A DNA stretch of 64,000 bases. It comes from an uncultured Lachnospiraceae bacterium. Its GTDB lineage: Bacteria > Bacillota > Clostridia > Lachnospirales > Lachnospiraceae. The stretch covers positions 1 through 64,000 of the forward strand of contig CATKXR010000003.1 of assembly GCA_949840805.1 (NCBI GenBank), given 5' to 3'. Every line of letters begins with the position of its first letter. Position 1 is the stretch's first letter. This document shows, piece by piece, positions 1 through 64,000 of this stretch. Under the pieces are notes generated by a model. That model was not told where the DNA came from and made no database searches. It saw nothing but the letters and a program-made list of their open reading frames with translations. The translations under genes and the position numbers were made by a program.

Positions 1-283
1 GCGGATATAATTTTATGCAGTTTCGGGAGATTTCTCGAAACTATTAAAAATTGTTCTGCCCTGATAAAGGTTGTAGAAGACTACATTTTATCAGGTTTTA
101 GAAAATTTCAAAAGTTGTAAACTGGTGATTTATTAAATAAACCCTTTTAATTACGACGTTATTGTACAATATATTCAAATAAAATTCAAGAAAATCACAA
201 ATTCCATTTTCTCTAAATTTAACGAAATTACTCTTGTAGGATCATACCTTCTTTCTCATAGTCTGAAAAATTCTCATAATCCA
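1..283. other. AT-rich intergenic start of window with two hairpins
   Basis: No gene is visible. The stretch is much more AT-rich than the genes beside it. A small hairpin pairs 19-25 with 36-42. A stronger one pairs 60-68 with 87-95, with an inner 5-bp stem (72-76 with 81-85) and a TTTTA tract after it on the plus strand. The second could be the terminator of a plus-strand gene left of the window, but that gene is not visible. Confidence 0.4.
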
Positions 284-323
284 ACAAAAAACTACCGGCA
301 TACATGAAATATATATGCCGGTA
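284..323 (-). terminator. Terminator of the diaminopropionate operon
   Basis: A perfect 10-bp inverted repeat (293-302 with 314-323) lies just past the stop of the OadA-like gene. Read on the minus strand it is followed by a GTTTTTTG tract, as expected of a rho-independent terminator closing the operon. Confidence 0.75.
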
Positions 324-350
324 ATTCATATTTCCTATTACGTTACTGCT

Positions 351-1763
351 TTATACAGGATACACCCCATATTCCGTATTTGCAACTGACATATCAATCC
401 CTGTCTGCTGGGCCTCCCGATACTGGAAAAAATCCTTAGCCACGGACGGGAACAACGCATAAGTCAATACATCCTCATCTTGTTGTTTCCATCGGGCGCA
501 TTCCTTTTCAAATCGGGGAAGCTGAGGCCCGATCAGATCTGCAGGCCGGCAGGTTATCGCTTCTTCCTCCCCAATAATCCGCTTTTTAATCTCCGGGTCT
601 GCAGGTCTTACAGTCTGTCCAAACTCACCCAACAACAGCTTTTTTGATTCCTTCAACACCATTTTATAGCGTTCTTTACAGATCACATTCATCACTGCCT
701 GTGTCCCTACAATCTGAGATGACGGTGTCACAAGAGGCGGCTCCCCAAAATCCTTTCTGACTCGGGGGATTTCTTCTAAGACATCCCTGTATAAATCCTC
801 CTTTCCGGCTTCTTTTAGCTGTGCCACCAGATTGGAAAGCATTCCTCCCGGAACCTGATATTGAAGAGTCTTAATATTCACCCCCAGCATCTTGGGATTC
901 AATAATCCGCTCTTGATGGCATCCTCCCGGATCCCGGCGAAATAATCGGCAATCTGGGCCAGCTTTTCCTGATCCAACCCCGGATCATATGGCGTTCCCC
1001 GAAACGTCTCTGCCATCACTTCTGTTGCTGGCTGGCTTGTTCCTAATGCCAGAGGGGAGATTGCGCAGTCAATGCTGTCGCATCCCGCTTCCACTGCTTT
1101 CAGATAAGTCATGGATGCAACTCCTGCTGTATAATGAGTATGGACTGCCAGGGGCAGATTTGTAGCCTCCTTTAAAGCATGCACCAGTTCTCCGGCCTGA
1201 TATGGTGTCAAAAGGCCTGCCATATCCTTGATTCCCAGACAGTCTGCTCCCATATCCTCAATCCTTTTTGCCACATCCTTCCAGTAATCTAAAGTGTAGG
1301 CATCTCCCAGCGTATAGACCAAAGCTGCAATTGCATATCCCTTTTCCTTTTTCGTAGCTTTTATTGCAGTTTCCAGATTGCGCACATCATTCAGGCAGTC
1401 CATGGTTCTGACTACATCAATCCCATTAGCCACCGATTTCTGAATAAAATATTCCACCACATCATCCGCATAATGGCTGTAGCCCAGAAGATTTTGCCCC
1501 CTTAACAACATCTGCAAACGGGTATGTTTAAATCCGTCCCGCAGTTTGCGCAGCCGAACCCAGGGATCCTCCTTCAAAAAACGAAGAGCCGTATCAAAAG
1601 TTGCCCCTCCCCAACATTCCACCGCATGATATCCTACCTGGTCCATCAGCTCTGCTACCGGCATCATCTGTTCCGTACTCATCCGTGTGGCCAACAAAGA
1701 TTGATGTGCATCACGCAAAACGGTTTCCACAATTTTTACCGGCTTTTTTTCTTTTCCTGCCAT
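351..1763 (-). CDS. OadA/pyruvate carboxylase subunit B-like carboxyltransferase, no biotin domain
   Basis: This 470-residue protein resembles the carboxyltransferase half of oxaloacetate decarboxylase alpha or pyruvate carboxylase subunit B. The N-terminal HMGL-like TIM barrel starts with VETVLRDAHQSLLATRM, carries the metal-site motif AVHTHYTAG, and is followed by the conserved PYC/OADA domain. In this family the enzyme moves CO2 between a keto acid and biotin. The protein ends without the biotinyl-lysine (AMKM-type) domain found in full OadA, so a separate carrier would be needed. A GTG codon lies two codons upstream in frame, but ATG at 1763 has the better GGAGG spacing. It is last in the operon, 16 bp after ridA. 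Pyruvate from the diaminopropionate lyase is a plausible substrate; that is inference. Confidence 0.8.
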   Translation of the reverse strand: MAGKEKKPVKIVETVLRDAHQSLLATRMSTEQMMPVAELMDQVGYHAVECWGGATFDTALRFLKEDPWVRLRKLRDGFKHTRLQMLLRGQNLLGYSHYADDVVEYFIQKSVANGIDVVRTMDCLNDVRNLETAIKATKKEKGYAIAALVYTLGDAYTLDYWKDVAKRIEDMGADCLGIKDMAGLLTPYQAGELVHALKEATNLPLAVHTHYTAGVASMTYLKAVEAGCDSIDCAISPLALGTSQPATEVMAETFRGTPYDPGLDQEKLAQIADYFAGIREDAIKSGLLNPKMLGVNIKTLQYQVPGGMLSNLVAQLKEAGKEDLYRDVLEEIPRVRKDFGEPPLVTPSSQIVGTQAVMNVICKERYKMVLKESKKLLLGEFGQTVRPADPEIKKRIIGEEEAITCRPADLIGPQLPRFEKECARWKQQDEDVLTYALFPSVAKDFFQYREAQQTGIDMSVANTEYGVYPV

Positions 1764-1779
1764 CACAACCTCCGGAGCC

Positions 1780-2163
1780 TTACCGCTCTTTTTCTGCTAT
1801 TACTTCAATCTCCACCTTTGCTCCTTTTGGCAAAGCCTTTACTGCAAAAGCTGCCCTGGCCGGATAAGGAGATGTAAAATATGTATCATATACCTCATTC
1901 ATAGGTGCAAAATCGCCAATATCACTGAGATATACGGTCGTTTTTACCACATGCTCCAGCCCAAGCCCGGCCTGGGCTAAAACAGCCTTTACATTTTCCA
2001 GGGAAGCTTTGGTCTGTTCCTTTATATCCTCTGAAGGAAATTCCCCGGTTTTTACATCAACAGGAAGCTGGCCAGACACATATACCGTGTACTCTGTCTC
2101 GATTGCCTGTGAATAAGGGCCGATTGCCTTTGGAGCATATTCTGAAAAGATTGTCTTCTTCAT
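1780..2163 (-). CDS. ridA: RidA family enamine/imine deaminase
   Basis: This 127-residue protein is a typical RidA/YjgF/Rid protein, with the starting motif [12 protein letters not shown], the central [10 protein letters not shown] strand and a C-terminal [20 protein letters not shown] segment holding the conserved Arg. Family members hydrolyse reactive 2-aminoacrylate or imine intermediates released by PLP enzymes. A longer reading frame continues upstream, but ATG at 2163 with AGAGAGGAAT before it matches the family start. The same operon encodes a diaminopropionate ammonia-lyase, whose chemistry passes through aminoacrylate, so the pairing makes functional sense. A ~90-bp dispersed repeat separates it from the upstream permease gene. 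Confidence 0.92.
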
Positions 2164-2183
2164 ACTAAAATTCCTCTCTTTCT

Positions 2184-2274
2184 TATACCCGTGATCCAAA
2201 TGATTTGGCAAAACAGTTCCCATATTTCCATAAAATATACCGAATCATTTGGTAAATAAGTATACTTGCGAATA
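2184..2274. repeat. Dispersed ~90-bp repeat, copy A
   Basis: This copy is about 85% identical by eye to copy B at 28673-28764. It starts TATACCCGTGA and ends TATACTTGCGAATA. Shared blocks include CAAATGATTTG, CAGTTCCC, TTTCCATAAA and GAATCATTTGG. The ends form an imperfect inverted repeat. It lies between the lctP-like gene and ridA, inside what otherwise looks like one operon. Confidence 0.65.
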
Positions 2275-2286
2275 AAAACAGGTTCT

Positions 2287-3885
2287 TCATGCAAAACAGG
2301 AAAATACATAAAAAATAAATCCAAATGCCACTGCACATATCGCTGTGCAGGGAATAATCTTTTTTAATATTCTTCCTTCTCCGCCATCATACCCGGTTGT
2401 TGATACTCCCATAATAATACAACCCGGAGAAAATGCTGTACCTAACACTCCTCCCACTGTCTGCAATGCCAGGGTTATGGCAGGGTTGACATTCAGAAAA
2501 TCAGCAGCCGTTCTCTGGAAATTCCCTAAAAGAATATTGGACGACATATTGCTGCTGGTGATAAAAGTTCCCAAAATTCCAAACAGGGGAGCTGCCATCA
2601 CATAAAAACTTCCTAATACCATCACAACCCCCTGGGACATAATATAAATCTGTCCGCTGCTGCCCATAAATTTTGACATAATGATAAAGCAGGTAATGGC
2701 AGCCGTAGGCGCCAAACATTTTTTACTTGTCCGTTTCCATACAGACAAAAAACCGTCAGAAAGAATATAACCCTTGGTTTTATAATATTCATAACTGACA
2801 GTAGAAGACAAGGCCAGGAATGTCCCTGCATAAGTCAAAGGCTTAAGCGGTGAGAAAAAAGGAACCGCCTCTGTGACATATCCATACCCTGTCACAGTCT
2901 CAGGAAAAGAAAACGCAAGGCTCCACTGACTCAAAAAAGAATTGACAGGCGGAATCAACAGACAGGCCACAGTAATTACTGTCAGAGAATAGTAGGGAAG
3001 AAACGCCTGGTGAAAAGTCATTCCCCCCTCTTTTCTTTCCTCCTGCCCCTTTCTCTCCATAACCAGGCTGTCCTCTATCCTCCAGGCTTTTCCATAACGC
3101 TTTGATTTACTAATGATAAAGGCGGCGCCCAAAGCCATTGCTGATGGCAGAAAATTGGATATTGTTGCATTGATTGGCGCAAGGATCATTTGGCCGCCAC
3201 CCAGTATTAACGACAAAATACACACCACCGGACCGATCTCCCGGATGCTCTTTTTTTTCCCATAAAACCAACAGGACAGCAAAACTGCCAGAATGTTAAA
3301 AATCCAGATCATAGCCGCCGCCAATACGGCTGCCTGCGCCTTCTGGCCTCCGTCCACTCCTGCCTCAGCGACCAATGCTTCCCAGGCCAGTGCCAGAGTT
3401 CCAAAGGTTGCCCCCTGAGAATGGCACAAAAGGACAATGACAATACTGTAAAAAGGACTTACGCCTATGCTGACGAGAAGCGGCGCTCCCACTGCCACTG
3501 CCACGCCAAAACCGGTAATTCCCTGTAAAAAACTGGGAAAGATCCAGCCTAAAATCAAAATCTGAAACAGCTCGTGCCGGGTCAGGGACTGAATTCCACT
3601 CCGAATCGCCTCAAAACCTCCCGCCTCACAGCTCAATTCATAAGAAAATACCGCAGGCCAGACAACCAGCAGAATGGTCGCCGCATTCCAGATTCCTTTT
3701 CCTGCTTCCATGCACAGGGCTGTTATAGAAGAACGATAAACAAACATTGCCAACGCCCCGGCAAGAATCATTCCCAAAGGAGCAGCTTTGGCTACTCCCC
3801 ATCCAAATTTGATGATCACTACCAGAAGAAAAACCACCGGAATCACCGAAGCTGTCCAAAAAAGTGGTGTCATAGGAAGACTCAT
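2287..3885 (-). CDS. LctP family permease (L-lactate permease-like)
   Basis: This 532-residue, strongly hydrophobic protein has roughly 12-14 predicted membrane spans. It carries LctP-family blocks such as the SFLQGITGFGVAVAVGAPLL loop, LLCHSQGATFGTLALAW and, near the C terminus, GILGTFITSSNMSSNILL. The family carries lactate, glycolate and related hydroxy acids by proton symport. ATG at 3885 follows GAGGAG by seven bases and lies one base past the TAA of the M20 peptidase gene, so the two are probably translationally coupled. Because the operon is built for diaminopropionate use, the true substrate may be another small carboxylate or amino acid. Confidence 0.8.
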   Translation of the reverse strand: MSLPMTPLFWTASVIPVVFLLVVIIKFGWGVAKAAPLGMILAGALAMFVYRSSITALCMEAGKGIWNAATILLVVWPAVFSYELSCEAGGFEAIRSGIQSLTRHELFQILILGWIFPSFLQGITGFGVAVAVGAPLLVSIGVSPFYSIVIVLLCHSQGATFGTLALAWEALVAEAGVDGGQKAQAAVLAAAMIWIFNILAVLLSCWFYGKKKSIREIGPVVCILSLILGGGQMILAPINATISNFLPSAMALGAAFIISKSKRYGKAWRIEDSLVMERKGQEERKEGGMTFHQAFLPYYSLTVITVACLLIPPVNSFLSQWSLAFSFPETVTGYGYVTEAVPFFSPLKPLTYAGTFLALSSTVSYEYYKTKGYILSDGFLSVWKRTSKKCLAPTAAITCFIIMSKFMGSSGQIYIMSQGVVMVLGSFYVMAAPLFGILGTFITSSNMSSNILLGNFQRTAADFLNVNPAITLALQTVGGVLGTAFSPGCIIMGVSTTGYDGGEGRILKKIIPCTAICAVAFGFIFYVFSCFA

Positions 3886-3886
3886 A

Positions 3887-5062
3887 TTACATCTCCTCAA
3901 TTTTCACAACAGCCGCTGCGAAAATTTTCGCCCTGTCATACATAGATTCCTGTACACCATATTCTTTCTTATTATGGGCAAAATCACCGCGGATTCCACA
4001 GGCATCAATCACCGGCACTCCTGCTGCTGCAATATTGCCCGCATCCGTTGCACCTCCCCGGTGGATCTTTCCAAAAGGCTCAAAACCAGACTCAACCGCA
4101 ACCTTATTAAGCAGTTCATACAAACGAAGCACCTCCTCTGTCTCCTGGAGAGGAGCCAGCTTTGCCCTGTAATAATCCATTTTGGTAGTAGTTCCTTCAA
4201 TGAATGCCCGGGAAGTGATCTCAATCATGCTGTTTAATATACGCTGGGCTTCCTGCTCACAGTTTACCCGCACATCAAACACCACCTCGCAGTGATCGGC
4301 AATCCCCGCTGTATGTCCTCCTCCTTTGATCACCGCTGTAGTTACAGTAGTTCCCTTTTCTAAATCCGTCAGACGGATAATTTCTTCAATCTTATGCGTG
4401 GCTTCATGAATGGCATTTTTCCCCCGCAGAAAATCATTCCCAGCATGTCCGCCCACACCATCGATAGTCAGGTAAAAAGTATACTGGCTCTTTCTGGCTG
4501 TACACAGGCGGTTCTGCAGCTCACCGCACTCCATATTAAACGCACACAGGCCATCTTTACTTTCTTCAGTCATATATATATCGCAATCATTTCCCACATG
4601 GTCGGACTCCTCCTCACCATCAATAAGGAACTTAATGGGATGGGCGTCATAGCCAATGGCATTTAAAGCCTTCACCGCATAAAGTGCAATAATCAGGCCT
4701 CCTTTCATATCCAGCACTCCAGGTCCATAGATCATTCCATTTTCCACCCGGCACGGGTTCTCTTTGCCGAACGACCCTTTATAATGGACGGTATCTATAT
4801 GCCCGGAGAACATAACTGCCTTTCCCGGCCGATCCTTCCCCAGCACGCCTACCAGGATCCCTGCCCGGTTTTCTGCCACTTCACGGGTACGGCATTGAAA
4901 TCCTTCTGCCTCCAATTCCTTTTGAAACCAGGCACGGGCTGTTTCCACGTTTTCTTTTTCCTCAAAATGTCCCTCCAGGTTCACCAGCTCCATCAATTTG
5001 GAAAGCATTTCCTCTCTGTGACTGTCAATAAAAGAAGCAATATCCTGATATAGTTTTTCCAT
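3887..5062 (-). CDS. M20 family metallopeptidase (ArgE/DapE/YgeY-like)
   Basis: This 391-residue zinc-dependent amidohydrolase/peptidase has the M20 motif series: GHIDTV (His88, Asp90), GVLDMKGG (bridging Asp118), DGEEES (Glu150-152) and GGATDAG near residue 350. Between them is the family's dimerisation domain. ATG at 5062 is preceded by CAGGAGG; an upstream in-frame extension lacks a good site. Family members remove acyl or aminoacyl groups from amino acids or short peptides. In E. coli the M20 protein YgeY sits beside the diaminopropionate lyase YgeX, so this one may release diaminopropionate from a conjugate. That link is inference from neighbourhood. Confidence 0.85.
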   Translation of the reverse strand: MEKLYQDIASFIDSHREEMLSKLMELVNLEGHFEEKENVETARAWFQKELEAEGFQCRTREVAENRAGILVGVLGKDRPGKAVMFSGHIDTVHYKGSFGKENPCRVENGMIYGPGVLDMKGGLIIALYAVKALNAIGYDAHPIKFLIDGEEESDHVGNDCDIYMTEESKDGLCAFNMECGELQNRLCTARKSQYTFYLTIDGVGGHAGNDFLRGKNAIHEATHKIEEIIRLTDLEKGTTVTTAVIKGGGHTAGIADHCEVVFDVRVNCEQEAQRILNSMIEITSRAFIEGTTTKMDYYRAKLAPLQETEEVLRLYELLNKVAVESGFEPFGKIHRGGATDAGNIAAAGVPVIDACGIRGDFAHNKKEYGVQESMYDRAKIFAAAVVKIEEM

Positions 5063-5133
5063 GGCAATAATTCCTCCTGACTTTTTATTATTCTTATCTT
5101 TTACAGCAGAATAGCCTTTTGCTATCCTGTCTG

Positions 5134-6516
5134 TCACTTTTTCTCCAGCATCCTCTTATCCAGATTGAAGATAGTAATCACCAAAATAACTACTATATAA
5201 ATAGGCATACTAAAGTAATATTTCATCATTTCAATGCCATCCACTTCCAAAAAGCCCGTAACGGTGGCAGCCATTACTGTAAACGGCACATACATGGACA
5301 ATACCAGGCATCCTACTGTAGCAGCCCTTGTTAAGTCCAATTTATTTAACCCTGCCTTTTCATACACAGAACTCATAATATTTCCGGTAAACACTTCAGA
5401 AAAGCTGGCTGAAGATGAAAAACATGCCAGAAATCCCAGGATCATGACCCATATTACCCCGCTGACCCTGGAATGAATCCGTTCAGCCAATGGTTCTACC
5501 AGTACGTCTAATATTTTGCATTCATTGAGAATTCCAAACAATCCAAAAGAAAAGATAATCAATACACAGGTTCCCGTCATACCCGAGATTCCTCCGCGGC
5601 TGAACAAAGAACTGACCATCGCGTTTTCCGATTCAAGACTGAATCCGCTCCACATGCTGCTGATCACATTTCCAAACGACTCTCCCTGAAACACACACGC
5701 CACCACCATTGCGCTTAAACTGCCTACCAGAATCGAGGGAATGGCAGGAAATTTAAAAATCAGCAATCCAAATACCAGAATAATCGGCACTATACAATGA
5801 ATCCCTAAATTATAGCTTTCACCAATAGCATCAATCAGTTCCGTAATCGCAGAAGTATCTGCCGTCTGAGTATTTCCTGTTGCCCCCATAACCAGAAAGA
5901 GAACGAAACTTAAGACTGCAACCGGAATAGTCATGGGAAGCTGAAATTTCACACTCTCAAACATATCCACCCCGGAAGCTCCGGCAATTACATTGGGCGT
6001 ATCAGAAAGAGGCGACATACCGTCTCCTACCACTGCCGCGCAAAGAATCGCGCTTGCCGCCATGTAGGGATTAATCCCCATACCGGTAGCCACTCCCATT
6101 AAGGCTACGCCGATCGTCCCGCATGTGCCAAAACTGGTTCCTGTAAAGCAGGCACAGATCAAAGTTACCACAAAAGCTGTAGCCATAAAATATTTCGGAT
6201 TGATTACCCGAAGCCCGATGGAAGTTATGTAGGCTATGGTCCCACTGGCACACCACGCACCAATCAGAGATCCGATAATTAAAATCAAAAGAACTGGCAC
6301 AATACATTTAGGTATAAATTGAATCATTCCGGACTGAAGTTCCTGGTAGCTGTAGCCCAGCCGCATACACAGTGGTATCGCTATCAGCCAGGACAGCAAA
6401 AACATTACATGAATCTTCACCCCCCATAATGCCGCCGGAATCATAATAAAAGCAAAACAGGCAATCATGACAAAAGCAGCATAGCCGAAACTTGGATTTT
6501 TCTTTTCTTTGTTCAT
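5134..6516 (-). CDS. NhaC family Na+/H+ antiporter-like transporter
   Basis: This 460-residue membrane protein of about 11-12 spans carries NhaC-family hallmarks: the GTSFGTCGTIGVALMGVA loop, VVGDGMSPLSDTPNVIAGAS, and a second-half FSSSASFSEVF-type repeat. The family exchanges sodium or metabolites against protons. Two in-frame ATGs exist, at 6528 and 6516. The bases of the first (ATGGAGGAAAAGATG) form the Shine-Dalgarno of the second, so 6516 is chosen. It sits between the diaminopropionate lyase and the M20 peptidase. Amino-acid transport, by analogy with other NhaC-like carriers in catabolic operons, is as likely as pure ion exchange. Confidence 0.82.
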   Translation of the reverse strand: MNKEKKNPSFGYAAFVMIACFAFIMIPAALWGVKIHVMFLLSWLIAIPLCMRLGYSYQELQSGMIQFIPKCIVPVLLILIIGSLIGAWCASGTIAYITSIGLRVINPKYFMATAFVVTLICACFTGTSFGTCGTIGVALMGVATGMGINPYMAASAILCAAVVGDGMSPLSDTPNVIAGASGVDMFESVKFQLPMTIPVAVLSFVLFLVMGATGNTQTADTSAITELIDAIGESYNLGIHCIVPIILVFGLLIFKFPAIPSILVGSLSAMVVACVFQGESFGNVISSMWSGFSLESENAMVSSLFSRGGISGMTGTCVLIIFSFGLFGILNECKILDVLVEPLAERIHSRVSGVIWVMILGFLACFSSSASFSEVFTGNIMSSVYEKAGLNKLDLTRAATVGCLVLSMYVPFTVMAATVTGFLEVDGIEMMKYYFSMPIYIVVILVITIFNLDKRMLEKK

Positions 6517-6624
6517 CTTTTCCTCCATTTTGTGTGCAGAACACCCCTAAACGGAACGCTTTTATGCTTTACACCACAGCCCCCGCTTTACCGGATGCGA
6601 ACCGTCTTCTTCCCATCTGCGTTA

Positions 6625-7860
6625 TTAAAATATTTCTGGCAGCGGATATGCATCGCCCTTTACAATCTTTTCATACCCTTCCGGATCTGTATCTCCTTCC
6701 GTATTGACCAGAAGAATCACGGAATCCTCACAAAGCCCCATATCACTTCGGATCCGGGCAAGTTCCTTTCTCTGAAGCAGAAGGCACACAGCCCCCATGG
6801 TTGAGGCGCCGGATTCCCCGGAAATTATCACCGGATCTTCCCCCACAGGCTTTGCATACATCCGCATGCCATGAGCCGCTGCAAAATCCGGACAGGACAT
6901 ATAATATTCTGCATAATCCCTCAAAACCGGCCAGGTAATCTTACAAGGCGTACCACAATTAAGGCCAGCCATTATGGTACTTGGCATTCCCTCTACTGAA
7001 TGGATCTCACCGTCTCCTGCCTTAGCTGACATATAGATACAGTTAGCTGCATCTGGTTCCACCACGATAGCAACAGGCTTGCAGCCGGCATATTTTTCTG
7101 CCAGATATCCTAAAATGCCTCCGGCCATTGCGCCTACTCCGGCCTGAAGAAACACATGGGTGGGAACTTGATTTTCCTCCTCCAATTGTTCTGTCATCTC
7201 AAGAGCCATGGTTAAATATCCCTGGATTATCCAGGCAGGAATCTGCTCATATCCATCCCAGGCAGTATCCTGAATTAAATGCCAGCCGTTTTTCTCACTT
7301 TGTTCTTTTGCATATTTTACCGTATCATCATAATTCATGTCTGTAATGGCCACGTTGACCGGTCCTGCCTTCCGTATGGCTTCTGCCCTTACCTCGGCTG
7401 ATCCTGACGGCATAAATACATAGGCCCTGCAGCCAAAAATCCCAGCCGCCCAGGACACTCCCCGGCCATGGTTTCCATCTGTGGCAGTCACAAATGTCAC
7501 CTGGCCTATCTTGTCCTTTGCCTCCCCTTCTAAAAGATCGGAAAGCCTGGTTGTCTCCGGGTTAAGATTCAGTTCCTGGCATAAAATGCAAAACATTGCA
7601 TAACTTCCTCCCAGCCCCTTAAAAGCATTTAAGGAAAATCTTTTTGATTCATCCTTCACATAAATTCCTTTTACCCCCAAAACTTTAGCCAGTTCTTTCA
7701 ATGAGATCAGCGGAGTCTTCTCATATTCTGCAATACTTTGATGAAAATTCCTTGCCGCATTGGCTGCCTTTTTGCCAAACGCTTCTGGTATTTTGGCCTG
7801 GCAGGACGCTGATGTCTTCAAAATATCCATCTGCACAATCTGTTTCCATTCCTGATGCAT
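6625..7860 (-). CDS. dpaL: 2,3-diaminopropionate ammonia-lyase
   Basis: This 411-residue fold-type II PLP enzyme closely matches YgeX/DpaL. The Schiff-base lysine is Lys81 in NAFKGLGGSYA. TATDGNHGRGVSWAA contains the cofactor-phosphate and catalytic Asp region, and IQDTAWDGYEQIP and ISGESGASTMGAV are family blocks. It converts 2,3-diaminopropionate to pyruvate and two ammonia. It is the first gene of the minus-strand operon, with an AAGGAG site and a TATAAT box (minus strand, 7902-7907) upstream. It is divergent from an AraC-type regulator that probably controls it. Confidence 0.93.
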   Translation of the reverse strand: MHQEWKQIVQMDILKTSASCQAKIPEAFGKKAANAARNFHQSIAEYEKTPLISLKELAKVLGVKGIYVKDESKRFSLNAFKGLGGSYAMFCILCQELNLNPETTRLSDLLEGEAKDKIGQVTFVTATDGNHGRGVSWAAGIFGCRAYVFMPSGSAEVRAEAIRKAGPVNVAITDMNYDDTVKYAKEQSEKNGWHLIQDTAWDGYEQIPAWIIQGYLTMALEMTEQLEEENQVPTHVFLQAGVGAMAGGILGYLAEKYAGCKPVAIVVEPDAANCIYMSAKAGDGEIHSVEGMPSTIMAGLNCGTPCKITWPVLRDYAEYYMSCPDFAAAHGMRMYAKPVGEDPVIISGESGASTMGAVCLLLQRKELARIRSDMGLCEDSVILLVNTEGDTDPEGYEKIVKGDAYPLPEIF

Positions 7861-7972
7861 ATAAATTCTCCTTTCCTTTTTTTCTTTCTTATGGTAAGAC
7901 TATTATAACAACCAAAAACCGGGAAATATATCAATCCATTTTCTAATTTTATCAAAATATTGAGGTATTGTG
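7861..7972. promoter_or_regulatory. Divergent promoter region, dpaL operon / AraC regulator
   Basis: This 112-bp AT-rich gap separates two divergent genes. On the minus strand a TATAAT box lies at 7902-7907, about 40 bp before the dpaL start. The upstream TTGATA is about 20 bp away, wider than optimal, so an activator may be needed. No clear direct repeat for the AraC protein stands out. Confidence 0.45.
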
Positions 7973-8911
7973 ATGATTGCAAAAAATATTGCATTTTCAG
8001 AAGACAACCAGGAGCTGATTAAATCTGTCCTTCCGGGACTTCCTATCTCCGCCTTTTATACAGCCTTTCACCCTGATACCTATGACTATATCAACTGGCA
8101 CTGGCATGAGGCCTTTCAATATTGTCTTGTAACAGAAGGATCTGTGGACTTTCTGCTTCCCAACCGCTCCTATCGTGTTACAGAAGGCAACGGTATTTTT
8201 ATCAACACTCAGCAAATTCACTTATCAAAAGGAACTACTAACGCCGATGCCGCTTATTTCTGCATTGACGTGCCGCCGTCTTTCCTCTGTCCGGATGAGC
8301 ATAGCCGTATATACCTGAAATATCTGGAACCAGTTATCCAAAACCCGTTCCCCCCTGCTCTGCTGATCTCCAGACATTCTAAAGAACCTGGCAGCCTTTT
8401 AGGTTCTATTCAAAAAATCCGAGATCTTTTAATGAAGGAACCGGAATTTATGGAACTGGACATTCAGATGGAAATTATTAAAATATGGAGGATCACCATT
8501 CAACTGTTGAACCGTTCCTCCAATAAACCCACCCCTGCGGAATCCATGGACAGCGATCGGCTGAAGATCATCATCCAGTATATGCAGCAGCATTACAGCG
8601 AAAAAATCACCCTGGAAGACATAGCTCTGCAGTTGTCTCTAAGCCGCAGCGAATGCTGCCGTTTTTTCAAAAAGGTGGCCGGACAATCCATGTTTTCCTA
8701 CCTGATTTCTCTTCGTGTACAAAAAAGTATGGATTTATTAAGAAATTCAGATTTAAGTATCTCAGAAATTGCTGATATGGCCGGATTCTGCAGCCAAAGC
8801 CACTTTACGGCCTGTTTTAAAAAGGCCCGGAAAATAACGCCCAAAAAATTCAGGGATCTCTCCTCAAGAATTCCTAATGATATACTGCCGCTGGATATAC
8901 ATTCGCAATAG
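7973..8911 (+). CDS. AraC family transcriptional regulator with cupin sensor domain
   Basis: This 312-residue regulator has an N-terminal cupin-type sensor domain (NWHWHEAFQYCLVTEGSV then a VTEGNGIFINTQQIH turn) and a C-terminal double helix-turn-helix (ITLEDIALQLSLSRSECCRFFKK followed by SISEIADMAGFCSQSHFTACFKK). ATG at 7973 has GAGG seven bases upstream; a GTG one codon earlier is less well placed. Its divergent position next to dpaL suggests it activates that operon in response to a small ligand such as diaminopropionate. The ligand is inferred. Confidence 0.9.
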   Translation: MIAKNIAFSEDNQELIKSVLPGLPISAFYTAFHPDTYDYINWHWHEAFQYCLVTEGSVDFLLPNRSYRVTEGNGIFINTQQIHLSKGTTNADAAYFCIDVPPSFLCPDEHSRIYLKYLEPVIQNPFPPALLISRHSKEPGSLLGSIQKIRDLLMKEPEFMELDIQMEIIKIWRITIQLLNRSSNKPTPAESMDSDRLKIIIQYMQQHYSEKITLEDIALQLSLSRSECCRFFKKVAGQSMFSYLISLRVQKSMDLLRNSDLSISEIADMAGFCSQSHFTACFKKARKITPKKFRDLSSRIPNDILPLDIHSQ

Positions 8912-8918
8912 TATTACT

Positions 8919-9044
8919 GTTCACAGGTCCCCTGTGAACATAACCGCATATGCCCATTTTGAAATCACCTGCGGCAATGGGGCATATGCTTTAGCTCCAT
9001 AACTGTACTGGCTCATGACTAATCAGCGGAGTGATTAGTCATGA
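8919..9044. repeat. Cluster of three inverted repeats
   Basis: Three successive palindromes follow the AraC gene: 9-bp arms 8919-8927/8931-8939 with a 3-base loop; 8946-8957/8977-8989 with one bulge; and a perfect 13-bp pair 9013-9025/9032-9044 with a 6-base loop. None has the long U tract of an ordinary terminator. Flanking CGCAATAGT-like words occur at both edges (about 8904 and 9057). This could be a small palindromic repeat element or a structured 3' UTR. Confidence 0.55.
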
Positions 9045-9155
9045 TGTAAACAATAACGCAATAGTTACATTATTTACAGTTGCCATTTTCCTCCCTTTCC
9101 ATTATACTTCTATACAGAATTAAAAATCAGCTAATTCAGCAGGAGGTTTATTTCC

Positions 9156-10007
9156 ATGATTCAGGACATTGCTCCCCATACGTTCAACAATGCCTACCAC
9201 AATCAGACGCCGCTACCTGGCAGCTATGTCTTATATTTTAAAAATCGATCCGCACTGGTCTGCCACAGAGGAGAAGCGTTTGACTTTCCACGTTTCCACG
9301 ATCTGGGAACGGATTTCCTGGAGCAGACAAAGCAATCCCATACATATACATATCTGTTTTCCATCGATGAAGAAAGCTTTTATCTTGTGGACAACCTTCC
9401 GTCTTTTGTACCACAGCAGTTTGTTTGGGAAGATATCCAGTCCTTCCGGGGAGGCGTGCCACGTTATCTGGCCTTTGCCGGGATTACCGGTTATCAACTC
9501 TTCCTCTGGTACGGCAGCCGCCAATATTGCGGCCGCTGTGGCTCCCCCATGGAAAAAGACAAAAAAGAGCGAATGATGCGCTGCGGAAACTGCGGCCAGA
9601 TGGAATACCCCCAAATATCCCCTGCCGTCATCATCGGCGTCATTGATAAAAACCGTCTTCTGCTTTCCAAATATGCAGGGAGAGAATACAAACGCTATGC
9701 ACTGCTTGCAGGCTTTTCCGAGATCGGCGAGACGCTGGAGGAGACTGTAAAACGTGAAGTGATGGAAGAGACCGGATTAAAAGTCACCAACATCCGTTAC
9801 TACAAAAGCCAGCCCTGGTCTTTCTCCGGCACGTTGCTGGTGGGATTTTTCTGTGACCTGGACTCTCCTGACACCATTTGCCTGGACCAGAATGAACTGG
9901 CCCTGGCCCGGTGGTTTGAACGGGAGGATATTCCACTGGAGGACGACACCCATGCCAGCCTGACCCATGAAATGATCCGGTATTTTAAGGATGGATACGA
10001 AAACTGA
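9156..10007 (+). CDS. nudC: NAD(H) pyrophosphatase / NAD-cap hydrolase
   Basis: This 283-residue NUDIX hydrolase has the NudC layout: an N-terminal beta domain, a zinc ribbon (Cys125, Cys128, Cys143, Cys146), the Nudix box from Gly186 to about Leu208 (pattern G-x5-E-x7-REVMEETG), and the NudC signature SQPW at 218-221. The signature continues SFSGT rather than the textbook PFPxS. The family splits NADH to NMNH and AMP and removes NAD caps from RNA. A clear AGGAGG site precedes the start. The clostripain-like gene starts 19 bp downstream and may be co-transcribed. Confidence 0.92.
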   Translation: MIQDIAPHTFNNAYHNQTPLPGSYVLYFKNRSALVCHRGEAFDFPRFHDLGTDFLEQTKQSHTYTYLFSIDEESFYLVDNLPSFVPQQFVWEDIQSFRGGVPRYLAFAGITGYQLFLWYGSRQYCGRCGSPMEKDKKERMMRCGNCGQMEYPQISPAVIIGVIDKNRLLLSKYAGREYKRYALLAGFSEIGETLEETVKREVMEETGLKVTNIRYYKSQPWSFSGTLLVGFFCDLDSPDTICLDQNELALARWFEREDIPLEDDTHASLTHEMIRYFKDGYEN

Positions 10008-10026
10008 GAAAAGAGGTTATTACAAA

Positions 10027-12465
10027 ATGGACAGACAACGCCCAAGAAGTCGAGAAAAAAATGTTACCGATACTAAAAAAACCGTACAGAAACGCGGTTC
10101 CGGCCTCGGCACCGGCCCCGTAGGCCGCACGCCCGGACAACAATGGCAGACAGAAAACAATCCGTCCGGCGCCGGTTCGGCAGGAAGAGTCCCAAAAAGA
10201 AGCGGAGTCCCCGGCGGCGGCCTTTCCAAAATTCTGATTCTCCTTGCCGCCCTGGTCTTAGGCGGAGGAGGCGCCCTTTTGGGACTCCCCTCCGGACAAG
10301 CGCCTTCCGGTACAGGGCAGATATCCCCTGGCCAGGGACAGACATCACCCGGTACAGGACAGAGTACCCAGGTACAGGGAACCGGCGTTTCCCTGTCTTC
10401 CCTGCTTGGCAGCTTAGGGGGCGGCAGCGTCTCAAGTGGTTGGCTGGAACCGGCAAACACCGGAAAGCTGAATACCAGCGTGGCTTCTTCAGCCAGGGAC
10501 AAACGGGTCAAGCTGTTGGGCAACGGCAATGACACAGCCACCATCATGGTATACATGTGCGGTACAGATTTAGAGTCCCGCAGCGGAATGGGAACTGCAG
10601 ACCTTCAGGAAATGCTGGCGGCTGACTTAGGCAGCAATATTAACCTGCTCATATATACCGGAGGCTGTACCGGCTGGCGCAATGATCAGGTCAGCAGCAA
10701 AACCAACCAGATCTGGCAGGTAAAAAACGGCCGCCTGATCTGTCTGGAACGGGATCTTGGCAGCGTTCCCATGACGGATCCGGCCACCCTCACAGGCTAT
10801 ATCCAATGGTGCGCCAAAAACTGGCCGGCCAGCCGCTATGAACTGATCTTCTGGGATCACGGCGGCGGTTCCATCAGCGGCTACGGCTATGACCAGAAGT
10901 TCCCCTCCGGCGGCTCCATGGGACTGTCCGGTATCCACACTGCCCTTGAAAATGCCAATGTGGATTTTGACTTTATCGGATTTGACGCCTGTTTGATGGC
11001 CACCGCGGAAAATGCCCTTATGCTGACCCAGCATGCCGACTATCTGATTGCCTCAGAAGAAACAGAACCTGGCGTGGGCTGGTACTATACCAACTGGCTC
11101 ACGGCTTTTGGCGCCAATCCTTCTATGCCCACTCTGGAATTGGGCCAAAAGATTGCAGATGATTTCGTAGACGTATGCGCCCAAAAATGTCCCGGCCAGA
11201 TGACGACCCTTTCCGTTATCGATTTAGCAGAACTGGAATCCACCATTCCTGACAGCCTGACAGAGTTTTCCCAGGCTGCCAGCCAGATGATTTCTTCCCG
11301 TGAATACCAGACGCTTTCCGATGCGAGAAGCCACACGCGGGAATTTGCCAGATCAAGCCGCATCGACCATGTGGATCTGGTACACCTGGCCCGCAACATA
11401 GGCAACACGGAAGGCAGCGCCCTGGCTGAAGCCCTTTTAAGCGCGGTAAAATACAACCGCACCTCCTCCAACATGACGAACGCCTATGGACTTTCCATCT
11501 ATTTTCCTTACCAAAATGTTTCCAAGGTGGATAAGGCTGTGGCCTCGTATAAGCAGATTGGAATGGATGAGGCTTATGTCCGCTGTATCCAGCAGTTTGC
11601 CAGCCTGGAAGCCAGCGGACAGGCCGTTTCCGGCGGTTCCTCCTCCCCTCTGCCTGCCCTTCTTGGCAACTTAAGCAGCGGCTCCGGCAGCTCGGAAATG
11701 ATCACGCAGCTGCTTGGAGATTTTTTAGGCGGCGGTTTTGGAAACATTTCCGGCCTGACCAGCTCCAATTCCAGCTTTTTAAACAATAAGGCGCTGGATA
11801 CAGAAGATACCATCCAATATCTGACGGAAAACCGATTTGCCCCTGAAGCATTGACATGGGACACCGCCACAGACGGCTCTCCCGTGTTAAGCCTGGACGA
11901 AGCCCAGTGGAAACTGGTCCAATCCCTGGAACTGAATGTCTTCTATGATGACGGGGAAGGTTTTATTGATATGGGATTAGATAATGTGTTCGAATTTAAC
12001 GATGCAGGAGAACTCTTAGGAACCTATGACGGCACATGGCTGGCCATCGACGGGCAGCCTGTATCCTACTATCACACCGCCACTGTGGACGATGGCGAAA
12101 ACTATGTGATCAGCGGGCGGGTGCCTGTCCTCCACAACGGGCTGCGCTCGGAATTATTGCTGTCCTTTGATAATGAGCATCCTTACGGCTATATAGCCGG
12201 AATCCGCACAGTATATACGGAAGGAGAGACAGACACTGTGGCAAAAAATGACGCCGGCTTACAGCCTGGCGATACTTTGGAGTTTCTATGCGATTATTAC
12301 AGCTATGACGGCGATTATTTGGACAGCTATCTTCTTGGAGAGCCGCTGACGGTGACAAGCAGCCAGCCGGAGATCAGCAATGTACATTTAGAAGGCACTG
12401 TGCAGGCAACCTACCGGTTCACGGATATCTACAACCAACATTATTGGACTCCTTCCATTCCTTAA
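10027..12465 (+). CDS. Membrane-anchored clostripain-like (C11) cysteine protease
   Basis: This 812-residue protein has a basic cytoplasmic N terminus, one membrane span (about 69-90), then a Gly/Gln/Ser/Thr/Pro-rich linker (about 90-150) and a C11 peptidase domain. Catalytic His278 lies in FWDHGGGS and Cys322 in GFDACLM; ATIMVYMCGTDLES opens the domain. A C-terminal beta-rich region of about 230 residues is not recognised. ATG at 10027 with AGAGG upstream is preferred over an earlier in-frame ATG overlapping nudC. C11 enzymes cut after Arg or Lys and self-activate. This one should act on the cell surface. Confidence 0.85.
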   Translation: MDRQRPRSREKNVTDTKKTVQKRGSGLGTGPVGRTPGQQWQTENNPSGAGSAGRVPKRSGVPGGGLSKILILLAALVLGGGGALLGLPSGQAPSGTGQISPGQGQTSPGTGQSTQVQGTGVSLSSLLGSLGGGSVSSGWLEPANTGKLNTSVASSARDKRVKLLGNGNDTATIMVYMCGTDLESRSGMGTADLQEMLAADLGSNINLLIYTGGCTGWRNDQVSSKTNQIWQVKNGRLICLERDLGSVPMTDPATLTGYIQWCAKNWPASRYELIFWDHGGGSISGYGYDQKFPSGGSMGLSGIHTALENANVDFDFIGFDACLMATAENALMLTQHADYLIASEETEPGVGWYYTNWLTAFGANPSMPTLELGQKIADDFVDVCAQKCPGQMTTLSVIDLAELESTIPDSLTEFSQAASQMISSREYQTLSDARSHTREFARSSRIDHVDLVHLARNIGNTEGSALAEALLSAVKYNRTSSNMTNAYGLSIYFPYQNVSKVDKAVASYKQIGMDEAYVRCIQQFASLEASGQAVSGGSSSPLPALLGNLSSGSGSSEMITQLLGDFLGGGFGNISGLTSSNSSFLNNKALDTEDTIQYLTENRFAPEALTWDTATDGSPVLSLDEAQWKLVQSLELNVFYDDGEGFIDMGLDNVFEFNDAGELLGTYDGTWLAIDGQPVSYYHTATVDDGENYVISGRVPVLHNGLRSELLLSFDNEHPYGYIAGIRTVYTEGETDTVAKNDAGLQPGDTLEFLCDYYSYDGDYLDSYLLGEPLTVTSSQPEISNVHLEGTVQATYRFTDIYNQHYWTPSIP

Positions 12466-12469
12466 GACA

Positions 12470-12507
12470 AGAAACCACAGCCCGCCAAATCCGGGGCTGT
12501 GGTTTCT
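12470..12507. terminator. Convergent terminator between C11 protease and spoIVB
   Basis: A perfect 14-bp inverted repeat (12470-12483 with 12494-12507) lies between two converging genes. The minus-strand copy is followed by TTTCTTGTCTT, so it serves spoIVB better than the protease gene. Confidence 0.65.
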
Positions 12508-12519
12508 GCCATTCCGGTC

Positions 12520-13809
12520 TCAATGCCGCATCATATCCTCCACAAATATCCCGTACCCCCTGGTGGAATCCTGCACAAACACATGAGTCACCGCCCCCAC
12601 CAGCTTTCCGTCCTGCAAAATCGGGCTGCCGCTCATTCCCTGCACAATTCCCCCTGTAAGCCGCAAAAGTTCCTCATCCACCACCCGTATAACCAGGCTC
12701 TTATTTTCCTGGATCGGATTGTAATCCACCCGCTGAATTTCAATCTCGTAATCCCGCACCTCTCCTGACACGTCGCTTCTGACCCATGCCTGCCCTTTTT
12801 TCACATTCTGGCGGTAGCCGATCTCCACTGCTTCTCCCTGAAGAGTTCTCTGCAGCTTCTCATTCACCTTCCCGAAAATTCCCACCTTTGTATTGGCTTC
12901 AATTACTCCCAGCCGCGATCCCGGGCCATAGTAGATAACCCCTGCCATGACCCCGGGATTACCAGCGCTTCCCTTTTCGATCCCCATGATCTCCGTTTCA
13001 TACAAATCCCCCTCTCGGATCTCCACTACCTCCCCGGTATCACTGTCGCTGATCCCATGGCCCAAAGCCCCGAAATTCCCGTTGGTATCTACATAAGTCA
13101 GCGTCCCGATCCCCTGGGTATCGTCCCGGACCCATGCGCCCAGTTTATAATTCCCGTCTGCTGCCTGCACCGGGTTCATACGGATTTCCATTTCCTCTCC
13201 GTCCCTCCGGACCCGGAGAAAGACTTCCTGGCTTCCATTGTGATTCAGATTGCTGATCAATGCCTCCTTATCCCGCAGCGGTTCTCCATTGATTGCCTCA
13301 ATATAATCGCCGGACTGCAGAATGCCATAGGCAGGCTCCGCATCCTCCCCGTCCTGGCATCGGATCCGCCCTGTCCCAATCACCAATATCCCGTTGGATT
13401 TCAGATAAATTCCCACCGGCACCCCGCAGGGAATGGCATAATGGGTATCCACCACATCCAGTTGGATATCTTTAAAATGAATTTTCCCAAATAATTTCAG
13501 CCCAAGCCGGTAAGTTCCCTGATTCCTGGCATAAAGAGAAAACGGTTCGTCCATTTTCAGACGAAGCTCACCGGAGGGAATATTGGAACGGTTTCCCAGA
13601 ACCACTTCTTCACTTTCACTTAACAGCGTCACGTCAAAAGGAAGAGAAAAGTCAAATTCTTCCTCTTCATCCACCACCACGCTCAAATGGTCCGGTATCC
13701 TCCGTTTCAGATAATACCAGGAAAAGCCAATGGTAAACGACAAACTGAGCCAGAACGTCCAGACCAGAAACCTCCGGAACGGATTTTTCTTCCTTTTCTT
13801 TCCTGCCAT
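12520..13809 (-). CDS. spoIVB: SpoIVB serine peptidase (S55)
   Basis: This 429-residue protein has an N-terminal membrane span (about 12-32), a PDZ domain (about 130-220) and the S55 peptidase domain, with His251 in GALGHGISD and Ser393 in GMSGSPILQDGK. In Bacillus, SpoIVB is secreted by the forespore and cleaves SpoIVFA to start pro-sigma-K processing in the mother cell. ATG at 13809 follows AGGAGG by eight bases; a longer reading frame upstream has no site. It follows recN, the usual clostridial order, and is the clearest sign that the organism forms spores. Confidence 0.94.
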   Translation of the reverse strand: MAGKKRKKNPFRRFLVWTFWLSLSFTIGFSWYYLKRRIPDHLSVVVDEEEEFDFSLPFDVTLLSESEEVVLGNRSNIPSGELRLKMDEPFSLYARNQGTYRLGLKLFGKIHFKDIQLDVVDTHYAIPCGVPVGIYLKSNGILVIGTGRIRCQDGEDAEPAYGILQSGDYIEAINGEPLRDKEALISNLNHNGSQEVFLRVRRDGEEMEIRMNPVQAADGNYKLGAWVRDDTQGIGTLTYVDTNGNFGALGHGISDSDTGEVVEIREGDLYETEIMGIEKGSAGNPGVMAGVIYYGPGSRLGVIEANTKVGIFGKVNEKLQRTLQGEAVEIGYRQNVKKGQAWVRSDVSGEVRDYEIEIQRVDYNPIQENKSLVIRVVDEELLRLTGGIVQGMSGSPILQDGKLVGAVTHVFVQDSTRGYGIFVEDMMRH

Positions 13810-13942
13810 CTCACATACCTCCTCTTTCTCAGGCTGTTTTCCAAAAAACATGCAACTGTCCTGTTGCAACAATTCAGACGTGCCTTGAACCGTTGTGTCC
13901 CATTCCAGTATTCCCCGTTACATGCCTTTCAATAAGTAGCAA

Positions 13943-13964
13943 AAAGGAGCCTTTCAGCTCCTTT
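13943..13964 (-). terminator. recN terminator
   Basis: An 8-bp stem (13943-13950 with 13957-13964) with a 6-base loop is followed on the minus strand by TTTTT. It lies between recN and spoIVB and suggests spoIVB has its own promoter in the 13810-13940 gap. Confidence 0.7.
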
Positions 13965-14039
13965 CTAGTATGTGAGAAAATTCAAAATTCACACTGTTAT
14001 TTTTTTGTTTTTATACCATGGTTATACTTGCAGACATAT

Positions 14040-15719
14040 TTACTTGTCAAATGATGGTATCTCTTCATTTCTGTTTTTCGCCAGTTCTTTCATTTCCCGG
14101 GCATTCTGCCTTACCGTATCCGTGATCTCCGCGCCTCCCAAAAGCCTTGCCAGCTCCTCGACCATTTGCCCTTCATCCAGCTTTCGAATCTTTGTCGTCG
14201 TCTTTTTCCCCTCTGCCGACTTGGCGATCTCATAATGACAGTCCGCCATGGCCGCGATCTGCGGCAGATGGGTAATACAGATCACCTGATGGCTTCCTGA
14301 AATAATTGCCAGTTGCTCCGAAACCTTCTGTGCCGTCCTTCCGCTGATCCCTGTATCAATCTCATCAAAAATCAAAGTGGGAATGGCATCGCTGTCTGCC
14401 AGCACCGTCTTGATGGCCAGCATTACCCGGGACAGCTCACCCCCGGAAGCCACCATTCCCAAAGAACGTTTCGGCTCCCCCGGATTTGTGGAAATCATAA
14501 ACTCCGCCTCGTCATACCCCAGCGCCGTAAAATTTTTCAGGCGTTTGAATTCCATAGAAAATTCCACATCCAGAAAGTTTAGATCCACAAGCCCCTTTTT
14601 AATCTGATCCGCCAGTGTCTTTGCTGCTGCTTTCCGCTCTTTTGACAATTTGCCGCACAATTTCTCCAGCTTCTCTGTCACCTGTTCATATTCTTTCTCC
14701 GTTTTTTTGCGGTATTCATCAAAATTCTCCAGTTTCGTCAATTTCGCTTTTTTTTCTTCCAGGACTTTGTATATCTGCTCTATCGTACTGCCGTATTTTG
14801 CCTGCAGGCCATGAATCTGGTCAAGCCTTTCCTCAATCTGTGCCATTTCTTCCTCGTCAAAGGTCATGTCGTCCAGATAGGCGCTGATGGCATGGCGAAC
14901 ATCATTTAAAATCGATTCCACATCATAAAGCTGATCCTGAATCCCCTTAAGTTCCCCGTCATAGGACGCCACCTCATTGACCTGCTGGATGGCCTGGCCG
15001 ATTCCGTCCGTTTCCACCGCCTGATAGGCCGCTGACAGGCTTTCCAATATCCGCCTTCCGTTCGAGTACTTCCGATACTTTTCTGTCAGGCTCTCCTCTT
15101 CGCCTTCCTTCAGCTCTGCCGCCTCAATCTCTCCAATCTCAAACTGCAGAAAATCCGCTTCACGTTTCCGGCTCTCCTGATCCCCGCCCGTCTCTTCCAA
15201 AGCGGCCTGGAGCGCTTTATATTGCCGGTACAGATCCGCGACCTGATCTTTTAATAAACTGGTACGGGATTTTGCGAAGGTATCAAGAATTTCCAGATGT
15301 TTGGAAACATGCAGCAGCGATTGATGTTCGTGCTGTCCATGAATATCGATGAGAAGCCCTGTCACCTGCCGAAGCCGCGCTGCTGTCACGGTCTCATCGT
15401 TTATTTTGCTGACACTCCGGGCAGGCATGATTTTCCGGGTGACAATCACAAGCCCGTCCTCGTCCGGGAAAATATCATACTGTTCCAGCTCTTTCTTCCG
15501 CTCCTCATCTACGGAAAATACCAGCTCCACATAACCATGATCCGCTCCGCTGCGGATAATGTCCCGGGGTGCCTTCTGTCCCAAAGCCAGATTCACAGAA
15601 CCAATAATAATCGATTTTCCTGCGCCTGTCTCTCCGGTCAGAATATTAAGCCCCTCTCCAAATTCCACATCCGCCCGTTCGATTAACGCCAGGTTTTTCA
15701 CATGTAACTCTAAAAGCAT
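14040..15719 (-). CDS. recN: DNA repair protein RecN
   Basis: This 559-residue SMC-like ATPase has a P-loop at 29-36 (GETGAGKS), long coiled-coil arms in the middle (about 160-370), the ABC signature SGGELSR and Walker B LIFDEIDTGISG. RecN gathers DNA ends in double-strand break repair. The chosen start MLLELHVKNLAL matches the family and has AAGGAGG upstream; an upstream extension does not. It belongs to the conserved argR-recN-spoIVB block. Confidence 0.95.
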   Translation of the reverse strand: MLLELHVKNLALIERADVEFGEGLNILTGETGAGKSIIIGSVNLALGQKAPRDIIRSGADHGYVELVFSVDEERKKELEQYDIFPDEDGLVIVTRKIMPARSVSKINDETVTAARLRQVTGLLIDIHGQHEHQSLLHVSKHLEILDTFAKSRTSLLKDQVADLYRQYKALQAALEETGGDQESRKREADFLQFEIGEIEAAELKEGEEESLTEKYRKYSNGRRILESLSAAYQAVETDGIGQAIQQVNEVASYDGELKGIQDQLYDVESILNDVRHAISAYLDDMTFDEEEMAQIEERLDQIHGLQAKYGSTIEQIYKVLEEKKAKLTKLENFDEYRKKTEKEYEQVTEKLEKLCGKLSKERKAAAKTLADQIKKGLVDLNFLDVEFSMEFKRLKNFTALGYDEAEFMISTNPGEPKRSLGMVASGGELSRVMLAIKTVLADSDAIPTLIFDEIDTGISGRTAQKVSEQLAIISGSHQVICITHLPQIAAMADCHYEIAKSAEGKKTTTKIRKLDEGQMVEELARLLGGAEITDTVRQNAREMKELAKNRNEEIPSFDK

Positions 15720-15776
15720 ACATCCTCCTTTTTTCCACGAACATACATATTTGCCGCCAGCCATAAATCTCCGCTC

Positions 15777-16226
15777 TTATTCCGATACCAGTTTACGAAT
15801 CTTATCCATGACCACAATCGTATCGTCAACGCTTCTCACCGCACACATTATCGTGTCGTCCCCGGCAATACAGCCCACTATTTCATAAAAATGAATCGCG
15901 TCCAGGGCCGCCGCCACTGCCATCGCCATACCGGAAACCGTCTTGATCACCAGAATATTCTGCGCCATATCCATAGACAGATATCCGTCCCGCAGTATCC
16001 GGATATATTTATCGCTGAAGGTTTCCTGGCTCTGCATGACCACATACCGCTGCCTGCCGTTCTCTCCCGAAACCTTTGTCAGCTTCAGCTCCCTGATATC
16101 CCTGGAAACCGTAGCCTGGGTCACACGGAATCCTGCTTCCTTTAAGTAGTCTGCCAACTCCTCCTGAGTCTCGATCTCATACTTTCCAATCAGTTCCACA
16201 ATCTTGCTGTGCCGCTCCAACTTCAT
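15777..16226 (-). CDS. argR: Arginine repressor ArgR/AhrC
   Basis: This 149-residue protein is full length. It has an N-terminal winged helix (VTQATVSRDIRELKL) and a C-terminal hexamerisation/arginine-binding domain containing GCIAGDDTIMCAV, where the adjacent Asp residues bind arginine in the family. ArgR uses arginine as co-repressor for biosynthesis genes and activates catabolism. It lies 33 bp downstream of nadK, in the standard order nadK-argR-recN. Confidence 0.95.
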   Translation of the reverse strand: MKLERHSKIVELIGKYEIETQEELADYLKEAGFRVTQATVSRDIRELKLTKVSGENGRQRYVVMQSQETFSDKYIRILRDGYLSMDMAQNILVIKTVSGMAMAVAAALDAIHFYEIVGCIAGDDTIMCAVRSVDDTIVVMDKIRKLVSE

Positions 16227-16259
16227 CCTTTTATCTCCCTGTTTCCAAATGGAAAAAAC

Positions 16260-17180
16260 CTATACTCGTGCCAGCTTTTCCTGGATATGGACCAAAAACG
16301 GTACGCTTTTCAACTGGATCAAGCTGGTCTTCTTTTTGGACTCCCGGATCTTCAACTGCTCGCTTCCGTCCAGATCAATCACCTGGTCGCCGTCAAATAC
16401 CGCCATCTGCTTCTGCCCCATATTCTCCATCACCCGGATTCCGATTTCATCATGATTGGAAAGGATTATGCTGCGCGAATTGACCGAATGGGGGCAGATG
16501 GGAGTCAATACAATCAGTTCCGCGCCTGGCGTCACAACCGGCCCCCCGGCGGACAAATTGTAAGCCGTGGAACCTGTAGGCGTGGCCACAATCATACCGT
16601 CTGCCGTATACTCATTGAGCAGCTCACCGTTGACATATACCTGAAATTTAAGTACCTGCATGACATCTTTTCGGGTAAGGACAATATCGTTGAGCGCGAT
16701 TCCCTGCTTCAAAAAATCCACCTTGTCCTTTTCTCCATCGAATTGGCTTTCGGAACAAGCCGTACCCCATGGTGTGCCGCCGTCCTCCCTGACAACCAGG
16801 CCTTCCAGCATCATCCGTTTCTCCAGCCGGAAATTATCCTTCAGCAAAGCCTCCAGCATGGGAGACAGGGCTTCTCCCCTGGCAACCTGGGTCAGATATC
16901 CAAGATTGCCCATATTCACGCCTATCATGGGAATCTGCAGATCCACCAGATCCCTGGCCGCCTGAATCAAGGTGCCGTCGCCCCCCAAAGTGATCACACA
17001 TTGGGTATCTTCCGGGATCCGGTTTTTATCCGTATAACCATAAGCGGCGCCTTCCCGCCTTTTCTCCTGGGCGCTTCCCTCACAGACAGCTCCCCGTCTC
17101 CGGAGATACCGGGTGATCTGTTCCGCCACCTGTACCGCGTCATGCTTGGAAGGATTTGCAATGAGATAAAAATGTTTCAT
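16260..17180 (-). CDS. nadK: NAD kinase
   Basis: This 306-residue NAD kinase has the diacylglycerol-kinase-like motif LGGDGTL (GGDGT 66-70), the NE/D-type NAD-binding region, and the second conserved block TPTGSTAYNLSAGGP. It uses ATP (or polyphosphate in some homologues) to make NADP. It starts 13 bp past the tlyA stop, inside the isoprenoid and DNA-repair block. Family length is normal. Confidence 0.95.
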   Translation of the reverse strand: MKHFYLIANPSKHDAVQVAEQITRYLRRRGAVCEGSAQEKRREGAAYGYTDKNRIPEDTQCVITLGGDGTLIQAARDLVDLQIPMIGVNMGNLGYLTQVARGEALSPMLEALLKDNFRLEKRMMLEGLVVREDGGTPWGTACSESQFDGEKDKVDFLKQGIALNDIVLTRKDVMQVLKFQVYVNGELLNEYTADGMIVATPTGSTAYNLSAGGPVVTPGAELIVLTPICPHSVNSRSIILSNHDEIGIRVMENMGQKQMAVFDGDQVIDLDGSEQLKIRESKKKTSLIQLKSVPFLVHIQEKLARV

Positions 17181-17193
17181 GGAGTTCTCCTGT

Positions 17194-18000
17194 CTATAAA
17201 TTTCTGTGGGCTTCTTCCACGATCTGCTCCGGATCCACCTCGGATTTGACCTCAGACCCGCCGTTGTTCTGCAGGTATACCAGGTATTCGATATTGCCCT
17301 CCGGCCCCTTGACAGGCGAATATTCCAGATTCAAGACCTCAAAATCCAGGCTTTCTGCATAATGTATCACCTTTTGGATCACCTCTAAATGAGTGGATTT
17401 TTCCCGGACAACCCCCTTCTTTCCTACCTTTTCCCTGCCTGCCTCAAACTGAGGCTTAATCAGGGCTACAATCTGCCCGTCTTCTGTCAAAAGCCTCTTT
17501 ACAGGCTCCAGAACTTTTGTCAGAGAAATAAACGACACGTCAATGGAAGCGAACTGGATTTTGTCCTTTATGTCAGGCGGGGTCACATACCGGATATTGG
17601 TTCTCTCCATACAGACCACCCGTTCATCATTCCGCAGCTTCCAGTCAAGCTGCCCGTGGCCCACATCCACCGCATAAACCTTTTGGGTCCCGTTCTGGAG
17701 CATACAATCCGTAAATCCGCCGGTAGAAGACCCGACGTCCATACAGATCTTCCCATCCAGGCTTACGCCAAAACAGTCGACAGCCTTTTCCAGCTTCAGC
17801 CCTCCCCGGCTTACATACCGCAGCGTTGTCCCACGGACCTCCACCATGGACGCCTTATCAAAAACGGCCCCTGGCTTATCCTCCTTCTGCCCGTTCACAA
17901 AAACGATTCCTGACATGATAATAGCCTTGGCCTTCTCCCTGGAGGGAGCAAGGCCGCGGTTTACCAGAAGTATATCCAGACGTTCCTTCTGCTCTTTCAT
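17194..18000 (-). CDS. tlyA: TlyA family rRNA 2'-O-methyltransferase / hemolysin A-like
   Basis: This 268-residue protein has an N-terminal S4 RNA-binding domain (LDILLVNRGLAPSREKAKAI) and an FtsJ/RrmJ-type SAM-binding Rossmann domain beginning DVGSSTGGFTDCML, with the DVSFISLTK block. Mycobacterial TlyA methylates ribose in 16S and 23S rRNA. The 'hemolysin' name is historical. It follows dxs by 17 bp in the minus-strand operon. Confidence 0.92.
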   Translation of the reverse strand: MKEQKERLDILLVNRGLAPSREKAKAIIMSGIVFVNGQKEDKPGAVFDKASMVEVRGTTLRYVSRGGLKLEKAVDCFGVSLDGKICMDVGSSTGGFTDCMLQNGTQKVYAVDVGHGQLDWKLRNDERVVCMERTNIRYVTPPDIKDKIQFASIDVSFISLTKVLEPVKRLLTEDGQIVALIKPQFEAGREKVGKKGVVREKSTHLEVIQKVIHYAESLDFEVLNLEYSPVKGPEGNIEYLVYLQNNGGSEVKSEVDPEQIVEEAHRNL

Positions 18001-18017
18001 AATATTTCATTTCCCTT

Positions 18018-19907
18018 TCAAGCGTGAGCCTCCTCTGCCAGCCTCTCCGGATAGAACTCCCTCATTGCCCTGATAACCGAATCACTGTCAATTCCCAGGC
18101 TCTCCCGCAGCACTGACACATTCCCATGTTCCACATAGGCATCCGGAAGAGCAATATTCAGCACCTTCACTTCTGGTGCATACCTGTGGACAAGAGCTGT
18201 CACCTGCAGTCCGTAACCGCCCTGCAGCACGTTTTCCTCCAATGTGACAATCAGCTTGTGGGCCTGCGCCAGTTCTTTCACCAGCTCTTCATCCAAAGGC
18301 TTAATAAACCGCCCGTTGGCAAGAGTACAGTCCACCCCTTCCTCCTTCAGCTTATCCCGTACATGTTCCGCCGTGCTGACCATGCTTCCCACCGCCAAAA
18401 GGGCAATTTCCTGCCCTCTGTAAAGGATCTCCCCTTTTCCAAATCTTATAGGCGAATCAAACTCTTTCAGCCCCCGATAAGCCTGTCCCCTTGGATACCG
18501 GATGGCAACAGGGCCGTCGTAATCACATACGGCAAATTCCAGCTCCCGGCGCAGCTCCCACAGATTCTTCGGCGCCATCACACTCATATTGGGAATGGAT
18601 GTCAGGTAAGAAAGATCAAAAATCCCCTGGTGCGTCTCCCCGTCGCTTCCCACCAGCCCGGCCCGGTCCAGTGCAAATACCACAGGCAGGTTCTGGATAC
18701 ACACGTCATGAAGAATCTGGTCAAATCCCCGCTGTAAAAAAGAAGAGTATACCGCCACAACCGGCTTCATACCCGCCGCCGCCATGCCTGCCGCCGATGT
18801 CACCCCATGCTGCTCTGCAATTCCCACGTCAAAAAACCGTTCCGGATACCGTCTGGCAAATGCCTTCAATCCTGTGCCGTCCGGCATCGCCGCCGTAATC
18901 GCCACCACTCTGGGATCTTTTTCGGCAAGCTGGCATAACTTTCTTGAAAATATATCCGTATATCCCGGATAAATCTTTTCTTTCAGAGTCTTGCCGGTTA
19001 TCGGGTCAAAAGGCTCCACCCCGTGGAAACGCTCCGGATTTCTCTCTGCCGGCCCGTACCCCTTTCCCTTTACCGTATTCACATGTACCAGTACCGCATG
19101 GTCCAGCTTCCTGGCCTCCCGGAAGATCTTCACCATAGCCCGCACATTATGTCCGTCCACTGGCCCTAAGTAGGTAATCCCCATATTTTCAAACAACATT
19201 CCAGGGATCACAAGCTGTTTAATGCTGTTCTTGGTCCGGCTGATCTTATCTACCAGCCCATCACCGATAAAGGGAACCTTCGTCAGGGCGGCTGTCACGT
19301 TTTTTTTCAGCTTATTGTAACCTTCGTCGGAACGGATCCCGTTTAAATATTTAGAAATGCCTCCCACATTTTCGGAAATGGACATATTATTGTCATTTAA
19401 AACAATGATAAAATTCTTCTTCATCCTGGCCGCGTTATTCAATGCCTCGTATGCCATACCGCCGGTAAGGGCCCCGTCTCCGATAACGGACACCACCCCA
19501 TAATCTTCCCCCAGCAGATCCCGTCCCTGGGCTATTCCCAGGCCGGCGGAAATGGAGGTGGAGCTATGGCCTGTGTCAAAAGCGTCATAAGGGCTTTCCT
19601 TCCGTTTGGGAAACCCGCTGATTCCCCCGTACTGACGCAGTTCATCAAACATCTCCCGGCGTCCGCTCAAGATTTTATGGGTATAGGACTGATGCCCCAC
19701 ATCCCATATGACTTTGTCTTTCGGCAGGTCAAAAGCCAGGAACAGCGCGATGGTAAGCTCCACCACGCCCAGATTCGACGCCAGATGCCCTCCGGTAACA
19801 CTGATCTTATCAACCAGGAAACCGCGTATCTCCTCCGCCAGTTCTTTCAGTTGTTCCGCATTCAGATTCTTGATATCCTGTGGTTCTCTTATCTGCTCCA
19901 ACAGCAT
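18018..19907 (-). CDS. dxs: 1-deoxy-D-xylulose-5-phosphate synthase
   Basis: This 629-residue thiamine-diphosphate enzyme makes DXP from pyruvate and glyceraldehyde-3-phosphate, the first step of the MEP isoprenoid route. Visible motifs include GHQSYTHKIL, the ThDP motif VIGDGALTGGMAYEALNNA, DNNMSIS, and the transketolase-like AEQHGVTSAAGMA. A TTG two codons upstream is possible, but ATG at 19907 is ten bases from GAGGAG and gives the usual MLLEQI start. It lies next to ispA, so two isoprenoid steps are encoded together. Confidence 0.96.
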   Translation of the reverse strand: MLLEQIREPQDIKNLNAEQLKELAEEIRGFLVDKISVTGGHLASNLGVVELTIALFLAFDLPKDKVIWDVGHQSYTHKILSGRREMFDELRQYGGISGFPKRKESPYDAFDTGHSSTSISAGLGIAQGRDLLGEDYGVVSVIGDGALTGGMAYEALNNAARMKKNFIIVLNDNNMSISENVGGISKYLNGIRSDEGYNKLKKNVTAALTKVPFIGDGLVDKISRTKNSIKQLVIPGMLFENMGITYLGPVDGHNVRAMVKIFREARKLDHAVLVHVNTVKGKGYGPAERNPERFHGVEPFDPITGKTLKEKIYPGYTDIFSRKLCQLAEKDPRVVAITAAMPDGTGLKAFARRYPERFFDVGIAEQHGVTSAAGMAAAGMKPVVAVYSSFLQRGFDQILHDVCIQNLPVVFALDRAGLVGSDGETHQGIFDLSYLTSIPNMSVMAPKNLWELRRELEFAVCDYDGPVAIRYPRGQAYRGLKEFDSPIRFGKGEILYRGQEIALLAVGSMVSTAEHVRDKLKEEGVDCTLANGRFIKPLDEELVKELAQAHKLIVTLEENVLQGGYGLQVTALVHRYAPEVKVLNIALPDAYVEHGNVSVLRESLGIDSDSVIRAMREFYPERLAEEAHA

Positions 19908-19922
19908 AAACAACCCGCTCCT

Positions 19923-20837
19923 CTATTTTTCTCTGGTAATCAGCATCCCTATCAGTTCTTCCAGAAACGGATTCTTTCCTGGAAGAAGATGTAAAATCTT
20001 GATCGCCTCTGCAGAAATCTCCGCCACGTCTGCCCGGGCCTTATCAATGCCTTCCAATGTCACATATGTGGTTTTCTGATTTTTTTCATCACTGAGCACC
20101 GGCTTTCCGAGCTGCTCCGTGGTGGCCGTCACATCCAGGATATCGTCCTGGATCTGAAACGCTATCCCTACCAGAGAAGCCATCCGCTCCACCTGGGCAA
20201 TCCTTTCCTCATCTGCCCCTCCTAAAAGGGCGCCGACCATCATGGACGCTTCCAAAAGCGCGCCTGTCTTCAGCCGGTAAATAAAGTCCAGTTTCTCCCT
20301 TGGGATCGGCCGGCCGGTCAGCTCCACGTCCACCACCTGGCCGCCGATCATCCCATAGATGCCTGTCTTTGCCGCCATCAGCCCCATGGCACGGGCCACT
20401 GCCGCCCCGTTCTCTGTCATGGCGCAGGCCTTTGCCGCTGTTTCTATCGCGTAGATAAGAAGCCCGTCCCCTGCCAGCACGGCCATATCGTATCCATATT
20501 TCACCCAGGCAGTCGGCTTTCCCCGCCGCAGCTCATCATTATCCATACAGGGAAGGTCATCATGGATCAGAGATGAAGTGTGAATCATCTCAACAGCGGC
20601 CATGAACGGTTCGATCTCCCGTCCTTTGCCGCCAAACAGACGATACGTCTCCTGCATCAGCATAGGCCTTAACCGTTTCCCGCCAGCCCGGACACTGTAA
20701 TTCATTGCCTCAAAAACAGTCTTCTGATACCCTGTCTCCTCCGGGAGATACTGCTCTATAACAGCCTCCACCTCCTGTGTTCTCATGGCAAGCCTGTCTT
20801 TTAAACCTGCCCCATTATCGCCGTCAAGCTTCCCCAT
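19923..20837 (-). CDS. ispA: Farnesyl/geranyl diphosphate synthase
   Basis: This 304-residue polyprenyl synthase has the first Asp-rich motif at 93-99 (DDLPCMD) and the second QIQDDILD. GGKRLRP upstream binds the diphosphate. It condenses IPP with DMAPP and GPP to give C15 or C10 products. ATG at 20837 with GGAGACAG upstream lies 14 bp inside the 3' end of xseB, so translation is coupled. Confidence 0.94.
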   Translation of the reverse strand: MGKLDGDNGAGLKDRLAMRTQEVEAVIEQYLPEETGYQKTVFEAMNYSVRAGGKRLRPMLMQETYRLFGGKGREIEPFMAAVEMIHTSSLIHDDLPCMDNDELRRGKPTAWVKYGYDMAVLAGDGLLIYAIETAAKACAMTENGAAVARAMGLMAAKTGIYGMIGGQVVDVELTGRPIPREKLDFIYRLKTGALLEASMMVGALLGGADEERIAQVERMASLVGIAFQIQDDILDVTATTEQLGKPVLSDEKNQKTTYVTLEGIDKARADVAEISAEAIKILHLLPGKNPFLEELIGMLITREK

Positions 20838-21027
20838 CTGTCTCCTGCCCTCCCTGAAGCACAATCATCTTCTTTTCCACTTTATCGATCTTTTCGCCAC
20901 AAGCCCGAACCAGCTTCATCCCGGCCTCATAATAAGAAAAGGAATCTTCCAGGGAAGTATCCGCTGCCTCCATCTTTTCCATAATCTGATCCAGCTCTTC
21001 AAATATCTGCTCAATCGATTTTTCCAT
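20824..21027 (-). CDS. xseB: Exodeoxyribonuclease VII small subunit
   Basis: This 67-residue helical protein starts MEKSIEQIFEELDQIMEKME and has the family block LEDSFSYYEAGMKLVRAC. It partners XseA in exonuclease VII, which degrades single-stranded DNA into oligonucleotides. It lies between xseA and ispA and overlaps the ispA start. Confidence 0.94.
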   Translation of the reverse strand: MEKSIEQIFEELDQIMEKMEAADTSLEDSFSYYEAGMKLVRACGEKIDKVEKKMIVLQGGQETDGEA

Positions 21028-21049
21028 GCCCCCTGTCCTCCTTTAAGCT

Positions 21050-22258
21050 TTAAATCGTGGTTGCCTGAACCTCTGTCACCTGAGCCGTGAACCTGCCGTC
21101 CGAGATCTGTACCGTCACCAGATCGCCTTCCGATACGGTCTCCACACTCTCTATCCTTTTCCCGCCCTTATCCGTCACAAATCCGTATCCATTGCTGATT
21201 CTTTTGAGAGGCGACACCCCGTCAAGCCGTCCGCTTACCAGCTCCAGCCGATGCTTTGCATCCCCAAGCCTCCGCTCCATTATGTTTTGCATCCGGTCCT
21301 CCGCCAAAACAAGACGCTGCCTTTTCTCGTTCACAAGACGCATAGGCTCCCGAAACTGCAGACGCAGCCGGTACTGGCTGATCTGATAACGCAGCCGCTC
21401 CATCTTCCGTCCCATTGCGCGGATAAGGGCTTTCTCATACACCAGCCGCTGCTCCTCAAACTGCCGGTAGTCAAACACTGCCAGCTCCGCCGCTGCCGAA
21501 GGCGTAGGGGCCCGCAAGTCCGCCACATAATCTGCAATGGTAACATCCGTCTCATGTCCCACCGCCGATATCACCGGCGTCCTGCACTCAAAAATCGCCC
21601 GGGCCACTTCTTCCTCATTAAACGCCCATAAATCTTCAATGGATCCTCCGCCCCGTCCCACGATCAGCACATCCAACCCCATCTTGTCCAAAGCCCGGAT
21701 TCCCGCCACAATACTCGGAACCGCTCCGGTTCCCTGTACCAGGGCCGGATAAAGGACCAGCTGCACATAAGGATTCCTCCTGGACGAAATATTCATGATA
21801 TCACGTATGGCCGCCCCCGTGGGAGCCGTCACCACTCCCACCCTGGACGCATACTTAGGAATCGGCTGCTTATACTCTGGAGCAAACATTCCCATCTCAT
21901 CCAGCTCGTCCCGCAGCCGCAGAAAACGCTCAAACAATCCGCCCAGCCCGTCCAGTTCAATCTTCCTGGCATAGAGCTGGTACTTACCGTCCCTCTCATA
22001 CACATCCACGGAACCGGACACCACGACCTGCTGCCCTTCCTGCATCTGGAAACGCAGCCCGGTACGGCGCTGCCCCGCAAACATCACTGCAGCCAGCGTT
22101 CCTCCGGAATCCTTAAGAGTAAAATAGATATGGCCTGATGAATGGTATTTGCAGTTGGACACCTCTCCCCTCACAGAAATTCTGCTGAGGGCAAAGTCCT
22201 GGGCAAACATATTTTTAATATAAGAATTGACCTGTGAAACCGAATAAATACTTGCCAT
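21050..22258 (-). CDS. xseA: Exodeoxyribonuclease VII large subunit
   Basis: This 402-residue subunit has an N-terminal OB fold (SVSQVNSYIKNMF, RGEVSNCKYHSSGHIYFTLKD), the catalytic domain (APTGAAIRDIMNISSRRNP, IVGRGGGSIEDLWAFNEE, SAVGHETDVTIADYVADLRAPTPSAAAELA) and a coiled-coil C-terminal part. It is complete. It starts one base before the nusB stop codon, so the two are tightly coupled. Confidence 0.96.
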   Translation of the reverse strand: MASIYSVSQVNSYIKNMFAQDFALSRISVRGEVSNCKYHSSGHIYFTLKDSGGTLAAVMFAGQRRTGLRFQMQEGQQVVVSGSVDVYERDGKYQLYARKIELDGLGGLFERFLRLRDELDEMGMFAPEYKQPIPKYASRVGVVTAPTGAAIRDIMNISSRRNPYVQLVLYPALVQGTGAVPSIVAGIRALDKMGLDVLIVGRGGGSIEDLWAFNEEEVARAIFECRTPVISAVGHETDVTIADYVADLRAPTPSAAAELAVFDYRQFEEQRLVYEKALIRAMGRKMERLRYQISQYRLRLQFREPMRLVNEKRQRLVLAEDRMQNIMERRLGDAKHRLELVSGRLDGVSPLKRISNGYGFVTDKGGKRIESVETVSEGDLVTVQISDGRFTAQVTEVQATTI

Positions 22259-22259
22259 A

Positions 22260-22712
22260 CTATTCTGCCGTCACCAGCTTTGCCAAAATTCCGTTAATAA
22301 AAGCCGGAGAATCCTTTCCGCCATACTTCTTTGCCAAATCCACCGCCTCATTGATGGCTACTTTTTCCGGCACTTCACTGTCATACAGCATCTCATACAG
22401 GGCCTGCCGCAAAATTGTCAGTTCCACCTTTCCCATCCGCCGGGTCTTCCAGCCCTGAGCCACCTCATTGAGCCGCCCATCCAGCTCCGGAACCTTTGCC
22501 GCCATTTCCTCCACCCGATTTGCCAGAAAAACCTGGTCTGTCTCCTTCATATCCACCTGATGAATGATCTCTGACGTGCCGTCTTCCATGGTATCATCCT
22601 CTTCGGGCGAGCTAAAATACTGCCGTATCTGCTGCGCCGTCTCCTCCGCAGGATAAAACCCCACGCCGAACAGCATCTTAAAGCAATGTTCCCGCATTTC
22701 CCTTCTGGTCAT
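22260..22712 (-). CDS. nusB: Transcription antitermination protein NusB
   Basis: This 150-residue all-helical protein has the NusB features: an N-terminal TRREMREHCFKMLF helix and the C-terminal KVELTILRQALYEMLY ... VAINEAVDLAKKYGGKDSPAFINGILAKL block. With NusE (S10) it promotes antitermination at rRNA operons. It heads the minus-strand nusB-xseAB-ispA-dxs-tlyA-nadK-argR-recN block; AGGAGG lies just upstream. Confidence 0.95.
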   Translation of the reverse strand: MTRREMREHCFKMLFGVGFYPAEETAQQIRQYFSSPEEDDTMEDGTSEIIHQVDMKETDQVFLANRVEEMAAKVPELDGRLNEVAQGWKTRRMGKVELTILRQALYEMLYDSEVPEKVAINEAVDLAKKYGGKDSPAFINGILAKLVTAE

Positions 22713-22796
22713 GCCATCCTCCTCCCGGTAATGAACTTATATCCTTAAACTTTGTCTATCATAACATATTTTAAAAGGAACCACAAGACTGAAACA

Positions 22797-22830
22797 AAGG
22801 AGCCTGGCTATTTCCAATGCCTGGCTCCTT
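22797..22830 (-). terminator. Hairpin downstream of HicB-like gene
   Basis: An 8-bp stem (22797-22804 with 22823-22830) plus an inner 3-bp stem lies after the HicB-like gene and before nusB. The minus-strand U tract is weak (TGTTT), so termination may be partial. Confidence 0.5.
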
Positions 22831-22885
22831 GCTGTTTATCTGTTTTTTCCGTTTTTATATCCGCGCCCTCATAAAATACAAACGA

Positions 22886-23161
22886 TTAATCGTTATCCGG
22901 CAGCAGCTTAATACGGACCATGATCTGCCGCACAAAACTCCCTTCCGGAAGCTTTATATCCTCTGCATGGGTCTGCGCCGGAAAGTCTCCCCCGTCCTCC
23001 AGTTCGACACTGAGCCAGTTATATGCCGCCTCCCTGGCTTCCTCCAGCGCATCCTCCAGATCCGGCCCGTCCGCCTCACAGCACTCCAGATCTGGAAATT
23101 CCACATGATATCCTTTTCCCTCTTTATGCGGCGTAAAAACCGCCGGATAAGTAAATGTCAT
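22886..23161 (-). CDS. HicB-like (type II antitoxin fold) protein
   Basis: This 91-residue protein has the HicB partial-RNase-H fold signature: FTYPAVFTPHKEGKGYHVEFPDLECCEADGPDLEDALEEAREA. A short C-terminal part (SFVRQIMVRIKL) has no recognisable DNA-binding motif. HicB usually neutralises the HicA mRNA interferase, but no hicA-sized gene is visible within several hundred bases on either side, so this is an orphan. It may be a domesticated regulator or a standalone member of the family. Confidence 0.75.
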   Translation of the reverse strand: MTFTYPAVFTPHKEGKGYHVEFPDLECCEADGPDLEDALEEAREAAYNWLSVELEDGGDFPAQTHAEDIKLPEGSFVRQIMVRIKLLPDND

Positions 23162-23572
23162 AGCTTTTATCTCCGTTTCATTCTAATGTTGGTATGTTAT
23201 TCATTATTCGCAATAATTGAAGTTTCTAAAGCACAAGTTCCTCCTCAAATATGTGTTTCCGTATCAATTGCTTTCCATGCTTCATCACAGAACTCTTCCG
23301 TTTTCGTATCTCCATACTACCATAAACCTCCCGATTTTACAAGCCGGGAGCCGGCAAAACAAAAAGCATCCCGCTCAGAGCACTTTATCTTTTGTATAAG
23401 CAGCTCTTTTCTTTACTCTGAACAGGATGCCTTCCTAATAAATTGTATCACACTTCTCATTTTGCAACAATAAAAATCCTTCATACTTCATGAATTTCTT
23501 TACCATACTTTCCACTTACTTCCCATCTAAACCGTTATATTCCATTTGCCAATACCCCTCTCCTGACCCTGG
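23162..23572. other. Intergenic gap, mainly the glf operon terminator
   Basis: No gene is supported here. The only clear structure is the hairpin at 23366-23430. The rest is AT-rich and probably holds the promoter of the HicB-like gene near 23170-23230. Confidence 0.5.
23355..23430 (-). terminator. Terminator of the trxB-glf operon
   Basis: A 15-bp stem pairs 23366-23380 with 23416-23430. Its two imperfect pairs are G-U on the minus-strand RNA. The loop is about 35 bases long, and CTTTTTGTTTTG follows on the minus strand. It closes the operon ending in glf. The long loop is unusual for a terminator. Confidence 0.65.
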
Positions 23573-24673
23573 CTAAATTCCTGCTTTCTTAATACGCTCA
23601 AGAGCAGACGCGATCACCTTATCCATATCATAATATTTATACTCTGCCAACCGGCCTCCGAATACCACATTCTCCTCTTTCTCTGCCAAACGGGCATACT
23701 GCTGGTACAACTTTTGGTTCTTCTCGTCATTGACCGTATAGTAAGCTTCCATTCCTTCTTCCCAGGCCGCCGGATACTCCCGTGTAATAACGGTTTTTGG
23801 CTGCGTCCCGAATTCAAAATGTTTATGCTCAATGATCCGGGTATAGGGTGTCTCCCTGTCTGTGTAGTTTACCACCGCTACTCCCTGATAATTGTCCATA
23901 TCCAACACCTCGGTTTCAAACCGCAGGCTCCTGTATTCCAGCCTTCCATACTGATACCGGAAATAGGCGTCTATAGCTCCCGTATAAATGATCTTTTCTC
24001 CCAGCTCATTATAATAATCCCTGTTTTTCAAATAATCGGTTCCTGTGTGAATCGTACAGCCTTCAAACATCTTGTCAATGATCACGTTATACCCGCCGAT
24101 AGGAATTCCCTGATATAAATCATTAAAATAATTATTGTCATAGGTAAAACGCACCGGCAGCCGCTTTATAATGAAAGCAGGCAGCTCACGGCAATCTCTT
24201 CCCCACTGCTTTTCCGTGTATCCCTTCACCAGCTTCTCATAAATATCCGTTCCTACCAGACTGACAGCCTGTTCTTCCAGATTTTTCGGTTCTCCGGTTA
24301 TCGCTTTTCTCTGTTCTTCAATTATATTCCTTGCCTGTTCCGGCGTACTGATTCCCCACATTTTGCTGAAAGTGTTCATATTAAAGGGCATATTAAACAT
24401 CTCTCCCTTATAGTTGGCCACAGGACTGTTCGTATAACGGTTAAATTCAGCCAGGCCATTTACATAATCCCACACTTCCCGGTTGCTGGTATGAAAGATG
24501 TGGGCGCCATAGCGATGGACATGAATCCCTTCCATATCCTCACAAAAAACATTCCCCCCTATATGATCCCTCTTTTCTACTACAAGACATTTTTTCCCTT
24601 TTTTCCTTGCCTCGTTAGCCCACACTCCGGCATACAGCCCGCTCCCTACCAGCACATAATCATATTTCTTCAT
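23573..24673 (-). CDS. glf: UDP-galactopyranose mutase
   Basis: This 366-residue FAD enzyme interconverts UDP-galactopyranose and UDP-galactofuranose. It opens with the dinucleotide-binding stretch YVLVGSGLYAGVWANEA and has GGNVFCEDMEGIHVHRYGAHIFHTSN and the RYQYGRLEYRSLRFE region of the active site. Length is normal. It is the last gene of a five-gene operon with a membrane acyltransferase and an NlpC/P60 protein, consistent with making or modifying surface glycans containing galactofuranose. No galactofuranosyltransferase is in view. Confidence 0.93.
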   Translation of the reverse strand: MKKYDYVLVGSGLYAGVWANEARKKGKKCLVVEKRDHIGGNVFCEDMEGIHVHRYGAHIFHTSNREVWDYVNGLAEFNRYTNSPVANYKGEMFNMPFNMNTFSKMWGISTPEQARNIIEEQRKAITGEPKNLEEQAVSLVGTDIYEKLVKGYTEKQWGRDCRELPAFIIKRLPVRFTYDNNYFNDLYQGIPIGGYNVIIDKMFEGCTIHTGTDYLKNRDYYNELGEKIIYTGAIDAYFRYQYGRLEYRSLRFETEVLDMDNYQGVAVVNYTDRETPYTRIIEHKHFEFGTQPKTVITREYPAAWEEGMEAYYTVNDEKNQKLYQQYARLAEKEENVVFGGRLAEYKYYDMDKVIASALERIKKAGI

Positions 24674-24680
24674 ATAATTT

Positions 24681-24962
24681 TCATTCCTTTCCTCTGCTCA
24701 AACACAATCCCGTCTCCCGGCCGCTTTCAATCAGCTTTTTCTTCTCCTGCCTGGTCAGCCTTTTTATGGCTGCTTCCCGCTGCATTGCCTCCTGCCTGGT
24801 AGCAAATTCTTCATAGTACACCAGCGTCACAGGCCGCCGTCCACGGGTATATTTTGCCCCCCGCCCTGCATTATGGGCTTCTACCCGCTCTGAAAGGTGA
24901 TTTGTCCATCCGCAGTACAAGCTTCCGTCAGCACATTCCAGAAGATACATATAATTAGACAC
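24681..24962 (-). CDS. GIY-YIG nuclease domain protein (UPF0213-like)
   Basis: This 93-residue single-domain protein has the variant motif YMYLLECADGSLYCGWT followed by conserved Arg84-type and Glu positions (HNAGRGAKYTRGRRPVTLVYYE). The GTG at 24962 is chosen because AAGGAG lies seven bases upstream; a longer frame upstream has none. Family members of this size (YhbQ/UPF0213) are putative structure-specific DNA nucleases of unclear role. It sits between the acyltransferase and glf genes. Confidence 0.85.
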   Translation of the reverse strand: MSNYMYLLECADGSLYCGWTNHLSERVEAHNAGRGAKYTRGRRPVTLVYYEEFATRQEAMQREAAIKRLTRQEKKKLIESGRETGLCLSRGKE

Positions 24963-24994
24963 GCCACCACTCCTTATTGTTATAAAACCCGCCT

Positions 24995-26029
24995 TTAAAT
25001 AAATTTTTTCAGCCATTTAAACCTGTTTTTCTCTGAAATGCATGCCATAGCCCAGGCAAATAAAAGCATGGGTGCAAGAACCGAAACGGCAATCCCGATT
25101 TCCGTAGCCGGAATAGGATTCCATCTGGAAGTCCACGCATAAAAGTGAAAAAAATACACATGAGAAAGATAGACCCACTGGCTCACTCCCCGAAGCCTTG
25201 GATAAAGCTTCCGGTCCTTCCACTTTATCTCAGAAGCAGCCGCAAAAATACAAAATGCCGCGGGCGCTGATGTAAATACCATATTAATATTACTGCATTT
25301 TTTGATCTCCCATAACATTAACACGGTAAACAGCAGGCTTCCCGCAAAAGCCGCCCAAAAAGAAATTTTTCTCTCTGTCTTTGCAAACCACAGTCCCAGC
25401 GTGACGAAAAAGAACCCATAAAAAAGACCATTACGCATAGTCATAAAATACTTTAAATACAGACGCAACAATTCCTGCAGCTTCATGGGAAGCTGCTGAT
25501 TAAAATACCAGTTATCTCCGATGCAGCCTGCGCAAAAGAGAATCGTCCCTATGGCCAGGAGCTTCCAGATCTTCATTCCTTTCTGGTAAGCCGCCCCCGC
25601 CAAAAGGCAGGCTGCCAAAAGCGCCGGAAGATACCAAAGCTGTACCGTAGTGCTGCAGAAAAAGAAAGATTGTATATAATTTCGGACTGCAGTGCCTGCA
25701 TTCCGATCCTGTCCATGAATCCAATTAATATAATCAATAGGCAGATAAAGTATTGACCACAAAAGATACAACTTGAAAATCCGCCCGCAGTAATTGACAA
25801 TCGCCTTCCATCCTTCCTCCGGCTGCTGCCTGTCCACTTTCCTGAAAAGAAAAAATCCGGCAGTGATAAAAAATACCGGCACTGCCAGATTGGACAGCCA
25901 GGCGCCGATCACCAGGCGCCATTTGCTCTCCGCAGGATAAAAGATCTGGATCATATGACGTGCCGCCACCAGCACTGCCATGACGGCCTTCACCACATCC
26001 AGCCCGTTATACTGTCTTTTTTCCGTCAT
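24995..26029 (-). CDS. Acyltransferase family 3 membrane protein
   Basis: This 344-residue integral membrane protein of about 10 spans begins with the acyltransferase-3 signature: NGLDVVKAVMAVLVAARHM (His of the R-x10-H-type site) and later AVPVFFITAGFFLFRK. The family O-acetylates or succinylates sugars and lipids at the membrane. Of two ATGs, 26029 is seven bases from GGGAG and is preferred to 26035. It lies between a secreted NlpC/P60 protein and glf, so a surface polysaccharide is the likely target. Confidence 0.85.
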   Translation of the reverse strand: MTEKRQYNGLDVVKAVMAVLVAARHMIQIFYPAESKWRLVIGAWLSNLAVPVFFITAGFFLFRKVDRQQPEEGWKAIVNYCGRIFKLYLLWSILYLPIDYINWIHGQDRNAGTAVRNYIQSFFFCSTTVQLWYLPALLAACLLAGAAYQKGMKIWKLLAIGTILFCAGCIGDNWYFNQQLPMKLQELLRLYLKYFMTMRNGLFYGFFFVTLGLWFAKTERKISFWAAFAGSLLFTVLMLWEIKKCSNINMVFTSAPAAFCIFAAASEIKWKDRKLYPRLRGVSQWVYLSHVYFFHFYAWTSRWNPIPATEIGIAVSVLAPMLLFAWAMACISEKNRFKWLKKFI

Positions 26030-26043
26030 ATTCATGCTCCCTG

Positions 26044-27444
26044 TTATTCCAGAAATGTCACGGCCTTACACGGAGTACGGTAATTATAAGGCGAAATAAC
26101 GATGCCTGTTGTGGAATTAGCCGCATGGATTACCTGTCCTCCCCCTATGTACAACGCCACATGATTAATGTAGTTTCCGCTTGCATAGAACAGAAGATCT
26201 CCCGGCTGTGCCGCATCAATAGCAATCTCCCGGCCATTTACCGCCTGATCCCTGGAACTGCGCCCGGTAGTAATTCCAAAATTCGCAAATACTGCCTGGG
26301 TAAAACCGGAGCAGTCAGTTCCGTCAGTCAGGCTGCTTCCTCCAAAGACATACGGATTGCCTAAAAACTGTTTGGCATAAGCTACAATCGCTGTCCGTGT
26401 AGCTGACACCACCGCTGACGACCCGGGTACGGAAACTCCCGTTCCGCCTGGACCATATACGGATGCCCCATTGCCGGATCCAGGAGTTGATGGCCCTCCA
26501 TTTCCGGTGCCGGGTGCTGATGGCCCCCTGTTTCCGGCGCCGGGCGCTGACGCTCCTCCGTTTCCGGTGCCGGGCGCTGATGGCCCTCCGTTTCCGGCGC
26601 CGGGTGCTGACGCTCCTCCGTTTCCGGTGCCGGGCGGCGGCGATCCTGCACCCGAATTGCCAGGCACCGATGCCAAAACAGGCGCCGATACCTGCGAAGA
26701 ATTATTGCTGCTTTCCGGATTAGCTGCTATCAACACCTCTGTGGATCCGGCACCAGTATTAAAACCTTCCGTCTGCCTCGCGATCTGCAACGCAGCAATA
26801 GCATTTGCCGCATCTCGTTTTCTCTGAGCTTCCTCTGCCGCTTTCTGACGCTCCTCCTCCAAAGAAACTGCCTGGTCAAATTCCACCTGAGTCTTACAAT
26901 ATTCTTCTGACACATATCCGATCAGATCAGCATCGACCTCGACCTTATAAAATCCCCCTTCCTTCCCCAGTGCCACGTATCGGGCTCCCTGGGAAAGCAC
27001 AGTCAAAATGGCGCTGTTCACATTAGGCTGCTCCCGCAGCCTTAAGTTTTCTGCATTGACAGTGATAAATTCCCGCCTGATAGACTGGGCAAGCTTTTCC
27101 GCTTCCTCACCGGTGATAAAATACTGTGCCTTAATGTATCCCGTCACCGTACCGGACTGAATCCGATACCAGGTTCCGCCTTCCCCCTCCACAGTCTCCT
27201 GAATGACAGCGGCACAGTTGTTATAGATCTTTCCCACAATGCGGCTTGAAGTATTGGCCTGTTCCCGGATATTTACATAATCTGTCACCTGGGATACCGC
27301 AATGTTGGAATAATCTTCCCTGGCCGCCACAACAGCCGCCGGATGAGGAGATATGTCCACATCCCCATAAGCAGAAATACTGCCTGCCATCAAAATACAT
27401 AGAAAGCCTGCTACCCGTACCTTCCAGCTTTTTCTCATCTGCAT
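26044..27444 (-). CDS. Secreted SH3b-NlpC/P60 peptidoglycan hydrolase with repeat linker
   Basis: This 466-residue secreted protein has a signal peptide (about 1-27), two SH3b domains (about 50-112 and 125-185), a charged coiled coil (about 190-225), a Gly/Pro/Asn/Ser linker of at least five 10-residue repeats (about 265-340), and a C-terminal NlpC/P60 domain with Cys378, His428 and His440. Such enzymes cut D-Glu to diamino-acid bonds in peptidoglycan stems. ATGs at 27444 and 27438 are both plausible. It starts 9 bp after trxB stops. Confidence 0.9.
   Translation of the reverse strand: MQMRKSWKVRVAGFLCILMAGSISAYGDVDISPHPAAVVAAREDYSNIAVSQVTDYVNIREQANTSSRIVGKIYNNCAAVIQETVEGEGGTWYRIQSGTVTGYIKAQYFITGEEAEKLAQSIRREFITVNAENLRLREQPNVNSAILTVLSQGARYVALGKEGGFYKVEVDADLIGYVSEEYCKTQVEFDQAVSLEEERQKAAEEAQRKRDAANAIAALQIARQTEGFNTGAGSTEVLIAANPESSNNSSQVSAPVLASVPGNSGAGSPPPGTGNGGASAPGAGNGGPSAPGTGNGGASAPGAGNRGPSAPGTGNGGPSTPGSGNGASVYGPGGTGVSVPGSSAVVSATRTAIVAYAKQFLGNPYVFGGSSLTDGTDCSGFTQAVFANFGITTGRSSRDQAVNGREIAIDAAQPGDLLFYASGNYINHVALYIGGGQVIHAANSTTGIVISPYNYRTPCKAVTFLE
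26480..26640 (-). repeat. 30-bp in-frame tandem repeat in NlpC/P60 linker
   Basis: At least five near-identical 30-bp units encode the 10-residue pattern G-x-G-N-G-G-x-S-x-P. Adjacent units alternate Ala/Pro and Thr/Ala, so a 60-bp higher-order unit is also visible. In-frame expansion or loss would change linker length without breaking the gene. Confidence 0.85.
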
Positions 27445-27453
27445 ATGTCTCCT

Positions 27454-28473
27454 TTAGTACTCTGTCAGATAACGTTCCACACTGGTGACTGCATTGGCGC
27501 CGTCCGCCACTGCAGTCACGATCTGCCGGAGCTGCTTGGTACGCACATCTCCCGCCGCATAGATGCCGGGAACACTGGTATTTCCATTTTCATCTGCCTG
27601 AATGTATCCATGGTCCATCTCCACAACACCTTCAAAAGCCTGGCTGTTAGGGAGGATGCCTACCGCAATAAACACCCCGTCCACATCCAGTACAAAAGCT
27701 TCTCCTGTCTTCACATTTTTAAGGGATACACCAGTAACCCGCTGTTCCCCCAGGATATCTTCCACCACACTGTCCCATACCACGGTCACATTGTCCAGGG
27801 AAAATAGCTTTTCCTGCAAAACCTTTGCCCCCCGCAATTCGTCGCGGCGATGAATCAGATATACATGGCTGCACAGCCGTGAAAGAAAAATGGCATCCTC
27901 CAATGCCACGTCTCCTCCGCCGACTACAGCAGTTACTTTCTTTTTAAAAAACGCCCCGTCACAGGTAGCACAATAGCTGATACCCCTTCCGGCAAGTCTA
28001 TCCTCTCCCGGCGCTCCCAGCCTGCGGTGAGTAGCTCCGGAAGCAATAATCACCGTTTTTGTCAGATAATTCCCCTTTTTCCCCACTACTTTTTTCCACA
28101 TTGGACTGAAAGAACGCCGCAGTTCTGCAGCCTGCAGCTCTCTTGGTTCCGTCTGAAGGGTCGGCTCAGCATCAAACTCATCTTCTGAATTCATCTCTGC
28201 TTCCGTTGCCAATACAATTTTCAAAACCTCGTCTTCCACAAATTCCGCTTCCAGCCGGTCGGCATGCTGCCTGAACTTCATTCCCAGGTCAAACCCATTC
28301 ATACCCGGCATTCCCGGATAATTATCTACCTCATAAGTATTCAATACCTGCCCCCCGCTCATAGCCGCCTTTTCCAGTACCAGGGTGTTCAGCCTTGCCC
28401 TTTGGGCATAAATAGCCGCTGCCAAGCCGGCCGGGCCGGAACCAATAATAATCAGATCATATAACTTTGTCAT
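27454..28473 (-). CDS. trxB: Thioredoxin reductase with acidic insertion
   Basis: This 339-residue flavoprotein has the FAD motif IIGSGPAGLAAAIYA, the redox pair Cys168-Cys171 (YCATCDGAFF), the NAD(P) motif VVGGGDVALEDA and the C-terminal FAD block GIYAAGDVRTKQLRQIVTA. It reduces thioredoxin. About 30 extra, mostly acidic residues (about 90-133) lie in the FAD domain before KTVIIASGA; usual length is about 305-315. ATG at 28473 with CGGAG upstream fits the family better than an upstream ATG. HRRDELR suggests NADPH use. Confidence 0.92.
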   Translation of the reverse strand: MTKLYDLIIIGSGPAGLAAAIYAQRARLNTLVLEKAAMSGGQVLNTYEVDNYPGMPGMNGFDLGMKFRQHADRLEAEFVEDEVLKIVLATEAEMNSEDEFDAEPTLQTEPRELQAAELRRSFSPMWKKVVGKKGNYLTKTVIIASGATHRRLGAPGEDRLAGRGISYCATCDGAFFKKKVTAVVGGGDVALEDAIFLSRLCSHVYLIHRRDELRGAKVLQEKLFSLDNVTVVWDSVVEDILGEQRVTGVSLKNVKTGEAFVLDVDGVFIAVGILPNSQAFEGVVEMDHGYIQADENGNTSVPGIYAAGDVRTKQLRQIVTAVADGANAVTSVERYLTEY

Positions 28474-28672
28474 TTCCGCACTCCGTTTCCAGGTTTCTCT
28501 ATTCAAAATTCCCATGACTTTCCTTTTTAGTGTTTAGTATATCATATCTCTTTTTAAAGATACATACTCTTCTTGAAATTGTAATGGTTTTGTAAAATCT
28601 ATGAAAAACGGACACGGAATTTTACTATTTCTCTTACTTTTTGCCTGTCTTTTCCTTGTATTTTACTTTATA

Positions 28673-28764
28673 TATACCCGTGAATCAAATGATTTGCCAG
28701 CACAGTTCCCGCCTTTCCATAAATATATCGAATCATTTGGCAAATAAGTATGCTCGCGAGTATA
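28673..28764. repeat. Dispersed ~90-bp repeat, copy B
   Basis: Copy B starts TATACCCGTGAATC and ends GCTCGCGAGTATA. It matches copy A in length and most positions. The ends are inverted relatives of each other, and inner ATTTGCCA/TGGCAAAT words also pair. The right end supplies the last nine codons and stop of the neighbouring amidase gene and carries an outward TATAAT at 28761-28766. Confidence 0.65.
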
Positions 28765-29863
28765 ATAAAATTGACACATTGTCTTTTCTCTTTTTTCGCC
28801 TTTTTTTATAATTGCTGTTTTTATAGTTACTGCGGTTGCTTTTTCTTTTTTTACCCTTTCTTTTCTTGAAATCATTTTCTTTTTGTTTTTTAACGTTGTT
28901 TTTTATATCACGTTGAAGGCCGCTTCCTTTTCGTGAATCGTTTCTTTCTTTAGAGTCATTTCCTCCCCCTATCCACGTCAAAGCCCCTTTTTCATCTGTC
29001 TGCAGGCACACGCTCCCTTCAAACATACTCCCGTCTTCCGTCAGCCGGTATAATTCCTCTTTCCAAACCACCCACTGATTTCTTGCCATAGCGCCGTTGC
29101 TGTTCAGATAATACCATTTTCCTTCCGAATCGGTTTTCCAGGTATCATGCACCATCATTCCCGCCCCATTAAACCAGTACCAGTCTTCCCCGTCCAGATA
29201 CCAGTCATTACGGACAGGCTCTCCTGTGTTTCCCAGATAAAAGCGCCATCCTCCATCTTCTTCCACCCATCCGGACTTTTTATCCGGCAAAGGATCTATT
29301 ACATTATAGTACATGGCAATTGTCTTGGCTTCGGCTCTTGCAAGTCTGTCTATATTTTCTGCGTCCAGCAGCCATTTTACGATCTGTGCGTTGGTGTGGA
29401 AGGAATGCTCCAGAATAAGACCTGGCGTCCCTACTGCCGCAGCGCCCCGCAGCACCCCATAATAATCCCCCTTATTTCCCCGCCGATGTTCAATCCTGGC
29501 AGGCTGCCTGGTTCCGATGACCTGCTCCACACATTGGGCCAGAGCCATTCCAATCCCATCCGCGCTTCCATTGATCTCGCAATATGCCGCCGGATAATCC
29601 ACCGAATTATTCACTGACTTCCCCACCGCGTTGGTGTGGTCAGAAATAAATAACGTACATCCCGAAGATGCAGCTCCCCGATTGTAAAGCCCCCTGTCAG
29701 TATTTTGTTCCGGCCTTGTTGTAATAACCTCAATCCCGTATTCCTCTAAATATTTTTTCTGCAGAAGATGCAGCCTCCAGGTGAAATCCGATTCATAATA
29801 CCGGCTGTCTGCCGGGCTTTGATTGTACTTGCCATAATGTCCGGCATCAATACAGATCTTCAT
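28733..29863 (-). CDS. N-acetylmuramoyl-L-alanine amidase with choline-binding repeats
   Basis: This 376-residue enzyme has an Amidase_3 zinc domain (about 1-175): ICIDAGHYG with the first zinc His, later FISDHTNA and ILEHSFHTNAQ. Two or three choline-binding-type wall repeats follow (about 185-275; GWRFYLGNTGEPVRNDWYLD and similar). No signal peptide is seen, as in some phage or autolytic amidases. The last 60 residues are a very Lys-rich low-complexity tail, and the final nine codons lie in repeat copy B. The native gene probably ended earlier. ATG at 29863 with AGAGGT upstream is chosen. Confidence 0.88.
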   Translation of the reverse strand: MKICIDAGHYGKYNQSPADSRYYESDFTWRLHLLQKKYLEEYGIEVITTRPEQNTDRGLYNRGAASSGCTLFISDHTNAVGKSVNNSVDYPAAYCEINGSADGIGMALAQCVEQVIGTRQPARIEHRRGNKGDYYGVLRGAAAVGTPGLILEHSFHTNAQIVKWLLDAENIDRLARAEAKTIAMYYNVIDPLPDKKSGWVEEDGGWRFYLGNTGEPVRNDWYLDGEDWYWFNGAGMMVHDTWKTDSEGKWYYLNSNGAMARNQWVVWKEELYRLTEDGSMFEGSVCLQTDEKGALTWIGGGNDSKERNDSRKGSGLQRDIKNNVKKQKENDFKKRKGKKRKSNRSNYKNSNYKKRRKKRKDNVSILLYSRAYLFAK

Positions 29864-29954
29864 GCTAAATTTACCTCTTTTTTTCATCTCAATCTAACAT
29901 ATGAAAAAAAGAGACAGGTTGTTCCGGAGCCTTTCTTTCAACTCTAAAATGTGG

Positions 29955-30006
29955 TATAATAGGAACACTTAAAGCACCAACACATTTCATTATACTCACG
30001 AGTATA
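29955..30006 (+). promoter_or_regulatory. Promoter and palindrome upstream of SDR gene
   Basis: A perfect -10 hexamer TATAAT is at 29955-29960; no strong -35 is seen. In the ~75-base leader, TATACTCACGAGTATA at 29991-30006 is a near-perfect 16-bp palindrome. It resembles the right terminus of the dispersed repeats. It could be an operator or a repeat remnant. Confidence 0.5.
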
Positions 30007-30036
30007 AATTCCCGCACAAAATTAGGAGATGATTTT

Positions 30037-30768
30037 ATGGCAAGAAAAACGGTTCTTGTTACCGGCGCGTCCCGTGGAATCGGGAAAGCCATCGCAGTAA
30101 AATTTGCAAAAAAAGGGTACAATGTCATCATCAATTGCGCCCACCGGGAAACGGAGCTTCTTCAGGCACAGAAGGAGATTGAAAATTACCAGGTAAGCTG
30201 CACCTCCTTCCTGGGAGACATGGGAAGTTTAGAGTCCTGTGAGAACTTATTTCAGATCATTCGCAAGCAGTACGGCACTCTGGATGTACTGGTCAACAAT
30301 GCCGGTATTTCCTATATCGGCCTTTTACAGGATATGTCTCCCTCTGACTGGGACCGGATCCTCAAAACAAACCTGACCTCTGTCTTTCATTGCTGCAAGC
30401 TTGCCATTCCCATGATGTTGTCAGCAGGACAGGGCAAGATCATCAACATTTCCTCTGTCTGGGGCAACGTCGGGGCTTCCTGCGAGGTCGCCTACTCTGC
30501 CACAAAAGGAGGAATCAACGCTTTTACCAAAGCCCTGGCAAAAGAGCTGGCTCCCAGCAACATCCAGGTAAACGCTGTTGCCTGCGGCGCTATTGATACG
30601 GAGATGAACCGATGGATGGAGGAAGATGACCTGATCGGGCTGGTAGATGAAATTCCCTCAGGGCGCCTTGGAAAAGCAGAGGAAGTGGCTGATCTTGTCT
30701 ACCATTTAGGCTACAAGAACGCTTATCTGACCGGACAGGTGATTGGGCTGGACGGCGGATGGATTTAA
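30037..30768 (+). CDS. Short-chain dehydrogenase/reductase (FabG-like)
   Basis: This 243-residue classical SDR has the cofactor motif TGASRGIG at 9-16, NNAG at 87-90, and the catalytic Ser140, Tyr153 and Lys157 (YSATK). The end PSGRLGKAEEVADLVYHL ... GQVIGLDGGWI is typical of 3-oxoacyl-ACP reductases. Absence of an Asp after the second strand (NCAHRE) suggests NADPH preference. It stands alone between a palindromic leader and a terminator and is not in a fatty-acid cluster. Another alcohol or steroid dehydrogenase role is possible. Confidence 0.85.
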   Translation: MARKTVLVTGASRGIGKAIAVKFAKKGYNVIINCAHRETELLQAQKEIENYQVSCTSFLGDMGSLESCENLFQIIRKQYGTLDVLVNNAGISYIGLLQDMSPSDWDRILKTNLTSVFHCCKLAIPMMLSAGQGKIINISSVWGNVGASCEVAYSATKGGINAFTKALAKELAPSNIQVNAVACGAIDTEMNRWMEEDDLIGLVDEIPSGRLGKAEEVADLVYHLGYKNAYLTGQVIGLDGGWI

Positions 30769-30777
30769 GAAAAAAGA

Positions 30778-30815
30778 GGCTGCCGGGGACCCGGATCTTC
30801 CATTTCCCGGCAGCC
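30778..30815. terminator. Convergent terminator between SDR and greA
   Basis: A perfect 10-bp GC-rich stem (30778-30787 with 30806-30815) lies between the convergent genes. A-rich sequence on the left side and TTTT on the right make it usable in both directions. Confidence 0.75.
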
Positions 30816-30822
30816 CCGGATT

Positions 30823-31323
30823 TTAAAACTTCCGTATCTGATCCTCCCCATCGTCCGTATTTTCAATTTTTTTAACCGTTACATAATAACTGTATGTGTC
30901 ATTTGCCTTCACCAACACCCGGTCCCCCACTTTTTTGCGCAAAATTGCCTTGCCGAGAGGGGATTCTGTACTTATCATATTATTCATGGAATTCCCCCGT
31001 ATGCTTGTTACCAGCTTATACGTTTCTTCCTCGTCATCGTCTTCCATATACAGAGTCACCGTATTATTAAGCCCCACCTCATCCTCTTTCGATTCTTCCG
31101 AGATGATAATGGCATTCTTTAACATATTTTCCAGATACCGTATTCTGCTTTCATTTTGGTTTTTTTCCCTCTTTGCGGCATGATACTCAAAATTTTCGCT
31201 TAAATCTCCATGAGCGCGGGCCTCCTTCACTGCCTCTAAGCATTCCCGGCGCACCACCAGTTTCCGATGTTCGATCTCATCCTGAATTTTTTTCACGTCA
31301 CTCTTTGTCAGCTTCTCTCTCAT
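30823..31323 (-). CDS. greA: GreA/GreB family transcription elongation factor
   Basis: This 166-residue protein has an N-terminal coiled coil carrying the acidic tip DLSENFEYHAAKREK, which stimulates RNA cleavage by stalled RNA polymerase, and a C-terminal FKBP-like domain with SPLGKAILRKKVGDRV. Length is normal. A partial palindrome related to the repeat family lies at about 31391-31409 upstream. It is monocistronic. Confidence 0.93.
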   Translation of the reverse strand: MREKLTKSDVKKIQDEIEHRKLVVRRECLEAVKEARAHGDLSENFEYHAAKREKNQNESRIRYLENMLKNAIIISEESKEDEVGLNNTVTLYMEDDDEEETYKLVTSIRGNSMNNMISTESPLGKAILRKKVGDRVLVKANDTYSYYVTVKKIENTDDGEDQIRKF

Positions 31324-31535
31324 AACTTCCTTTCCTCCTCTTTTTGCACATCACTGTTTATTTTATCCCTTTCTCTCTGAATTTTCAAGTTATACTCACA
31401 AGCATGCTTATCCGCCAGACGGCTAACTCTTTTTCCTGAAACAATTACCATTTTTTGTCTGTAAAAATCCTGAAAATCAACCAATACTATAAGTGTTGTA
31501 ATTCATATTTCCAAAAAGGAGGAACCCTTTTCTTT

Positions 31536-32579
31536 ATGAAACCATTAAAACACCCCTTGCACCGTCTTTACTCCCTGGTTCCAGCAGCAATCCTCTTCGC
31601 TGTGATTCTTCTCCTGGCCGGATGCGGTTCTTCCCACCACAAACGGATCGTCCGGATCGGCCACAACCAGTCCACCAACCATCCGACCCATATTGCCCTG
31701 ACTGCCTTTAAAGATTACATTAACGAACATTTAGGCGACCGGTACATGGTAGAGGTCTATCCCAGTGAACTTTTAGGTTCCCAGACCGATATGGTCCAGC
31801 TTACTCAGACCGGCGCCATTGACTATTGCATTGCCAGCAACGCAATTTTGGAAACCTTCAGTAAAAACTATGAGATTTTCAATCTTCCCTACCTGTTTGC
31901 CAGTACCCGGTCTTATCATCACGCAATGGACGACCCGGCCGTCACCGCTCCCATTTTCACCGCCACTCAAAAGGCCGGTTTTACCGCAGTCACCTGGCTG
32001 GACGCAGGCACCAGGAATTTTTATACGGTAAACAAGCCGATTCTAAGCCCGGCTGACCTAAAAGGCCTGAAAATCCGTGTCCAGCAGTCTCCAACCAATA
32101 TTGAGATGATGCGGCTTCTTGGCGGATCCGCCACTCCTATGGGTTTTGGCGATGTCTATACAGCCCTTCAGTCCAATATCATTGACGGCGCCGAGAACAA
32201 TGAGATGGCCCTGACAGACAATGGCCACGGTGATGTGTGCAAATACTACTCCTACGACATGCACCAGATGGTTCCCGATATCCTGATCGGAAATAACGCC
32301 TTCATCGAAAGCCTTTCGGAAGAAGAGCGGGCCGTTTTTGAAAAAGGCTACCAGCTGGTCAATCAGATTCAGCGGGAAGAATGGGTAAAGGCTGTCAGCT
32401 CCGCCCGGGAAAAAGCAGCCGCTCAGCAAAAAGTGGAATTTCTCTATCCGGACCAGGCGCCTTTTGTAGAAGCCTGCACGCCTCTCCACCAATCTGTACT
32501 CAGCAGCAATCCTGCTATCCGTCCGATTTACGACGCTATTCAGGAATACAACTCACAATATCCGACCATCTCAGAATAG
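31536..32579 (+). CDS. dctP: TRAP transporter solute-binding lipoprotein
   Basis: This 347-residue DctP-family protein has a lipobox ending at Cys30 (ILLLAGC), then a TRAP binding fold starting IRIGHN-like RIVRIGHNQSTNHPT. The family Arg is in LKGLKIRVQQSP and the helix AENN lies in NIIDGAENNEM. It captures an organic acid and delivers it to DctQM. An AAGGAGG site lies 13 bases upstream of ATG. It is first in a three-gene operon. Substrate cannot be read from sequence; C4-dicarboxylates, sialic acid and keto acids are all used by relatives. Confidence 0.9.
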   Translation: MKPLKHPLHRLYSLVPAAILFAVILLLAGCGSSHHKRIVRIGHNQSTNHPTHIALTAFKDYINEHLGDRYMVEVYPSELLGSQTDMVQLTQTGAIDYCIASNAILETFSKNYEIFNLPYLFASTRSYHHAMDDPAVTAPIFTATQKAGFTAVTWLDAGTRNFYTVNKPILSPADLKGLKIRVQQSPTNIEMMRLLGGSATPMGFGDVYTALQSNIIDGAENNEMALTDNGHGDVCKYYSYDMHQMVPDILIGNNAFIESLSEEERAVFEKGYQLVNQIQREEWVKAVSSAREKAAAQQKVEFLYPDQAPFVEACTPLHQSVLSSNPAIRPIYDAIQEYNSQYPTISE

Positions 32580-32587
32580 GAGGCTGT

Positions 32588-33115
32588 ATGAATCCTTTAA
32601 GAAGGCTTTTAAACCAAATCTTAAACATACTGGCAGGAGGCTGCTTTTTAGCTATGGTAGCCCTGACCTGCTGGCAGGTACTGACCCGCTATGTATTAAA
32701 AAATCCATCCTCCTGGTCTGAGGAACTGGTATCCTACCTGTTTGCCTGGATGGCTCTTCTGGGAGCTTCCCTGGTAGCCGGTGAACGGGGTCACATGAAC
32801 ATCCCCCTTCTCATGGACCGGGTGAAACCTGCATCAAAAAAATTTCTGGCAGTGTTTTCAGAACTTGTAGCCTGCCTGTTTGCAGGTGTCATTCTGATGT
32901 TCGGCGGTATCCAGATCACCAGCCTGGCTATGGGGCAGATGACATCTTCTCTTGGGATTGCGATCGGAATTTTTTATATTGTGCTGCCCTTAAGCGGTGT
33001 TTTAAATATTATTTATACCATTTTAAATATCGTGGAAATTATGTCAGGCAAAATCTGTTTAAATGCTGTGAATGAGACAATCCAGGCTGCAGAAAGGGCC
33101 GAAAAGGAGGCATAA
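32588..33115 (+). CDS. dctQ: TRAP transporter small permease DctQ
   Basis: This 175-residue protein has four membrane helices and family motifs ALTCWQVLTRYVLKNPSSWSEELVSYLFAWMALLGAS and RGHMNI. It links the binding protein to the large permease. ATG at 32588 is preferred: its AGGAGG overlaps the dctP stop codon, giving translational coupling. Confidence 0.92.
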   Translation: MNPLRRLLNQILNILAGGCFLAMVALTCWQVLTRYVLKNPSSWSEELVSYLFAWMALLGASLVAGERGHMNIPLLMDRVKPASKKFLAVFSELVACLFAGVILMFGGIQITSLAMGQMTSSLGIAIGIFYIVLPLSGVLNIIYTILNIVEIMSGKICLNAVNETIQAAERAEKEA

Positions 33116-33118
33116 ATT

Positions 33119-34420
33119 ATGGCAATCCAATCTTTACTCATCATTCTGGCAGTACTGGCTGTCCTTCTGGCAATCGGGGTTCCGATCTCTTATGCCATCG
33201 GTATCTCCTCCCTGGCGGCTATCCTGCAGGTAGTCCCCCTTTCGGTATCGGTTTTGACCGCCTCCCAAAGGATTTTTGTGGGCATGAGCAAATTCAGCCT
33301 GACAGCTATCCCTTTTTTTATCCTGGCAGGAAATCTGATGAACCAGGGAGGGATTGCCAGACGATTGGTAGATTTTGTACTGGCGATTTTAGGGAAGCTT
33401 CCCGGCGCCCTGCTCGTGACGAATGTCGGAGCCAATGCATTGTTTGGAGCTATTTCCGGTTCTGCAGCCGCAGCGGCGGCGGCAGTGGGAAGTATGGTTC
33501 GGGAAGGGGAAGAAGACCAGGGATACAACCCGGCATTGTGTGCCGCCACCAACGGGGCTTCCGCCCCTTCCGGCCTTTTGATCCCCCCATCCAACGCGCT
33601 GATCACGTATTCCCTGGTATCAGGCGGCACATCTGTGGCAGCCCTGTTTTTGGCCGGCTATCTTCCCGGATTCATATGGGCTGTCTGCTGTATTATTGTA
33701 GCCGTCATGATCGCAAAACAAAATGGCTATCGGGGAATTCCAGGAAAATTTGACTGGAAAAATCTTTTGTCAGCAACATTGAACGCCATCCCTGCCCTGT
33801 CCCTGATCGTAGTAGTCATTGGCGGCATCATTGCCGGTATCTTTACTGCCACAGAAGGCTCCGCCATTGCTGTTGTCTACGCCCTGATCTTGAGCATCTG
33901 CTACCGAAGCCTTTCCTGGAAATCATTCTGGCAGATCGTGGTGGACAGCACGAAAATGAGCGGCATGATCGTATTTCTGATCGGCGTCTCCAATATCATG
34001 GGATGGGTGATGGCATTTACCCAGATCCCCCAGGCCATTTCCGCCGCCTTGCTGGGACTGACCACCAATCCCGTTATCATTCTTCTGATCATGAATGTAA
34101 TTCTTCTGGCCGCCGGAACTTTTATGGATGTCACGCCTGCTATTTTGATTTTCACGCCGTTATTTCTCCCGGTTGTAAAAACCTTTGGGATGAACCCTAT
34201 CCAATTTGGCCTTATCCTGGTCTACAACCTGTGTATCGGCAATATTACGCCGCCGGTAGGCAATACTTTATTTGTGGCAATCAAAGTAGGAAAAACTTCC
34301 CTGGCAAAAGTAATGCCTTTCATGATGATGTACTATGCGGCAATCCTGGCCGGGCTGATGCTGGTCACATATGTATCCGCCGTAACGCTGGCACTGCCAA
34401 TGGCCGCAGGGATGATATAG
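33119..34420 (+). CDS. dctM: TRAP transporter large permease DctM
   Basis: This 433-residue protein of about 12 spans has DctM motifs: AIPFFILAGNLMNQGGIARRLV, ALFGAISGSAAAAAAAVGSM, and the second-half DVTPAILIFTPLFLPV and YNLCIGNITPPVGNTLFVA. It is the sodium-driven transport subunit. It starts three bases after dctQ stops. Confidence 0.94.
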   Translation: MAIQSLLIILAVLAVLLAIGVPISYAIGISSLAAILQVVPLSVSVLTASQRIFVGMSKFSLTAIPFFILAGNLMNQGGIARRLVDFVLAILGKLPGALLVTNVGANALFGAISGSAAAAAAAVGSMVREGEEDQGYNPALCAATNGASAPSGLLIPPSNALITYSLVSGGTSVAALFLAGYLPGFIWAVCCIIVAVMIAKQNGYRGIPGKFDWKNLLSATLNAIPALSLIVVVIGGIIAGIFTATEGSAIAVVYALILSICYRSLSWKSFWQIVVDSTKMSGMIVFLIGVSNIMGWVMAFTQIPQAISAALLGLTTNPVIILLIMNVILLAAGTFMDVTPAILIFTPLFLPVVKTFGMNPIQFGLILVYNLCIGNITPPVGNTLFVAIKVGKTSLAKVMPFMMMYYAAILAGLMLVTYVSAVTLALPMAAGMI

Positions 34421-34485
34421 AACCATACCGTTTCAAGATGCCTTGTCCCCAGACAGTTCCTAACTGGCACAAAAACCAAAAATAA

Positions 34486-34519
34486 CCGGATTTCAAACAT
34501 CTCATGTTTTGAAATCCGG
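34486..34519. terminator. Convergent terminator between dctM and FNT channel gene
   Basis: A 13-14 bp inverted repeat (34486-34498 with 34506-34519) lies between the converging genes. There is no strong U tract, so efficiency is uncertain. Confidence 0.55.
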
Positions 34520-34585
34520 CTATCTGCGGCAGTTCCTATTTCTCTCGCTCAAGGCACAAACAAGCCATGAAAAGCACTTTATTTT

Positions 34586-35395
34586 TCACTCTTTATCTTT
34601 CAAATACACAAACCAGTATACTGCGCCGACAAAGACCGCGCCGCCCACAATATTTCCCAAAGTGACCGGAAGCAGGTTTTTCACGAAAAATCCTGCCCAC
34701 GTTAAATCAGATACATCCACGGCCGTCATAAGCCTTTCATATTCCGGAGCCGCCATGGCAAACAATCCGGCCGGACAATAGAACATATTGGCAATACTAT
34801 GTTCAAAACCGCACACAACAAACAACATAACCGGATAAAACAAGGCGATCACTTTTCCTGCCGCATCCTTTGCCGCAAAACTGACCCAAACAGCCAGGCA
34901 GACCAGTATATTGCAGAGAATTCCCTTTAAAAATGCATCCGTAAAAGGCATGGACACCTTTGCCAAGGCCGTCTGAATCATCCCCACAGCCATCTGTCCG
35001 TCAAACATTGCCGTCTGATGGGCGGATACCACCATCCAGGCTACCAAAATGCTTCCCGCAAAATTTCCCGAATATACTATCACCCAGTTCTTCATCATAG
35101 CCCGGGGCGTTATCTCCTTTTGCAGCACCGGGATTATCAACAGGCAATTCCCGGTAAACAGCTCGCTGCCCGCCAAAAGCACCAGGGTAAGCCCTGCCGG
35201 AAACACACAGGCCCCCACCAGCTTTCCTGCAGAACCGCCAATGGTGCAGGACGCTGCCGAGGCTCCGCTGCCTGCCAAAGCAATAAACATTCCTGCCAGG
35301 ACAGCCAGAACAAAAACCCTGCCAGGACTCATGGCTGCCTTCCTTTTTCCGACAGCAATATAATTTTTTGCGATTTCCTCCGGTGTATTGATCAT
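34586..35395 (-). CDS. Formate/nitrite transporter family channel
   Basis: This 269-residue pentameric-channel family protein has six spans and FNT motifs ALAGSGASAASC, LLAGSELFTGNCLLI and ILCNILVCLAVWVS with central HSIANMFYCP-like GFEHSIANMF (channel His). FNT proteins carry formate, nitrite or hydrosulfide. The genome is fermentative and carries a sulfite reductase 15 kb away, so formate and HS- are both reasonable substrates. It stands alone near the hydrogenase locus, which fits formate handling. Confidence 0.88.
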   Translation of the reverse strand: MINTPEEIAKNYIAVGKRKAAMSPGRVFVLAVLAGMFIALAGSGASAASCTIGGSAGKLVGACVFPAGLTLVLLAGSELFTGNCLLIIPVLQKEITPRAMMKNWVIVYSGNFAGSILVAWMVVSAHQTAMFDGQMAVGMIQTALAKVSMPFTDAFLKGILCNILVCLAVWVSFAAKDAAGKVIALFYPVMLFVVCGFEHSIANMFYCPAGLFAMAAPEYERLMTAVDVSDLTWAGFFVKNLLPVTLGNIVGGAVFVGAVYWFVYLKDKE

Positions 35396-35459
35396 CCAAC
35401 CATTCCTTCCGTCCGCTGTTTTATAGAGAAAACCAATTTAGTTTTTATTTTCCCGTCTT

Positions 35460-36176
35460 TTATTTTCCCAAAAGCGTTTCCAGCACGCCCCGGATGCTTT
35501 TCTCCCTTACCGGAATCGTCAGCTCCGGCTCATGAATATGTTCAAGATAATGGGCATCCGAATTGCTGATGATCCGGCAGTCTTCCAGATAGGGATTTTC
35601 CCGGCGCACTTCATGAAGCTTTTTCAGATTCTTCAGCTCTGCTGTCCGGAAACGGCTGTCAGGCGGCACAAAACCCAGATTCGCAATCAGGCTGTTGGCT
35701 GATTTTTCTATATGGGCAGGAAACATAACCCCGCCATAAGAGTATACCAGTTCCCAAAGCCCGTCAAAAGAAATATCCGCACTGTTAATCAGAAGATTCG
35801 GCTCTGTTCCCACCACCTCGTCTTCCTCGTTGCAGATCTGCTGCTTTCCAAAAACAGCTTCCTTGTTGGGGAATTTCATCAGCCTGTCATAAACATAAGC
35901 GTCAAAATCAAGGGCTTCCTTCAGTCCTGGAAAAAGACAGACTGCATGGACTTCCTCAGAAGTATTGATCTCCATACCGGGAATGGCCAGCACTCCGAAC
36001 TGTTCTGCCAGTTTCATTACTGCCGGACAATTCCGGCAGGAATTATGATCCGTAACCGCAATCACATCAAGACCTTTGATTGCCGCCATTCCCACAATAT
36101 TTCCCGGAGTCATATCATCATCCCCGCATGGGGAAAGGCAGGAATGGATATGCAGGTCATAGGTAAGGCTGATCAT
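35460..36176 (-). CDS. PHP domain phosphoesterase of hydrogenase locus
   Basis: This 238-residue PHP-domain protein has the metal motif DLHIHSCLSPCGDDDMTP (His9, His11), the DHN triad VTDHNSC, IPGMEINTSEEVHAV and the C-terminal ISNSDAHYLEHI. Relatives hydrolyse phosphate esters or nucleotides such as nucleoside 3',5'-bisphosphates. It is the last gene of the minus arm and follows the first DRTGG gene by 4 bp. Such PHP proteins recur in hydrogenase loci, but its substrate there is unknown. Confidence 0.85.
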   Translation of the reverse strand: MISLTYDLHIHSCLSPCGDDDMTPGNIVGMAAIKGLDVIAVTDHNSCRNCPAVMKLAEQFGVLAIPGMEINTSEEVHAVCLFPGLKEALDFDAYVYDRLMKFPNKEAVFGKQQICNEEDEVVGTEPNLLINSADISFDGLWELVYSYGGVMFPAHIEKSANSLIANLGFVPPDSRFRTAELKNLKKLHEVRRENPYLEDCRIISNSDAHYLEHIHEPELTIPVREKSIRGVLETLLGK

Positions 36177-36180
36177 ATGC

Positions 36181-36516
36181 CTACCTCGAAAGTGCCTGAT
36201 ATATCTTCAGCGCCGCTTCAAAGATCGGAAGATCCGTCCCCATCACCGTAATCTCCTGGTCTTTTGCCTTTTTCATGGCAGCATCATCCAGTACGGCTCC
36301 CTCTGCCATAATGATGCATGCCGCGTCTGTCAAAGTCGCCACTGCCAGGGTATTCATGTTCCCCATAACCGTCACCCACGCACATCCCGCTGGTGCCCGT
36401 CCCATGGCTATACTCAGAAGATCGCAGCAAAAGGGAACCGTAATTTCCCGTTCCGTATTCTCTCCTGTATTGACTACTGTAAACATCCCGCTGTCCAGCA
36501 ATTCCTGTACCGACAT
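36181..36516 (-). CDS. DRTGG domain protein 1
   Basis: This 111-residue protein matches the DRTGG domain (found in pyruvate kinase regulators and phosphotransacetylase N-terminal parts): MSVQELLDSGMFTVVN, a CCDLLSIAMGRAPAGCAWVTVMGNMNTLAVATL core and EITVMGTDLPIFEAALKIYQAL. ATG at 36516 follows GGAGG. A related protein lies at 38426-38773 in the same arm, so the pair may form a heterodimer. Ligand unknown; adenine nucleotides are plausible for the family. Confidence 0.75.
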   Translation of the reverse strand: MSVQELLDSGMFTVVNTGENTEREITVPFCCDLLSIAMGRAPAGCAWVTVMGNMNTLAVATLTDAACIIMAEGAVLDDAAMKKAKDQEITVMGTDLPIFEAALKIYQALSR

Positions 36517-36562
36517 ACTCTCCTCCCTTTCTCCACTAAGCTTTCGCCAATTCCAAAACCTG

Positions 36563-37969
36563 TTACTTCTCAGATTCCTCCTCTGCATCCCGGTTGTCCA
36601 GAAGGGACATTTCATCTGAAATCCGCTGGATGTATTCCTTCAGGATCCGCAGGGTCTCCTGGCCACCTTTTTCCCCTTCATGCAGGTCGTCTGCCAGCAC
36701 GGAAACCTCTTCTGACAGCTTGTGCAGATTTTCCCGCAAATAATAAACGCAATCATTTTCACTGGCCTGTCCACGTACAATATCTTCTGCCAGCGCTTTA
36801 CAGGTAGGGGCCCCGCACGAGCCGCAGTCCAGGCCCGGAAGCTTTTTGCAGAGCCTTTCTACCTGGTTTAAACGGGCAAAACTTTCCATCATATTGGTTC
36901 CCAGGCTGAACACAGGCTCATACTGGACCCCTGTGGTCCAGGGAACCATCCTTTCCGCATTGTCTTCCATATCCATATGGCTCCGCGCAACCGGCATATA
37001 TTTCCGCAGCCTCTTCAGCTTCACTTCTGCCACATAAGGATTCTCCACAGTCAGGACGCCGCCCACACAGCCACCGTTGCAGGCATTCAGCTCCACAAAT
37101 TTCAGGTTGGTAAATTTCTGGTCTTCCAGATCTTCCAGAACCCGGATCACATTCTCGATCCCGTCCGCCGCCAGATAATCATCCGTAAAAAGACCGCTTG
37201 CCTCGCCGCCGCTCCTTCCCCAGCTGATCCCGATCTTTCCGGAAGTAACCAGATCGTCCGCTTCCTCCCCTACCCCCTTCATATGAGACAAAAGCTGCGG
37301 ATACACGTCCTTAATGGCCAATACATGATCCACCTGGCTTTTTTCTGTCCCCAGAGGAGATTTGGAATACGTCACCTTGGACGGACATGGGGAAATAAAG
37401 CAGATCCCGATCTCTTTCCGGTCTAACCCGGTCTTTCTCATAGCCCGCTGGGCCGCCAGGGCCGCTGCCACCTCCACAGGCGGATTCAGAGGGAGCAGGT
37501 GGGAAATCAGATTAGGAAAACGCACACGGATCAGACGCACCACGGAAGGACATGCCGTACTGATGATCGGAAGGTTGTCCTCATGATGAGTCAGGTACTC
37601 CCGGGTGGCCTCCGATACCAGCTCCGCTGCCGCGCTGACTTCAAACACATCGTTAAATCCCATTAGGCGCAATGCATTGAGCACAATATTTACATCATCC
37701 AGATTGTTAAACTGGCTGTAAAGCGCCGGCGCCGGTAATGCCACCGTATACCGGTACTGCTTCATTACCTCCATCTTGTCATAGGTAGCATGCTTTGCAT
37801 GATGGGCGCAAACCCGGATACACTCTCCGCAGTCAATGCAGAATTTGGCATTGATCAGCGCCTTCCCGTTCCTGACCCGGATGGCCTGGGTCGGACAGCG
37901 CTTGATACAGTTAATGCACCCCTTACACAATTCCGGGTCCAGACGCACTGAATGGTAAAATTTATCCAT
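36563..37969 (-). CDS. Sensor-type [FeFe] hydrogenase homologue (HydS-like)
   Basis: This 468-residue protein has two N-terminal [4Fe-4S] motifs (Cys15/18/21/25 and Cys44/47/50/54), an [FeFe]-hydrogenase H domain with Cys140, Cys195, Cys297 and Cys301 as likely H-cluster ligands, and a C-terminal Fes-type iron-sulfur motif (Cys374/382/385/390) followed by a helical tail. The position before Cys140 is Ala139 (STACPS), where catalytic enzymes have the proton-shuttle Cys. Sensory group C/D hydrogenases show the same change. It sits between an RsbW-like ATPase and DRTGG genes, so an H2 or redox sensor role is likely. Confidence 0.82.
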   Translation of the reverse strand: MDKFYHSVRLDPELCKGCINCIKRCPTQAIRVRNGKALINAKFCIDCGECIRVCAHHAKHATYDKMEVMKQYRYTVALPAPALYSQFNNLDDVNIVLNALRLMGFNDVFEVSAAAELVSEATREYLTHHEDNLPIISTACPSVVRLIRVRFPNLISHLLPLNPPVEVAAALAAQRAMRKTGLDRKEIGICFISPCPSKVTYSKSPLGTEKSQVDHVLAIKDVYPQLLSHMKGVGEEADDLVTSGKIGISWGRSGGEASGLFTDDYLAADGIENVIRVLEDLEDQKFTNLKFVELNACNGGCVGGVLTVENPYVAEVKLKRLRKYMPVARSHMDMEDNAERMVPWTTGVQYEPVFSLGTNMMESFARLNQVERLCKKLPGLDCGSCGAPTCKALAEDIVRGQASENDCVYYLRENLHKLSEEVSVLADDLHEGEKGGQETLRILKEYIQRISDEMSLLDNRDAEEESEK

Positions 37970-38003
37970 AATTTTGCTGCCTCCTGTCTGCCAAAATTAA
38001 TGC

Positions 38004-38426
38004 CTACAGCTTCACAACCATGGTAATGGTCGTACCCACTCCGATTGTGGTGTCAATCGTCATGTCGTCCGTATATTTTTTCATGTTGGGGAGGCCCATG
38101 CCTGCCCCGAACCCTAAGCTCCTCACTTCGTCAGGCGCCGTGGAATACCCGGCCTTCATCGCCTGATCCACATCCGGTATCCCCGGCCCTACGTCTGCCA
38201 GGATCATCTTGATGTAAACCGGCGTGATCTCTACCGTGATCTCGCCGCCTTTGGCATGGATCACCATGTTGATCTCTCCCTCATACATGGCAATCGCCAC
38301 CTTGCGGACTGCCTCCGGGCTGACGCCCATCTGCTTTAATTTGCCCTTTACATCGCTGCTTGCCTCTCCTGCCCTGGTAAAGTCGTCCGGTGAAATTTCG
38401 TATTTTAATATGATCGCATCATCCAT
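38004..38426 (-). CDS. RsbW-like GHKL ATPase / anti-sigma factor-like protein
   Basis: This 140-residue protein carries an HATPase_c fold: AIAMYEGEINMVIHAKGG (N box), ADVGPGIPD (G1 box) and SLGFGAGMGLPNMKKY (G2 box). Anti-sigma kinases such as RsbW and SpoIIAB share this layout. Its ATG overlaps the TGA of the upstream DRTGG gene. It probably acts with the downstream sensor hydrogenase in signalling, by phosphorylation or protein binding. The partner is not in view. Confidence 0.82.
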   Translation of the reverse strand: MDDAIILKYEISPDDFTRAGEASSDVKGKLKQMGVSPEAVRKVAIAMYEGEINMVIHAKGGEITVEITPVYIKMILADVGPGIPDVDQAMKAGYSTAPDEVRSLGFGAGMGLPNMKKYTDDMTIDTTIGVGTTITMVVKL

Positions 38427-38773
38427 CAAATCGCACCTCCGCCCAGCCCTGCCTTGTACAGCATCCCGCAGGAGGAAAACATCCGGTGTCCTGTCTCCAG
38501 CACCACGATTTCCCTCTCCTTTGCCATGTCCACAATCGTCTGATCCGGCTTTTTCCCCCGCACAAAAATCAGGCACACAATGTCCAGCATCTCTGCCGTG
38601 CGAATCACCTGAGGATTGCACAGCCCCGTGAGCAAAACGGAATGATCCTTGGAAAATGCCAGCACATCACTCATCATGTCTGAGCCGCAGGCGCTGAATA
38701 CCTGCCGGTCCAAAAACTCCTCCCCTGTCAAAACCCTGGCCCCCAATATGTTCTGTACATCCTTCACGGTCAT
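38426..38773 (-). CDS. DRTGG domain protein 2
   Basis: This 115-residue DRTGG-domain protein (MTVKDVQNILGARVLTGEEF, SDMMSDVLAFSKDHSVLLTGLCNPQVIRTAEML, EIVVLETGHRMFSSCGMLY) is the first gene of the minus arm. It is divergent from hndA across about 236 bp and overlaps the RsbW-like gene by one base. Two conserved Cys near the C terminus are notable but unassigned. Confidence 0.75.
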   Translation of the reverse strand: MTVKDVQNILGARVLTGEEFLDRQVFSACGSDMMSDVLAFSKDHSVLLTGLCNPQVIRTAEMLDIVCLIFVRGKKPDQTIVDMAKEREIVVLETGHRMFSSCGMLYKAGLGGGAI

Positions 38774-39009
38774 AACTTCTCCTCCTCCATAAGTTATATT
38801 TTATATTGTAAAATTTCATTCATCCTGAAATCTCTGCTTTGTTTATCTGTCTATCTTAAGAATACCATTGAAAAAGTGAATTATCAACATTTTTTATCGA
38901 TATGTTTTTAACAGGAATGTTAACTATTTATTTACTATAGATTTTTTATCATTTTCATGTTAGAATATTGTTACATTTTACAAATAGCATCACAGAAGGA
39001 GGATGAGAC
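38774..39009. promoter_or_regulatory. Divergent control region of the hydrogenase locus
   Basis: This 236-bp AT-rich spacer separates the sensor arm (minus) from the hndABCD arm (plus). It has several TTAACA/TGTTAA half-words (about 38907-38930) that resemble Rex half-sites, but no full TTGTTAAnnnnTTAACAA palindrome. An AAGGAGG site precedes hndA. Confidence 0.4.
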
Positions 39010-39504
39010 ATGGCTTGCAAAAAAGAAGGAGTTCCCTTCAGCGGAACCCCGGAGCAGGAAGCCGCTTTAAAGAAGGTCATCGCTGAACTAAAGGACACCA
39101 AGGGCGCCTTGATGCCGATCATGCAGCAGGCACAGGAGATTTACGGCTATCTCCCCATTGAAGTTCAGACCATGATCTCCGATGAGACGGGTATCCCGCT
39201 GGAGAAAATTTATGGCATCGCAACCTTTTATGCCCAGTTCGCTTTACAGCCCAAAGGCAAATACCAGATTTCCGTATGCCTTGGCACCGCGTGCTATGTA
39301 AAAGGCTCTGCGGCGATTTTCAGCAAATTGGAGGAGCTTTTGGGCATTACCAACGGCCAGTGTACCCCTGACGGGAAATTTTCCCTGGATTCCTGCCGCT
39401 GTGTGGGAGCCTGCGGCCTTGCTCCTGTCATGATGATCAATGACGAAGTATACGGACGGCTGGTGCCGGATGACATCCCCGGTATTCTTGCCAAATACCA
39501 GTAA
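39010..39504 (+). CDS. hndA: NuoE-like [2Fe-2S] subunit of NAD-dependent hydrogenase
   Basis: This 164-residue thioredoxin-fold protein has the NuoE/HndA cysteine pattern: CLGTACYVKG then CRCVGACG, holding one [2Fe-2S] cluster. It passes electrons between the NAD site of the NuoF-like subunit and the hydrogenase. Together with the next genes it reproduces the HndA-B-C-D order known from Desulfovibrio fructosivorans. AAGGAGG precedes its ATG. Confidence 0.92.
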   Translation: MACKKEGVPFSGTPEQEAALKKVIAELKDTKGALMPIMQQAQEIYGYLPIEVQTMISDETGIPLEKIYGIATFYAQFALQPKGKYQISVCLGTACYVKGSAAIFSKLEELLGITNGQCTPDGKFSLDSCRCVGACGLAPVMMINDEVYGRLVPDDIPGILAKYQ

Positions 39505-39510
39505 GCGCCT

Positions 39511-40068
39511 ATGATGACCGAGCTTTCCTTAAATGTATTGGATGTGGCGGAAAATTCGACCCGCGCAGGAGCGTCTCTGGTCCGGATCACCGTAGATGCG
39601 GACACGGCTGCGGACCGGCTCGTCATTACTATCGCTGATGACGGCTGCGGCATGACCCCGGAGCAGGTGGCACAGGTGACGGATCCTTTCTTCACCAGCA
39701 GGACCACCCGCAAGGTAGGGCTGGGAGTCCCGTTTTTCAAATATGCGGCGGAAGCAGCAGGCGGTTCCTTTTCCATTGAATCCCATCCAGGCGTCGGCAC
39801 TACCGTTAAGGCAGGTTTCGTCCTGTCCCATATTGACCGGATGCCCCTTGGGGATATTACAAGCACCATACATACACTGGTCGTCTACCACCCGGAAACA
39901 GATTTTCTCTATGAATATTCCTATAACGGGCGGTCTTTTATTTTGGATACCAGGGAATTTAAGGAGATTTTGGAAGGAGTCCCCTTTGACACTCCGGAGA
40001 TTTCCCAGTATATTAAGGACTATCTCACAGAGAATAAGCTGGAAACTGACGGAGGCGCCGTCTATTAA
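39511..40068 (+). CDS. GHKL ATPase protein inserted in hydrogenase operon
   Basis: This 185-residue protein has an N-terminal histidine-kinase-type ATPase domain: LNVLDVAENSTRAGASLV (N box), IADDGCGMTPEQV (G1), and KVGLGVPFFKYAAEAAGG (G2), with PFFTSR between them. It lacks a phospho-acceptor histidine domain. The C-terminal 60 residues are not recognised. It sits 6 bp after hndA without an obvious ribosome binding site, so translation is probably coupled. A role as regulator or assembly ATPase of the hydrogenase is inferred from position. Confidence 0.8.
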   Translation: MMTELSLNVLDVAENSTRAGASLVRITVDADTAADRLVITIADDGCGMTPEQVAQVTDPFFTSRTTRKVGLGVPFFKYAAEAAGGSFSIESHPGVGTTVKAGFVLSHIDRMPLGDITSTIHTLVVYHPETDFLYEYSYNGRSFILDTREFKEILEGVPFDTPEISQYIKDYLTENKLETDGGAVY

Positions 40069-40120
40069 AAGGGACGGAATGGATTTGTTGCTCAATATTT
40101 CTTAAATTTTGGAGGATACT

Positions 40121-40498
40121 ATGAAAAGCCTTGAAGAATTAAAAGCCATCCGCAACAAAATGCAGGGCCAGGTAGGCCTGCGTGCGGAGGACCATAATCA
40201 TACCCGCGTGGTTGTCGGCATGGCCACCTGCGGAATCGCCAGCGGCGCAAGACCTGTATTAAATGCCTTGTCCACCCTGGTCCAGGAAAAGGGACTTACA
40301 GACAAGGTGGCCGTGACCCAGACCGGCTGTATCGGCCTGTGCCAGTATGAACCTATCGTAGAAGTCATGGAACCGGGCAAGCAGAAGATTACCTACATCA
40401 AGATGAATGCCGACAAAGCTGCTGAGATCGTGGAGCGTCACCTGATCGGGGGACATGTGGTAGAAGAATACACCCTGAATTCAGCAGACATCAAATAA
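40121..40498 (+). CDS. hndB: HndB-like [2Fe-2S] thioredoxin-fold subunit
   Basis: This 125-residue protein has the TRVVVGMATCGIASGARPVL and VTQTGCIGLCQYEPIVEV cysteine pattern of [2Fe-2S] thioredoxin-like ferredoxins, as in HndB. It is probably a fourth electron-transfer subunit of the NAD-linked hydrogenase. ATG at 40121 with GGAGG five bases upstream is preferred to a TTG four codons earlier, which overlaps that site. Confidence 0.9.
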   Translation: MKSLEELKAIRNKMQGQVGLRAEDHNHTRVVVGMATCGIASGARPVLNALSTLVQEKGLTDKVAVTQTGCIGLCQYEPIVEVMEPGKQKITYIKMNADKAAEIVERHLIGGHVVEEYTLNSADIK

Positions 40499-40509
40499 GG
40501 AGGACCAAA

Positions 40510-42297
40510 ATGTATCGTTCACACGTATTAGTCTGCGGCGGAACAGGATGTACTTCCTCCGGCAGCCAGCAGATAATGGAAGCATTAAGGGCAGAGATCG
40601 AGAAGGCAGGCCTGCAGGATGAAGTATCCGTTGTCCAGACCGGCTGTCATGGCCTTTGTGCATTAGGACCGATTATGATTGTGTATCCGGATGCCAGCTT
40701 CTACTCCATGGTGAAGGTGGAGGATATTCCGGAGATTGTTTCCGAACATTTATTAAAAGGCCGTGTAGTCACCCGCCTTCTGTATCAGGAGACTGTGACC
40801 CAGGCAGGCGTCAAAGCGCTGGTAGATACAGATTTTTACAAAAAGCAGCACAGGATTGCCCTGCGTAACTGCGGTATCATCAATCCTGAGGTCATTGAAG
40901 AATACATCGGCACCGGCGGCTATGCTGCCCTGGGAAAAGTCCTTACGGAGATGACTCCCGATGACGTGATCAAGTGCCTGATGGATTCGGGCCTGAGAGG
41001 AAGAGGCGGCGGCGGCTTCCCTACCGGCCTTAAGTGGAAGCTTGCCAGACAGAATGACGCGGACCAGAAGTATGTCTGCTGTAACGCAGACGAAGGCGAT
41101 CCCGGCGCATTTATGGATCGTTCCGTGCTGGAGGGAGATCCCCACGCGGTTTTGGAGGCCATGGCCATTGCCGGCTATGCCATCGGCGCCAACCAGGGTT
41201 ACATATATGTCCGTGCCGAGTATCCCATCGCCGTAGAGCGTTTGAAGATCGCTATCAGCCAGGCAAGAGAGATGGAGCTTTTAGGCAAGGATATCTTCGG
41301 AACCGGCTTTGATTTTGACATTGACCTGCGTCTGGGCGCCGGCGCCTTTGTCTGTGGTGAGGAGACTGCCCTGATGCACTCCATCGAGGGCAACCGGGGC
41401 GAACCGAAGCCGAGACCTCCGTTCCCGGCGCAGAAGGGATTGTTCGGCAAGCCCACCATTTTAAATAATGTGGAAACTTACGCCAACATTCCGCAGATCA
41501 TCCTCAACGGACCGGAATGGTTCGCTTCCATGGGTACTGAAAAATCCAAAGGAACCAAGGTCTTTGCCTTAGGCGGCAAGATCCACAATACCGGCCTGGT
41601 GGAGATCCCCATGGGTACTACCCTGCGGGAAGTCATCGAGGAGATCGGCGGCGGCATCCCCAACGGGAAGAAGTTCAAGGCAGCCCAGACGGGCGGCCCT
41701 TCCGGCGGATGTATTCCTTACGAGCATTTTGATATTCCCATTGACTATGACAACCTGATTGCCATCGGCTCCATGATGGGATCCGGCGGTCTTATCGTCA
41801 TGGACGAAGACGACTGTATGGTGGATATTGCCAAGTTCTTCCTCGAGTTCACCGTGGAAGAGTCCTGCGGTAAATGTACCCCCTGCCGTGTAGGCACCAA
41901 GCGTCTTTTGGAGATGCTCACCAAGATCACCAAAGGCCAGGCCACCATGGAGGACTTAGATAAATTAGAGGAGCTGTGCTACTATATCAAGGACAACTCG
42001 GCCTGTGCCTTGGGACAGACCGCACCCAACCCGGTGCTCTCCACTCTCCGCTATTTCCGTGACGAGTATGAGGCCCATGTGAAAGAAAAGAGATGTCCCG
42101 CCGGTGTATGTAAGGCGCTTCTCTCCTACCATATCGATGCCGATAAGTGCCGTGGCTGTACTCTGTGCGCGCGGAACTGCCCCAACAATGCCATCACCGG
42201 CACAGTCAGGAATCCGCATATCATTGATCAGGACAAGTGTATCAAGTGCGGCGCCTGTATGGAGAAATGTAAATTCGGCGCTATCTACAAACAGTAA
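40510..42297 (+). CDS. hndC: NuoF-like NADH-binding flavoprotein subunit of hydrogenase
   Basis: This 595-residue subunit has an N-terminal thioredoxin-like [2Fe-2S] part, a NuoF FMN/NADH domain (SGLRGRGGGGFPTGLKW, CNADEGDPGAFMDR), SLBB, a [4Fe-4S] motif ESCGKCTPCR, and two C-terminal ferredoxin-type clusters (CRGCTLCARNCP and CIKCGACMEKCK). It exchanges electrons with NAD(H) and, in bifurcating relatives, with ferredoxin too. It lies 11 bp after hndB. Confidence 0.94.
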   Translation: MYRSHVLVCGGTGCTSSGSQQIMEALRAEIEKAGLQDEVSVVQTGCHGLCALGPIMIVYPDASFYSMVKVEDIPEIVSEHLLKGRVVTRLLYQETVTQAGVKALVDTDFYKKQHRIALRNCGIINPEVIEEYIGTGGYAALGKVLTEMTPDDVIKCLMDSGLRGRGGGGFPTGLKWKLARQNDADQKYVCCNADEGDPGAFMDRSVLEGDPHAVLEAMAIAGYAIGANQGYIYVRAEYPIAVERLKIAISQAREMELLGKDIFGTGFDFDIDLRLGAGAFVCGEETALMHSIEGNRGEPKPRPPFPAQKGLFGKPTILNNVETYANIPQIILNGPEWFASMGTEKSKGTKVFALGGKIHNTGLVEIPMGTTLREVIEEIGGGIPNGKKFKAAQTGGPSGGCIPYEHFDIPIDYDNLIAIGSMMGSGGLIVMDEDDCMVDIAKFFLEFTVEESCGKCTPCRVGTKRLLEMLTKITKGQATMEDLDKLEELCYYIKDNSACALGQTAPNPVLSTLRYFRDEYEAHVKEKRCPAGVCKALLSYHIDADKCRGCTLCARNCPNNAITGTVRNPHIIDQDKCIKCGACMEKCKFGAIYKQ

Positions 42298-42312
42298 TGG
42301 AGGAGAAAGGAT

Positions 42313-44061
42313 ATGGAGAATATTACAATTAAAATCAACGGCATAGAAGTAAGCGCTCCAAAAGGCTCCACCATACTGGAAGCAGCGCGGCTGGCCCATA
42401 TCGAGATCCCCACACTCTGCTTCTTAAAGGAGATCAACGAAATCGCCGCCTGCCGGATGTGTGTGGTGGAAGTGAAAGGCGCCAGAAGCCTGGTAGCTGC
42501 CTGCGTCTATCCTATCAATGAAAACATGGAAGTATGGACCAACACCCCCAAGGTGCTGGAATCCCGCAAAAAGACTCTTCAGCTTTTGTTGTCCAACCAC
42601 GACCGCAAGTGCTTATCCTGCGTCCGCAGCGGCAACTGTGAGCTGCAGCAGCTTGCCAAAGAGCTGGGTGTGGATGATGAAGGCAAGTATGACGGCGAGC
42701 GTACTCCGTCCTGCATTGACGACAGCGCCGCCCACATGATCCGCGACAACAGCAAGTGTATCCTGTGCCGCCGCTGTTCGGCTGTCTGTGAAAAAGTCCA
42801 GGGAATCGGAGTGATCGGCCCCAACGAGCGTGGCTTTGCCACCTTTATCGGCTCTCCCTTTGAGATGGGCTTAGGAGAGACCAGCTGTGTATCCTGCGGA
42901 CAGTGTATCGCTGTCTGCCCCACCGGCGCCCTCCAGGAAAAATCCCAGATTGATGAGGTTCTGGCAGCCATCGCCGATCCGGCCAAGCATGTGATCGTGC
43001 AGACCGCGCCGGCCGTCCGGGCAGGACTGGGAGAGGAATTCGGCTATCCTATCGGAACCAATGTGGAAGGAAAAATGGCCGCTGCCCTCCGGCGGATCGG
43101 CTTTGACAAGGTATTTGACACAGACTTCAGCGCTGACCTTACCATCATGGAGGAGGCTCACGAGTTCATCGACCGGGTTCAGAACGGCGGCGTTCTTCCC
43201 ATGATCACCTCCTGTTCCCCGGGATGGATCAAATACTGTGAACATTATTTCCCGGATATGACCGAGAATCTGTCAAGCTGTAAGTCACCTCAGCAGATGT
43301 TCGGCGCCATTGCCAAATCCTATTATGCCGAAAAAGCAGGACTTGATCCCAAGGATATTGTATCTGTGTCCATTATGCCCTGTACAGCAAAGAAATTTGA
43401 GGTACAGCGTCCGGATCAGGCAGCCAACGGCGTTCCGGATGTGGACATTTCCCTGACCACCCGCGAGCTTGCCCGCATGATCAAGCGTGTAGGCCTCCGG
43501 TTTACAGAACTTCCGGACGAGAAATTTGACGCTCCCCTGGGACTGGGTACGGGTGCGGCCGTGATCTTCGGCACCACCGGCGGTGTTATGGAGGCCGCCC
43601 TGCGCACGGCAGTGGAGACTCTGACCGGCAAGGAACTGGCCAGCTTAGACTTTACGGAAGTCCGCGGCATGGAAGGCATCAAGGAAGCAACCTACAATGT
43701 AGCCGGCATGGACGTGAAGGTTGCTGTGGCTTCCGGCCTGGGCAATGCCAGAAAGCTTTTGAATAAGGTAAAATCCGGTGAAGCTAATTATCACTTTATT
43801 GAGATTATGGGCTGTCCCGGCGGATGTATCAATGGCGGCGGCCAGCCCCAGCAGCCTGGCTATGTACGCAATACCGTGGATATCCGCGCCTTGCGGGCCA
43901 AGGTCCTCTATGATTCCGATAAGGACAACCCGATCCGCAAGTCCCATGAGAATCCGGCGATCATAGAGCTATATGATACATATCTTGGAAAGCCGGGAAG
44001 TTCCAAAGCTCACCATCTGCTGCACACGACATACGTGAAAAGAAAAATTAACGAGATCTAA
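42313..44061 (+). CDS. hndD: NAD-dependent [FeFe] hydrogenase catalytic subunit
   Basis: This 582-residue subunit has an N-terminal [2Fe-2S] ferredoxin domain (Cys36, 47, 50, 64), a His-Cys [4Fe-4S] motif (about 96-109), two [4Fe-4S] motifs (about 149-159 and 192-202), and the H-cluster domain. Visible H-cluster cysteines are Cys301, Cys357, Cys500 and Cys504. The L1 motif reads TSCSPGW, with Ser302 where Clostridium pasteurianum CpI has a cluster-ligating Cys. A short C-terminal small-subunit-like tail ends the protein. It is the last gene of the plus arm. Confidence 0.93.
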   Translation: MENITIKINGIEVSAPKGSTILEAARLAHIEIPTLCFLKEINEIAACRMCVVEVKGARSLVAACVYPINENMEVWTNTPKVLESRKKTLQLLLSNHDRKCLSCVRSGNCELQQLAKELGVDDEGKYDGERTPSCIDDSAAHMIRDNSKCILCRRCSAVCEKVQGIGVIGPNERGFATFIGSPFEMGLGETSCVSCGQCIAVCPTGALQEKSQIDEVLAAIADPAKHVIVQTAPAVRAGLGEEFGYPIGTNVEGKMAAALRRIGFDKVFDTDFSADLTIMEEAHEFIDRVQNGGVLPMITSCSPGWIKYCEHYFPDMTENLSSCKSPQQMFGAIAKSYYAEKAGLDPKDIVSVSIMPCTAKKFEVQRPDQAANGVPDVDISLTTRELARMIKRVGLRFTELPDEKFDAPLGLGTGAAVIFGTTGGVMEAALRTAVETLTGKELASLDFTEVRGMEGIKEATYNVAGMDVKVAVASGLGNARKLLNKVKSGEANYHFIEIMGCPGGCINGGGQPQQPGYVRNTVDIRALRAKVLYDSDKDNPIRKSHENPAIIELYDTYLGKPGSSKAHHLLHTTYVKRKINEI

Positions 44062-44084
44062 TTAGCCTTCTATTGTATCATAAT

Positions 44085-44120
44085 AATCCCTGCCAGGATA
44101 TTATCCCGGCAGGGATTTTT
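44085..44120 (+). terminator. Hydrogenase operon terminator
   Basis: A 10-bp stem (44085-44094 with 44108-44117) runs into TTTTT on the plus strand, shortly after hndD. Confidence 0.8.
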
Positions 44121-44164
44121 CACTTTTTCATATCTCCGGCAATCCGGCTGGTTTCTTCACGACT

Positions 44165-44881
44165 TTAATCCCACCAAAAATACCACACATCTGAACCAGC
44201 AAGTCCCGCTGCCAATTCAGACAATTTATAAGTCCGGGTTCCCTGGTCAACTCTGTCCATACAAAAAGCATAATGTTCCTTTGCCGCCTCTATACTATCC
44301 ACACCATTTAATCCCAGAGGGGCATAAAATTCCATCACGTCGCCGGCAAAAACAGCTGGAACCGCCTTATATTTTTCATACCAGTATTTGCATATGGCGA
44401 TCATATCCTCTGGCCCCGGGCATTCATTCCATCCCCCCATTGGCAAATATCCCACAATTTCCCATGGGTTTTTCACTGGAATTTCCAAAAGCAGGGTATC
44501 TTGTACCAATACTTCTTCGCGAAAAGAAACATATCCGCAAAAATGATGCAGCTCATCACCTTCTGTTTCTTCTCCTATATAATCCCTTAATTCATCTTCT
44601 TCGGTATATTCTTCGAACCGTTCTCTTAAAATGTCCTGGCCATTATCTCCGCATCCATCAATCACACTCTCCCTGTCATAGTCTCCCTGGACCGCATATT
44701 TAAGCCATTCCATTCCATACTCTTCTAATACAACAATAGCCGGATAAAAACCGCCTGCCTTGCCTGCCTGAAAAGCGGCCTTGTATGCCTGTTCTACTAT
44801 ATCAGGATCTGTCCCCTTTTCAAATACTGTGTACTTACAATGAAAACTGTCTATTATTTTTTTAAATGACTCATTCATCAT
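44165..44881 (-). CDS. DUF4253 domain protein
   Basis: This 238-residue protein ends in a clear DUF4253 domain (about 125-238): LPMGGWNECPGPEDMIAICKYWYEKY, VMEFYAP, HYAFCMDRVDQG and the terminal DVWYFWWD. The N-terminal half is helical and acidic and is not recognised. No function is established for the family; some members occur near toxin-immunity loci. Here it follows ackA by 46 bp and may be co-transcribed with tyrS-ackA. Confidence 0.8.
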   Translation of the reverse strand: MMNESFKKIIDSFHCKYTVFEKGTDPDIVEQAYKAAFQAGKAGGFYPAIVVLEEYGMEWLKYAVQGDYDRESVIDGCGDNGQDILRERFEEYTEEDELRDYIGEETEGDELHHFCGYVSFREEVLVQDTLLLEIPVKNPWEIVGYLPMGGWNECPGPEDMIAICKYWYEKYKAVPAVFAGDVMEFYAPLGLNGVDSIEAAKEHYAFCMDRVDQGTRTYKLSELAAGLAGSDVWYFWWD

Positions 44882-44927
44882 CTTTACCCTGCCCTTTCAG
44901 AAACTTCAAACCCTTCCTGATGCTGCT

Positions 44928-46136
44928 TTACACATCTTTATTTTTCCGTGCTACTGCAGCCGCTTCCCGCGCGATCTCCAATTCCTCGTTAGTCCGGACT
45001 ACCAGGACATTTACCCGGGAGGTTCCGTCCGATATTTTAAAAGCCTCCCCCTGTTCCCGGTTCATAACCTCATCAATCGTAATCCCCAAAAACTCCAGAT
45101 AATCGCAGATCTCCTGCCGGATATCGGAATCATTCTCCCCCACTCCGGCTGTAAACACGATATTATCCACTCCATTCATAGCCGCCGCATAGCTTCCAAC
45201 ATACTTTGCCACTTTATAAGCAAAAATTTCCCTCGCTAACGCTGCCTTTTCATTATATTTAATCTCCGCGTCCTTCAGTTCCCTGAAATCACTGGAAAAA
45301 TTTTTGGAAATTCCCAGTACGCCTGACTCCTGGTTGAGAATTGCCATAATCTGGGGGAAATCCAGATTTTCCTTTTTTGCCAGAAATTCCAGGGCTCCCG
45401 GGTCCACATCCCCGCAGCGGGTTCCCATTACAAGCCCCTCCAGAGGAGTGAATCCCATGGAATTGTCAATGACCTTGCCATATTTTACCGCACTGATACT
45501 GGCGCCGTTTCCCAAATGGCATACAATGGTTTTTACCTGTCTTGGATTCTGTCCCAGAAATTCGGCCGCTCTCTGGGACACATACTTATGGCTGATTCCG
45601 TGAAAACCATAACGCCGAATTTTATATTTCTCATAATACTGATAAGGAAGGCCATACAAAAATGCCTTTGGTTCCATGGTCTGATTAAAAGCCGTATCGA
45701 ACACCCCTACCATCAAGGTATCCGGCATCAGCCTGCGGCATGCATCCACTCCTACTAAATTGGCCGGATTATGCAAAGGAGCCAGATCGTTGCACTCGGT
45801 CATAGCCTGAATCACCTCATCGGTGATAACCACAGAGCCGGTAAATTTCTCTCCGCCATGAACCAGCCGATGACCGATTACATCAATCTCCTGAAAATCT
45901 TTAATCACCCCTTTTTCCGGATCTACCAACGTATCCAACAAAGTATGAACTGCCTGCGTGTGGTTTTCCATAACTGCAGGTTCTTTGACAGAAATACCGT
46001 TTCCTGTACGATACGTGAATACTCCGTCAATCCCGATCCGTTCACACAATCCTTTCGCCAGCACATGTTCGCTTTCCGAGTCGATCACCTGGAATTTTAA
46101 GGAGGAACTTCCACTGTTGATTACTAATATTTTCAT
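44928..46136 (-). CDS. ackA: Acetate kinase
   Basis: This 402-residue enzyme has the AckA signature VINSGSSSLKFQ, GHRLVHGGEKF, RRYGFHGISHKYV, HLGNGASISAVKYGKVIDNSMGFTPLEG and FTAGVGEN. It makes ATP and acetate from acetyl phosphate. No pta gene is adjacent. ATG at 46136 gives the standard start; an in-frame ATG at 46148 abuts its ribosome binding site. It follows tyrS by 18 bp, so the Tyr T-box may also affect it. Confidence 0.95.
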   Translation of the reverse strand: MKILVINSGSSSLKFQVIDSESEHVLAKGLCERIGIDGVFTYRTGNGISVKEPAVMENHTQAVHTLLDTLVDPEKGVIKDFQEIDVIGHRLVHGGEKFTGSVVITDEVIQAMTECNDLAPLHNPANLVGVDACRRLMPDTLMVGVFDTAFNQTMEPKAFLYGLPYQYYEKYKIRRYGFHGISHKYVSQRAAEFLGQNPRQVKTIVCHLGNGASISAVKYGKVIDNSMGFTPLEGLVMGTRCGDVDPGALEFLAKKENLDFPQIMAILNQESGVLGISKNFSSDFRELKDAEIKYNEKAALAREIFAYKVAKYVGSYAAAMNGVDNIVFTAGVGENDSDIRQEICDYLEFLGITIDEVMNREQGEAFKISDGTSRVNVLVVRTNEELEIAREAAAVARKNKDV

Positions 46137-46154
46137 GGTTTCATCCATCTTCCT

Positions 46155-47381
46155 TTATTCTATTGTCACCTTCATAAAATTCTTTTTCCCACGCTTTACC
46201 ATCATTCCATCCCCGGTAAAATCATCCTTGCCATAGGACGCCTTAATATCTTTTACCTGGCTTCCGTTTATGGAAACACCTCCCTGTTCCACATTTCTTC
46301 TGGCTTCCGAACGGGACGAGGCAAGGCCGGACTTCTGCAGAACTGCCAGAATATCAATCTTTCCGTCCGTAAAGTCCTCATCCTTCAGGCAATAAGACGG
46401 CATGTTCTCCAGGCTTCCCTGGCCGCTAAACAGAGCCCTGGCTGCTGTCTGGGCTTTTTGGGCTTCCTCTTCCCCATGAACCAGTTTGGTCAGTTCCCAG
46501 GCAAGAATCTCTTTAGCCGTGTTCAGTTGGCTCCCTTCCCATTTATCCATCTCGTCGATCTGCTCAATCGGCAGGAAAGTCAGCATCCTCAGGCATTTTA
46601 ATACATCCGCATCTGCCACATTTCTCCAATATTGATAAAAGTCATAGGGAGATGTCTTTTCCGGATCCAGCCAGACAGCGCCGGACTGGGTTTTTCCCAT
46701 CTTTTTGCCTTCAGAATTCAAAAGAAGCGTGATGGTCATGGCATGGGCATCCTTCCCTAATTTCCGGCGGATCAGCTCCGTACCTCCCAGCATATTGCTC
46801 CACTGGTCGTCACCGCCAAACTGCATATTGCAGCCATAATTCTGGAACAACATATAGAAATCGTAGCTCTGCATGATCATGTAGTTAAACTCCAAAAAGC
46901 TTAACCCCTTTTCCATCCGCTGTTTATAGCACTCGGCGCGGAGCATATTATTGACAGAAAAACATGCCCCTACCTCCCGCAAAAGCTCTATATAATTCAG
47001 CTTTAAAAGCCAGTCCGCATTATTGACCATCAGCGCTTTCCCTTCGGAAAAATCAATAAAACGGCTCATCTGCTTTTTAAAGCAGTCGCAGTTATGGGCA
47101 ATCGTTTCCTCTGTCATCATCTGACGCATATCTGACCTGCCAGAGGGATCTCCCACCATTCCGGTGCCTCCTCCAATCAACGCAATCGGCTTGTTTCCTG
47201 CCATCTGCAGCCGTTTCATCAGGCAAAGAGCCATAAAATGTCCTACATGCAGACTGTCTGCCGTCGGGTCAAAGCCGATATAAAAGGTTGCTTCTCCGGC
47301 ATTTACCATTTTCTTAATCTCTTCCTCATTCGTCACCTGGGCAATCAACCCCCGCGCCACCAGCTCCTCATAGCAATTCAT
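46155..47381 (-). CDS. tyrS: Tyrosyl-tRNA synthetase
   Basis: This 408-residue class I synthetase has the HIGH-type motif HVGHFMA, the KMSKS-type motif KKMGKTQSG, and a C-terminal S4-like anticodon domain ([18 protein letters not shown]). It charges tRNA-Tyr. Length is standard. A T-box riboswitch with a UAC specifier lies upstream on the same strand, giving control by uncharged tRNA-Tyr. Confidence 0.96.
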
Positions 47382-47511
47382 AATCTTATCTCCTTTTCTG
47401 GCCTTTTGATTTTGATTCCTTTACCTGCCAAAACAGCTTGTCCTGCAAAACCTGCAAAAAATTTCTATAAATATTTTACTTTTGCGGCAGCCGTACCGGC
47501 ATCACATTTCT

Positions 47512-47816
47512 AAAACAAAAAACCTCATCCTTACTGTATCTCTACAAAAGGACGAGGCTGATTCCCGTGTTACCACCTTTTTTCACAGGCGGATTACGCC
47601 GCCTGCCTTAGCAGGCATCATGCTCTTGATGCCCTGGCACAATAACGGGTGCCGGTATACCGTCACAGCCTACTGAAAATCCTCCCTTTACAGAGATTCC
47701 TTCGTTCGGTGTGAAGCTCAAAGAGGTATTCACACTCCGTCCTCCACGCGCCTCTCATCTGCCGGCTGCTTTCTGTGTGGGGTTTCGGGATGCTACTTGT
47801 TCTTCTCATCGCTGCT
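47512..47816 (-). promoter_or_regulatory. T-box riboswitch (Tyr) of tyrS
   Basis: On the minus strand the leader contains the T-box core GGTGGTAACACGGG (47564-47577), and a terminator whose stem arms flank about 47524 and 47557 and end in TTTTTT near 47515. Upstream, a hairpin (47709-47715 with 47729-47735) exposes TAC at 47726-47728, the Tyr specifier. Uncharged tRNA-Tyr is expected to stabilise the antiterminator and allow tyrS transcription. The antiterminator pairing was not computed. Confidence 0.88.
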
Positions 47817-47912
47817 GTTTTTCAGTTAATGAGCATATTCTATCATGTTTTTCCCTGATCATCAATACTTTTATTGCAAAGAAATTTTCTTCTTTTTGTC
47901 CTCTTCTATCGT

Positions 47913-47920
47913 TATACTAT
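47913..47920. repeat. Left target-site duplication of palindromic element
   Basis: TATACTAT sits flush against the left terminal inverted repeat; ATACTAT (47914-47920) recurs at 48376-48382 flush with the right one. This is the pattern of a 7-bp target-site duplication. Confidence 0.65.
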
Positions 47921-48375
47921 ACCTTGTCGTGCAGAACTGTCTGTATATCAATATTGTTAAGTTATGGATTTTTCCAAAAGATCCGCAGGAGAAGAAGGAC
48001 AGAACGTTTTCAGACACGTTCTCACTCCGTTTTTCACGTAGCGGTACTAAGGCTGTAAAAGACACAGCCTAAGTGCCGACGTGAAAAGAGGGTCTTCAAA
48101 CGTTCTGTCCTTCTTCTCCTGCTACGTTACTGGCACACTTATATGGAAGGCGTTGCCCCCATAAAACAGCCGACAACGTAGCCTGTTCTGTTACCCGTAC
48201 CCCGGGAAACCCTCGAAGAACGTCGGCGCTTAATGAGCCGGGATGGTTTTTCCGGCGAATTTAGCGTCCGCTACGTTCTTCACGGAGCGGGAGCGCGTTT
48301 TCCGGGGTACGGGTAACAGGACAGGCGGACCTTTCGGAATCACTGTAAACAGCGTCAAGTTCTGCACGACAAGGT
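47921..48375. mobile_element. MITE-like palindrome-rich element, no ORF
   Basis: This 455-bp element has perfect 18-bp terminal inverted repeats (47921-47938 with 48358-48375; 21 bp if palindromic flanks are counted) beside 7-bp direct repeats. Inside are three more arms: a perfect 25-bp one (47985-48009 with 48098-48122) with inner stems; an 8-bp one (48121-48128 with 48175-48182) extended inward; and a 28-bp one (48182-48209 with 48298-48325) with inner stems. The arms abut each other, giving a multi-branched fold. No credible ORF is present. It resembles a non-autonomous transposable element, or a structured RNA gene that has moved. Confidence 0.72.
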
Positions 48376-48378
48376 ATA

Positions 48379-49188
48379 CTATTTCATCGCTTTTTTCACA
48401 TCTTTCTTAAACTGCTTCCAGGCATCCTCATTTTCTACATAATATTTGGGACAAGCCTTGCCGGAAACATCATGATGGCGGATCAAATCTTTAGAAGACA
48501 GCTCCAGCTCTTCACAAAGCCATGCAGTAAGTCGAACCAGGGAATCATAAGTCTCCTGACTGAATTCTCCGGTATCATCCGGATGACAGACTTCAATAGA
48601 TAAAGTATCAAAATTCCTTGGCGCTGCCGCATAAGTCACCTCAGAAACCGGTATGATCTGAAGTATTTCCCCATTTAATCCTACAATAAAATGACAGCCT
48701 CCCACCGTCCCTGGCTGCTGCGGATCCTGATCAGCCAGATTATCAAAATAGCTGCGGTTTGCTGCCGCCGAAGTTCCGGGATTCGCCACATAATGGATCA
48801 CAATATTATTGACCTGCTTTAATGTCACATCCGGCCGGGAAAACAAATTCTTGCGGATAAAGTTCTGCTCAATCCAGGAAGGGATCGCAACTTCTTTTAA
48901 ATTAACCGTGTATGGATGTTCATAGCCCCAAAGATAATATCCGCCTCCCACTCCTGCCGCCGCACCAATCGCAAATGCCAAAAAAGGAGCTGCTGCTTTT
49001 TTCAGAAAGGAAAAACCTTTCTTTTGCCTGCTTTTCCCCTGAAAACGACGGGGATTTTCCCCCAGACGCCGGATTTTCTGGTCTCCGCTATTGTTAGCAC
49101 GAGGCTGGATCTGTCGGATCTTGCTGTAATCTTTCTCGAAAATATCGTCCCCGGATGATTTGCCCATAGTGCTTTTTCGATCTTTCAT
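48379..49188 (-). CDS. Membrane-anchored N-acetylmuramoyl-L-alanine amidase (Amidase_2)
   Basis: This 269-residue protein has a basic cytoplasmic N terminus, one membrane span (about 62-82) and an Amidase_2/PGRP domain with zinc ligands in NIVIHYVAN, RHHDVSG and KACPKYY. It cleaves the MurNAc-L-Ala bond of peptidoglycan. ATG at 49188 has AAGGAG six bases upstream. Its stop codon (48379-48381) lies inside the right target duplication of the adjacent element, so the insertion left the coding sequence intact. Confidence 0.88.
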   Translation of the reverse strand: MKDRKSTMGKSSGDDIFEKDYSKIRQIQPRANNSGDQKIRRLGENPRRFQGKSRQKKGFSFLKKAAAPFLAFAIGAAAGVGGGYYLWGYEHPYTVNLKEVAIPSWIEQNFIRKNLFSRPDVTLKQVNNIVIHYVANPGTSAAANRSYFDNLADQDPQQPGTVGGCHFIVGLNGEILQIIPVSEVTYAAAPRNFDTLSIEVCHPDDTGEFSQETYDSLVRLTAWLCEELELSSKDLIRHHDVSGKACPKYYVENEDAWKQFKKDVKKAMK

Positions 49189-49522
49189 TATGTACTCCTT
49201 ATCGGTATCTGTATATCCTGTTACATCGTATTCATCATAGGTGTGTTTATTTCTTACTTACTATATCATATTCCGGTTTTGATTTCTATAGATCTGTCAA
49301 TTGTTTAATAAAGTTGAAAAGACTTTTTACTGACATTCTATCTGATCTCCACATCATATCCAAAAATTCCTTCCAGCCGGAATTTTTGTGAAAATTGCCC
49401 AATTAAACTTGCAGTAAAAGATCAAGTACGCTATAATCAGAAAGGAAAAGGATGAAAATCCCTATAATACATCCTCTAAACAAGAACAAAAACGGTCTGT
49501 CTCTTAGAAAGGAATGACAAAA
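49189..49522 (+). promoter_or_regulatory. Intergenic region with FAH hydrolase promoter
   Basis: No gene is visible. A good sigma-A promoter TTGCAG (49409-49414), 17-bp spacer, TATAAT (49432-49437) points to the FAH hydrolase gene. The left part should hold the divergent promoter of the amidase gene; no clear motif was picked. Confidence 0.65.
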
Positions 49523-50416
49523 ATGAAGTTAGTAACCTATCAAGCAGGACAAAAGATCGGCGTGGGAGTAATCAGCGCAGACGGAGAATGGGTATTTCCC
49601 ATCCGGTCTGTCGGGCCGGAATACCAGACCATGCTGGAAGTGATAAAGCAGATCAGTGAGTCGGAAAAACAGCTTCTGGAATACGCCTCCAGACAGGAAC
49701 CCTATTCTTACCGGGGCGCTGCACGGCTTCAGGAAGTAAAGCTGCTTGCGCCCGTCCCCGTCCCTGAACAGGATATCATCTGCCTGGGCATCAACTATAT
49801 GGACCATGCGGAGGAATCCGCCCGCTTCCGTAAAAAAGACTTTGACGGAAAACGTCCCCATGCAGTATACTTTTCAAAACGGGTCAATGAAGCCACTGCC
49901 GACGGAGGTGAGATTCCTGCTCATTCAGATCTGGTGGACAGCCTGGATTATGAGGCAGAGCTTGCCTTCATTATCAGCAAAGATGCGCGCAACGTAAGGC
50001 CGGACCAGGTTAAAGACTACATATTTGGCTATACGATTCTCAATGATGTCAGCGCCCGGAATGTACAGAACCGACATAATCAATGGTATTTCGGAAAGAG
50101 CCTGGAGGGCTTTTCGCCGATGGGTCCCTGTATTCTGACTGCCGATTCCGTGGCATACCCGCCTTATCTTGGAATTCGTTCCTATGTAAACGGAGAGCTT
50201 CGTCAGGACAGCAATACAAAAAAACTCATCTTTGATATTGACCATATTGTCAGTGAATTGTCGGGAGGGATGACATTAAAAGCCGGGACTATTATCTCTA
50301 CCGGCACACCTTCCGGAGTAGGCATGGGCTTCGATCCCCCCAGGTTTTTGAAGCCAGGTGATGAAGTGGTTTGCCAGATAGACGAGATCGGACAGCTAAG
50401 GAATATCGTAAAATAG
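49523..50416 (+). CDS. Fumarylacetoacetate hydrolase family protein
   Basis: This 297-residue FAH-fold enzyme has CLGINYMDHAEES, a metal-binding LDYEAELAFIIS (two Glu) and DVSARNVQNRHNQWYFGKSLEGFSPMGP. The end STGTPSGVGMGFDPPRFLKPGDEV is typical. Family members hydrolyse or decarboxylate acylpyruvates and related beta-keto acids, or hydrate 2-hydroxypentadienoates. ATG at 49523 is ten bases after AAAGGA; an earlier ATG is only one base away from that site. It is monocistronic, so the substrate is unknown. Confidence 0.88.
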   Translation: MKLVTYQAGQKIGVGVISADGEWVFPIRSVGPEYQTMLEVIKQISESEKQLLEYASRQEPYSYRGAARLQEVKLLAPVPVPEQDIICLGINYMDHAEESARFRKKDFDGKRPHAVYFSKRVNEATADGGEIPAHSDLVDSLDYEAELAFIISKDARNVRPDQVKDYIFGYTILNDVSARNVQNRHNQWYFGKSLEGFSPMGPCILTADSVAYPPYLGIRSYVNGELRQDSNTKKLIFDIDHIVSELSGGMTLKAGTIISTGTPSGVGMGFDPPRFLKPGDEVVCQIDEIGQLRNIVK

Positions 50417-50474
50417 ACCATTCAGAATTAATACAGCAATATACAATTTGGAATGTCGTTAAAAACTAAAAAAA

Positions 50475-50505
50475 GAACAGACAATCTGCTGTCTGTTCCT
50501 TTTTT
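50475..50505. terminator. Convergent terminator between FAH gene and asrC
   Basis: An 8-bp stem (50475-50482 with 50491-50498) is flanked by A-rich and T-rich tracts, so it is likely bidirectional. Confidence 0.8.
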
Positions 50506-50519
50506 GTTCCTGTTTTCGC

Positions 50520-51584
50520 TTATGCCTGTGGGCCTGCGTGCTCATGCTGGGACAGCGGCATCACATGCATATTGCCTCTCTGCTCATTCTCCGCCCAGTA
50601 GATATCGTCTGCCATCTTGGCTTCCGGATTGAATTCCACGCCTTCAAAGATATGTTTCACAAATCCCTTGTAGCCCACACGGTCAATCAAATGCCCGCCA
50701 TGCAGATACTCTGGCTTATAATCCAAAGCCCATGCAGAGAACTTCTGCCAGTTAGCAAACATTCCGAGAATCACATCCTCCGTTACCCAGTTTAAGAACA
50801 GCTTGCCCGAACGAGGATTCTTCTTGCCGGTACGTCCGCCCAGGGTTACACGGTACAGCTTCTTCGGATTCCTTGTCCATGCGCTGGTCGGACAGGCGAT
50901 GACGCACTCACCACATCCTACGCAGCAGCAGGTATCCTTATCAATCTTGCCATCCTTGTTCAAAGTCAAAACGCCGGTTGCATGATGCTGGCAAGCCTTT
51001 GCACACGCGCCGCATCCAATACAACGATCATAATCATAGACCATCTTATTGATACCCATGATACCGAAATCGTTGAAATTAGCCTTTACACAGTCATTGG
51101 GACAGCCTGCTACCGCCACCTTAATGTGGTAGTGGGACGGGAAGATGAGCTTCTCGATCTTATGAGCCAGCTCCTGAGTGTTGGCATTACCCTTAATGCA
51201 GTGGATATTACCGATACAGGCCATGATATTACGGGCGCCGATGGTGGGATAGCCCTTCTCGGGGTCATACTCTACCGGCTCATGGGCAATCGTCTCCATG
51301 TCCACGTCACACATATCCACGTCCACATCTTTGATATACTCTTTCAGACGCTTGTTGCATGCTTCGATATTCTCGTATTTGATACCCGGAATATCAAAAG
51401 TCATCCTGGTCCCGAAATGGAATGTTCCGTTACCAAAATCCTCACACAGCCCCTGCACAAAGGACAAATATTTGGCATCAATCAGCGCTCCGGGAACGCG
51501 CAGCTGAAGCATGAATTCTCCCGGAACCTTGGACTGTCTGTAACAATTTATACGGACTTTCTTAACGTCAATATCGTGATTCAT
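50520..51584 (-). CDS. asrC: Anaerobic sulfite reductase subunit C (siroheme)
   Basis: This 354-residue subunit has a sulfite/nitrite reductase half-domain with the siroheme-[4Fe-4S] cysteines in MACIGNIHCIKGN and VAGCPNDCVK, followed by two ferredoxin motifs (CIGCGACAKACQ and CVGCGECVIACP). It reduces sulfite to sulfide. It is third in asrABC, 19 bp after asrB. Confidence 0.95.
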   Translation of the reverse strand: MNHDIDVKKVRINCYRQSKVPGEFMLQLRVPGALIDAKYLSFVQGLCEDFGNGTFHFGTRMTFDIPGIKYENIEACNKRLKEYIKDVDVDMCDVDMETIAHEPVEYDPEKGYPTIGARNIMACIGNIHCIKGNANTQELAHKIEKLIFPSHYHIKVAVAGCPNDCVKANFNDFGIMGINKMVYDYDRCIGCGACAKACQHHATGVLTLNKDGKIDKDTCCCVGCGECVIACPTSAWTRNPKKLYRVTLGGRTGKKNPRSGKLFLNWVTEDVILGMFANWQKFSAWALDYKPEYLHGGHLIDRVGYKGFVKHIFEGVEFNPEAKMADDIYWAENEQRGNMHVMPLSQHEHAGPQA

Positions 51585-51603
51585 ATTTATACGCTCCCTT
51601 CCC

Positions 51604-52395
51604 TTAGTCTACCAGATATTTGGCCTGAGTGTAATTGAATACCGGACCCTCCAGGCATACATACACCTCGTCAATACGGCAATGGCCGCACTTACCTACT
51701 GCACAAGACATTCTGCGCTCATAGGATACCCATATCTTCTCATCCGGCACGCCGCACTTGCCGCACTCAATACCGGTGAACTTCATCATTGGCGGCGGTC
51801 CCACGATTACTACCTCATAGTTGTCGCCAAAGGACGCCCAGTCAACCTTAGAGACGAACTCGGTTACAAAGCCTGTATTCCATCCTTCTTTCTTCTCTGC
51901 ATCCAGAGTATAGAAGGTGGTGAAACGGTCTTTCCACTTCTCAAGCTCAGCCTTAAACACGATACCCTCTTCGTTCTTGAAACCGGTGATCAGGGTCACG
52001 CTCTTGGTGTAATCCGGCTCATTATAGAACTTGTTCAGCATGCTTCTCACGGGAGCAAGACCGGTGCCGCCGGTGATCACTACCACATTCTTTCCCTCAA
52101 ACTTATCTACCGGCCAGCCCTTGCCGTAAGGTCCGCGGAGGAACATCACATCTCCCGGGCCTTTGGTGAAGATCTCGTCCGTCACCTTGCCTACAGAACG
52201 AATGGTAAAGTCAATCCAGCCGTCGCCGTATGCGCTGACAGAGATAGGAGCCTCGCCGATCTTGGGAATCGAGAGCTGTAAAAACTGTCCATGGTTGGGC
52301 TTAATATCGGTTTCCACTTTAAAGGTATATTCTAATTTGCTTTCTTTCTTAACTTCCAGAATCTTACACGGAACCGGTTTTACAATGTTATTCAT
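51604..52395 (-). CDS. asrB: Anaerobic sulfite reductase subunit B (flavoprotein)
   Basis: This 263-residue ferredoxin-reductase-like protein has an FAD-binding barrel (FLRGPYGKGWPVDKFEG), a nucleotide site (VVITGGTGLAPVRSMLNKFY) and a C-terminal Cys cluster (CGKCG, CAVGKCGHC, VCLEGPVF) for [2Fe-2S]. It takes electrons from NAD(P)H for AsrC. It starts 18 bp after asrA stops. Confidence 0.95.
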   Translation of the reverse strand: MNNIVKPVPCKILEVKKESKLEYTFKVETDIKPNHGQFLQLSIPKIGEAPISVSAYGDGWIDFTIRSVGKVTDEIFTKGPGDVMFLRGPYGKGWPVDKFEGKNVVVITGGTGLAPVRSMLNKFYNEPDYTKSVTLITGFKNEEGIVFKAELEKWKDRFTTFYTLDAEKKEGWNTGFVTEFVSKVDWASFGDNYEVVIVGPPPMMKFTGIECGKCGVPDEKIWVSYERRMSCAVGKCGHCRIDEVYVCLEGPVFNYTQAKYLVD

Positions 52396-52413
52396 TCTGT
52401 TCGTCCCCCTTCC

Positions 52414-53448
52414 TTATTTGCTTTCTTCTGCAAGGATCTCATCGATCGCCTTCGCCATCTTATTTACGGTAGCGGTGATGGAGATGAACTCCGGACATCT
52501 GCTGGTGCAGCGGCCGCAGCCCACACACATATGGAAATCCTTGAAACGGGCCTTGTAATCATGGAACTTATGAAGCACTTTGTAGCGCATCCTTTCACCG
52601 GCAGTCTTGCGGAATACATGTCCGCCGGCCATGTCAGTAAAGCCCTCGATCTGGCAGGAAGCGGTGGTTCTCTTTCTCTCGCCCACATGGGTATTCTCAT
52701 TGTAAATCACATCTGTAGTGTTAAAGCAGGTACAGGTACTACATGCCACCGTACAGGAACCGCAGGAAATACAGCGCTTGTTATACTCATTCCACATGGG
52801 ATGGCTCTTTAACTTCGTCAGAACCTCCTTGTTGGGGATCTCGGGAATCGTAAGCTCAATCTGGTTCTTCTCAATATATTCCGGTTTAAAGTCGGCAGCA
52901 GCGGCCTGTGAGAACAAAGGCGCAAATGCCTCGTCCTTCACATCCACGGTCAGCTCGCCCTCACCGACACGGACTGCGATAGCGTAATCTTCAGACTTAT
53001 TGGAACCCATGCTCACGCAGAAGCAGGTATCCCAACCTTCGGTACACTCGATCATCGCTATCTTTACTTTCTCGTTCATCCTCTTGTAGTACATATCGGC
53101 AAAACCGCCGTTCTCCAGATAAATCTTCTCCTGATGATGCTGGGCATTAATATCGCACGGACGCATGAAAATCAGAAGTTTCTTACTGGTAGCCTTGCTT
53201 TCACGATATTCATCTTCCGTAAAATAAAACAGGGACTGGGTAACAGGACTTAAAACTTCCTTTGCCGGATAATCGGACTTCTCTGCAAACTCGATCTCCT
53301 CCACCTTGGACACCTTGTCATATTTGATGATGTCCGTGTCGGAATAACGTCCTTTTCCGACAAATCTTTTGGGAGCCCAGATCTCGTATTCGCTCTGAAG
53401 CTGGTCGAAGATTTTATTCACTTCTTCGAAGCTGACTTTGTATCCCAT
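52414..53448 (-). CDS. asrA: Anaerobic sulfite reductase subunit A (ferredoxin-type)
   Basis: This 344-residue electron-transfer subunit has two C-terminal ferredoxin-like motifs, CISCGSCTVACSTCTCF and CVGCGRCTSRCP, and the family N-terminal part (LIFMRPCDINAQHHQE). It links AsrB and AsrC. It is first in the operon; AAGGAGG is just upstream of its ATG at 53448. Confidence 0.95.
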   Translation of the reverse strand: MGYKVSFEEVNKIFDQLQSEYEIWAPKRFVGKGRYSDTDIIKYDKVSKVEEIEFAEKSDYPAKEVLSPVTQSLFYFTEDEYRESKATSKKLLIFMRPCDINAQHHQEKIYLENGGFADMYYKRMNEKVKIAMIECTEGWDTCFCVSMGSNKSEDYAIAVRVGEGELTVDVKDEAFAPLFSQAAAADFKPEYIEKNQIELTIPEIPNKEVLTKLKSHPMWNEYNKRCISCGSCTVACSTCTCFNTTDVIYNENTHVGERKRTTASCQIEGFTDMAGGHVFRKTAGERMRYKVLHKFHDYKARFKDFHMCVGCGRCTSRCPEFISITATVNKMAKAIDEILAEESK

Positions 53449-53615
53449 ACTTTCTTATCCTCCTTCATTTTCTGCAGGCCCTGCCGGTATCCCCGTACCC
53501 GGCATCCTGTCAAACTCTTGTCACGTTTTTTATTGTACCACAAATAATAAAAATTTTCATTAACAAAAATTAAAAAACCAACAAAATTTTGTCAATTTTT
53601 GTTGAAGATTACTAT
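53449..53615 (-). promoter_or_regulatory. asrABC promoter region with ACAAAATTTTGT palindrome
   Basis: On the minus strand TTGACA (53590-53595) is followed after 17 bp by the weak -10 TAATTT (53567-53572). A perfect 12-bp palindrome ACAAAATTTTGT (53581-53592) overlaps the -35 box and could be an operator. A TTGTTAA half-site, resembling Rex sites, lies near 53559-53566. The regulator is not known. Confidence 0.45.
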
Positions 53616-54719
53616 TTATTCTTCCTTAATGACAGCATTATCCTTTAAAAGCGTCTGGACCTTATTGCTGAGGGCAACCTGATCCACCGCATCTTCCCCA
53701 TAAGCCTCCTGAAGCTCCTCCACACTCATATAATACATCTGCGCAAGCTCCTCGCGGTCTGAGTCCTCTACCTGCAATCCTTCTTTTTCCGCAATGGCAT
53801 TTACCAAAAGCTGTACCTTGATGCTTGTCTCCACATTGTCCCGGAGTTCTTTTTCCATTTCTTCCACAGACAAACCGGCCATGGCGGCATAGTCGTCCAT
53901 AGTCATACCATACATCTGTGCCATACTGGACATATACTCCATCTGCTGGTTATATTGCTCATCAACCACCTCTTCATTTAAACTGAACCGGGAATTATCC
54001 ACTGCCGCAAGAAACACATCATTTTCCAACTGCTGGTCAGCAAGCTCCAGCTTTTCTAACTCCATATCTGTCCTGACATCTGCCTTAAATTCTTCCACCG
54101 TAGTAAAATCAGACATTCTCTCGACAAAACTGTCATCCAGCACCGCAGCCTTCTTTTCTTCAATTCCATTTACCGTCACGTCAAATACCACAGCCTGCCC
54201 GGCCAGTTCCTCAGAATGATACTGCTCCGGAAAAGTCAAATTAAGGCTTCTCTCTTCACCGATCCTGGCTCCAATCAGCCCTTCCTCGAAACCGTCAATA
54301 AAACTGCCGGATCCCAGCTCCAGCTTGTAACCCTGAGCCGTACCTCCGTCAAAAGCCACTCCGTCTTTCATTCCGACATAATCGATATCCACAATATCTC
54401 CGTTTTTAGCAGCACGGTCTGTAATTTCTATATATTCCGGATTGGCATCCAGTATGCTCTGAATCCGGGCATCCAGCTCCTCGTCCGTCACCTCTGCCGA
54501 GGCCCGTATCACCTCAAGGCCTTTATACTCGCCCAATTCTGTCACAACGCCGTAATCTGCCGGATCTGCAGCTTCCGCTTTCTGGGAAGACTCTTCTGCA
54601 GTCCCTGCAGTTGTCTCTGAGGGACTCTCCGAAGCCCCATTATCCTGCTTTTTTGAACATCCTGCCAACAGCGCCGTAATCACCATGCCGCACAACAACG
54701 GCTTTATAAATTTTTTCAT
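53616..54719 (-). CDS. Trigger-factor-like FKBP lipoprotein
   Basis: This 367-residue protein has a lipobox (ITALLAGC, Cys21) and a low-complexity acidic linker. A PPIase FKBP-like core follows (about 108-200: GDIVDIDYVGMKDGVAFDGGTAQGYKLELGSGSFIDGFEEGLIG), then a helical region like the C-terminal chaperone arms of trigger factor. The ribosome-binding N-terminal domain of trigger factor is absent. It should work outside the membrane as a foldase for secreted proteins, in the manner of PrsA. ATG at 54719 is seven bases from AAAGGA; a TTG start two codons earlier is less likely. Confidence 0.85.
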   Translation of the reverse strand: MKKFIKPLLCGMVITALLAGCSKKQDNGASESPSETTAGTAEESSQKAEAADPADYGVVTELGEYKGLEVIRASAEVTDEELDARIQSILDANPEYIEITDRAAKNGDIVDIDYVGMKDGVAFDGGTAQGYKLELGSGSFIDGFEEGLIGARIGEERSLNLTFPEQYHSEELAGQAVVFDVTVNGIEEKKAAVLDDSFVERMSDFTTVEEFKADVRTDMELEKLELADQQLENDVFLAAVDNSRFSLNEEVVDEQYNQQMEYMSSMAQMYGMTMDDYAAMAGLSVEEMEKELRDNVETSIKVQLLVNAIAEKEGLQVEDSDREELAQMYYMSVEELQEAYGEDAVDQVALSNKVQTLLKDNAVIKEE

Positions 54720-54793
54720 TCTCAAGTCCTTTCCATTCTTAATTTACTGATAACTGTTTTTGATATCTGCCCGCCGTTTTTCTCTGGCGGGTT

Positions 54794-56200
54794 TCAGATT
54801 TTATAAAATGCCTTAAACGCTTTGTAAGTATTATATACATCCAGCTTGGAAACCATTTCAAAAGGCGCGTGCATGGACAATACCGGCACTCCCAGATCCA
54901 CCACATCCACATCAAGCTGCGCCACATACTTGGCAATCGTACCGCCGCCGCCCTGATCCACGGCTCCCAGCTCTCCGGCCTGCCAATACACGCCCTCTGC
55001 CTCCATAGCGGCGATCACTCGCGCCATTGTCTCGGCACTGGCATCATTTGCCCCGGACTTTCCCCTGGCTCCCGTATATTTGGTTAAGACGCAGCCCTTA
55101 TTAAGATAACTGGCGTTATTTGCCTCAAAGGCATCAGAAAATGTCGGGTCATAAGCAGCATTCACGTCAGAGGACAAGCATAGCCCATTCCGGAGCATAT
55201 CCCGGACAGATACTCCCTGAAGCTCTGCCAGGTCCTCCAGGTAATGCTTAAAATAAAAAGAATTCATTCCGGTATTGCCTTCCGATCCGATCTCTTCCTT
55301 ATCCGTGAGAACCGTAACCGTTGTATATTCAGGATTCATTGTCTCGATTTCCGCCATTAATGCCGTGTAAGCACATACCCGGTCATCCTGGCCGTAAGCT
55401 CCTACCAGGCTGCGGTCCAGCCCTACATCCACCGCTTTCTGGGCCGGAACCATTTCGATCTCAGCCCGAAAGAAATCAGCCTCCGTAATCCCGTACTTGT
55501 CATTAAGAAGCTTCATTGTCATCAGCTTTACCGGCTCCTTCACCGACTCGTCCTGAAATGGCAGGGAGCCTATCACAATATTCAGTTCTTCTCCCTTAAG
55601 CCCTTCAGCCAGCTTCCTCTCATTCTGTTTTGCTGCCAGATGAGGAAGCAGGTCACTGATACAAAATACAGGATCTCCTGACTCTTCCCCAATACACAGA
55701 GAAACCGTTGTCCCGTCCTTTCTTACCACCACTCCATGAAGGGCAAGAGGCACCGTACCCCACTGGTACTTCCGGATTCCGCCATAATAATGAGTCTTAA
55801 AATAAGCGATCTCGTTTTTTTCATACAACGGGCAGGGTTTCAAATCCAGCCTGGGAGAATCAATATGAGCTCCATTGATTCTTACCCCTTTATCAAGAGG
55901 CTGCCTCCCAAAAGTGGTAGCCATAATAGATTTCTGCCGGTTCACCTGATATACCTTGTCTCCCGGATGATAGTTCTGTCCTTTTTCAAAAGGACGATAC
56001 CCGGCTTTCTCAAGCATCCTGACGGCCGCAATCACACATTCCCGTTCCGTCTTTCCCTTATTTAAAAACGTTTTATATCCTTCGCAAAATTCCGAAGCTT
56101 CTTCTACCTGCCCCGGAGCCTCCTTTCCAATGTGGGGAAATTTCCAAAAAAGCTGCTCCTCCAGAATCTTTCCTGCCGATTTTTCTTTCTCCTCTGCCAT
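54794..56200 (-). CDS. M18 family aminopeptidase
   Basis: This 468-residue zinc aminopeptidase carries the M18 series: NGAHIDSPRLDLKP (His, Asp), VDVGLDRSLVGAYGQDDRVCAYTAL (bridging Asp), LTDKEEIGSEGNTGM (Glu pair) and PVLSMHAPFE (terminal His ligand). The family forms large tetrahedral complexes and removes acidic or hydrophobic N-terminal residues. ATG at 56200 is eight bases after AAGGAGG; another ATG at 56206 lies too close. No partner gene is clear. Confidence 0.92.
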   Translation of the reverse strand: MAEEKEKSAGKILEEQLFWKFPHIGKEAPGQVEEASEFCEGYKTFLNKGKTERECVIAAVRMLEKAGYRPFEKGQNYHPGDKVYQVNRQKSIMATTFGRQPLDKGVRINGAHIDSPRLDLKPCPLYEKNEIAYFKTHYYGGIRKYQWGTVPLALHGVVVRKDGTTVSLCIGEESGDPVFCISDLLPHLAAKQNERKLAEGLKGEELNIVIGSLPFQDESVKEPVKLMTMKLLNDKYGITEADFFRAEIEMVPAQKAVDVGLDRSLVGAYGQDDRVCAYTALMAEIETMNPEYTTVTVLTDKEEIGSEGNTGMNSFYFKHYLEDLAELQGVSVRDMLRNGLCLSSDVNAAYDPTFSDAFEANNASYLNKGCVLTKYTGARGKSGANDASAETMARVIAAMEAEGVYWQAGELGAVDQGGGGTIAKYVAQLDVDVVDLGVPVLSMHAPFEMVSKLDVYNTYKAFKAFYKI

Positions 56201-56636
56201 GTCCATATCCTCCTTCTATTGCAGTTATAGCCGTATAGAAATGTTCTGCCATAAAACCGCCTTTTTTCTCGTTGTCCTTTTATTTTTATTTGTTAAAGAA
56301 CAGTATTCATATTATATCACAGCCTGTCAATCTCCGAAACCGTAACAATCCATATATTTTGCCTGTCTGCCCTGAAAAACAAACATCTCCCTATACAAAA
56401 AAAGCTCTGTGCCGTGATGGGCAACACAGAGCTTTTTTCTATAGGAATTGGGCTTCAAAAAGGATTAAGGATTTAATCGTTTCTGTTTCGTATGTCTATA
56501 CTATACCACAACATTTTCCAGAATGTTTGTATAATCATTAAATAGATTATGAAGAAATTCTTAATTCCTTTCTTTTTACTTTATTTCCTCTGACATGCTG
56601 TAATCTTTCTGTAATTTATCCCTTTATTCTGAAATC
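56201..56636. other. Intergenic region with terminator, no gene
   Basis: This 436-bp AT-rich gap holds no supported gene. It contains the hairpin at 56397-56438 and presumably the M18 promoter on its left side. Confidence 0.5.
56397..56438. terminator. Terminator downstream of NlpC/P60 gene
   Basis: A 14-bp stem (56398-56411 with 56425-56438) is flanked by A and T runs, so it can act on both strands. It lies about 200 bp past the NlpC/P60 stop. Confidence 0.75.
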
Positions 56637-57302
56637 TCAACCCAGCACATTCATAATTTTCACAGGAGCCCGATAATTCCAATTGGAAATTTTGATACCT
56701 GTTTTGTAAGTGGAAGCATGTACAATCTGGCCGTCTCCAATATACATAGCTACATGATTGATCCGGGATCCGTTTCCATAAAAGATAAGATCTCCCGGCT
56801 GCATCTGGCTGGCGCTGACCGGCACTCCCTGTGTAGCCTGGGCAACAGAAGACCTGTTCATGGTAACACCGGCTCCATTCTGCATCACATATTTTACAAA
56901 TCCGGAACAGTCGGTTCCTGTACGAGGATCGCTTCCCCCGTCACGATATGGCCCATTTAAAAACTGCAGGGCATAATTCACGACTTTTTCACGTTTGCTG
57001 GCCACCGCTTCTGCTTCCGCTGCCCTCTGAGCCGCCGCCTTTGCTTCCTCTTCCGCTGCCTTGCGACGGGACTGGATAGCCAAATCCGGGCCGTCATCCA
57101 CAGTGTTATCCTGTGTATTTGCCGCGGCCACCAACACAGGAGAATCCTCGGACTCATTCTCTTCAACATCCCCGGCCTTAAAATCTCCATTCTCATTTGC
57201 TTCTGCCACAATCAGTTCCGCATGGGAAGCCATCGGAGTCCCCCACATCATCATACCTGTTGCCATCATTGCTGCCGTTATGTATAATCCGAACTTTCTC
57301 AT
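56637..57302 (-). CDS. Secreted NlpC/P60 endopeptidase
   Basis: This 221-residue protein has a signal peptide (about 1-28), an Ala/Glu-rich coiled region (about 78-105) and an NlpC/P60 domain with Cys132 (GTDCSGFVKYVM), His183 (RINHVAMYIG) and His195. It cleaves peptidoglycan stem peptides. It lacks SH3 domains, unlike the larger homologue at 26044-27444. A short copy of the dispersed repeat lies just upstream. Confidence 0.9.
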   Translation of the reverse strand: MRKFGLYITAAMMATGMMMWGTPMASHAELIVAEANENGDFKAGDVEENESEDSPVLVAAANTQDNTVDDGPDLAIQSRRKAAEEEAKAAAQRAAEAEAVASKREKVVNYALQFLNGPYRDGGSDPRTGTDCSGFVKYVMQNGAGVTMNRSSVAQATQGVPVSASQMQPGDLIFYGNGSRINHVAMYIGDGQIVHASTYKTGIKISNWNYRAPVKIMNVLG

Positions 57303-57340
57303 ATTACAACTCCAATCTTCTACATTATTTTTTACAAAAA

Positions 57341-57387
57341 GGTATTCTTATTTACCAAATCGGTAAATCCTTTTATTCACGGGTATA
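57341..57387 (-). repeat. Short dispersed repeat, copy D
   Basis: Read on the minus strand, it begins TATACCCGTGAATA and ends ATTTGGTAAATAAGAATACC. It has the same two ends as copies A and B but lacks the central part. It forms an inverted repeat upstream of the NlpC/P60 gene. Confidence 0.5.
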
Positions 57388-57529
57388 AAAAATCAATTCC
57401 AAAATGTTACGCAATTGTTAAATAATGTTACAAGTGCATTATACATTTAAAACATTTTACCGTCAACCCCTTTGAATAAAAATTTATAAATTGTTAAAAA
57501 TTGATTACATTTTCTTCACAATTTTAAAA

Positions 57530-57564
57530 TCAAAAAAAGAAAAGAGCCCGTTTTCCGGACTCTT
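57530..57564 (-). terminator. Terminator of the fbp-DUF1700 operon
   Basis: A 9-bp stem (57542-57550 with 57556-57564), whose one imperfect pair is G-U on the minus-strand RNA, is followed on that strand by TTTTCTTTTTTTG. Confidence 0.8.
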
Positions 57565-57619
57565 CCCCCAACATATTGTACTTTATTCTATAGTTTTCCG
57601 CAAGTTACAGCACTGCCGG

Positions 57620-58162
57620 TCATTGCCATGGCCCCGGCCGGCCCTTGACCAGCCACATCACAAAAGCCACCAGGATAATCACCGGAAGCATCGGAATCAC
57701 AATACTTAAAATCCCGCCAACTACCATAAGCACCAGCATAACAATTCCGATGACAGCCAAAATCCCCAAAAGCTTCCAATACCATTTATTTAAATCGTAA
57801 TATCGGAAATTCCCACCTGTCTGGGAACCATATCCTCCTCCCGTCTCTTCTGCCTGTCCTCTCCGGACATTTCCGGCATATGAATATCCGCCATCCGAAT
57901 CCCTGCCTCCAAAATGGCCTCTTCCCCCAGGCTGGTACTCCTCATATGCGCCGTCCCCTGCCCCGGGTGTGGCATCTATTATGGTCCGGGCAATCAGCCT
58001 GGGGCTGCCCAGCTCATCCATAATTTCTTTTTCGGTCCGCCCCTTTCCCATCTCTGTCCGGATATAATCTTCATAGTACCGAAGATTATCTCTCACAACT
58101 GCCGGCGGCACCTCCCCGGAAAGTGTACTGCCAAGCTCTTGCAGAAATTCCTCTCTATCCAT
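57620..58162 (-). CDS. DUF1700/HAAS-type membrane protein
   Basis: This 180-residue protein has an N-terminal HAAS-type helical domain (REEFLQELGSTLSGEVPPAVVRDNLRYYEDYI ... EIMDELGSPRLIARTII), a Gly/Tyr/Ser-rich middle, and two C-terminal membrane helices (about 128-175). DUF1700 proteins often partner PadR-like regulators, but none is visible here. It follows fbp by 10 bp and shares its terminator. Confidence 0.82.
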   Translation of the reverse strand: MDREEFLQELGSTLSGEVPPAVVRDNLRYYEDYIRTEMGKGRTEKEIMDELGSPRLIARTIIDATPGAGDGAYEEYQPGGRGHFGGRDSDGGYSYAGNVRRGQAEETGGGYGSQTGGNFRYYDLNKWYWKLLGILAVIGIVMLVLMVVGGILSIVIPMLPVIILVAFVMWLVKGRPGPWQ

Positions 58163-58172
58163 TGGTCTCTCC

Positions 58173-60116
58173 TTAAGTTCCTGATATCTGTTCTTTAATA
58201 TCTCCCCGGCGGTAAGCTGCTACCAGTTCCTTTAAATCGGCAATCCGCTCCCGAAGTTCCGCCCCCCTGTCCGTATCCGCCACCATAACCCTGTTTTTCA
58301 TTTTTTCCACAATTGAAACTTTAGGCGTGCTCTCCTTCTTCGGATCAAACGGCCTGTGTTCCGCCAATGCTAAATGATGGGAATTGTAAATCAAGGTATA
58401 CCCCGCAATCCCGGTATGCTTCTGATAGGCTTTTGACAGTCCTCCGTCAATAATATACAGCCTGCCTCCTGCCTTGATCGGCGTCTCTCCGTCTTTGATC
58501 TTCACCGGTACATGGCCGTTGATAATATGGGTGCCTTCACCGCACAGTCCAAAATCTGCCAGAATCCGCTCACATACCTCCACCTGCTGGCTCAGCTGGT
58601 AGTAAGGGTTCATCCGTTCTTTGTGGGTAGCCTTATCCTCAACAAAATAATGCTCAAAAGTAGTCATCCGGTCCTTGCCGAAAACCGGCGACTTGGCGCC
58701 GCACCAAAGATACCACATTAAATCTCTCGCCTTGCCTTTTTCCGGGTCTTCTTCCTTCAGAAAATAGGCTTTATGAACCTCATCTCCAATAAAATCCACC
58801 AAAGCCTTTCCGCCTAAACGTTTTCCGTCGCAGTCCATTTCCTCAAAGCTTCCGTCTTCTCTCATGGGAATACATCCATGATACAAGAGATTTCCATTGT
58901 AGCATTTGTAAAGGGCGCCGTTGGAATACAAAAACCGCATATGCTTATGAAGCAGATTGCTGTGCTTAAAAGAAAGCACTAACGTGTGAAGAAGTTCCTG
59001 TTCTTCTTTTGTCAGCTTCAGAGGATCCGTTGGATCAATAGTCGGGAAATTCATATCCAGCATGGGATGTTCCTTTCCTTCTATCATCACCGTGCCATTT
59101 TTATAATCCACCGCCTCCAAAAGCAGCCTGTCATTCATTTCATATTCCGGATGGCGCTTGATAATCTGTCCCTCAACTTTGAATTGAATCACCGCAATCG
59201 CTTTGTGCATTTTGGCCACCAGACCCGGATCTACCACATCATAAATATTCTCGTCCAAAATCTTCGGGGTAAAACGGCTGCAGGAGTCATCTTTATATAC
59301 CCGCGCCGCAAACATGGAAAGAGGCCTCAGATTGATCCCATATCCATCCTCCAGGACATCAAAACTATTGTAACTGATGGCAATCCGCAGAACATTACAA
59401 ACACATGCCTCATTGCCGGTAGCAGCTCCCATCCAGGATATATCATGATTCCCCCACTGAATATCCACATCATGAAAACGCATCAGTTCGTCCATAATAA
59501 TATCCGCCCTTGGCCCTCTGTCAAATATATCGCCGATAATATGCAGGCTGTCAATAGTCAGATTCTGAATCAGCACACAAAGAGCAGTAATAAATGCGTC
59601 TGCCACCTGGGTCTCAATCACCGTATAGATAATTTCCTCATAGTATACCCGCTTATTCTCATCGCTGTAATCCACATGCAGCAATTCATCGATAATATAG
59701 GCAAATTCCTTAGGCATCTTTTTACGGACCTTTGAACGGGTATATTTAGATGAGACTTCCTTGCATATCCGCACCAGACGATAAATAGTGACCCGCTGCC
59801 AGTCCTCGGTATTCTTCCCGTCATGGGCCAGACGCGCCAGATTCCGGTCCGGATAATAAATCAGATTCGCCAGTTCCACCTGTTCTGCTTCCGGAATAAT
59901 ATGGCCAAAGGTGTCCCGGATTTTCTCCCGGATGATACCGGAAGCGCTTCGAAGCAGATGGATAAACGCCTCATACTCCCCGTGAAGGTCACTAAAAAAA
60001 TACTCGGTGCCTTTAGGCAGGCCGCTGATCGCCATGAGATTGATAATCTCACTGGACGCTGCTTTTACACTGGGATAATCTCTTGCCAACAATTTTAAAT
60101 ATGCCAAATCTCTCAT
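58173..60116 (-). CDS. fbp: Fructose-1,6-bisphosphatase, class III
   Basis: This 647-residue enzyme belongs to the Firmicutes class III FBPases, a calcineurin-like metallophosphatase. Key motifs are FFSDLHGEYEAF, IGDIFDRGPRADIIMDEL, DVDIQWGNHDISWMGAATG and HIINGHVPVK. It hydrolyses fructose-1,6-bisphosphate for gluconeogenesis. Length is normal. It is first in a two-gene operon with the DUF1700 protein. Confidence 0.95.
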   Translation of the reverse strand: MRDLAYLKLLARDYPSVKAASSEIINLMAISGLPKGTEYFFSDLHGEYEAFIHLLRSASGIIREKIRDTFGHIIPEAEQVELANLIYYPDRNLARLAHDGKNTEDWQRVTIYRLVRICKEVSSKYTRSKVRKKMPKEFAYIIDELLHVDYSDENKRVYYEEIIYTVIETQVADAFITALCVLIQNLTIDSLHIIGDIFDRGPRADIIMDELMRFHDVDIQWGNHDISWMGAATGNEACVCNVLRIAISYNSFDVLEDGYGINLRPLSMFAARVYKDDSCSRFTPKILDENIYDVVDPGLVAKMHKAIAVIQFKVEGQIIKRHPEYEMNDRLLLEAVDYKNGTVMIEGKEHPMLDMNFPTIDPTDPLKLTKEEQELLHTLVLSFKHSNLLHKHMRFLYSNGALYKCYNGNLLYHGCIPMREDGSFEEMDCDGKRLGGKALVDFIGDEVHKAYFLKEEDPEKGKARDLMWYLWCGAKSPVFGKDRMTTFEHYFVEDKATHKERMNPYYQLSQQVEVCERILADFGLCGEGTHIINGHVPVKIKDGETPIKAGGRLYIIDGGLSKAYQKHTGIAGYTLIYNSHHLALAEHRPFDPKKESTPKVSIVEKMKNRVMVADTDRGAELRERIADLKELVAAYRRGDIKEQISGT

Positions 60117-60314
60117 ATCCGCCTCCCAAACATTCTGCCGTTGTTATGGAAAAGAATCCTTCCTTCCATTTCCCTCTTCGGCAGTTAATCTCCTGTTCTT
60201 TTTGCTTTTCTTCCTTTTTGCATATAATTTCTTTATATTTACTTCTATACTATCATATCTTCCCGGTATTTCACAATGAATTTTTCATGAACTTTTGTCT
60301 TTTCAAAAAAACAC

Positions 60315-60343
60315 TTGCCAAATCACTTCTTTTCGCTTATAAT
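60315..60343 (+). promoter_or_regulatory. tRNA-Val promoter
   Basis: TTGCCA (60315-60320), a 17-bp spacer and TATAAT (60338-60343) form a near-consensus sigma-A promoter. The tRNA starts 9 bp after the -10 box. Confidence 0.85.
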
Positions 60344-60352
60344 AATGGCCAT

Positions 60353-60425
60353 GGAGATATAGCTCAGCTGGGAGAGCATCTGCTTGACGTGTAGAGGGTC
60401 GTAGGTTCGAGTCCTATTGTCTCCA
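60353..60425 (+). tRNA. tRNA-Val(GAC)
   Basis: This 73-base cloverleaf has a 7-bp acceptor stem (GGAGATA with TGTCTCC, one wobble), a D stem GCTC/GAGC, an anticodon stem TCTGC/GTAGA with loop TTGACGT (anticodon GAC), a T arm GTAGG-TTCGAGT-CCTAT, and discriminator A. The 3' CCA is not encoded, as is common in clostridia. It reads GUC and GUU codons. Confidence 0.92.
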
Positions 60426-60465
60426 TTATCCGGTAGGATGTGTCTCCGGACCTTCTTATCGGATA

Positions 60466-60484
60466 CCCCCCCCCCCAAAAAAAA
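60466..60484 (+). repeat. C11-A8 homopolymer tract
   Basis: Eleven C followed by eight A lie between the tRNA and its terminator. This is the longest G/C homopolymer noticed in the window. It may vary in length by slippage, or be an assembly or read error. Confidence 0.7.
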
Positions 60485-60485
60485 C

Positions 60486-60517
60486 GGATTCTGCGTTGAT
60501 GCAGAATCCTTTTTTTA
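60486..60517 (+). terminator. tRNA-Val terminator
   Basis: A 9-bp stem (60486-60494 with 60501-60509) followed by eight T on the plus strand closes the tRNA transcript. Confidence 0.85.
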
Positions 60518-60589
60518 TAACAGCTACATTACTTTTTACTAAATTCATCTGCAATACCCCACCAATTTTTTTCAAAAGGAGGTTCCCCC

Positions 60590-61396
60590 ATGGAACAATT
60601 ATATGTATTCGGCACAGGTAATGCCGCTGTCACCCGTTGTTACAATACTTGTTTTGCCGTCCGTGACAATTCCGGCCGTTTTTTTATGGTAGATGCAGGA
60701 GGAGGCAATGGAATCTTAAAAATTCTTGAAGATATGAAAGTTTCTTTTGAGCAGATCCATGATATTTTTGTCACTCATGAACATACGGACCATATCTTAG
60801 GCATTGTCTGGATGGTACGTTTTATCGCCACCCGGATCAAAACCGATACATATGAAGGAGATCTGAATATCTACTGTCATGAAGATCTGGTTTCAACGAT
60901 TGATACCCTCTGCCGCCTGACAATCCAGGGGAAATTATATAAATTGATCGGAGAACGCATTCACTTGATTCCGGTTCATGATGGGGAAACCTGCCACATC
61001 TTAAATTATCAAGTGACGTTTTTCGATATTCATTCCACCAAAGCCAAACAATACGGCTTTACTACTGTTTTAGAAAACGGCCGCCGCCTGACCTGTGCCG
61101 GAGACGAACCCTATAATCCCCTCTGCCGCCCGTATGTAGAAGGAAGTGACTGGCTTCTGCATGAAGCCTTCTGCCTGTACAAAGAACGCGACCGTTTTAA
61201 GCCTTATGAAAAACACCACAGCACTGTCAAAGACGCCTGTGAACTGGCCGGCCAGCTTCAGATTCCCAATCTTGTTTTATGGCATACAGAAGACAAATCT
61301 ATTGACCGCCGAAAAGAACTGTACCTGGAGGAAGGCGCAAGATATTACACAGGCAATCTGTATGTGCCTGACGACAAAGAAATCCTCAACCTGTAA
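60590..61396 (+). CDS. MBL-fold metallohydrolase (RNase Z-like)
   Basis: This 268-residue metallo-beta-lactamase-fold protein has FMVDAGGGNGI, the zinc motif VTHEHTDHILG, later CAGDEP and a C-terminal LWHTED histidine. The layout resembles RNase Z/ElaC or small-molecule hydrolases, but the long exosite arm of tRNase Z is not obvious. An AAGGAGG site precedes ATG. A 3' tRNA-processing role would fit the gene beside tRNA-Val, yet that closeness may be chance. Confidence 0.8.
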   Translation: MEQLYVFGTGNAAVTRCYNTCFAVRDNSGRFFMVDAGGGNGILKILEDMKVSFEQIHDIFVTHEHTDHILGIVWMVRFIATRIKTDTYEGDLNIYCHEDLVSTIDTLCRLTIQGKLYKLIGERIHLIPVHDGETCHILNYQVTFFDIHSTKAKQYGFTTVLENGRRLTCAGDEPYNPLCRPYVEGSDWLLHEAFCLYKERDRFKPYEKHHSTVKDACELAGQLQIPNLVLWHTEDKSIDRRKELYLEEGARYYTGNLYVPDDKEILNL

Positions 61397-61478
61397 CATT
61401 TCCCAACCGGACATAATCCCTCTTTTCTCCACATATACATATCTATGCACTTCATCCATCCTGTATCCGGATATGAAA

Positions 61479-61507
61479 GGGACTGTGCAAATATTTTACA
61501 CAGTCCC
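61479..61507 (+). terminator. Hairpin after MBL-fold gene
   Basis: A perfect 9-bp stem (61479-61487 with 61499-61507) lies between the MBL gene and the M23 gene. There is no strong U tract, so it may be a weak terminator. Confidence 0.5.
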
Positions 61508-61534
61508 TAAGATCATAAAAATGGAGGGACTCCC

Positions 61535-62656
61535 ATGAAATCAAACCATTCCTGCCGCCCGTATACTTCCAAAATATCTTCCCTGCTGATCTCCGCAGAA
61601 ATACTAATCCTGGCAGTCTTATCCGTCAATCTCCTGCCATCCTCTCCCCCTGTTCAGGAAAACGTTGTTGCTGCCCAGGCCCCAAAGGCAAGTGATTCCA
61701 ACGGCAAAGGCTTCATCAAATGGGTTGATTTTGATGTAACCGCCGATGCCATGGGCCATGCTCTGCGTTTAGATGTAGACAGTTATGGTCAAGACCCGCA
61801 TTTAAACTGGCTGGAGCTTTTAGCCTATTTGGGCGCCCGTTATGGAGGAGACTTTTCCCGATATCAGGCCGCCGACTTAGATTCCCTTGCGCAAAAGCTG
61901 CAAGAAGGCGCATCCATGGAAGATCTGACTAAAGACATGAAATATTATTCCTACTATCTGGAAGCCTATGGCGCCGTCTTAGGCGGAATGGTTGGAACTT
62001 ATGAAATTCAGATTCCTGATGAAGCTGCCGGTGAGTCGGTATGGGTTACAAAATACGGGTTAAAATCATTTTCCCCTATTGCCAAAAACTATCCCTACAA
62101 TGATTTTGACGATTTCGGTGTTTCCCGCAGCTATGGTTTTAAACGTCAGCACTTAGGCCATGATCTTTTAGGGCAGGTTGGAACTCCTGTGATTGCTGTC
62201 GAATCCGGCTACGTCGAAGCAATCGGCTGGAACCAGTATGGAGGCTGGCGGCTGGGAATCCGCAGTTTTGACAAGAAACGCTACTACTATTATGCACATC
62301 TGAGAAAAAATTATCCCTATCACAAAACTCTGCAGGAAGGCAGCTATGTCCAGGCAGGAGATGTGATCGGCTATCTGGGACGAACCGGCTACAGCCCCAC
62401 GGAAAATACCAATAACATCGATCAGCCCCATCTCCATTTTGGCATACAGCTTATCTTTGATGAATCACAAAAGGACGGAAATAACGAAATATGGATCGAC
62501 TGCTATGAACTCACCAGATTCCTTGCCATAAACCGTTCCGAAACTGTCAAAAACCAGGAAACCAAGGAATACTACCGCGTATATCAAATGAAAGACCCCG
62601 CCGTTCCCGGCGGGGCCAAAAGTCAAACAATCGAAAATTCTGTCAGCACGGAGTAA
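61535..62656 (+). CDS. M23 family metallopeptidase, membrane anchored
   Basis: This 373-residue protein has an N-terminal signal anchor (about 13-35), a helical region (about 65-165) that may bind the wall, and an LytM/M23 domain with the zinc motifs HLGHDLLG (His, Asp) and HLHFGIQ. It should cut peptidoglycan cross-bridges or stems. GGAGGG lies upstream of ATG. It resembles SpoIIQ/LytM-like proteins in size, but no sporulation hallmark is clear. Confidence 0.88.
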   Translation: MKSNHSCRPYTSKISSLLISAEILILAVLSVNLLPSSPPVQENVVAAQAPKASDSNGKGFIKWVDFDVTADAMGHALRLDVDSYGQDPHLNWLELLAYLGARYGGDFSRYQAADLDSLAQKLQEGASMEDLTKDMKYYSYYLEAYGAVLGGMVGTYEIQIPDEAAGESVWVTKYGLKSFSPIAKNYPYNDFDDFGVSRSYGFKRQHLGHDLLGQVGTPVIAVESGYVEAIGWNQYGGWRLGIRSFDKKRYYYYAHLRKNYPYHKTLQEGSYVQAGDVIGYLGRTGYSPTENTNNIDQPHLHFGIQLIFDESQKDGNNEIWIDCYELTRFLAINRSETVKNQETKEYYRVYQMKDPAVPGGAKSQTIENSVSTE

Positions 62657-62681
62657 ATCCCTTCCGGCACAGTCCGGTAAA

Positions 62682-63665
62682 CTAGCGATACTTTAAACGG
62701 CCGTCTTTATCCAGCAGATAACCGTCCGGGGTGGTGGTGTCTTTCAGCATTGCCCCGGATTCATCATCCAGATAATACTTTTCTCCGTTCCACTCAATCC
62801 ATCCTGTCACCATATAGCCGTCTTCGTCAAAAAAATACCACTGTTTATTAATCCATTCCCAATCATTCTTTGTACAACTGTCATCCTCATGCCGATACCA
62901 CCATTTTCCGTCCTCTTCTTTCCATTCCCCCTTGGCAGGCAGTCCCGGCACCGTACCGTTGCGGATTGCCTCAGCCATATCAGCCGTGATGGTGAGGACA
63001 TCCGATTCCATCCACTTGCCTTTGCTTTCCGTATTCTGCTTGTTGACTGCACGGACTTTCACCCGATAAGCTCCAGGCTTGCTCATCTGTTTTGTATAAT
63101 CATAAAAGACCTGGTCCGTGCTTTGGTAAACGGGGCCAACTCCCGTGTCGTCCCGGTAAAGACGCAGTTCATAGGTGCCGGCTCCCTGTACGGCATCCCA
63201 ACTGGCATAGCCTCCCTCTGTCAATACCACTTCCGTCTCAGCCCCCAGCATTTCCTTCATAGGAGGAAGCTTTACCTGCAGCTTTAAAGTTTCTTTGCTG
63301 TTCTGTGTGGCTGCTCTCACATAAGTGGCTCCGTTTAGCTTCACGGAACTGGCTTTCGACAGTGAAAAATAATAACCGTCATCCACATCTAAATAAATAA
63401 TAATCTCAGGGACATCTTCCTCCGTCCACTCAAAACCATCATTTACAATCTCATAATAATCGTAAGTATAATGTTTTCCACGGGTAGTAATCTCTATTTC
63501 TTCATCTCCGAACTTTTGTCCCAGCTCAATGTGTGCTTCCACCGCTATGTTTACGGAAGAAATCTTCTTTTTCTTGGTCTTAGCCGCAAAAGCAGGAACT
63601 GCCAATATCCCTGCCAATACGGCCGCAGACAAAAGCACGCCGCACACTCTTTTCCATTTCTTCAC
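62682..63665 (-). CDS. Secreted choline-binding-repeat wall protein
   Basis: This 327-residue protein has a signal peptide ending AVPAFAA (about 1-28). An unrecognised beta-rich N-terminal part follows, then a fibronectin-III-like segment (about 145-225; GAGTYELRLYRDDTG, PGAYRVKVRAV). The C terminus has three choline-binding-type repeats (about 245-327; GKWWYRHEDDSCTKNDW, KQWYFFDEDGYMVTGW, EKYYLDDESGAMLKD). No catalytic domain is visible, so it is probably structural or adhesive. The last residues end in a truncated repeat. Confidence 0.85.
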   Translation of the reverse strand: MKKWKRVCGVLLSAAVLAGILAVPAFAAKTKKKKISSVNIAVEAHIELGQKFGDEEIEITTRGKHYTYDYYEIVNDGFEWTEEDVPEIIIYLDVDDGYYFSLSKASSVKLNGATYVRAATQNSKETLKLQVKLPPMKEMLGAETEVVLTEGGYASWDAVQGAGTYELRLYRDDTGVGPVYQSTDQVFYDYTKQMSKPGAYRVKVRAVNKQNTESKGKWMESDVLTITADMAEAIRNGTVPGLPAKGEWKEEDGKWWYRHEDDSCTKNDWEWINKQWYFFDEDGYMVTGWIEWNGEKYYLDDESGAMLKDTTTPDGYLLDKDGRLKYR

Positions 63666-64000
63666 CTGTTACCTCTCCCCCTTCTGCCTTCACTTTAAGA
63701 CTACTGTATTATATAAAATGTATTGTGTCAACCGACTTTCGTATATTGTAATTTTTCTCGTGAAAATTGTAAATATTACATATAAAAACCTGTGCGTCAA
63801 ATGATAGGTCAGTATACTCCACTGTTTTCACAAAAACACTCCGTCATTTGGCAAATAAACATTTTTGTGAATATAATGAATAGAATTAAAAAATGCCCAA
63901 AATCCATCTCTTGTTTGTAATGAATTTCAGGCATCCTTTTGTATTTAAAAATCATTTGGCATAATCTGTCGCTCTGGACTCACGAATCACATTCACTTTA
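63666..64000. other. Intergenic end of window with repeat copy C
   Basis: No gene is supported. The gap holds the wall-protein promoter on the minus strand, repeat copy C (63786-63875), and near 63949-63992 isolated words (AATCATTTGGCA, ACTCACGAATCAC) that look like parts of another copy. Confidence 0.45.
63786..63875. repeat. Dispersed ~90-bp repeat, copy C (diverged)
   Basis: It shares GTCAAATGAT at the left and TCATTTGGCAAATAA then TATAAT at the right with copy B, at the same spacing. The centre differs. It lies upstream of the choline-binding-repeat protein gene. Confidence 0.5.

Follow-up and report, generated by a model that had tools for sequence, protein, structure and literature searches.

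Two related hairpin modules, set tail to tail between terminal inverted repeats, make up a multicopy element in a Lachnospiraceae genome

The stretch of DNA considered here (termed the window) comprises 64,000 nucleotides from an uncultured Lachnospiraceae bacterium. Within it a palindrome-rich element separates the leader of a gene resembling tyrS (46155-47381, minus strand) from the 3' end of one resembling an amidase gene (48379-49188, minus strand), both genes being named from their translations. Upstream of the tyrS-like gene is a T-box leader (RF00230, 93.8 bits, 47545-47818, minus strand), a separate feature that adjoins the element. The window's copy is bounded by 18-bp terminal inverted repeats, each of which is abutted by a direct repeat ATACTAT, and spans 455 bp in total between these direct repeats; when the direct repeats are included, the outer repeat pair amounts to 25 nt at 96% (repeat finder). 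That the terminal repeats are perfect and flush with ATACTAT was noted in the original prediction, and both features are seen in the sequence. It also described nested arms of 25, 8 and 28 bp; nested arms are real, but those of the two main hairpins, H1 and H3, are longer and slightly less perfect, at 31 nt (94%) and 30 nt (93%), respectively, by the repeat finder. The features are given below, where R1 denotes a covariance model built from 25 H1-type cores (alignment A1) and G-numbers denote genomes:

47919..48377, no strand: entire composite with its terminal AT dinucleotides (ATRCC...GGYAT), which all 19 two-ended copies have on both sides
47914..47920, no strand: left ATACTAT; a 7-bp repeat at the window copy only (1 of 19)
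47921..47938, plus strand: left terminal inverted repeat ACCTTGTCGTGCAGAACT (sequence, repeat finder)
47985..48122, plus strand: hairpin module H1, sense strand plus; arms 47985-48015 / 48092-48122; H1-type relatives in sister species
48010..48096, plus strand: core of H1; R1, 104.4 bits, this copy having belonged to the training set
48122..48181, no strand: hairpin H2, built by the 3' tails of H1 and H3 (sequence, predicted folds)
48181..48326, minus strand: hairpin module H3, the same module type inverted, sense strand minus; arms 48181-48210 / 48297-48326; H3-type relatives in G023 and G012
48206..48302, minus strand: core of H3; R1, 60.9 bits, E 3e-12, R1 having been built without any H3 sequence
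48358..48375, minus strand: right terminal inverted repeat (sequence, repeat finder)
48376..48382, no strand: right ATACTAT, holding the stop codon of the amidase-like gene (1 of 19)

The element thus consists of two related hairpin modules, H1 and H3, placed tail to tail within terminal inverted repeats, and its branched layout arises because it contains two inverted copies of one module together with a stem formed from their tails. H1 and H3 are about 70% identical in antiparallel, and the detection of H3 by R1, a model that had not seen it, supports a composite of one module type. As DNA the element folds at -145.1 kcal/mol against a shuffled mean of -61.0 (z -16.3) and as RNA at -253.9 against -133.6 (z -17.9); none of 100 shuffles folds as low as either value. 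As foreseen, the element has no gene of its own by the ORF list of the window: no ORF of at least 60 aa lies wholly inside it, and three short ones (115, 75 and 64 aa) cross its left edge. Nor does any Rfam family reach its gathering threshold inside the element, whose only match is at chance level (E 0.74); the window yields only the T-box and a tRNA, both outside.

The genome that holds the window (G000; 5.0 Mb in 152 contigs, an assembly 90% complete) contains 129 matches to the element, which were merged by hand into 41 places (loci L001-L041). Twenty-nine of these are internal and 12 are cut by contig ends, an illustration of how such repeats break assemblies. Because two cut pieces could be the halves of a single copy, the number of copies is put at no more precise a figure than at least 35. 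Thirteen near-complete copies lie 4.5-11.5% from their consensus. Both ends are readable at 19 of the 41 places, and it is upon these 19 copies that the analysis of flanks is based. Flanking sequences differ among copies apart from an AT that occurs at the same position on each side of the element in all 19, and that may either belong to the ends themselves or be a duplication of 2 bp. The ends are conserved as ATR...YAT, the inner C and G bases being somewhat variable; with the cut at CC...GG, 13 of the 19 copies have TA next to the left end and 14 have it next to the right.

When ACC...GGT is taken as the ends, only the window's copy among the 19 two-ended ones is flanked by two identical 7-mers. 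With the ends set either at CC...GG or two bases outward (the settings that the comparison with shuffled partners covered, as distinct from ACC...GGT), direct repeats of 2-9 bp show no excess among the 19 copies. The window copy's flank is a TATAC-type tandem, so that its 7-bp repeat is taken to be a property of the target. The further copies with different flanks that had been anticipated do exist in number, but the 7-bp target duplication proposed along with them is not general, being absent from every other two-ended copy. The original prediction would also have counted against itself the lack of a second copy, or a fixed position with no empty site: copies are many, and an empty site for the window copy was not found, as none of the listed congener matches spans the tyrS and amidase-like genes in one piece. 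Where a congener has listed matches to both genes, these fall on separate contigs or, in G019, at distant places of a single contig.

At six loci a 158-bp inverted-repeat insert occupies one fixed point of the H1 loop (complete at L023, L026, L027, L074 and L208, and recognized at L028 from a split alignment). In the five complete cases the insert's ends read AGGAACTGTCTC or close to it. This is most simply read as a composite that went on spreading once it had acquired the insert. The proposal of a new non-autonomous element is borne out in this respect, by 41 places with differing flanks and by a subfamily that shares one internal insertion at six loci. The same genome also carries 72-bp palindromic repeats that share the element's right end (e.g., L071, L207 and L212); at several places these stand in head-to-tail tandem with AT between units. 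Several copies of the element abut such a repeat, with one AT between neighbours.

Each module type also occurs by itself, H1-type modules being present in G008 and G010, and H3-type modules in G023 and G012, all of these being sister species. A match to both halves of the composite in one piece was found in none of the 40 relatives searched, the longest covering 175 of 470 bases. Within the genus, R1 finds matches in 14 of 24 genomes, namely 83 in G000, 65 in G020, 53 in G006 and 41 in G016 among others, with none in ten; the 83 matches of G000 include both halves of the composite and weak opposite-strand echoes, and are not a number of copies. In an even sample of the order, 60 of 392 genomes contain matches, and all 60 belong to the window's family (Lachnospiraceae), in which they represent 31 genera, including Butyrivibrio; this order-wide scan applied tighter filters and scored only a handful of candidates in each genome, which makes its match counts lower bounds. 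Among named genomes, the exact core pattern occurs in at least 111 stretches, which are titled Lachnospiraceae, Butyrivibrio (including Butyrivibrio sp. INlla18), Clostridiales, Clostridiaceae, Eubacteriaceae or uncultured bacterium. One exact core pattern gave 0 stretches in viral contigs, and phage and plasmid records gave no match to the window element; carriage by phage or plasmid was rejected on these grounds. In the flanks of L042 and L063, short tandem repeats adjoin the base of single modules. No published description of the module hairpin was found, by title or abstract start, in the open-licence literature on Lachnospiraceae or Butyrivibrio or in that on REPIN/RAYT and bcr1. The 250 palindromic candidates from human microbiomes reported in PMC8040213 may include this module family.

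The tail-to-tail arrangement of H1 and H3 recurs elsewhere. In other genomes, 167 loci yield 16 close pairs of R1 matches, at most 600 bases apart (counted by hand, with overlapping loci taken once and same-place echoes left out). Fifteen of these are tail to tail; the remaining one, at L092, runs head to tail and joins two weak matches, and the other two arrangements do not occur. A count by regular expression over an overlapping set of 203 loci gave 5 of 5 tail to tail. The proportion of 15 in 16 indicates that modules habitually form such doublets, the window's being no accident. Module pairs are thus common in other genomes; what the searched relatives lack is only a match to both halves of the window's composite.

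Within the own-genome copies, H1 and H3 stay paired through compensatory changes, which holds for neither the terminal repeats nor H2. At positions with a Watson-Crick consensus, 30 of 1489 cells in H1 and 41 of 2005 in H3 depart from such pairing, with 25 and 33 compensated cells, respectively; the corresponding figures are 105 of 625 in the terminal inverted repeats and 111 of 642 in H2, with 7 compensated cells in each. (These figures come from the 54 rows kept after removing duplicates and alignments below 78% identity or 60 columns.) Covariance folding, which had been suggested as a check, likewise shows strongly conserved pairing across the wider family: 15 of 21 core pairs exhibit double changes, and 94.2% of core cells are paired as against 27-40% when partners are slid, both over 93 distinct rows in an alignment that was itself fitted to the model. 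At one pair of the constant core, 91 of the 92 distinct rows with letters there have U-A or U-G.

The outer arms behave differently from the core in that their sequences are free. Among 15 copies in G041 (taken to be Butyrivibrio) they are unrelated (mean best similarity 8.1 versus 7.7 for shuffled arms; best 15 versus 12), yet each copy has 22 to 58 paired arm positions. Over 121 modules the arms contain 4318 Watson-Crick pairs, 96 G·T and 102 A·C mismatches, which implies no preference for either strand as RNA; the 121 remained from 139 core matches after duplicates and arm scores below 14 were dropped, a procedure that favours well-paired modules, just as the regular expression used for cores favours canonical ones. 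In the window element's own family A·C exceeds G·T in H1 (15 sites versus 3), and the counts for H3 are 10 versus 7, so that strand neutrality is imperfect for H1 there, an asymmetry that is absent from the wider family. With regard to flanking genes, 59 loci (those shorter than 2800 bases being skipped) comprise 22 of the form +M+, 19 of -M-, 8 of +M-, 8 of -M+ and 2 undetermined, where M is the module; this amounts to no orientation rule. Open frames of at least 70 codons overlap the module at 20 of these loci, and 39 are free of them.

Modules can also be followed at orthologous loci. Eleven of the 15 G041 loci are common to G086, and two loci are common to G020 and G006 among those compared (20 of 65 G020 matches and 20 of 53 G006 matches). 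Over these 13 pairs the differences average 4.5% in the core, 11.9% in the arms and 7.5% in the far flanks, and at 11 of them the core changes more slowly than the far flanks. The two exceptions are L205/L182 (core 22.7%) and L360/L394 (12.5%), in the latter of which the arms have changed in matched pairs at an unchanged locus. A hand sum over the Butyrivibrio pairs gives 108 one-sided against 21 two-sided pair changes, 15 of the 21 keeping the pair, and this preponderance of one-sided changes means that strict pairing is not imposed among closely related species.

One presence/absence pair was found for a single module, at a locus where G041 has 288 bp and G086 has 6 bp; it may reflect a loss, since the arms of the G041 module pair at only 58 of 70 positions. 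The same gene gap holds modules with unrelated arms in G454 (L146) and G041 (L112), and several other genomes of the Butyrivibrio genus have almost no spacer there; because the G454 module at this place has other arms, a loss in G086 and a gain in G041 are equally likely. The idea that arms are made from the target by inverted duplication is not supported at the G041/G086 locus, the G086 site having only 6 bp. Among the matches listed from 79 genomes of that genus, the arm at the G041 locus finds itself, its own second arm, a 31-base partial match in G436 (E 6.7e-5), and otherwise only matches with E of 0.01 or more. Certain neighbours recur, a rapZ-murB-like gene pair in three genomes and a BipA-like gene in two (named from translations); no fixed insertion hot spots are claimed, as such recurrence is about the size of a rough chance expectation.

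Searches for an enzyme that moves the element took several forms. The envisaged longer relative, one sharing these ends and carrying a transposase, did not appear in end searches of the own genome, which allowed 2 and 3 mismatches. The one inverted pair that was followed, at G000:C42 25093-29099 within inverted tandem 72-bp repeats, was rejected as an autonomous element, its content being agr-like genes. This locus (L207, G000:C42:24501-29700) reads, from its translations, as an agr-type quorum-sensing cassette with an AgrB-like protein, a histidine kinase, a LytTR-like regulator and an HTH protein. Clustering of the proteins encoded next to modules revealed no recurrent transposase. The Y1 (HUH) transposases were considered separately: within the window's genus the presence of Y1_Tnp does not track module number (G006, with 53 matches, has a fragment only, and G002, with 0 matches, has one), 7 of 16 high-copy carriers outside the genus have no Y1 match at E 0.001, and modules number 0 in the 30 + 20 loci around Y1_Tnp matches. 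A RAYT/IS200 enzyme was accordingly rejected as the current mover, there being no link by presence or by adjacency. At L404 in G041 (1084-1869, minus strand), a locus with no module encodes a Y1 transposase-like protein of 261 aa whose C-terminal part is extended.

What, then, are the module and the element? A host site selected at fixed loci, whether for the nucleoid, as a gyrase or polymerase block, or as a transcription barrier, would be inherited mostly vertically with mobility being incidental; the slow core at most of the orthologous loci compared, the sharing of loci between G041 and G086, and the retention of the core across 31 genera of one family speak for such a site, but patchiness even within the genus, very unequal match numbers and the lack of an orientation rule with respect to genes render it rather doubtful. 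The lack of an orientation rule bears also on the notion, put forward in the original prediction as a mobile structured RNA gene, that the module is a structured RNA (a gene or a cis element) carried by mobile DNA. Strong covariation and the nearly invariant U-A or U-G core pair would be expected of an RNA, but near-equal numbers of G·T and A·C arm mismatches would not; together with the failure of any Rfam family to match the element above chance, this makes a structured RNA very unlikely, and that part of the prediction is not upheld.

The remaining alternatives concern how the element moves. An ordinary MITE derived from an insertion sequence of the IS630/Tc1-mariner type, whose members target TA, is in keeping with the short inverted ends and with the TA that appears at most ends when the cut is placed at CC...GG; it is unlikely in that the invariant dinucleotide is AT rather than TA, that end searches of the own genome turned up no transposase-bearing element with the same ends, and that the interior consists of two family-wide hairpins rather than a deleted transposase gene. 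On a REP or REPIN reading, the hairpin would be a GTAG-tagged palindrome that a RAYT/IS200-type Y1 transposase mobilizes in single-stranded form, and the window element an inverted doublet of such units. This reading has in its favour that GTAG directly precedes the inner stem in 19 of the 25 cores of A1 (hand count), that CTAC follows the outer stem in many G020 and G006 rows (judged by eye rather than counted), and that close pairs are tail to tail. Against it are the Y1 results described above, units of about 140 nt or more, and the terminal inverted repeats of the window element, so that it too seems unlikely. The module is not filed here as a REP because length and transposase association fail, although by analogy it may work like one.

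According to PMC8266576 and PMC3733652, REPs are intergenic palindromes preceded by GTAG and often inversely paired, and PMC8266576 gives a unit length of 20-50 nt; the words Firmicutes and Clostridi- are absent from the text of the 2013 REP survey (PMC3733652). Like the GTAG REPs, REPINs and BIMEs of Proteobacteria and others, the modules are many-copy palindromes with GTAG at the stem, inverted doublets, compensatory stem changes and a patchy distribution; unlike them, the modules are far longer, place their constant core midway along an extended stem of free sequence, and were found with no matching RAYT (TnpAREP), modules being absent from all 50 Y1 loci. With respect to the composite, two of the usual marks of a MITE are present, namely terminal inverted repeats and many copies at different sites without a gene of their own. 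Correia/NEMIS and RUP are MITEs with TA targets; they share with the element the lack of a gene, the presence in many copies, and short inverted ends that carry an AT/TA dinucleotide. The element differs in its interior, where two long hairpin modules stand inverted to each other, modules that are also found on their own across a bacterial family. The bcr1 repeats of Bacillus cereus are structured chromosomal repeats of a Gram-positive group; the likeness to them lies in this general description, and the core and composite layout are described here from Lachnospiraceae only.

The reading preferred here is that the element is probably a non-autonomous, MITE-like composite of two large REP-like DNA hairpin modules that would be moved in trans by an enzyme. 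Judged from the sequences, it is multicopy at separate sites, it shares one insert at six loci, and both of its module types occur independently in sister species. A transposase or recombinase acting in trans would use the terminal repeats as ends and an AT-containing target, which would become TA if the cut were placed one base inward; this enzyme may have been lost or may have escaped recognition. Against this reading speak the searches that yielded neither an enzyme nor an empty site for a window-type copy, the possible loss at the G041/G086 locus, the strand asymmetry of H1 in the own family, the two orthologous loci with a fast core, the one-sided pair changes in Butyrivibrio, and the frames that overlap the module at 20 of 59 loci. 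The module itself would work as DNA, either as an extruded hairpin or cruciform or as a folded single strand, with its constant core bound by a putative protein and with outer arms that would need complementarity but not any given sequence.

More generally, it is tentatively suggested that the module could represent a new class of genomic DNA hairpin, family-wide and often tail to tail, in which a protein would recognize the core and the arms would be free in sequence, their complementarity being kept up or restored, whether selection acts on it or one side of the hairpin serves as template for the other. On this view one such pair would have been packed between inverted ends, at the level of the species, and have become a single mobile unit, the window element. 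Arms that are wholly different between copies yet largely paired around a fixed core constitute a data set in which, for bacterial palindromic repeats, selection on DNA hairpins can be set against templated palindrome repair. One odd palindrome leads to a large repeat class in the Lachnospiraceae, which are abundant bacteria of the gut and rumen.
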